Source of the DNA: a virus
Virus record (IMG/VR): IMGVR_UViG_3300046012_000361
Span: 1 to 21,468 of that record
Length of the DNA: 21,468 bases
Strand: one strand, 5' to 3'
Numbering within the stretch: position 1 is the first letter of the stretch; each line of letters starts with the position of its first letter. Shown one piece after another: positions 1-21,468 of the stretch. The notes under the pieces are model-generated. The model searched no databases, was not told where the DNA came from, and saw nothing but the letters and a program-made list of their open reading frames with translations. Made by a program: the position numbers and the translations under genes.

Positions 1-45
1 TTGTGGAAAAAAACAAACGGCTCGGACTGAGTCATAGCACAACTC

Positions 46-261
46 TCATTGCAATTTGCTCATGGCTAGCTTAGTCACTTCATTGGCAAAGCGTTTGATT
101 TGTTCGCTTATTAGCAACCAGCCACGCGCAGAGGCTTGGTCTTTGGGGCTGGTGCCTTGAAGGCCGCGTAGGTGGGATATACGTGCGGCGCAGGCTTGGG
201 CTTCGTTAAGATGGTGGATTAGCTTGGAGTATTCTTCGCCTTGGGTGGGCACATTAGACAA
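46..261 (-). CDS. Small helical hypothetical protein (71 aa)
   Basis: I do not recognise this protein with confidence. The 71 residues look almost wholly alpha-helical: helix one covers about residues 9-32 (from EEYSKL to SHLRGL), a short polar turn follows, and helix two covers about 46-70. It probably forms a two-helix hairpin with no signal peptide or membrane segment. The start is a TTG: an AGGAGG motif lies six bases upstream at ideal spacing, and no in-frame ATG fits as well. It begins immediately after the stop of the 262-636 gene, so it is the last gene of a three-gene leftward operon driven from the promoter at 915-943. Small early phage proteins of this kind often bind host factors, but nothing in the sequence shows that here. 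Confidence 0.75.
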   Translation of the reverse strand: MSNVPTQGEEYSKLIHHLNEAQACAARISHLRGLQGTSPKDQASARGWLLISEQIKRFANEVTKLAMSKLQ

Positions 262-636
262 TTAAATCCTCCTATAGATTGGCTTCGTTGGGGAAATTGC
301 CTTTTGGACTAGGCCAAGCAAGTCGGTTAAGGCTTGCTTTGGCTGAGCACCAAGATTGCCTTGGTGGATGGCGTATTCCGGTGCCTTAGCTAAAGGGATA
401 CGGGATATCGATTCCTCAATGGCGGCTTGCAGTGATGAACAGCAAACCATTGGGGTTATTTTTCGTCGGTATAGGTCTATTGAAAGGTCCGGTGCCCATA
501 GTTGGCAGTTCCAAAGGCCTTTTAGGTCTTGAGATATGTGACAGATGTACCAGCCTCGGGTGTTGGCCTCTTTGATTAGCTCTTCCATTGGGGTGGTTCC
601 AAACAGGTAGGGCAGGAGGTAAGGTTCCCAGTTCAT
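262..636 (-). CDS. Hypothetical protein (124 aa)
   Basis: Unrecognised soluble protein of 124 residues. It has a Trp/Cys-rich middle (WYICHISQDLKGLWNCQLW, about residues 29-47) that reads like beta strands. A predicted helix around 68-80 (LQAAIEESISRI) precedes a Pro/Lys-containing tail. The pattern of an amphipathic sheet then an 'AIEESI' helix resembles small domains that process an input such as a position or dose, but no function can be assigned. The ATG overlaps the TGA of the preceding gene (ATGA), which indicates translational coupling. AAGGA sits directly against this ATG, an unusually short spacing. An internal Met at residue 17 is the alternative start but has no better site. It is the middle gene of the three-gene operon. 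Confidence 0.7.
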   Translation of the reverse strand: MNWEPYLLPYLFGTTPMEELIKEANTRGWYICHISQDLKGLWNCQLWAPDLSIDLYRRKITPMVCCSSLQAAIEESISRIPLAKAPEYAIHQGNLGAQPKQALTDLLGLVQKAISPTKPIYRRI

Positions 637-893
637 TCCTTAATGTGATCGTTTACGGGGACGGCCTTCCATTCGTGATGGAGTTTGTATTCTTGCAGAG
701 AGTTGCCCTCGTTGTCTTGGGCAGTAATAACCCCTTTGTTGTAGTCAATATGTAGACATTCGCAGGCTATGAATGGACTACTGTCGTTTGGCTCAAAATC
801 ATAGACCCAAAAAGCCTCGCCTGGATCGCCATCCCAGCCCGAAGCTGTGCCATGGTTCACACTAAGAATTATAACGGACATCCAATTAGACAT
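633..893 (-). CDS. Hypothetical protein (86 aa), first gene of leftward operon
   Basis: Unrecognised 86-residue acidic soluble protein rich in Asp, Glu, Trp and His. The start at 893 (MSNWMSV) is chosen because GGAGG lies five bases upstream. The in-frame extension towards 1001 would run through the promoter at 915-943 and a terminator hairpin, so it is rejected. The sequence alternates short hydrophobic strands (SVIILSVNHG, FWVYDF, FIACECLHIDY), suggesting a small all-beta fold. There is no signal peptide. It is first in the operon with the 262-636 and 46-261 genes, and the predicted transcript would have a leader of only about 15 bases, carrying the ribosome binding site. Confidence 0.75.
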   Translation of the reverse strand: MSNWMSVIILSVNHGTASGWDGDPGEAFWVYDFEPNDSSPFIACECLHIDYNKGVITAQDNEGNSLQEYKLHHEWKAVPVNDHIKE

Positions 894-914
894 ACTTTCC
901 TCCATTATCTTACC

Positions 915-943
915 AGTATACCACAGGATTGTGGATTTTTCAA
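915..943 (-). promoter_or_regulatory. Sigma-70-type promoter with palindromic operator in spacer
   Basis: Reading the minus strand, TTGAAA (943-938) is followed by exactly 17 bases and then TATACT (920-915), close to the bacterial sigma-70 consensus. The spacer contains the dyad CCACA-ATCC-TGTGG (921-934), placed where a repressor would block RNA polymerase. Transcription would begin near 908, just ahead of the GGAGG site of the 633-893 gene. Confidence 0.8.
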
Positions 944-980
944 GCTCTATTTTACTTAGTTCTCCTATTTTTCTCAAAAG

Positions 981-1022
981 ACGGCCCTCCATCGAGAGCA
1001 TGGCGGGAAAATGGAAGGCCGT
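981..1022 (-). terminator. Rho-independent-type terminator
   Basis: The arms 981-992 (ACGGCCCTCCAT) and 1011-1022 (ATGGAAGGCCGT) pair at 11 of 12 positions around an 18-base loop. On the minus strand the stem is followed by CTTTTG. It lies between the coiled-coil gene ending at 1077 and the promoter at 915-943, so it would separate the two leftward units. A weaker hairpin, ACGAGAG/CTCTCGT at 1050-1073, directly follows the upstream stop codon and has no T-tract. Confidence 0.6.
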
Positions 1023-1076
1023 GAGTTGGCCGGGTGGTGCCCAGCCATTACGAGAGTCTTAGGGGGCTCTCGTTAA

Positions 1077-1757
1077 TTACGAGTTCCAGTCCTCCGCATC
1101 AGCAGGGCGGAATGTATCGGGCTCGTTATTGCCAACCGACGCATTTGCTCTTTCAGGGTTATTCGACGTTTCCGGCTCTTGGTGATTGCCGGTGGACTCC
1201 ACTCCGTAAGCATGTGGCTCGGAGTCGCCGCTGCGCCAAGGCTCCGTGGTAGGAGCGACAGGCGTGGAAGCAGTATCACTGGCAGGAAAGGTCTTTCCCG
1301 ACGTCACCTCCGGGACGCCATTGCCCAGAGCCGCCTGAATAGTGCGCAGCTTATCCTCCGCAGTTTTGCGAAAAGTATCGGCCTGTTCATACTCCGCCAT
1401 CCAGCGGTCACGTTCCACGATGGCGCTGTCACGCTCCATCATGGTCTTTGCAAGGCTGTCCTCAAAGGCCGCATTTTCGTTGGAAAGCTGCTCAATCTGC
1501 TGCTGCTGTACAGCCCAAGAGTCCTTTTGCTCCTGCAATTCGCGGCGGAAACTGTTTGCCTGCTCGGACACAATGCGGAGGGAGTCGTTAGCACGGTCCC
1601 GTTCGCCCTGAGTAATTTGAACAGTGGCTTCCAGTCTGGAAAGTTGCTCTTGTAGTTGCTTCACAGCGTTGCCTAATTCGCTCTTGGCCACTATGGCGTC
1701 GGCGGCCTTGCGAAAGAGTGACAGCGCCATTGCGTCATCTCCGTAAAGATCATTCAT
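1077..1757 (-). CDS. Coiled-coil protein (226 aa)
   Basis: Residues about 10-145 form a long heptad-patterned coiled coil rich in Gln, Glu, Leu and Arg, running from KAADAIVAKS through LQEQLSRLEATVQ to RKTAEDKLRTIQ. From about residue 150 to the end there is a low-complexity, Pro/Thr/Ser/Asn/Glu-rich tail that should be disordered. There is no signal peptide or membrane segment. The ATG at 1757 has GAGG seven bases upstream. It sits between the terminator at 1791-1808 and the one at 981-1022, so it may be transcribed alone or by read-through from the 1828-2472 gene. Long rods with disordered tails occur among phage scaffolding and tail proteins, but its place in the left arm among small non-structural genes argues against that. 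Function is unknown. Confidence 0.75.
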   Translation of the reverse strand: MNDLYGDDAMALSLFRKAADAIVAKSELGNAVKQLQEQLSRLEATVQITQGERDRANDSLRIVSEQANSFRRELQEQKDSWAVQQQQIEQLSNENAAFEDSLAKTMMERDSAIVERDRWMAEYEQADTFRKTAEDKLRTIQAALGNGVPEVTSGKTFPASDTASTPVAPTTEPWRSGDSEPHAYGVESTGNHQEPETSNNPERANASVGNNEPDTFRPADAEDWNS

Positions 1758-1790
1758 GTTGTGCCTCGTTTGGTTTGCAGATATAAAAAT

Positions 1791-1808
1791 GGGGGCAATT
1801 ATGCCCCC
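1791..1808 (-). terminator. Strong hairpin terminator after the 1828-2472 gene
   Basis: GGGGGCA (1791-1797), loop ATTA and TGCCCCC (1802-1808) form a perfect 7-bp GC-rich stem. It is followed by ATTTTTAT on the minus strand and by ACCTTTTT on the plus strand, so it can act both ways. It lies 20 bases past the stop of the 214-aa gene. Confidence 0.85.
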
Positions 1809-1827
1809 ACCTTTTTAAGCCAGCTTT

Positions 1828-2472
1828 TTAGTGCGCGGTTTTCAACGCGGCCTTGCTGGTAGAGGTGCGGCTAGCGGCAGCCGCTGATAACTGGCCAACG
1901 TCCAGCTTGGTTTTCTCCTTTGCCTTTTTGACCTTCTCCGGGTCTTCGTGAATGCCGAGAGTGAAGCCGGAGAGGTTGACCTTGGACTGTTTGTCGAGTT
2001 CCGCCTGAGCTTCGTCGTAGAAGTACTTTCCTTTCTCTTCGTCGGCCAACAGGGCCTTGGCCGCAGCGGTAATATCGGAAGCCTTATAGTGAGTCACCTT
2101 GCCGCCGCTGTCCTTGATAAGCTGGCGGATTGCATCGCGGGCTTTCTGGGTGGCAAGAACAACCAGCTTGTGCGGGAGGCCCTTGTCAGCGGTAGAACCA
2201 CGGCCGAACTTGAAATCGCCGGTCATAAGCTGCTCGACCTTCTTCCGAGCAAGCTCCAGAGCGGCTTTCTTGTTTTCCTCTGTGTAGTACTTCTTGCCTT
2301 CGGCGTCTGTGTCCTGAGTGATCTTGGTAGCGCCGCTGTTGATGGCTATTTTGAGGCCGGATGCAACAATACCGCGATAGGACTGATCGGGCATGTCGGT
2401 TATGTTGATACTAACAACCCCACCGCCCTTAACCACGGGGATGGTATAAACGCCTTCGTCACCTTGTGCCAT
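1828..2472 (-). CDS. Basic hypothetical protein (214 aa)
   Basis: Unrecognised, Lys/Ala-rich soluble protein of 214 residues. The first 50 residues (VYTIPVVKGGGVVSINITDM) read as beta strands. Residues about 60-85 form a charged helix (ENKKAALELARKKVEQLMTG). A Gly/Lys turn (FKFGRGSTADKGLPHK) and a helix ending in QLIKDSG follow. The C-terminal third is Lys- and Ala-rich (EKVKKAKEKTKLD) with a Ser/Thr/Ala tail. The overall basic character would suit nucleic-acid binding, though this is only inference. The ATG at 2472 is preceded by AAGG at about nine bases. It has its own terminator and an elaborate upstream region with repeated AATTGTG motifs, so it is probably an independently regulated and well-expressed gene. 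Confidence 0.75.
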   Translation of the reverse strand: MAQGDEGVYTIPVVKGGGVVSINITDMPDQSYRGIVASGLKIAINSGATKITQDTDAEGKKYYTEENKKAALELARKKVEQLMTGDFKFGRGSTADKGLPHKLVVLATQKARDAIRQLIKDSGGKVTHYKASDITAAAKALLADEEKGKYFYDEAQAELDKQSKVNLSGFTLGIHEDPEKVKKAKEKTKLDVGQLSAAAASRTSTSKAALKTAH

Positions 2473-2488
2473 TCTGTTTGCCTTTCAT

Positions 2489-2559
2489 GTTCGTCGATCG
2501 AACCTCAGTAATATGAACCTAAATTGTGGCAAAATTGTGACCGAATTTAGGCAATTGTG
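2489..2559 (-). promoter_or_regulatory. Operator-like repeat cluster upstream of the 214-aa gene
   Basis: The 109-bp gap between two leftward genes contains three copies of AATTGTG (2522-2528, 2533-2539, 2553-2559) spaced 11 and 20 bp apart, so on about the same helix face. It also has an inverted pair CCTAAATT (2518-2525) and AATTTAGG (2544-2551), and a dyad GTTCG-TCGAT-CGAAC (2489-2503). I could not find a convincing -35/-10 pair, so the promoter position is uncertain. Confidence 0.5.
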
Positions 2560-2581
2560 TTGATGGATTTCGATTTTTCTA

Positions 2582-2779
2582 TCAGTTGGCGTAGATTGTT
2601 ATGTCTGTTGGATCTATATTGGCGTTTCTTAGTGCGAACTCCGCATCAAACAAGAGTTGCGTACTCTCTGCGATACGGATTGCAACTTGTTCCAAGCGGA
2701 AATCCTCTCCCTTTGTTCTTGTGCCGTAGTGTTTGATTGTAAATAGTATCTTTTCTTTCTGTTTGTCCCAATCGATCAT
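2582..2779 (-). CDS. Hypothetical protein (65 aa)
   Basis: Unrecognised 65-residue soluble protein. A charged N-terminal segment (MIDWDKQKEKILFTIKHYGT) is followed by a probable helix (residues about 28-52, LEQVAIRIAESTQLLFDAEFAL) and a short strand-like tail ending DITIYAN. The ATG at 2779 is preceded by GGAGA at six bases, a good site. It lies 42 bases downstream of the 2822-3031 gene and is the last gene of a leftward cluster that runs from 3858. The stop is followed by the sequence ATAGAAAAATCGAA, which also follows the stop of the upstream gene. There are no motifs that suggest a function. Confidence 0.7.
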   Translation of the reverse strand: MIDWDKQKEKILFTIKHYGTRTKGEDFRLEQVAIRIAESTQLLFDAEFALRNANIDPTDITIYAN

Positions 2780-2821
2780 TGTTATCTCCCAAGATACAGC
2801 TTTTGCTCCTTTTCGATTTTT

Positions 2822-3031
2822 CTATAGGTCCTCCTGAATTGGCTCGCATTTGTAGCGAGATTTTTGGCCGTCTGGGTCTGGCGATAGCAAGCTCTCTTGC
2901 CATTGCCGCTCGCATTGGGCTTTGTCGTTTGAAGGGAAGACAAAGACCATATGTTTGACGCTTTGCCATGTGTCGCATTGTGGCTGACTGGCGAGACACA
3001 TCCAAAGGATAAATTTGTAGGTGGGGGTCAT
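2822..3031 (-). CDS. Small cysteine-containing hypothetical protein (69 aa)
   Basis: Unrecognised 69-residue protein. It starts with a short hydrophobic stretch (YKFILWMCLAS, residues 5-15) and has cysteines at about 12, 19, 40 and 62. This could be a short, weak export signal followed by a disulphide-bonded domain, but no lipobox or clear cleavage site is present, so localisation is uncertain. The ATG at 3031 overlaps the TGA of the preceding gene (ATGA), and AAGGAG sits eight bases upstream. The alternative frame covering 2646-3005 on the same strand has no comparable ribosome binding site and is rejected. It belongs to the cluster of overlapping microgenes from 3858 to 2582. Confidence 0.7.
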   Translation of the reverse strand: MTPTYKFILWMCLASQPQCDTWQSVKHMVFVFPSNDKAQCERQWQESLLSPDPDGQKSRYKCEPIQEDL

Positions 3032-3219
3032 TGTAAAGGCTCCTTGGGGACCCGCTCCTTTCGGGCTATGTTGATGCGGGCAAGGGCAAGCAGGCTTTTG
3101 TCAACTCGCTTGCGGGCGGCTTCCAGCTTGTCCTTGGCGGACATGTAGACTGCGCCGGGGCGCTTGGCGATGATTGCCTTGGCGTAGGTCAAGGCAAGGT
3201 TGTATTCGCGCATGTTCAT
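3028..3219 (-). CDS. Basic helical hypothetical protein (63 aa)
   Basis: Unrecognised 63-residue basic protein that should be almost entirely helical. An N-terminal helix (REYNLALTYAKAIIAKR) is followed by a turn (PGAVY) and a long Lys/Arg/Ala-rich helix (residues about 27-57). The ATG overlaps the stop of the 3216-3443 gene by ATGA, and its own stop overlaps the start of the next gene in the same way. It therefore sits in the middle of a translationally coupled chain. There is no membrane segment. Small basic helical hairpins can bind RNA or DNA, but nothing specific is visible. Confidence 0.7.
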   Translation of the reverse strand: MNMREYNLALTYAKAIIAKRPGAVYMSAKDKLEAARKRVDKSLLALARINIARKERVPKEPLQ

Positions 3220-3443
3220 TTCGTTTGCTCATGATGGCCGCTAGATATGGCCGCCAGGGCCACTTTGAAAGCTTCAGAAAGCTCGCGGGCTGACTGGGAT
3301 TTGCTGGTATAGCGGATTGCATCTTCGGCGAATGTATTCGAGAGCCTTTCGTTACTAACCATATTTTCCCATAATAGCCATTCTGGCGTACCTGTTTGGT
3401 ATGGATTTCGCTCTGTCATTTGTCGGCCTTGATTGTCCTTCAT
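3216..3443 (-). CDS. Hypothetical protein (75 aa)
   Basis: Unrecognised 75-residue soluble protein: a polar N-terminus, a Trp-containing segment (PEWLLWENMVSNERL, about 20-34), then a helix (ARELSEAFKVALAAIS, about 52-67) and a His/Lys tail. The start at 3443 is chosen because GGAGGT lies six bases upstream. Its ATG overlaps the TGA of the 48-aa gene by four bases. A longer in-frame reading up to 3620 would run across two other coupled genes and lacks a site. It is part of the chain of ATGA-coupled microgenes. Confidence 0.7.
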   Translation of the reverse strand: MKDNQGRQMTERNPYQTGTPEWLLWENMVSNERLSNTFAEDAIRYTSKSQSARELSEAFKVALAAISSGHHEQTK

Positions 3444-3586
3444 AGAACCACCTCCATGTGATCGAGGATTTCCTCTAAGGTCCGAACCTTGGGCAACTGG
3501 CGCGGTTTGCGTTTGACGATGCAGAAGGCAAACCGTAAGCGGCCAAGGAAGAACCAGTGAATGCCGCCGATTTTGCGATAGATCAT
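3440..3586 (-). CDS. Basic microprotein (48 aa)
   Basis: A 48-residue basic protein beginning MIYRKIGGIHWFFLGRLRF and ending in a short acidic helix (VRTLEEILDHMEVVL). The N-terminal 27 residues alternate aromatic, Arg and Gly residues and could form a small beta hairpin or an amphipathic membrane-surface segment. The ATG at 3586 has GGAGA about six bases upstream. It overlaps the 34-aa gene before it and the 75-aa gene after it by ATGA, which strongly supports real translation despite its length. Similar short 'IYRKIGG-H' openings are, as far as I recall, common among phage-encoded small proteins, but I cannot name a function. Confidence 0.65.
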   Translation of the reverse strand: MIYRKIGGIHWFFLGRLRFAFCIVKRKPRQLPKVRTLEEILDHMEVVL

Positions 3587-3687
3587 AGATTGTCTCCGCT
3601 GCAACCATAGGGGTAGACAACGTATGACCCGAAGTTATAATCTACGTCGGTTACTTGTGGCGTAAAGACAAAAGCATACCAACTCAT
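3583..3687 (-). CDS. Microprotein (34 aa)
   Basis: A 34-residue Tyr/Phe/Val-rich peptide (starts MSWYAFVFTP, ends SGDNL). The evidence that it is a gene is positional: GGAGG lies eight bases before the ATG at 3687, and the TGA overlaps the start of the 48-aa gene by ATGA. The preceding 55-aa gene ends only three bases upstream. The composition suggests a small beta hairpin, and there is no signal peptide. No function can be assigned, and a role purely in translational coupling is possible. Confidence 0.55.
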   Translation of the reverse strand: MSWYAFVFTPQVTDVDYNFGSYVVYPYGCSGDNL

Positions 3688-3690
3688 GAC

Positions 3691-3858
3691 CTATTCCTCC
3701 ATCAATGATTGCAAGCTTTTTAGCAACGCTTCGCGCTGATCTGAGGTGTTATTATCCTCAGGCTCCCAATTTTCAAGAGCCGCTAAGATGATCTTGATAT
3801 CGCTGAGTTCAAGATCGGTAATGTCATACATGACACGTTCTTTGATCTGGATTGGCAT
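3691..3858 (-). CDS. Small acidic protein (55 aa)
   Basis: A 55-residue acidic protein with two likely helices: residues about 14-31 (TDLELSDIKIILAALEN) and about 40-55 (DQREALLKSLQSLMEE), joined by an Asp/Asn-rich turn. It is unrecognised. The ATG at 3858 has GGAG about nine to ten bases upstream, and a perfect hairpin (3874-3891) lies just before that site. It is the first gene of the chain running 3858 to 2582, following the terminator at 3902-3929. Confidence 0.65.
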   Translation of the reverse strand: MPIQIKERVMYDITDLELSDIKIILAALENWEPEDNNTSDQREALLKSLQSLMEE

Positions 3859-3873
3859 TGTATTGCACTCCTA

Positions 3874-3891
3874 AAGAGCAATCTTGCTCTT
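3874..3891 (-). other. Hairpin directly upstream of a ribosome binding site
   Basis: AAGAGCA (3874-3880), loop ATCT and TGCTCTT (3885-3891) form a perfect 7-bp stem. On the minus strand it ends a few bases before the TAGGAG site of the 55-aa gene. There is no T-tract, so an mRNA-stability or translation-control element is more likely than a terminator. Confidence 0.5.
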
Positions 3892-3901
3892 AACCAAGAA
3901 A

Positions 3902-3929
3902 GGCCCATTGAGATTGCTCCCAATGGGCC
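3902..3929 (-). terminator. Terminator after the 117-aa exported protein gene
   Basis: GGCCCATTG (3902-3910) pairs perfectly with CAATGGGCC (3921-3929) around a 10-base loop. On the minus strand the stem is followed by TTTCTT, and it begins seven bases after the stop codon at 3936. Confidence 0.7.
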
Positions 3930-3935
3930 AAAGTG

Positions 3936-4289
3936 TTACCTCACAGAAAAGCCAAGACCGAAGCCGTAGGCCGCTCCATTGGTGACGTTAAAGGCCGTGC
4001 CATTGCCAGCAACGGCGCTAAGCGAGGATGACTGAGAACCAGCCGAGCCGGAGGCATAGTTGCCAACACCATGATTGCTGGCGCTGCCGCCACCCTGACC
4101 GGCTCCAGTGGCAACGCTGCCGCCGAAGGAGATAGCATGGCCATGCTGCGCGCCGACTGTGGCGGTAAAACCACCCGAACCGGCAAAGCCACCACCGGCC
4201 GAGAAGGATGGGCCGTGGCTACCATAACCGCCGGCAAAGGCGGGGGTGACAGCAAGAGCAAAGATGGAAGCAAACAGAATGTTCTTCAT
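3936..4289 (-). CDS. Exported Gly/Ser/Ala-rich protein (117 aa)
   Basis: Residues 1-19 are a typical Sec signal peptide (MKN, hydrophobic core ILFASIFALAVT, then AFA before the cut). The mature part is about 98 residues and is strongly enriched in Gly, Ser, Ala and Asn, with His, no Cys and no long hydrophobic stretch. It has repeated short Gly-rich patches such as GGGFAGSGGF and ends in a beta-like GFGLGFSVR. This looks like an outer-membrane-associated or extracellular low-complexity beta protein, unusual for a phage. The start at 4289 has GAGG eight bases upstream, and the longer TTG-initiated version starting at 4352 would run through a hairpin. It is unrecognised. Its neighbours are a 33-aa membrane peptide and a second exported protein, so the three may act together at the envelope. 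Confidence 0.7.
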   Translation of the reverse strand: MKNILFASIFALAVTPAFAGGYGSHGPSFSAGGGFAGSGGFTATVGAQHGHAISFGGSVATGAGQGGGSASNHGVGNYASGSAGSQSSSLSAVAGNGTAFNVTNGAAYGFGLGFSVR

Positions 4290-4325
4290 TTGAGGTTCCT
4301 CATATTCGGGCAGGATAGCCCGCAT

Positions 4326-4353
4326 ATTGGGAGGGTTGTTAGCCCCTCCCAAT
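4326..4353 (-). other. Strong hairpin between the 33-aa and 117-aa genes
   Basis: ATTGGGAGG (4326-4334) pairs perfectly with CCTCCCAAT (4345-4353), with a tenth G-C pair possible inside. It lies eight bases after the stop of the 33-aa gene. There is no T-tract, so it may protect or process the mRNA rather than terminate it. A second small stem, CGGGC/GCCCG (4307-4322), follows just before the ribosome binding site of the 117-aa gene. Confidence 0.55.
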
Positions 4354-4361
4354 GCGCTGGC

Positions 4362-4463
4362 TTACCAGTATTTGTCTATTTCTTCGCTGTGATCTTCCCG
4401 GCCGATTGAGGCCCAGATGATAACACCCGCTGCGATAACGGCGATGGCGATTAGGAACTCCAT
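4362..4463 (-). CDS. Single-span membrane microprotein (33 aa)
   Basis: A 33-residue peptide with a hydrophobic segment at residues about 3-18 (FLIAIAVIAAGVIIWA) followed by a charged tail (GREDHSEEIDKYW). This is one membrane span with a short acidic C-terminus, probably cytoplasmic or periplasmic depending on orientation. The ATG at 4463 immediately follows the TAA of the 158-aa gene, and a weak AGGGG is seven bases upstream inside that gene. Small one-span peptides of phages include holins, spanin parts and superinfection-exclusion proteins. No lysis enzyme is nearby, so I do not choose among them. Confidence 0.6.
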   Translation of the reverse strand: MEFLIAIAVIAAGVIIWASIGREDHSEEIDKYW

Positions 4464-4940
4464 TTATCGCCCCTGATGTTGGAACATTGAAAAGATTGTT
4501 GGCTGCTGTGTTTGCACAACCTGCGGACAGATACCTTCACCAAGGCTTTCAGCCATTTGCGGGTTAATGCACAATCGTCGAATAGCCGCTGCTTTCATGC
4601 CGAAGGCCCAAAGTGTACGGGCGTCGAGGCGGGCTTGGCAGGGTTTGTCCTCGGTTGTGGTTCCAAAGGACAGTCCGCCACCCGGGCCGCTGGCACCTAT
4701 AGAAACAGAACCAAGACATGTTTCAATGCTGGCCGCTGCAAGCCCCGGGGCGAAGACCGCCGGTGCTTGATAGTGTTCGGTCCCTCCGGTGATGGTGGTA
4801 GTGTTGCCCCGAGTGCGGATTGAGGCAATCGACTGACTGGCCGACTGGCCGATACCAACTCCACGTGAGCCAGCAAACGAATGTTGGGCAGTAGCTAGCA
4901 ACAGCACGCCTGCGGCGACAGTGATATGAATACGGTTCAT
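4464..4940 (-). CDS. Exported protein with four cysteines (158 aa)
   Basis: The N-terminus (MNRIHITVAAGVLLLATAQHSFA) is a Sec signal peptide with cleavage likely after residue 23. The mature protein starts with a Ser/Thr/Gly-rich segment. A more conserved-looking region follows (about 58-150) containing IETCLGS, a Gly-rich turn, KPCQARLDARTLW, a helix (GMKAAAIRRLCINPQMAESL) and GICPQ. The four Cys residues could make two disulphides in the periplasm. The start at 4940 has GGAG eight bases upstream and a hairpin just before it. In-frame extension to 4997 has no site and is rejected. I do not recognise the family. Position and export suggest an envelope role together with the adjacent membrane peptide and the Gly-rich exported protein. 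Confidence 0.7.
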   Translation of the reverse strand: MNRIHITVAAGVLLLATAQHSFAGSRGVGIGQSASQSIASIRTRGNTTTITGGTEHYQAPAVFAPGLAAASIETCLGSVSIGASGPGGGLSFGTTTEDKPCQARLDARTLWAFGMKAAAIRRLCINPQMAESLGEGICPQVVQTQQPTIFSMFQHQGR

Positions 4941-4956
4941 TACAGCTCTCCTAACC

Positions 4957-5051
4957 GAGCATGATTGCTCGCAAATGGGGAGTTGATGGCTCCCCATATA
5001 CTTGCAGTCATTGAACCAAGCCCCGCTGAGAGTAGGATATCCCAGCGGGGC
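4957..5051 (-). other. Three consecutive hairpins in a 139-bp gap
   Basis: Between leftward genes lie GCCCCGCTG/CAGCGGGGC (5020-5028, 5043-5051), ATGGGGAG/CTCCCCAT (4975-4982, 4990-4997) and CGAGCA/TGCTCG (4957-4962, 4967-4972). The first probably ends transcription of the 5080 gene, although its T-tract is poor (CTTGGTTC). The last sits directly before the TTAGGAG site of the 158-aa gene. Confidence 0.5.
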
Positions 5052-5079
5052 CGACTAGCCTGGGGAGGGCATGGCTGGG

Positions 5080-5214
5080 CTAGTAACTCACGTAGTACAA
5101 ACCATCGCCGGTTCCGGCTGTATGCGGCCGGAAGGTATCGCACAGATAGCTGACAATTTCCAGCCATTTGCGAAAGCCTTCAAGAGTATTTGGGAAGGTT
5201 AGGATTGTGCTCAT
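5080..5214 (-). CDS. Hypothetical microprotein (44 aa)
   Basis: A 44-residue soluble peptide (begins MSTILTFPNTLEGF, ends GDGLYYVSY) with one amphipathic helix (residues about 9-24) and a short Thr/Gly-rich tail. The start at 5214 is the second of two adjacent ATGs. GGAGG is four bases before it but only one base before the first, so the second fits better. It overlaps the stop of the 75-aa gene upstream, making a coupled trio with 5214-5441 and 5438-5569. Function is unknown. Confidence 0.6.
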   Translation of the reverse strand: MSTILTFPNTLEGFRKWLEIVSYLCDTFRPHTAGTGDGLYYVSY

Positions 5215-5441
5215 CATTCCTCCACATATGTATACCAGAGCAATTCGCCGGGTTGTGCTAAAATGCCCCTGCCTTCCCCGTACCAAGCTGTGATTTTAAG
5301 ACGGTCTATGATAGAAGCATAGCAGTGGGTTTCGTTGTGGTTATCGCTCTCAGTATCGACTTCGAGATTGATATTACGAAGTCCTCCCTGAGTTTCAGCG
5401 TCGCTACGGTTCCCTTTGACAATAAAAAACATTCGCATCAT
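5214..5441 (-). CDS. Hypothetical protein (75 aa)
   Basis: A 75-residue soluble protein. A hydrophobic first strand (MRMFFIVKG) is followed by polar and acidic sequence (NINLEVDTESDN), a probable helix (YASIIDRLKITAW) and an acidic end (GELLWYTYVEE). The arrangement looks like a small alpha/beta domain. The start at 5441 has AGGAGG five bases upstream and overlaps the TGA of the 43-aa gene. The longer reading to 5501 lacks a site. It is unrecognised and is the middle gene of a coupled trio. Confidence 0.65.
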   Translation of the reverse strand: MMRMFFIVKGNRSDAETQGGLRNINLEVDTESDNHNETHCYASIIDRLKITAWYGEGRGILAQPGELLWYTYVEE

Positions 5442-5569
5442 CGTTGCCTCCTTGGTATATCCGACACATAGCACATTGCCATAGGCGGGGGACAGTTCCA
5501 CTCGCCATGCCCTTCATACATCCACAAGTTGTGATGGAGCGAAAACAGAAGCCATAGGATTGTCGCCAT
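5438..5569 (-). CDS. Small membrane-leaning microprotein (43 aa)
   Basis: A 43-residue peptide whose first 14 residues (MATILWLLFSLHHN) are hydrophobic enough for a short membrane anchor or membrane-surface helix. A His/Trp/Pro/Cys-containing segment and a basic tail (PRRQR) follow. The start at 5569 has GAGGG seven bases upstream. The GTG-initiated version to 5620 lacks a site. The context GAGGGCAATC before the ATG is nearly the same as before the 114-aa gene at 6128. It is the first gene of a coupled trio with the 5214 and 5080 genes. Confidence 0.55.
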   Translation of the reverse strand: MATILWLLFSLHHNLWMYEGHGEWNCPPPMAMCYVSDIPRRQR

Positions 5570-5626
5570 AGGATTGCCCTCAAGGATTGTCAGGGATGGC
5601 CGCCAGATGGGCTCGGCCACATGCCC

Positions 5627-5642
5627 GGCTACCTAGGTAGCC
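5627..5642. promoter_or_regulatory. Perfect 16-bp palindrome, operator candidate
   Basis: GGCTACCTAGGTAGCC is a perfect 16-bp dyad with no spacer. It lies about 58 bp before the 43-aa gene, the first gene of the 5569-5080 unit. The size and position suit a dimeric repressor site, but I could not fix a promoter next to it. Confidence 0.4.
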
Positions 5643-5664
5643 TGAAAGTAAAAAGGCCGCCCTT

Positions 5665-5724
5665 GGCGCTCTAGCGCCCACATTGGACATATGGAGAACA
5701 TTTCGGCTAGACAGAAATGCTCTC
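5665..5724 (-). other. Two further hairpins in the 5570-5783 gap
   Basis: GAGAACATTTC (5694-5704) pairs with GAAATGCTCTC (5714-5724) at 10 of 11 positions around a 9-base loop. GGCGCT/AGCGCC (5665-5678) forms a short GC stem, followed within about ten bases by CCTTTTTAC on the minus strand. No gene is visible between 5570 and 5783, so this 214-bp gap seems to hold transcription or RNA-control structures only. Confidence 0.45.
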
Positions 5725-5732
5725 ACAAAGAA

Positions 5733-5760
5733 AAACCCCCAGCGGTTAGGCTAGGGGTTT
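5733..5760 (-). terminator. Rho-independent terminator after the 114-aa gene
   Basis: AAACCCC (5733-5739) pairs with GGGGTTT (5754-5760), and an inner AGC/GCT extends the stem past one mismatch. On the minus strand the stem is followed by TTCTTT. It lies 23 bases past the stop at 5784. Confidence 0.85.
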
Positions 5761-5783
5761 AGGGAGAGAGACGTTCAGAATTA

Positions 5784-6128
5784 TCACCCGGCCCTCTTGA
5801 TTAGCTCGGCTAGGCTCATGGCAGTCTTACGCGCCCTAGGCCGTTCGGCGGGAGCAATGGCGACCGAAATCTTGCCAAATTTATAACCGAATGCCAGCAC
5901 AAGATGCGCCGGCAACTCAACCTTGGCATTCATGCCCTCCTCAAAGGCAAGGCGTAGCTTATTCGCGGCGTCCTGCGCCTTGCGGTACTCGAAATATCCC
6001 GCCCTTAGATCGGGTGAGAGTGTTTCCACATCCAAAGACTGCCAGTCAAGCTTTTCTCGCTCTACTGGCGCTTCGCGCATAACTGGCGCCGAAGATTGAA
6101 ACGCCCGGAGATTTAAAGCGGTTGCCAT
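5784..6128 (-). CDS. Hypothetical protein (114 aa), first leftward gene
   Basis: A 114-residue soluble protein: a disordered-looking N-terminus, then a predicted helical hairpin (about residues 45-70, LRAGYFEYRKAQDAANKLRLAFEEGM). A short beta part (HLVLAFGYKFGKISVAIAP, about 75-93) and a Lys/Arg tail ending MSLAELIKRAG follow. I have the impression of a conserved small protein of alphaproteobacterial phages with this helix-then-'GYKFGKISVA' layout, but I cannot name a function. The ATG at 6128 has GAGGG seven bases upstream. In-frame extension to 6218 has no site. It is the first gene left of the non-coding divergence region and ends with a strong terminator, so it is probably expressed on its own. 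Confidence 0.75.
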   Translation of the reverse strand: MATALNLRAFQSSAPVMREAPVEREKLDWQSLDVETLSPDLRAGYFEYRKAQDAANKLRLAFEEGMNAKVELPAHLVLAFGYKFGKISVAIAPAERPRARKTAMSLAELIKRAG

Positions 6129-6214
6129 TAGATTGCCCTCATGTTTGTAACCAAGATCGGCCAAGCAAGACCGAACGCCGACAAACCTAAACCATGTTGC
6201 ACCGCACAAGCAAA

Positions 6215-6228
6215 TCACAAATTTGTGA
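6215..6228. promoter_or_regulatory. Perfect 14-bp palindrome, operator candidate
   Basis: TCACAAATTTGTGA is a perfect dyad 87 bp upstream of the first leftward gene. It closely matches the AAATTGTG repeats at 2522-2559, so the same regulator may bind at both places. Confidence 0.45.
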
Positions 6229-6236
6229 ACAACAAA

Positions 6237-6324
6237 ATCAAAGCCTTAGCCCCCACATTTTCAAACTGGAATGCACCGCAACATTTCCGCCGCGGCGCAG
6301 CAATCCAACCTAACCCATTGATAT
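6237..6324. repeat. Degenerate direct repeat, left copy
   Basis: The copy begins with ATCAAAGCCTTAGC (6237-6250) and ends with AACCCATTGATAT (6312-6324). Both blocks recur exactly and in the same order at 6587-6600 and 6654-6666. A GCCGCG-GCGCAGC-like block lies between them in both copies, so this is a diverged duplication of roughly 80-90 bp. Confidence 0.6.
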
Positions 6325-6422
6325 TGCTCAACAATTCCCCTTGGCCCACTGATTCGCGCTGTGAAACCCTGCCCTATAGCTGCCAATATCCCTCCAATCT
6401 AACCAAACCCCTGCCCCTGCAA

Positions 6423-6580
6423 CCCTAGTAACCCCAAGCGGTCCCCTAACTGCTAGAGGATACCTGGAGCTGGCACCCCTGTGTATAGGCTGTCATATAT
6501 ATATCTTAGATCAGCCTATATACACGGGCCACCCCCCCCCCTACCCCTAGCAACTAAGGGGCCGCTTGGGACCTTTAGGG
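6423..6580. repeat. Large nested inverted repeat centred near 6502
   Basis: The core outer arms 6433-6456 and 6547-6570 match at 20 of 24 positions, including CCCAAGCGG and GCTAG. They extend by a CCCTA match to 6423 and 6580. Inside lie GTGTATAGGCTG (6481-6492) and CAGCCTATATACAC (6512-6525) around an AT-rich centre with alternating TA. Outer and inner arms share the same axis to within a base, so they form one dyad structure. Confidence 0.75.
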
Positions 6581-6586
6581 TTGAAC

Positions 6587-6666
6587 ATCAAAGCCTTAGC
6601 TGGCCCTGCTCCGCCCCTTACCTCAGCCTGCCGCGCGCAGCGCCATCACACGCAACCCATTGATAT
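6587..6666. repeat. Degenerate direct repeat, right copy
   Basis: This is the second copy of the repeat at 6237-6324. Its two exact blocks are 14 and 13 bases long, and similarity continues past the second block (TGCTCAACAAT versus CACTCATCAAT). The two copies bracket the nested inverted repeat on either side. Confidence 0.6.
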
Positions 6667-6867
6667 CACTCATCAATCTAGCCGCTCTCACACCCTTCGC
6701 ACTCGCAAGCATGCTTACAGCCCCCGGGCGGCGGGGTAGGCCAAAATCCCGCTTGCCTTGCGCGCGCCACCTCCTCCTCACAGAAAAATATGGATTTTCA
6801 AATTCTTTCTAAAATCCAGAAATCCCCCCGGCCTGGTTTTGATTTACGGAACGCGGGCTGAAAGCAC

Positions 6868-6896
6868 TTGACAATCGCGGATATATATGATAGGTG
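6868..6896 (+). promoter_or_regulatory. Candidate rightward promoter
   Basis: A perfect TTGACA (6868-6873) is followed after 17 bases by TAGGTG (6891-6896), a weak -10 that overlaps the AGGTG ribosome binding site. AT-rich sequence (ATATATATGAT) fills the spacer. If used with this spacing, transcription would start at or just before the ATG at 6904. The -35 match is good and the -10 is uncertain. Confidence 0.4.
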
Positions 6897-6903
6897 TATA
6901 ACC

Positions 6904-7224
6904 ATGATGGAGAAAGAGTCTTCGGATATCTTGCGGCCTGGGGTCTACATCCTCCGCCTTCGCGGCCGGGTCGTTTGGGTTGGCGCAGCGCGCAAGCCAC
7001 TGGTTCGGGTATATGCCCATTCGGTCCAGCGCCGCGGGGACAAGCTTGCCGAATTCCTTCCAGCCCGTCCGGTGGAGTTCGATTCGATTGAAATCAGACC
7101 TTGTCATGTTGACCGCCTTGACTCGACGCAGGCGCAGGTCCGTGACGAGTTAGGGTGGGCCCCGCCTGTGCCTCGGTCGGCGGCCCACCCTATTGATTGG
7201 ACAAAGGTAGCCGCCAGTGCCTAG
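6904..7224 (+). CDS. GIY-YIG-like protein with altered active site (106 aa)
   Basis: The 106 residues match the layout of the GIY-YIG endonuclease domain: GVY at 13-15, then VWVG at 24-27 in place of YIG/YVG, LVRVYAH at 33-39 with the expected Arg35, and FDSIEI at 59-64. The last helix is DRLDSTQAQVRDELG (70-84). In active enzymes of this family the second motif has Tyr and the last helix carries a metal-binding Glu. Here they appear as Trp25 and Gln76, so the protein may bind DNA without cutting it. The ATG at 6904 is preceded by AGGTG, and a TTG start at 6868 would sit in the -35 box and is rejected. It is the first rightward gene and overlaps the next by eight bases. A role beside the terminase is possible. 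Confidence 0.6.
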   Translation: MMEKESSDILRPGVYILRLRGRVVWVGAARKPLVRVYAHSVQRRGDKLAEFLPARPVEFDSIEIRPCHVDRLDSTQAQVRDELGWAPPVPRSAAHPIDWTKVAASA

Positions 7225-7780
7225 GCATGCTACACAGCGAATGATTGGGCCATGGCGTCCGGCGACAAAGGAAGACCTAGTGGCCAGCTTAGGGCCAGCT
7301 ATGCGTGTTAACACCCCTCCGGCCAAGTTGCGGGAGTCGCATCACCGCGTGCTTCGCATGGTAGCGATGGGCAAGTCCAACACCGAAATCTCCCAGGCAA
7401 TCGGCTATACGCGAGAGCGTATCAGCCAAATCATCGCCGCTCCTGCTTCCCAGGCCGAATTGGCCCGCCTTCGGCATTTGGTCGAAAATAAAATAGTCAG
7501 CATGATCGCCGAGGAAGAGGCCATCGACCACGAAACCCTTACGGTGGCCAAGCGGCAGCGGCTCGACTATCTCTACGATGCCGAAGATCGGGGCGAATAT
7601 ATCCAGCCTCGAGAGCTCAATGCCATCATCGCCGATATCGAAGATCGCTTTGGTACCCCGAAGAAGTCCACTCATGTCAACCTTTCGGCCAACTTCGGTT
7701 CTGAACTAGAGGCCGCCATCCAGCGCAGTGAAGCCGTGGAGGCCGTACGCGGAGCAACATTACCCGGGAAACTTCCATGA
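7217..7780 (+). CDS. Probable terminase small subunit (187 aa)
   Basis: The terminase small subunit recognises phage DNA and loads the large subunit for packaging. Residues about 43-74 form a helix-turn-helix (HHRVLRMVAMGKSNTEISQAI, then GYTRERISQII). An LRESHH lead-in precedes it, a pattern I associate with small terminases of phages related to this one. A long helical segment (77-130) suitable for oligomerisation and a C-terminal tail ending in GKLP follow. The GTG start at 7217 is preferred because AAGG lies nine bases upstream, while ATG 7241 has no site. It overlaps the next gene by ATGA. A transcription regulator with a LuxR-like helix-turn-helix is the alternative. Unusually, the large terminase is about 5.7 kb downstream. 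Confidence 0.6.
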   Translation: MPRHATQRMIGPWRPATKEDLVASLGPAMRVNTPPAKLRESHHRVLRMVAMGKSNTEISQAIGYTRERISQIIAAPASQAELARLRHLVENKIVSMIAEEEAIDHETLTVAKRQRLDYLYDAEDRGEYIQPRELNAIIADIEDRFGTPKKSTHVNLSANFGSELEAAIQRSEAVEAVRGATLPGKLP

Positions 7781-8331
7781 ACAAGCTGTGGCTGGGGGGC
7801 CTTCTTTTTCTATTTCTTTTTCTTCCAGCCCAAGCCCAGCAATGGAAACCCGGCTACCTCGGTTCTCCTATTGTTTGCGCTTTCAACAACAGCCCGCCCA
7901 CCGTCACCACGGGCCTTTTTGTTTTTGCCCAATGTAACAATCAAGGCCAGATCCTTACCACTGGCGGTGGAGGTAGTAGCACCGCCTTCACTGTTTCCCA
8001 CGCCGCCACCACCTCGCTTGCGACTGTCCTTTCTGTCAAAGCCTCATCTGGGGATCTTCTGGGCTTTAATTGCTCGGGCATAACCGGCGCCGCTGCTGGC
8101 TACTGCATTGCCTACAATGGCGCATCCGCCCCAAGCACCGGTGCCCTAACCGGCTCCTTAGTCTTAGACTTCTGTTGGTTTGATACCACAAACCGTGGCT
8201 GCTCTCTCGGCCGCGCCCCTTCGCAGGTAGCTTACTCCGCGGGGATTCAGATCCTAGTCTCCAGCGCGGCCTCTCCTTACACTTACACAACTGGCACTGA
8301 CACAGCCGCAATCACGGCGGATTTCCAATGA
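7777..8331 (+). CDS. Exported virion-accessory-like protein (184 aa)
   Basis: Residues 1-20 are a clear Sec signal peptide (MNKLW, a Leu/Phe core, then PAQA). The mature part is beta-rich. It contains a Gly/Ser linker (about 63-68) and then a domain (from about residue 75) with TVLSVKASSGDLLGF, YNGASAPSTGAL and a C-terminal YTYTTGTDTAAITADF. This is a layout I recall from small accessory proteins of phage virions, which lack a signal peptide in the cases I know. Six cysteines, an even number, fit disulphides after export. The ATG overlaps the small terminase stop, and its TGA overlaps the next start. It is probably a decoration, fibre or adhesin protein. The exact role is unknown. Confidence 0.6.
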   Translation: MNKLWLGGLLFLFLFLPAQAQQWKPGYLGSPIVCAFNNSPPTVTTGLFVFAQCNNQGQILTTGGGGSSTAFTVSHAATTSLATVLSVKASSGDLLGFNCSGITGAAAGYCIAYNGASAPSTGALTGSLVLDFCWFDTTNRGCSLGRAPSQVAYSAGIQILVSSAASPYTYTTGTDTAAITADFQ

Positions 8332-9419
8332 AATCCCTTCGCGCTTTATTCTTCTCAGCGGCACTATTCCTAGCGCCAGCTGCGCAGGCTCAAATCGTCC
8401 TCCCAGGCGGCGGCTCTGGCGGTGGCGCTAGCGGCGTTAGCTCCATTGCTACCAATTGCCCGGCCTCTGGCCCGCAGACTGGCGCCGTCACTGTCAACGG
8501 ATATGTCTCCAATTCCCGTAGCAACAGCGGGGCTACAGATACCCTTGTCGCCGGTGACTGCGGTGGTATTGTCCAAGAAACCAATGCAGGTTCGGTTGCC
8601 GTATCAATCGCTGCGGCAGGTAGCACAGGCTTCTCAGCGCCGGGCTATTTGGTTGGGATCAATAATTTCGGTCTTGGTTCTGTTGTCGTTACCCCGGCCT
8701 CAGGAACGATAAACGGGGCGGCTACCTTAACAGTTGGCCCTGGCTGTGACACCCAGCTGGTGGCTTTTAGCTCTGGCGCCTACATCACCATGAACGGTGC
8801 GGGGGCATGCGCTACCGCTACCGCACCGACATTCTCCCCGGCGGTTGCAACTTACCGCCCTTTATGGGGGCCAATCACTGTAGGAAACGGGGCAGCTGAG
8901 ACTATATCAACTGCGTTGTGTGCCCCTTTCATCGCCCCGCTAGCACAGCATTGGGACCAGATTGTTACATCAGTCGCCACCGCAGGCAGTAGCAACGTCC
9001 AATTTGCTATCTATCCTGACGGTCTTAATTCCACCTCCGGTGTTCATCAACCAGTCGGTGCTGCTATCTATTCCAGCAGCAGCATCGCCGACACCGGCTC
9101 AACTCCGTTTCTTATCACATGGCCCCTTGGAACAAGTGGCATAGGCCAAGCCATTACCCAAGGGCCGAATTGGATTTGTTTAAACACCGGCGATAGCACT
9201 GTATTATTTCAAACTGTTCCTGCAACTACGACTTACATCGCAGGCTTGATTGGCGGGTTAACCCCCGGCCATAATAACACCTTTAACCAAAATACTACAG
9301 GGCTTAAAATAACTCAGACCTTTGGCACTTGGCCGACCTTCACCACTTCCAGTGCCTTCACCGAAGTGAGTAATAACACCGTCCCGCAATATTACTACCG
9401 AATAGCGACGACACCATGA
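8328..9419 (+). CDS. Exported tail-fibre/adhesin-like protein (363 aa)
   Basis: Residues 1-22 are a Sec signal peptide (MKSLRALFF to PAAQAQ), followed by a Gly/Ser linker (GGGSGGGAS). Domain one (about 40-160) is a beta sandwich of the kind found in phage tail proteins. It runs from DTLVAGDCGGIVQE through AAGSTGF and GINNFGLGSVVVTPASG to TINGAATLTVGPG and then GAYITMNGAG. Domain two (about 170-363) is another beta-rich region (SSNVQFAIYPDG, TFGTWPTF) that could bind sugars, though I do not recognise it. Six cysteines again suggest an oxidised protein. ATGA overlaps occur at both ends, so it is co-translated with its neighbours. It is probably a receptor-binding or spike-associated protein. 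Confidence 0.6.
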   Translation: MKSLRALFFSAALFLAPAAQAQIVLPGGGSGGGASGVSSIATNCPASGPQTGAVTVNGYVSNSRSNSGATDTLVAGDCGGIVQETNAGSVAVSIAAAGSTGFSAPGYLVGINNFGLGSVVVTPASGTINGAATLTVGPGCDTQLVAFSSGAYITMNGAGACATATAPTFSPAVATYRPLWGPITVGNGAAETISTALCAPFIAPLAQHWDQIVTSVATAGSSNVQFAIYPDGLNSTSGVHQPVGAAIYSSSSIADTGSTPFLITWPLGTSGIGQAITQGPNWICLNTGDSTVLFQTVPATTTYIAGLIGGLTPGHNNTFNQNTTGLKITQTFGTWPTFTTSSAFTEVSNNTVPQYYYRIATTP

Positions 9420-12400
9420 TTCGCAAAACCTTAGCTCTACTGGTCTGGTTCGCGCTGTGTATACCAAGCCATGCTCTATTGCTGCGTGGCCGCAGTGTGA
9501 TTGTTGGTAACAATTCTCCGATCAATACCGCAATTCCCGCAATCGTTGGCCTAGACTTTCCGCCTTCGGTTGGCGGCAATGTTACCTTTACCCTCAGCCC
9601 CGCCAGCACAACGGCTGCTTCTTGGGATAATTTCCCAATTTCCTACACCCAAAACTGGCACTGTGCGGGCGGACCGTCCCTTGGCACGGGGGCGTCTCTC
9701 ACCCTCAATACATCCAGCCCTGGCGTCTTGGGCTGTGTCTTAGAGGTTGATCTCACCGCTAGCAATCTCTTTGGCAGCTTCACCGCGCGCAGCCACTGGA
9801 TCGGGCCGATCGAATCCACCGCGCCAGTTATGGCGGATACAACTACGGGCCTATGCCCTGGTGGCGGGGCCTATTGCGTCCCAATGTACGAACTTCAAAC
9901 TAGCCCGCCGCAACAGCTTCCTTCTGAGCCCGCACACTTTCTCCAAAATGGCTTTGCAATCTATCCTGGTTGCGTTATCCCGCCGGTTGCACCAACGCAC
10001 ACAGCCTCCGGCGATCCCAACGTCTGGTACTTCGCCCCAACAGGCCAGACCTACGCGCAATGGATCACGTCCGGCACGCCCAATCCTGGTCATACAAAGG
10101 CTACGGCGCTGCTCGACCCGAATGCGCTGCTCAATACAGTTGGGGCGACTACCGCAGGCTCATTCGTAAACGGCACAGCCTACACAATCACCAGCGTAGG
10201 CACCACCAACTTCACTCTCATTGGCGCGGCCTCAAACACCGTGGGGGTATCCTTCGTCGCCACTGGCGTGGGCAGCGGCACTGGCACTGCCGCTGGCTAT
10301 CCCAGCAACAAAGGTATGTTCGGCGCGGTCGCCGCTAATCCCAACGGAGTCATCCGTCCCGGCGACACGATCTATATTGAGCACGGCTACTCCACCGCCC
10401 AAGGCATTATCAAATTCGAGGGCGGCGCCATTGTTCCAACTCCGTATAGTACAAGCGATGGCACTTCCGCAGGCTCTCCAATATGGACTTGGGTACTTGC
10501 TGATCCCACCGACACTCAAGTCGGTGCCCTGTCAGATCTCAACCTATCCGGCGGCAGTAACACAGGCATGGCCTATTGGATCTTCTCGATCAATATTGAG
10601 AACTACCGCCCGGCCAATTTAAACACCGCCGGGGGCCAGACCGGTGTCATTCAACTCAGCGGCACCTACGTCGGCGCCAACACATTTACTCACGACGTCA
10701 TCTTTGATCACATGAGCCTGACTCAGTGGTCAGGCCATTCCAACGATGCGCGTAACGCCTCCATCTATCCCAATGCTGGAGGTCTTAGCGACGGCACAAT
10801 AGTAACCTCCTCGCCGGTTCAGGCCGGAAGGTTGCAGAACCAACAGAGCATGACGGTCACCGCGGGTAATAATGCAACGCAATTGGCCATCACAAAGATA
10901 CCATTCTTAGACGACACCAATCCTTCCGCTTCGGTTGCTTTCGGGGCTTACGTCTGGGCCCCCGGAATCTACAGTGGCACGCCGTCGGTGGTGACAACCG
11001 CCAGCGGAATCCCCAGCGGCACCGTCATCGAGCTGGTTAATGGACTGGATAATAATCACTTTGCCTGGAGCAACGGCACAGTAACCGGGGCGGTTCCCTC
11101 CGATATTACTGCGCTTGTCTCTGGTGGATCGACCCAAACCTCTATCTTCACCCTGCCCACTATCGAAGACGATACGGTCTATTGGCAAGTTGCAGCAACC
11201 ACAGCAACCAACGCCTCAGTTTACACGTGGAATAAGAACGTCGGGACGATCAATTTTCCCGCCAATCCGGCCGTGGGCACGAATATTGTTATCAATGGCG
11301 TGACCTGGACATTCGTTGCAAGCGGGGCAACTGGGAACCAAATCAACCTAGGTGCCAGCCTTACGGCTACGCTGGCCAATCTTAAGGCTGGCCTAGACAC
11401 TTCCATCGCCGCCTACACCACTTCGGCTACCGGGATCATCGCGACGTGGACGGCGACTGGCGCGAACCTCGCCGTCTCTGGCGGGACATCAGGCGGCGTT
11501 GGCTACGCTTGGACTTCGATCGGCACCGTTCTCGCCGTGGCTCCTACGACCCCCGATCTAATTCTCACCACGACCTTCAACAACCACGTCTGGCATTGGT
11601 GCGCCGCGACCGGAGGAACCTGCACCACTGCACCAATTTGGCAAGACCAGGGCGCGCCGAATGTCACCATCGCTCCCTGCGATCAGGTCTCTTACGCAGG
11701 CAAAGGCTGCCCCGGTAACTACCCAGGCCAATCCTTCGTCGTACCGCAGTGTGATCCCAAATATTCTCCGATCGGCACCAGCGGGAACCTAGGCGGCTGC
11801 ATCGGAACGCCGACTGCCTGGACCGGAACGACCCGAGTTATCTCGAATGAAGCCGCCACCCTCACTAGTTCCTTGGTTGTGGTCCCCGCAAACTATTGGA
11901 ATTGGAACGATTGGGACGGCAATACCAAGAGCCTTATTACAGTTCATGGGGCTATTAATACCGCCTGTCCGCCCAACGTGAGCGCCCCCGGCACGATATA
12001 CGATGCCTGTTCAACTGGTGCGCCTGCGCAATACGTGAACAACTTTCAAGGCATTAGCTGTATCTCGATTTCAAATAGCACATTTCGTGAGAGCTACAAC
12101 GCGGTTAACATATCCAACACCACCGACTCGATTATATATAACAATTTTATCAAATATCTTTCCGACGATGCCTTCGAGCCGTATTCAGACAACCGGATCA
12201 TCATTGCCCACAATCACTACACCGATCCGACCTTCATCTACGGCCACCAAGACTTCATCCAGTTCGGTGATACCAACGGTCGTGGTGAAACTGCCTTAAC
12301 TACCAGTATGCTGTACCAGAGTGCTGTCATTGAAAACACCGCAATTCAATACAGTGATCCAAACAACTGGTTCCCTCGTCAGTTGCAGGGTGTTAATAAC

Positions 12401-13462
12401 ACTGAAAATAGCTTCTATGCGACCTACGTTGCCGATAACATCCTTGGAGCCGCCACCGGTATAGCCAATATTCTTATCACCGGGCACTATAATGCGCTTG
12501 TCCACAACGTCGGCATGGGCAACCAAGGCGGGTCCGTGGGGCTTGGTATAGCCAAGAAAGGTTGCTCCCCGGGCGGCCCAGCGCTGGTCTGTACCGCGCC
12601 ATTTGCTCCATCACTTGTCGGGCCGATTGACGGACTATTGGCAAACAACGTTGGCATCGCTATACAGCGGATGGCGCAATTTATACCGCCCCCGGGCATG
12701 ACTAACTTCTGCGACCCATCTTCCGGTGATCTCTCGACTGTTGAAGGCAACATTGGTCTGCCTTTCCCGCTTACGGCCGGCCCGTCTGTAGTCTCCAGTA
12801 CATTCTGCGCAACAGGCAATTCAGCACAAACCGGCTCTCTAACCGGCCACTATGACGACTTGAATATTTGGACGGCAACTGATTGGCGCTCAAGTCAGTC
12901 CGGAATCTCGCCGCTATTTACCTACTACAACCCCGCAAACAACCCAGTTTCGCCCGCCATCGGATGGCAGAGTGAGCCAGTTCCTACTCCGTTCGTTATG
13001 ACCTGTATTCAGGATAGTTGGGCTTACGGGACATGTCCCAATGCGGTTGGCACCGCCAACTTTCGGCCGAATCCCGCCTTTGCTGGGTTCGCTGGTAGTG
13101 TAACAGTATCTCTCCAACCGGGACAGAGTACAGGCAAGGCGTTTAATCTACCAACCACGGGTATCTCGGTGGGCAATTTTGGCAACGTAACCACTGATGG
13201 GTTTAATGGCCATGACTACCCAGTGGGGCTATGGGAATATTGCCCTTCGGTTGTGGATCCAACAACAGGCTGTGATCACACTCTCTGGACGCTGGCAAAT
13301 GGCTGGGGCTATGTGGGAGCAACCACGCCTTACAACCCTGGCATTATTGGAGCTGGAACTCCGTTGACCTCATGGTTCTCGGGCGGCCCGCAACCGCTTG
13401 TCGATCTCGACGGCAATCTATGGAAATCGACGCCTGATGCCGGCGCCTACCAGTCACCTTAA
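9416..13462 (+). CDS. Exported tailspike-like beta-helix protein (1348 aa)
   Basis: The N-terminus (MIRKTLALLVWFALCIPSHA) looks like a signal peptide. An Ig-like or beta-sandwich segment (about 40-130) follows. Residues about 247-292 are a short Gly/Thr-rich module (GSFVNGTAYTITSVGTTNF) seen repeatedly in phage tail proteins. Around 608-660 there is a second tail-associated module (INGVTWTFVASGATGNQI). Residues about 875-1095 contain right-handed parallel beta-helix coils (ISISNSTF, VNISNTTDSIIYNNFIKYLSDD, NRIIIAHNHY), typical of tailspikes and polysaccharide lyases. The C-terminus (GNLWKSTPDAGAYQSP) resembles the ends of secreted beta-helix enzymes. The protein probably binds or cleaves a host surface polysaccharide. 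I did not identify catalytic residues. Confidence 0.7.
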   Translation: MIRKTLALLVWFALCIPSHALLLRGRSVIVGNNSPINTAIPAIVGLDFPPSVGGNVTFTLSPASTTAASWDNFPISYTQNWHCAGGPSLGTGASLTLNTSSPGVLGCVLEVDLTASNLFGSFTARSHWIGPIESTAPVMADTTTGLCPGGGAYCVPMYELQTSPPQQLPSEPAHFLQNGFAIYPGCVIPPVAPTHTASGDPNVWYFAPTGQTYAQWITSGTPNPGHTKATALLDPNALLNTVGATTAGSFVNGTAYTITSVGTTNFTLIGAASNTVGVSFVATGVGSGTGTAAGYPSNKGMFGAVAANPNGVIRPGDTIYIEHGYSTAQGIIKFEGGAIVPTPYSTSDGTSAGSPIWTWVLADPTDTQVGALSDLNLSGGSNTGMAYWIFSINIENYRPANLNTAGGQTGVIQLSGTYVGANTFTHDVIFDHMSLTQWSGHSNDARNASIYPNAGGLSDGTIVTSSPVQAGRLQNQQSMTVTAGNNATQLAITKIPFLDDTNPSASVAFGAYVWAPGIYSGTPSVVTTASGIPSGTVIELVNGLDNNHFAWSNGTVTGAVPSDITALVSGGSTQTSIFTLPTIEDDTVYWQVAATTATNASVYTWNKNVGTINFPANPAVGTNIVINGVTWTFVASGATGNQINLGASLTATLANLKAGLDTSIAAYTTSATGIIATWTATGANLAVSGGTSGGVGYAWTSIGTVLAVAPTTPDLILTTTFNNHVWHWCAATGGTCTTAPIWQDQGAPNVTIAPCDQVSYAGKGCPGNYPGQSFVVPQCDPKYSPIGTSGNLGGCIGTPTAWTGTTRVISNEAATLTSSLVVVPANYWNWNDWDGNTKSLITVHGAINTACPPNVSAPGTIYDACSTGAPAQYVNNFQGISCISISNSTFRESYNAVNISNTTDSIIYNNFIKYLSDDAFEPYSDNRIIIAHNHYTDPTFIYGHQDFIQFGDTNGRGETALTTSMLYQSAVIENTAIQYSDPNNWFPRQLQGVNNTENSFYATYVADNILGAATGIANILITGHYNALVHNVGMGNQGGSVGLGIAKKGCSPGGPALVCTAPFAPSLVGPIDGLLANNVGIAIQRMAQFIPPPGMTNFCDPSSGDLSTVEGNIGLPFPLTAGPSVVSSTFCATGNSAQTGSLTGHYDDLNIWTATDWRSSQSGISPLFTYYNPANNPVSPAIGWQSEPVPTPFVMTCIQDSWAYGTCPNAVGTANFRPNPAFAGFAGSVTVSLQPGQSTGKAFNLPTTGISVGNFGNVTTDGFNGHDYPVGLWEYCPSVVDPTTGCDHTLWTLANGWGYVGATTPYNPGIIGAGTPLTSWFSGGPQPLVDLDGNLWKSTPDAGAYQSP

Positions 13463-13476
13463 CGATTGATTGTTAG

Positions 13477-14970
13477 ATGGATAACATCCTCGAATGGTTG
13501 GCCTCCTGCAAGCGCAAGCCGCTGCGCTTCGTCATGGGCGCTTTCCCTTGGGGTGTTGAAGGCACCACTCTTGCCAAAGCCACCGGCCCCGAGCCGTGGC
13601 AGATCGAAATCCTAACCAAGATCGAGGCCGGGCTACTAACCATCAACGAAGCCATGCGCATCGCCGTTGCATCGGGCCATGGCGTTGGCAAGTCTACGCT
13701 TGTCTCTTGGGTCATCCTTTGGGCCTTCACCACCTTTCCAGACACCCGCGGGGTTGTCACTGCCAATACCGAGAACCAGCTCAAAACCAAAACCTGGGCC
13801 GAACTTGGTAAGTGGTACAACCTCTTCGTTGGGAGGGACTACTTCCAGCTAACGGCCACCGCCTTGCTTTGCAAAGATCCGGCCCGCGATCGCACATGGC
13901 GCATTGACCAAGTTCCTTGGTCCGAACGCAACACTGAGGCCTTCCAGGGCCTCCACAACCAAGGCAAACGTGTTCTGCTTATAATGGACGAGGCCTCCTC
14001 CATCCTAGACAAAATCTGGGAAGTGGCCGAAGGAGCCATGACCGATGCTGACACTGAAATTATTTGGCTGGCTTTTGGTAACCCTACTCGTTCTATTGGC
14101 CGCTTTAGAGCTTGTTTTGACACTAGTGGACATGGGCGTTTTTGGCAAACGATGCAAGTCGATAGCCGAACGATTTCATTCACTAACAAACAACAGATTC
14201 AGAACTGGATAGAGGCCTACGGAGAAGATAGTGATTTCGTCCGGGTTAGAGTACTCGGAGTCTTCCCGCGTGCTGGTGAAATGGAATTCATTTCCGCGGC
14301 CGATGTTGACCTCGCAATGACGCGGGAAGCCGAAAGCCAATTGGCCGACCCACTCGCTCTTGGTTGTGACGTCGCGCGCTACGGCGCCAACGAAAGTGTC
14401 ATTGCCTTCCGAAAAGGCCGCGACGCTCGCGGGATGACCTGGGAGTTCTACCGTGGAATCAATACTGTCGAACTCGCTGCGAAAGTCTCCCATCACGCAG
14501 AGGCCGATGGTATTTTCATCGACGGAGGAGGTGTCGGTGGCGGCGTTGTCGATAATGTGCGTGCCCTTGGCCTCCACTGTTGGGATGTGCAATTCGGAGG
14601 GTCTGCTGACGTCGGTGGTCGTGAGACCGGGAACTCTGGTGAGGTTTATGCCAATAAGCGGGCTGAAATGTGGGGAGCAATGCGGGCCTGGATTCGTAGT
14701 GGTGGGGCCATCCCCGCCGATCCAGAGCTCCGAAAACAGCTAGTCGCGCCGCTTTATGGGCTTGACAATAAGGGCCGAATACAGTTAGAAAAGAAAGAAG
14801 ATATAATGAAAAGGCTTGGTGGTGACACCTCGCCGGATCGAGCAGACGCCCTGGCCCTAACCTTCGCCTATCCACTGCAAAGCCGCCAACAGCTTGACGT
14901 CTGGGGTCATCCTAAAGCCGAGGCCGAGCACGAATACGACCCTTATAGTGAAAGGATGATGATGGCATGA
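13477..14970 (+). CDS. terL: Terminase large subunit (497 aa)
   Basis: This is the ATP-driven motor and nuclease that packages DNA into the capsid. The ATPase half has a Walker A motif SGHGVGKST (66-74), a Walker B motif VLLIMDE (166-172) with catalytic Glu172, and a GNPTR coupling motif (201-205). The nuclease half has the expected acids: GCDVARYG (Asp298), FIDGGGVGGG (Asp349) and SPDRADAL (Asp457). Length and motif order match a complete large terminase. The ATG at 13477 is 14 bases after the tailspike stop and has no clear ribosome binding site, so translation may depend on the upstream gene. Its TGA overlaps the next ATG. The packaging type (headful, cos or terminal repeats) cannot be read from this sequence. 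Confidence 0.93.
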   Translation: MDNILEWLASCKRKPLRFVMGAFPWGVEGTTLAKATGPEPWQIEILTKIEAGLLTINEAMRIAVASGHGVGKSTLVSWVILWAFTTFPDTRGVVTANTENQLKTKTWAELGKWYNLFVGRDYFQLTATALLCKDPARDRTWRIDQVPWSERNTEAFQGLHNQGKRVLLIMDEASSILDKIWEVAEGAMTDADTEIIWLAFGNPTRSIGRFRACFDTSGHGRFWQTMQVDSRTISFTNKQQIQNWIEAYGEDSDFVRVRVLGVFPRAGEMEFISAADVDLAMTREAESQLADPLALGCDVARYGANESVIAFRKGRDARGMTWEFYRGINTVELAAKVSHHAEADGIFIDGGGVGGGVVDNVRALGLHCWDVQFGGSADVGGRETGNSGEVYANKRAEMWGAMRAWIRSGGAIPADPELRKQLVAPLYGLDNKGRIQLEKKEDIMKRLGGDTSPDRADALALTFAYPLQSRQQLDVWGHPKAEAEHEYDPYSERMMMA

Positions 14971-15194
14971 CTCACGCTTTCTCCGGCCTATTCGGCGGTG
15001 GCCATTCGCCTAGTTACATCCCGGTGCAATCCGCGCCGACCCCGCAGCAGGTCTTGCAGCCGGGAATTGCCCCTATGCAGGGCACTCAGCCCGGCGTGGG
15101 TCAGACCCCATCTTTTCTCGGCTCTTCGGTCCTACCGCCGCAGCAAGGCGCCGGGGGTGGCCAGTCTAATCAAAAGCGGCTGATGGGTCAATGA
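14967..15194 (+). CDS. Small Pro/Gln/Gly-rich protein (75 aa)
   Basis: A 75-residue low-complexity protein. The N-terminus is FSGLFGGG, the middle is rich in Pro and Gln (APTPQQVLQPG, TQPGVGQTPSFLGS), and the end is GQSNQKRLMGQ. Small proteins with this 'loader' look (Gly/Pro-rich, ending in a basic Leu-Gly tail) often sit between the large terminase and portal genes of podoviruses, and their role is unknown. It should be largely disordered. The ATG overlaps the large terminase TGA and the TGA overlaps the next ATG, so it is translationally coupled on both sides. Confidence 0.7.
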   Translation: MTHAFSGLFGGGHSPSYIPVQSAPTPQQVLQPGIAPMQGTQPGVGQTPSFLGSSVLPPQQGAGGGQSNQKRLMGQ

Positions 15195-15388
15195 AAGCCC
15201 CGCGGTCCAATGTCCACCAAATCCGGCGGAATCCAATGACGGCGCCAGTCACACAGATCCCGCCGGAGTACCTCCAGATGGCCGCCGCCCATATGATGAA
15301 AATGGGCAAACAAGTCTTCGAAAACCAGCCGCCTTCGGCCGATCAGCTAACCGCGAGTTTAAATGGAAACGGTCCGCAAGGTCAGTAA
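15191..15388 (+). CDS. Hypothetical protein (65 aa)
   Basis: Unrecognised 65-residue protein. It has a basic N-terminus (KAPRSNVHQIRRN), a Met-rich amphipathic helix (PPEYLQMAAAHMMKMGKQVFEN, about 25-46) and a polar tail. The start at 15191 overlaps the preceding stop by ATGA. An internal Met at residue 16 (15236) is possible but has no clear site. Its last 26 bases overlap the portal start. Position suggests a head or packaging accessory protein. Confidence 0.65.
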   Translation: MKAPRSNVHQIRRNPMTAPVTQIPPEYLQMAAAHMMKMGKQVFENQPPSADQLTASLNGNGPQGQ

Positions 15389-17099
15389 GGAAGATCAGGC
15401 CTACCGGCGCTACGCCGAAAGCCAGATCCTTGCCCTACGCAATTGGCGCTACTCGTGGTGGACCCATGGGCGCGAACTCGCTGACTATTTCCTTCCTCGG
15501 AGATACAAATGGCTGATCACCCCCAACCAGCAAAACCGCGGCAGCCCGATCAATCAGCACATTATCGACAGTACCGGATACTTGTGCGCACAGAATCTGG
15601 CCAGTGGTCTTATGTCTGGGAAGGTTTCGCCAATTCAGCCATGGTTTGGACTGACGGCGGGTGGCTTAGACTCTACTGGCACTACTCCGACCTCCCTCTG
15701 GCTGTGGCAAGTGGAACGCCTACTCAGGGCGATCTTTTCGGAGAGCAACTTCTACCCGGCGATGCACCAGTACCTAATGGACTTGGTAATCTTTGGCACC
15801 GCTGTCTTAGTTATCTACGAAGATTTTGAGGACGTCATTATCTGCCGAAATCCATGTTTCGGGGAGTTCTATGTTGACGTAGACGGTCGGTATCAGCCTA
15901 CCATTTTAGGCCTAGAATATGTCCTCACCATCCGCCAAGTGGTCGATGAGTTCGGCCTCGAGAACTGCTCGCCTAGTGTTCAGAAGGTCTACACCCAACG
16001 AGACGGCGCCGGCCTTTCCCGCGAGATAATCATCGCGCAACTAATCGAGCCCAACAATGACGGACGTCAGTACGGAGTCCCCGATCGTTACGCTTTCCGC
16101 GAAGCTATTTGGGAATGGGGAGGCTCTGCTAGCCCGCAAAATAACTCCGGAGATAATCGCGGCTTCTTGCGTAAGACCGGTTATTTTGAGCAGCCCAATA
16201 TTACAAGTCGGTGGTATCTTGTATCAAACGACGCTTACGGGCGGTCACCCGCAATGGACGCCCTTGGGGATCAAAAGCAGCTCCAGCTAGAGCAGCGCCG
16301 TAAGCAACAAGCTATTGACAAGATGATCAACCCGCCGTTGGTGGCGGACGTCCAACTAAAAAACAAACCCGCGTCTTTGCTTCCGGGAGGAATCACTTAT
16401 GTTAATGGGTTTAGTGCCACTGGCAAGCCTGGTATTGCTAGCGTTTATAATAGCCAATTTCCAATTAACGAAGTGGTCGAGGACCTCGTCGAAGTCAGGG
16501 ACAGGCTGGGAAAGACTTTCTTTAACCAACTTTTTCAGCCGATGTCACAATTCGAAACCAGATCTAACGTTACCGCGGTAGAGGTTCAGCAGCGGCGGGC
16601 CGAGGCTTTGCTTATGCTCGGCCCGGTATTCGAGCGGTTAGATAACGAATGTCTCCGGCCAATCGTTGAGCGGGTTTACGCCATTGCTAAACGCGCCGGA
16701 ATCCTGCCGCCGCCTCCACCAGAGTTGAGCGGCAAAGATCTTTCCATCAAGTTCGTGTCGATGCTCAAGATGGCTCAGGACGCCACTGATGCCATTGCCA
16801 TTCAAGAGGTGTTGTCCTTGACCGGCGAGCTTGTCGGCGTCGATCCTCAAATCGGCGATAAAGTCGATTTCGATATGGCGCTGGATATATTCTCTAAACT
16901 AAAAGGCAACCCGCCGCAGATCATGCGCACCACTCAGGCTACCGCAGCAGTGCGCCAACAGCGGGCCCAGCAACAGCAACTTGCTGCCCAGGCTGATGCT
17001 GCCCAGAAACTCTCCGCCGGCGCTGCCAACTTAGCAAAGGCTGACGTAGGTGGCGGCCAGAATGCTTTGCAGGCAGCTTTAGGAGGCCAAGGTGGCTAA
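15363..17099 (+). CDS. Portal (head-to-tail connector) protein (578 aa)
   Basis: The portal forms the ring at the capsid vertex through which DNA passes and to which the tail attaches. The sequence fits the podovirus head-to-tail connector family. The N-terminal helix (AYRRYAESQILALRNWRYSW) leads to YFLPRR (42-47), and IDSTGYLCAQNLASGLMSG (68-86) and PWFGL are hallmarks of this family. The middle holds VIFGTAVLVIYED and the later LEQRRKQQAIDKMINPPLVA. The C-terminus (about 510-578) is a Gln/Ala-rich tail. Length is normal for the family. The ATG at 15363 overlaps the preceding gene by 26 bases and has no strong site. Its end overlaps the GTG of the next gene. Confidence 0.92.
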   Translation: METVRKVSKEDQAYRRYAESQILALRNWRYSWWTHGRELADYFLPRRYKWLITPNQQNRGSPINQHIIDSTGYLCAQNLASGLMSGKVSPIQPWFGLTAGGLDSTGTTPTSLWLWQVERLLRAIFSESNFYPAMHQYLMDLVIFGTAVLVIYEDFEDVIICRNPCFGEFYVDVDGRYQPTILGLEYVLTIRQVVDEFGLENCSPSVQKVYTQRDGAGLSREIIIAQLIEPNNDGRQYGVPDRYAFREAIWEWGGSASPQNNSGDNRGFLRKTGYFEQPNITSRWYLVSNDAYGRSPAMDALGDQKQLQLEQRRKQQAIDKMINPPLVADVQLKNKPASLLPGGITYVNGFSATGKPGIASVYNSQFPINEVVEDLVEVRDRLGKTFFNQLFQPMSQFETRSNVTAVEVQQRRAEALLMLGPVFERLDNECLRPIVERVYAIAKRAGILPPPPPELSGKDLSIKFVSMLKMAQDATDAIAIQEVLSLTGELVGVDPQIGDKVDFDMALDIFSKLKGNPPQIMRTTQATAAVRQQRAQQQQLAAQADAAQKLSAGAANLAKADVGGGQNALQAALGGQGG

Positions 17100-17469
17100 C
17101 GCAGCCCGCCGCGCCAGCGTCCGCGCCCAAGAAAAAGAGGCCCAGCAGACTGATGGCATTCGGCGAGTTGTTATAACCAGCCTTATGTCTAATCATGATG
17201 GTAGACAATACATCCAGGATGTGCTAGAGCAAAGCCATGTTTTTCAGACTTCGTTCTCTGACAATTATGGCACGATGTGTTTTATGGAAGGGGAACGCAA
17301 CTTCGGGCTGCGTGTTCTCAACGATGTTATGGAAAGCTGCCCGGAACAATTTATTCAGATGATGCGTGAAAAGAACGCCAGAACACAGTACGATGAAGTG
17401 CGTGACGCTAAGGAAGCTGTAGAAGAACCTGAGGAAGAGGCTGTGTTGGATAACATCTATGACGATTAA
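17092..17469 (+). CDS. Bbp19-like phage protein (125 aa)
   Basis: The core region SNHDGRQYIQDVLEQSHVF, then SFSDNYGTMCFMEGERNFGLRVLNDVMESCPEQF (about 33-86), matches the conserved Bbp19-type domain found between portal and scaffold genes in BPP-1-like phages, whose role is not established. The GTG start has AGGAGG five bases upstream. The N-terminus (residues 1-22) is Arg/Ala-rich and coded by GC-rich DNA. From about 17155 the coding sequence becomes visibly more AT-rich and stays so through the homing endonuclease gene. Its last 31 residues, from NARTQYDE to NIYDD, are mirrored at the end of the downstream endonuclease frame (see that entry), so this 3' end may be a replacement. Confidence 0.8.
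   Translation: MANAARRASVRAQEKEAQQTDGIRRVVITSLMSNHDGRQYIQDVLEQSHVFQTSFSDNYGTMCFMEGERNFGLRVLNDVMESCPEQFIQMMREKNARTQYDEVRDAKEAVEEPEEEAVLDNIYDD
17374..17469 (+). repeat. Duplicated C-terminal coding segment, copy 1 (Bbp19-like gene)
   Basis: This stretch encodes NARTQYDEVRDAKEAV to NIYDD at the end of the Bbp19-like protein. It is related at protein level to the segment 17822-17938. The DNA of the two copies differs at many codon positions, so it is an old or imported duplication rather than a recent copy. Confidence 0.7.
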
Positions 17470-17938
17470 ATTATCTGACTATGAGTTCGGTTGGTTTATC
17501 GGTATTCTTGAGGGAGAAGGCTGCCTAAACTACAACGGAAACAGTCAGATTATCGATGTGCATATGACAGATGAAGATTCTGTTATTTCCTATTCAAAGA
17601 TTCTATCCAAAATTTTAGAACAGGAAGTAAAAGTTTCAGCGTGGCAGCCACCGGGTAACCGAAAAAAGATGTATGGCTGTTTGATCTCAGGAGAGCGCGC
17701 ACGAATCGTAATGCGTTTGGTTCTGCCTTATATGTCGCAAAGGCGACAGGATAAAATTCGGTGGTCGTTGGGTGAAGACCGTCCGAAGTTTTCAGATCTA
17801 ATGCAACTGATAGGATCACAGAATGCCCGAAGAGAATACGACGCAGAACGCGACGCCAGAGACGCAGTTGACCCAGACGACGGAGAGCCAAGTTTCGTCA
17901 TCAACGACCTCCCCGGCGACGGAATCTACGACGAATGA
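17459..17938 (+). CDS. LAGLIDADG homing endonuclease fused to a Bbp19-like C-terminus (159 aa)
   Basis: The first 118 residues or so are a single-motif LAGLIDADG homing endonuclease. The motif is GWFIGILEGEG (11-21), with Glu20 as the acidic metal ligand. A strand (IIDVHMTDEDS), GNRKKMYGCLISG, a helix (RARIVMRLVLPYMS) and the basic RRQDKI follow. Single-motif members act as homodimers that cut a long DNA site. Residues 122-159 (NARREYDAERDARDAV to GIYDE) do not belong to that fold. They align with the last residues of the Bbp19-like protein, with 10 of 16 identical at the start and IYDE versus IYDD at the end. The gene is more AT-rich than its neighbours, overlaps the upstream gene by 11 bases and the scaffold gene by 116 bases, and appears free-standing. 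Confidence 0.85.
   Translation: MTIKLSDYEFGWFIGILEGEGCLNYNGNSQIIDVHMTDEDSVISYSKILSKILEQEVKVSAWQPPGNRKKMYGCLISGERARIVMRLVLPYMSQRRQDKIRWSLGEDRPKFSDLMQLIGSQNARREYDAERDARDAVDPDDGEPSFVINDLPGDGIYDE
17822..17938 (+). repeat. Duplicated C-terminal coding segment, copy 2 (endonuclease frame)
   Basis: This stretch encodes NARREYDAERDARDAV to GIYDE at the end of the endonuclease frame. It is also read in another frame as the start of the scaffold gene. This copy is GC-rich like the surrounding phage genes, so it is probably the original 3' end of the Bbp19-like gene. Confidence 0.65.
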
Positions 17939-18563
17939 CCCGTCACTCCTCAATGCCGAGACTCCCGAGACAACCGCAGAAAGCACCGCCCCTAAGGCGC
18001 CGGATGCTTATGAGTTCAAGCTCCCCGACGGAGTCACTCTCGACCCCAAGCTTGTCGACGAAGTCACCCCCATCCTCAAAGAGCTCGGGCTCTCCAACGA
18101 TAACGCCCAAAAGCTCGTCGACTGGTATAACAAGCACACCGGCGATACCGTCACCAGCCTACAGGAATCTAATCGCGCGACGCGGACCGAGTGGCAGTCA
18201 GAATCCAAAACGTGGATGAATGCCAATGGCGGCGAGGCAGCAGTCAAGACCGACGTCGGCCGGGCCCTCAATTCTGTCTTCGCCAACGCCGATGGCACGC
18301 CTGATACCAAAGCCATTGGCGAGTTCAAGAAATATATGGACTGGACCTTCGCCGGTGACAATCCATATTTCATCCGGGCGTTTGCAACCATGGCCAAGTC
18401 CTTTAACGAAGGCAAGGCTGTGCAGGGCAGCGGTCCGTCTCAATTCGGCCAGCAGAAACCGGGCACGGGACAACGTCCCTCTTTAGCCCAGGCTGTGTAT
18501 GGTCCGGATGGCCCCCGCAGGGAGCCGATACGTAACCCAAATGGCTCACCGCAAGGCGGTTGA
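17823..18563 (+). CDS. Capsid scaffold/assembly protein (246 aa)
   Basis: The protein probably guides procapsid assembly and is later removed. Residues 1-60 are Thr/Ser/Glu/Pro-rich and disordered. The core starts with DAYEFKLPDGVTLDPKLVDEVTP (61-83), a phrase typical of phage scaffold proteins, and continues with helical segments (LKELGLSNDNAQKLVDWYNKH; AVKTDVGRALNS). The C-terminal part (about 195-246) is Gly/Pro/Gln-rich and ends NPNGSPQGG. AGGA lies eight bases before the ATG at 17823. The first 116 bases overlap the endonuclease gene in another frame. Position directly before the major capsid gene supports the call. A fused protease is not visible. Confidence 0.8.
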   Translation: MPEENTTQNATPETQLTQTTESQVSSSTTSPATESTTNDPSLLNAETPETTAESTAPKAPDAYEFKLPDGVTLDPKLVDEVTPILKELGLSNDNAQKLVDWYNKHTGDTVTSLQESNRATRTEWQSESKTWMNANGGEAAVKTDVGRALNSVFANADGTPDTKAIGEFKKYMDWTFAGDNPYFIRAFATMAKSFNEGKAVQGSGPSQFGQQKPGTGQRPSLAQAVYGPDGPRREPIRNPNGSPQGG

Positions 18564-18607
18564 ATGAAGAGAGCTTTTGGTCATGCCTAACCTAAGGAGT
18601 AATTGAA

Positions 18608-19657
18608 ATGGCAGCGGCCACAATTGGCTCAACCGCACTAACCTACGCGGACTGGGCCCGAAGGATTGACGACGATTACCACATCGCGTCGATCATTGAA
18701 ATTCTTTCGCAGACGAATGAAATCCTCGACGACATGCTTGTTGTCGAAGGCAATCTCCCCACCGGTCATAAGACTACGGTCCGGACCGGTATCCCCCAGG
18801 CAACTTGGCGCTTGCTCAACACCGGCGTGCCGAATGCCAAGTCAACCACCGGCCAGATCGTCGATACCTGCGGCAATCTGGAAACCTATTCGGTGGTGGA
18901 TAAGGACATTGCTGATCTCAACGGCAACACCGCCGAGTTCCGTCTGTCAGAGTCCCGAGCCTTCTTGCAGGGCATGTCCCAGCAGGTGGCGGGTACTTTG
19001 ATATACGGCAACCAAGGCGTCAACCCTGAGCGCTTCACCGGCCTTGCCCCACGGTACTCCACCAAGAACACGGCGGTAAGTCAGACTGCCAACAACGTTC
19101 TCGATGGCGGCGGCACCAGCAACACCAACACCTCGATTTGGATTGTTGTTTGGGGTGGTGACACTTGGCACGGCATGTTCCCGAAAGGAAAGATGACGGG
19201 GTTACAGCATATTGACATGGGCGAGTGGCCGGTCAGTGACCCCTCAGGCAACACCTATCAGGCCTACCGTGAGCACTACAAGTGGGAAATCGGCCTCGTT
19301 GGTCGTGATTGGCGCTTCGTTGTTCGCATTGCCAATATTGACGTGACCCAGCTAACCGGCGTTAGTGCAGCTAACCTGCTCAATCTTCTGGTTCGCGGCC
19401 TCTACCGTCTGCCGACGGCGCCCTCGATGACCACCGCAATACAGACCTCTGATACGCCCGAGGTTCGCGGCGACATGGGGCGCACGGTGATCTACTGCAA
19501 TCGCGTGATCCGCACCTACCTAGACCTCCAGGCGATGAACAAGACCAACGTCTTGCTCCAGCTTTCGGAGTTCGACGGCAAGGTCGTGACCACGTTCCGC
19601 GGCATTCCTGTCCGGACGGTGGATCAGATCAACAACAACGAAGCACAGATCGTGTAA
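18608..19657 (+). CDS. Major capsid protein, GP7/HK97-type (349 aa)
   Basis: This is the main shell protein. The sequence matches the podovirus major capsid family named after phage GP7. Recognisable parts are LTYADWARRID at the start, then SQTNEILDDML and GNLPTGHKTTVRTGIP. WRLLNTGV, VDKDIADLNGN and FRLSESRAFLQGM follow, and then GLAPRYS, TSIWIVVWG and MFPKGKMTGLQHIDMG. It also has YKWEIGLVGRDWRFVVRIANID and ends NNNEAQIV. Length is normal for the family and no N-terminal prodomain is seen. The start has AAGGAG eight bases upstream, in a 44-bp gap after the scaffold gene. The strong site and spacing suggest high translation. Confidence 0.93.
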   Translation: MAAATIGSTALTYADWARRIDDDYHIASIIEILSQTNEILDDMLVVEGNLPTGHKTTVRTGIPQATWRLLNTGVPNAKSTTGQIVDTCGNLETYSVVDKDIADLNGNTAEFRLSESRAFLQGMSQQVAGTLIYGNQGVNPERFTGLAPRYSTKNTAVSQTANNVLDGGGTSNTNTSIWIVVWGGDTWHGMFPKGKMTGLQHIDMGEWPVSDPSGNTYQAYREHYKWEIGLVGRDWRFVVRIANIDVTQLTGVSAANLLNLLVRGLYRLPTAPSMTTAIQTSDTPEVRGDMGRTVIYCNRVIRTYLDLQAMNKTNVLLQLSEFDGKVVTTFRGIPVRTVDQINNNEAQIV

Positions 19658-19669
19658 AGGAGACATGCC

Positions 19670-20236
19670 GTGATTTTGGATGGATTTCTACTTCTCACCG
19701 GCAACTCCCAGGGAGCTACCGGCACAATCGCCTCCGGGTCCTATACGGACACGCCGACGACCGGCACGCAGGATGGTTCGAACATCATCGACTTGGGCGA
19801 GAAGGGTGGTATTCCTGCTTCTGCTCAGGGCGGCGGTGCTCGTGACATTGGTATCGGTAACCCGGACATTTGGCTGTTCTGCACGGTCACGACTGCCTTC
19901 ACTGGCGGCACGAGCCTTGCAGTTGAGCTCCAGTATGCCCCCGATAATGGCTCTGGCGCCCCGGGCTCCTGGACTGTTGTCTGGGCCAGTCCCGTTGCCG
20001 AAGTTGAAGCCAACCTTGTGGTCGGCGCTCAGCTTTGTAACATCAACGTTCCCCGGCAGATCCCAGATATTGGCCCGCCACGGTTCGTTAAGGCAACTTT
20101 CGTCAGCGTTGGTACCCACACCGGCGGTGCTGTTGAAATGGGTATTGCCCTCGACCGCTTTGACCAGATCATGGGCACTGGCGCCAACGCAGGTGTAATC
20201 TCCGGCTATCCCGCCGGCATCAATATCGCTAACTAA
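19670..20236 (+). CDS. Bbp16-like capsid cement protein (188 aa)
   Basis: The protein probably sits on the capsid surface and stabilises it, as described for Bbp16 of phage BPP-1. Features are an N-terminal MILDGFLLLTG, NIIDLGEKG (about 39-47), RDIGIGNPDIWLF (about 58-70), a beta-rich middle (TSLAVELQYAPDNG) and ALDRFDQI near the end. These follow the usual order in Bbp16-type cement proteins. The start is a GTG with GGAG eight bases upstream, because the ATG five bases earlier reaches a stop after two codons. It lies 12 bases after the major capsid gene, as expected for this gene pair. Confidence 0.78.
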   Translation: MILDGFLLLTGNSQGATGTIASGSYTDTPTTGTQDGSNIIDLGEKGGIPASAQGGGARDIGIGNPDIWLFCTVTTAFTGGTSLAVELQYAPDNGSGAPGSWTVVWASPVAEVEANLVVGAQLCNINVPRQIPDIGPPRFVKATFVSVGTHTGGAVEMGIALDRFDQIMGTGANAGVISGYPAGINIAN

Positions 20237-20247
20237 GGAGCAAAGCA

Positions 20248-20886
20248 GTGAAGAAACTTCTCCTCTCCACTGCGCTCTTGGCTGTGCTGGGGTTCCATAC
20301 CCCAGCCGCTAAGGCACAGACCGCAGCCAACTGCGGAGTGAACTACGTCCCGACTATTGGTGTCAATTGCGCTAATGTTCGGGCACCGACCTTTATCGGG
20401 CAGATCTTGGGCCTAGTGCCTGCGGCTTCGGCCTCGGATGTTTGGTGTATCGACGCTTCGGCGACCAAATCGATCCACATTCGTCGGGTTGAGCTATCAG
20501 GTACAGCTGGCACCGCGGTCACGCTTCCGGTTGTATTTATCAGGCGCAACACGTTGGATACTGGTGGAACATCCGCAACCCCAAGTATTACTAAAGCCAT
20601 TACCAGCAATGCAGCCTCCACGGCAACGGTGATTTCTTATACGGCCAATCCAACTATCACCGATTCGACTTCGCATCAGACCATTCGGTCATCGGAGCTG
20701 ACATTGCCTGTTACATCGGCCGGTAATGCAGATCGGGTAACATGGGTTTTTGGTACCGCTGTCGATGCTTACGATCAAGGCGCTGATTTGCTTAAGGGCT
20801 CAACCCAGCAGTTCTGCCTTAATCTTGGCGTCGTTTCGGTGTCCTCCGGGCTACTGAATGGCATTGTCGAATGGACGGAGGACTGA
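20248..20886 (+). CDS. Exported virion-type protein (212 aa)
   Basis: Residues 1-23 form a Sec signal peptide (MKKLLLSTALLAVLGF to AAKAQT). The mature protein is beta-rich with four cysteines. It contains PAASASDVWCIDASATKSIHIRRVELSGTA and FIRRNTLDTGGTSATP, followed by SYTANPTI. I recall this layout from accessory virion proteins of other phages, where no signal peptide is usual. The start is a GTG with AAGGAG seven bases upstream. It sits between the cement protein and a small coiled-coil protein, inside the head operon, so a virion function is likely even though the leader predicts export. The exact role is unknown. Confidence 0.6.
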   Translation: MKKLLLSTALLAVLGFHTPAAKAQTAANCGVNYVPTIGVNCANVRAPTFIGQILGLVPAASASDVWCIDASATKSIHIRRVELSGTAGTAVTLPVVFIRRNTLDTGGTSATPSITKAITSNAASTATVISYTANPTITDSTSHQTIRSSELTLPVTSAGNADRVTWVFGTAVDAYDQGADLLKGSTQQFCLNLGVVSVSSGLLNGIVEWTED

Positions 20887-20887
20887 C

Positions 20888-21457
20888 ATGGCACGTTGGC
20901 GATTAGTTGGTGAGCAGGCGGCCTATCTCAAAACTGACCCGCCGTCTATCTACACCATTCGGGAAACCGATGTGGTGACTGGTAAGACGGCGCAGAAGGT
21001 CTTTGAGGTGCCAACTGAGGTTCCTTCTGGAAGCATTTTGGCTCTGGCCGAAGGCTTCCATCAGGACACCGACATCATCTTTTCCGGTGACCCCACGCCG
21101 GATATGTATCCCCTCGACGAGGAAGCAAAAATCATCACGGCCGCTATGGAACAACGTTGGGGTCAACAGTTCCTTGGCCTTGAGGGCAACTACTCCGACA
21201 CCATTGGACGGCAGATAGCGGATCTTTTCACCGATATTAGATCAAGCATGCCCATCCAACCCTCGCCGGTTGCTTCTCCGTCGAGTGAAGTCGTGGAACT
21301 CCGTTCGCAGGTTGCTGAACTGGCCGGCGTTGTTAAGGCCCTTTTGGCAGAAAGGAAAGACGATGAAACATCCGGGATTCAAGTCGGTGCAATCATCGAT
21401 AGCCAAGAAAGAAGGGGTGTCGAGCAAGCGGGCGGGAGCCATTCTCGCCGCGTCTAG
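20888..21457 (+). CDS. Hypothetical protein with C-terminal coiled coil (189 aa)
   Basis: Unrecognised 189-residue protein. The N-terminal part (MARWRLVGEQAAYLKT, YTIRETDVVTGKTAQKVFEVP) looks beta-rich. Then come TPDMYPLDEEAKIITAAMEQRWG (about 80-103) and a short coiled coil (VVELRSQVAELAGVVKALLAER, about 135-158), followed by a charged tail ending SRRV. The ATG at 20888 has GGAGG six bases upstream. The longer start at 20858 overlaps the previous gene more and lacks a site. Its last 95 bases overlap the next gene. Position suggests a virion or head-tail joining protein. Confidence 0.7.
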   Translation: MARWRLVGEQAAYLKTDPPSIYTIRETDVVTGKTAQKVFEVPTEVPSGSILALAEGFHQDTDIIFSGDPTPDMYPLDEEAKIITAAMEQRWGQQFLGLEGNYSDTIGRQIADLFTDIRSSMPIQPSPVASPSSEVVELRSQVAELAGVVKALLAERKDDETSGIQVGAIIDSQERRGVEQAGGSHSRRV

Positions 21458-21468
21458 CCGTGGGGCTC
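21363..21468 (+). CDS. Small Lys/Ala-rich phage protein, cut by window end
   Basis: Only the first 35 residues are in the window: MKHPGFKSVQSSIAKKEG, then VSSKRAGAILAASSRGA. I recall short basic phage proteins with this 'HPGF-A-Q--IA-K-G-S---AGAILA' pattern, of unknown function, from head and tail gene clusters. AAGGA is six bases before the ATG. It overlaps the end of the 20888-21457 gene in another frame. The true end lies beyond 21468. Confidence 0.65.
   Translation, partial: MKHPGFKSVQSSIAKKEGVSSKRAGAILAASSRGA

Follow-up and report, generated by a model that had tools for sequence, protein, structure and literature searches.

How a free-standing homing endonuclease can enter coding sequence without harm is a standing question, and intergenic room in phage genomes is scarce. 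The question is raised by a 21.5 kb viral contig (21,468 nucleotides, referred to below as the window), in which the gene order is portal, Bbp19-like gene, nuclease ORF, scaffold/protease and major capsid protein (Table 1). Both a match to the PF25181 profile and its place between portal and scaffold identify the second of these genes as Bbp19-like. The nuclease begins at an ATG that overlaps the Bbp19 stop by 11 nt. Its ORF also contains the scaffold ATG, so that nuclease and scaffold overlap by 116 nt, and a Shine-Dalgarno-like AGGA for the scaffold gene is provided by the nuclease 3' end. Among the closest relatives, portal identity to the window portal is 73-78%.

Table 1. Features of the Bbp19/scaffold locus, in window positions.
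Feature	Position	Strand	Evidence or remark
Portal / head-to-tail connector gene, host flank	15363..17099	+	PF12236, E 4e-120
Bbp19-like gene, whole, with replacement 3' end	17092..17469	+	PF25181, E 2e-10
Probable foreign tract (Bbp19 residues 25-125 and nuclease); left edge approximate	17164..17818	+	GC3, GC dip
Upstream (replacement) copy of Bbp19 3' end	17374..17469	+	scaffold ATG lost (aACG)
Nuclease ORF, 159 aa	17459-17938	+	whole reading frame including tail
Putative single-motif LAGLIDADG homing endonuclease domain	17459..17818	+	motif GWFIGILEGEG; family profile, predicted fold
Right-hand junction: nuclease-derived end, native restart at cagAATGCCCGAAG	17819..17822	+	relatives' alignment; AATGCCCGA in empty relatives
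Displaced native Bbp19 3' end (C-terminal tail of nuclease ORF)	17822..17938	+	position and overlap as in empty relatives
Scaffold/protease gene, ATG within displaced tail	17823..18563	+	phrog_458, E 1e-26
Major capsid protein, host flank	18608..19657	+	PF20911, E 2e-130

Searched alone, the window nuclease ORF returned no significant Pfam match. Within its family, 22 of 27 members match LAGLIDADG_3, and a profile of the 27 relatives, across which W12, G15, L17, E18, G19, E20 and G21 (W..G.LEGEG) are invariant, matches I-AniI (E 7e-9). The predicted model has a pLDDT of 88, with low confidence over the last 20 residues, and its best fold matches (DreI, I-MsoI and I-DmoI) are all LAGLIDADG enzymes but weak, the best at E 6e-3. 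The motif helix and the predicted alpha-beta-beta-alpha-beta-beta-alpha fold identify the ORF as a putative LAGLIDADG homing endonuclease; single-motif enzymes of this type are expected to work as homodimers. To the same family belong LAGLIDADG endonucleases of Curtobacterium, Arthrobacter, Microbacterium and Synechococcus phages (about 29-37% identical over residues 9-111), which occupy other sites and, unlike the window ORF, carry no tail matching a neighbouring host gene. The top PHROG of the ORF, phrog_5046, is labelled 'HNH endonuclease', and relatives in phage records bear both names; the HNH label on a LAGLIDADG nuclease is probably a labelling error in public data. Elsewhere in the window, a 118-aa ORF (6868-7224) contains a GIY-YIG-like stretch (GVYILRLRGRVVWVGAARKPLVRVYAH) and returned neither a Pfam match (E<0.01) nor a PHROG match (E<0.001).

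The nuclease ORF ends in a second version of the C-terminus of its upstream neighbour. Residues 122-159 of the ORF (NARREYDAERDARDAV...GIYDE; 17822-17935 plus stop) align with residues 95-125 of the Bbp19-like protein (NARTQYDEVRDAKEAV...NIYDD; 17374-17466 plus stop) at a local BLOSUM62 score of 63, a value reached by none of 20,000 shuffles (mean 23, maximum 56), and the runner-up among 435 reading frames of the window scores 28. The homology of the last 38 to the last 31 residues, which an earlier note had read from the sequence, is thereby confirmed, coordinates included. The two copies share 57 of 93 nucleotides; of the 31 aligned codons, 6 match exactly, 9 differ synonymously and 16 nonsynonymously. 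Upstream of the tail the homology might seem to continue (IQMMREK against MQLIGSQ), but this extension was rejected, as nuclease relatives align through LMQLIGS.

Such a tail could also be a C-terminal domain with a function in this nuclease family, resembling Bbp19 by coincidence or through convergence of acidic sequences, and several family members do possess C-terminal extensions (zinc-finger-like or helix-turn-helix). The closest nuclease relatives (L111-L114), however, end at window residue about 118-121, at the junction itself, which marks the tail as no normal part of the family. Furthermore, among 91 nuclease ORFs, a tail match to a neighbouring gene other than a nuclease was found for the window ORF only; the two matches ranking next (L131 and L144) were between nucleases, through zinc fingers, and were rejected. 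The tail DNA is also pinned by the overlapping scaffold start, and the low model confidence noted above lies over the end of the ORF. A functional tail is consequently highly improbable. Given that the closest nuclease relatives end at the junction, nuclease-derived sequence appears to stop at the point where the native sequence takes over again. With the stop of the nuclease itself lost, reading continues to the old Bbp19 stop.

Which of the two Bbp19 ends is native was approached through 80 capsid-matched viral loci, 6 Bbp19-matched loci and 10 genome loci. In about 70 related loci carrying both the Bbp19 and scaffold genes, the nuclease is absent and a single Bbp19 gene is found, with no insertion; in most of these empty relatives, Bbp19 extends by about 25-70 residues beyond its conserved core and overlaps scaffold by roughly 80-218 nt. 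In 51 distinct empty loci, a Bbp19 Asn codon contains the scaffold ATG (aATG), and the most conserved 16-nt stretch has its first base at the insertion point, 8 nt before this ATG. An apparent gap of +413 in one locus (L056) was rejected as an insertion and read as a failure of start-codon detection. In the window, the downstream copy retains the Asn codon with its embedded scaffold ATG, as in the empty relatives, with which it also has AATGCCCGA in common; AATGCCCGAAG is present at the downstream junction and absent from the upstream copy. In the upstream copy this fixed Asn codon is AAC rather than AAT, which leaves no scaffold start, and when read in the scaffold frame the copy meets a stop after 15 codons.

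Protein similarity points in the same direction at lower strength. By raw score, 58 of 69 relatives' tails fit the downstream copy better and 10 the upstream copy; corrected for composition and length, only 38 of 58 tails favour the downstream copy, with z above 3 for four of them and for none in favour of the upstream copy. Tails of the Bbp19 type are short and fast-evolving. Because the corrected similarity favours the downstream copy only modestly, position and embedded ATG are the main evidence, and the comparison supports the downstream copy as the native Bbp19 end. The expectation in the earlier note that relatives' C-termini should match this copy was borne out by raw score and more weakly after correction; its expectation that their Bbp19 genes run straight into the scaffold start stood insofar as a single gene reaches scaffold, but in most relatives that gene continues well into it. 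Given that the downstream copy keeps both the native position and the scaffold overlap, the view that the displaced original end became fused to the endonuclease is upheld.

Codon composition bears on how much DNA came in. GC3 is 0.60 in portal and 0.67 in Bbp19 residues 1-24, 0.47 in Bbp19 residues 25-94, 0.45 in the upstream tail and 0.43 in the nuclease, and again 0.62 in the displaced tail and 0.67 in scaffold. The difference between Bbp19 core and portal (-0.13) is below that of every relative (mean 0.00, sd 0.07, minimum -0.12). This low-GC3 tract is a compositional sign that the greater part of Bbp19, beginning near residue 25 (~17164), may have arrived with the nuclease, as in one-sided coconversion. 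Another reading starts from the two window tails being each other's best match (at most 52 for either tail with any relative): the Bbp19 3' end might have been duplicated in place in this lineage and the nuclease have landed between the copies, with nothing imported and the upstream copy drifting free of the scaffold overlap, where the end of dual coding would permit rapid synonymous change. The low-GC3 tract, however, includes Bbp19 residues 25-94, which were never dual-coding, and none of the empty relatives compared has tandem Bbp19 ends. With the gene-start loci described below also speaking against it, we regard duplication in place as unlikely. The comparison yielded no near-identical empty phage, the closest portal being 78% identical, and the left edge given for the probable foreign tract is approximate. 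An exact-peptide scan for the nuclease gave no match, and so no donor or twin; that for scaffold gave one distant locus only, neither donor nor twin; and a search of 385 genomes from the class of the MAG of locus L090 found no such nuclease.

Mobile LAGLIDADG genes often reside in introns or inteins, and that of LittleE sits in a group I intron region of a capsid gene. If the same held here, splicing would join the upstream Bbp19 to the downstream copy. This is exceedingly improbable for the window: Rfam gave no intron match at E up to 0.5, the upstream Bbp19 gene is whole, stop included, and overlaps the nuclease start, which is in another frame. Neither an intron core nor intein splicing blocks (the latter judged from ORF layout) were found around the nuclease, which at 120 residues is too small to hold such blocks. 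These results, with the roughly 70 empty relatives, bear out the proposal of the earlier note that a coding gene was entered without intron or intein. An assembly chimera of two related phages is a further possibility for an arrangement known from a single metagenome contig, of which no second exact copy was found. Against this, the reading frames and overlaps are all intact, down to the 11 nt shared by nuclease start and Bbp19 stop, and parallel arrangements occur on other contigs (L112, L113 and L248), which renders a chimera very improbable.

We consider it very likely that the Bbp19/scaffold junction was invaded by a LAGLIDADG nuclease gene that brought a replacement Bbp19 3' end with it. 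Empty relatives, embedded ATG and GC3 all agree with the earlier note in this respect, namely that the element entered the 3' part of the Bbp19-like gene and that the host gene stayed whole through a substitute end. The comparison with relatives shows that a phage LAGLIDADG gene entered the overlap of Bbp19 and scaffold immediately ahead of the scaffold ATG. The incoming DNA would have carried its own Bbp19 3' end, extending, to judge by the low-GC tract, over roughly residues 25-125. Both neighbours are intact: scaffold because the insertion point lies upstream of its ATG, and Bbp19 probably because the incoming DNA supplied its 3' end. The displaced Bbp19 end has been retained because it encodes, in another frame, the first 38 codons of scaffold, and the nuclease reads through this tail to the old Bbp19 stop because its own stop was lost. 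As for spread, the nuclease may cut the conserved ribosome-binding/ATG junction of empty phages, and repair of the break from the donor could copy the nuclease together with flanking Bbp19 sequence leftward, by coconversion; the altered upstream copy and the interrupted junction might then protect the new allele from being cut again. Translation of the nuclease is probably coupled to the Bbp19 stop, a mode of expression that has been proposed for T4 mobE, segF and others (PMC2988022).

For comparable events elsewhere, the DNA left and right of the nuclease core was compared in translation at 120 distinct nuclease loci. Four loci stood out, namely L248, the window, L113 and L112; L145, L134, L161 and lower matches were rejected for low z or as compositional. 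In L113 (547-1633) and L112 (2489-3057), the nuclease and the next gene, a homolog of window 20888-21457, both begin MARWKLTEP, and the candidate target sequence is aggagtaggactctaATGGCACGATGG. Here, the nuclease ORF opens with the native start, to which it is fused; downstream, the next gene has a recoded start, all differences between the two being synonymous. Of the 27 nt concerned, empty phages that have the same upstream flank and also begin MARWKLTEP share 22-25 with the fused copy and 19 with the downstream copy. Relative to one empty phage (L274), the L112/L113 gene is 70% identical over these 27 nt and 92% over the next 60, a pattern of diverged new start and conserved continuation that is expected of an imported end and that argues against duplication in place. 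The duplicated stretch could be only four or five codons long, given that part of KLTEP fits a natural nuclease N-terminus. At the same site in L195 (3001-3616), there is a different nuclease, and the native start is reduced to ATGGCA.

In L248 (2838-4030), a truncated native start of 16 codons (MSNIVFNIALGRVAEL*) is followed by a nuclease of a more distant LAGLIDADG subgroup and then by the full gene (MANIVFNIGLGRIAELYNR...) with a diverged start; of 54 comparisons with empty relatives, 39 are closer to the truncated copy and 8 to the copy in the full gene. Judged by their sequences, L112/L113 and L248 appear as mirror images of the window, with the start rather than the end of a gene replaced. 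These cases go beyond the earlier note, as do the retention of the displaced end through its coding of scaffold and the foreign tract that probably starts inside Bbp19. Close relatives of the window nuclease were also observed in other settings. In L192 (1799-4892), one divides a family-A DNA polymerase gene into two ORFs, a UDG/exonuclease part and a polymerase part, and is overlapped at both ends; in L114 (963-2887), another lies immediately downstream of a gene for the terminase large subunit. This gene, homologous to window 13477-14970, has a C-terminus unlike that of its relatives, and no displaced copy was seen downstream.

Replacement gene ends are also supplied by integrases that insert into a tRNA or protein gene and rebuild its 3' end; these act on att sites by a tyrosine-recombinase mechanism and leave near-identical repeats. 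In the window, by contrast, a nuclease is involved and the two copies have diverged. Recoded rescue ends, as used in engineered gene drives, are a further parallel. The closest known kind is that of fungal mitochondrial mobile ORFs, described for atp6 of Allomyces macrogynus and for atp6, atp9, cox2 and nad3 of Glomus sp. (PMC3630166), in which a LAGLIDADG or GIY-YIG ORF enters a coding gene intron-free, the gene receives a foreign C-terminal part, and its original C-terminus, now displaced to a position downstream, is closer to close relatives or sister species. The window has the same intron- and intein-free insertion in a coding gene and the same two host C-termini, one of them displaced and, by position, embedded ATG and raw score (58 to 10), closer to nuclease-free relatives. 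It differs from the fungal cases in its phage setting and in keeping a displaced end, fused to the nuclease ORF, in which the start of an overlapping gene is encoded; the 5'-end versions (L112/L113 and L248) further set the phage loci apart, and these three features are what is new. Our literature search, in which coverage of subscription papers was incomplete, found the fungal precedent and no phage report. Among phages, the seg and mob endonucleases of T4 are likewise free-standing between conserved phage genes and show coconversion of flanking markers, and their starts overlap the stop of the gene upstream, for segF by 11 bp, as at the window nuclease; unlike the window enzyme, they are GIY-YIG or HNH proteins described as intergenic, and 'duplicat' does not occur in the text of the T4 review (PMC2988022).

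The window locus represents a route into coding sequence that requires neither intron nor intein, in which a substitute end is provided for one gene and the native end is left for the gene that overlaps it. With two mirror cases at gene starts, the strategy may be a general one. We tentatively put forward, as quite possible, that LAGLIDADG nucleases of this clade and some of their relatives colonise the conserved ribosome-binding/start junctions of tightly packed or overlapping genes by means of recoded 3' or 5' replacement ends, and that recoding would at once keep both neighbours functional, destroy the target and prevent loss by recombination. The locus allows an easy test of cleavage, and by separating two overlapping genes the insertion provides a natural experiment on gene overlap.
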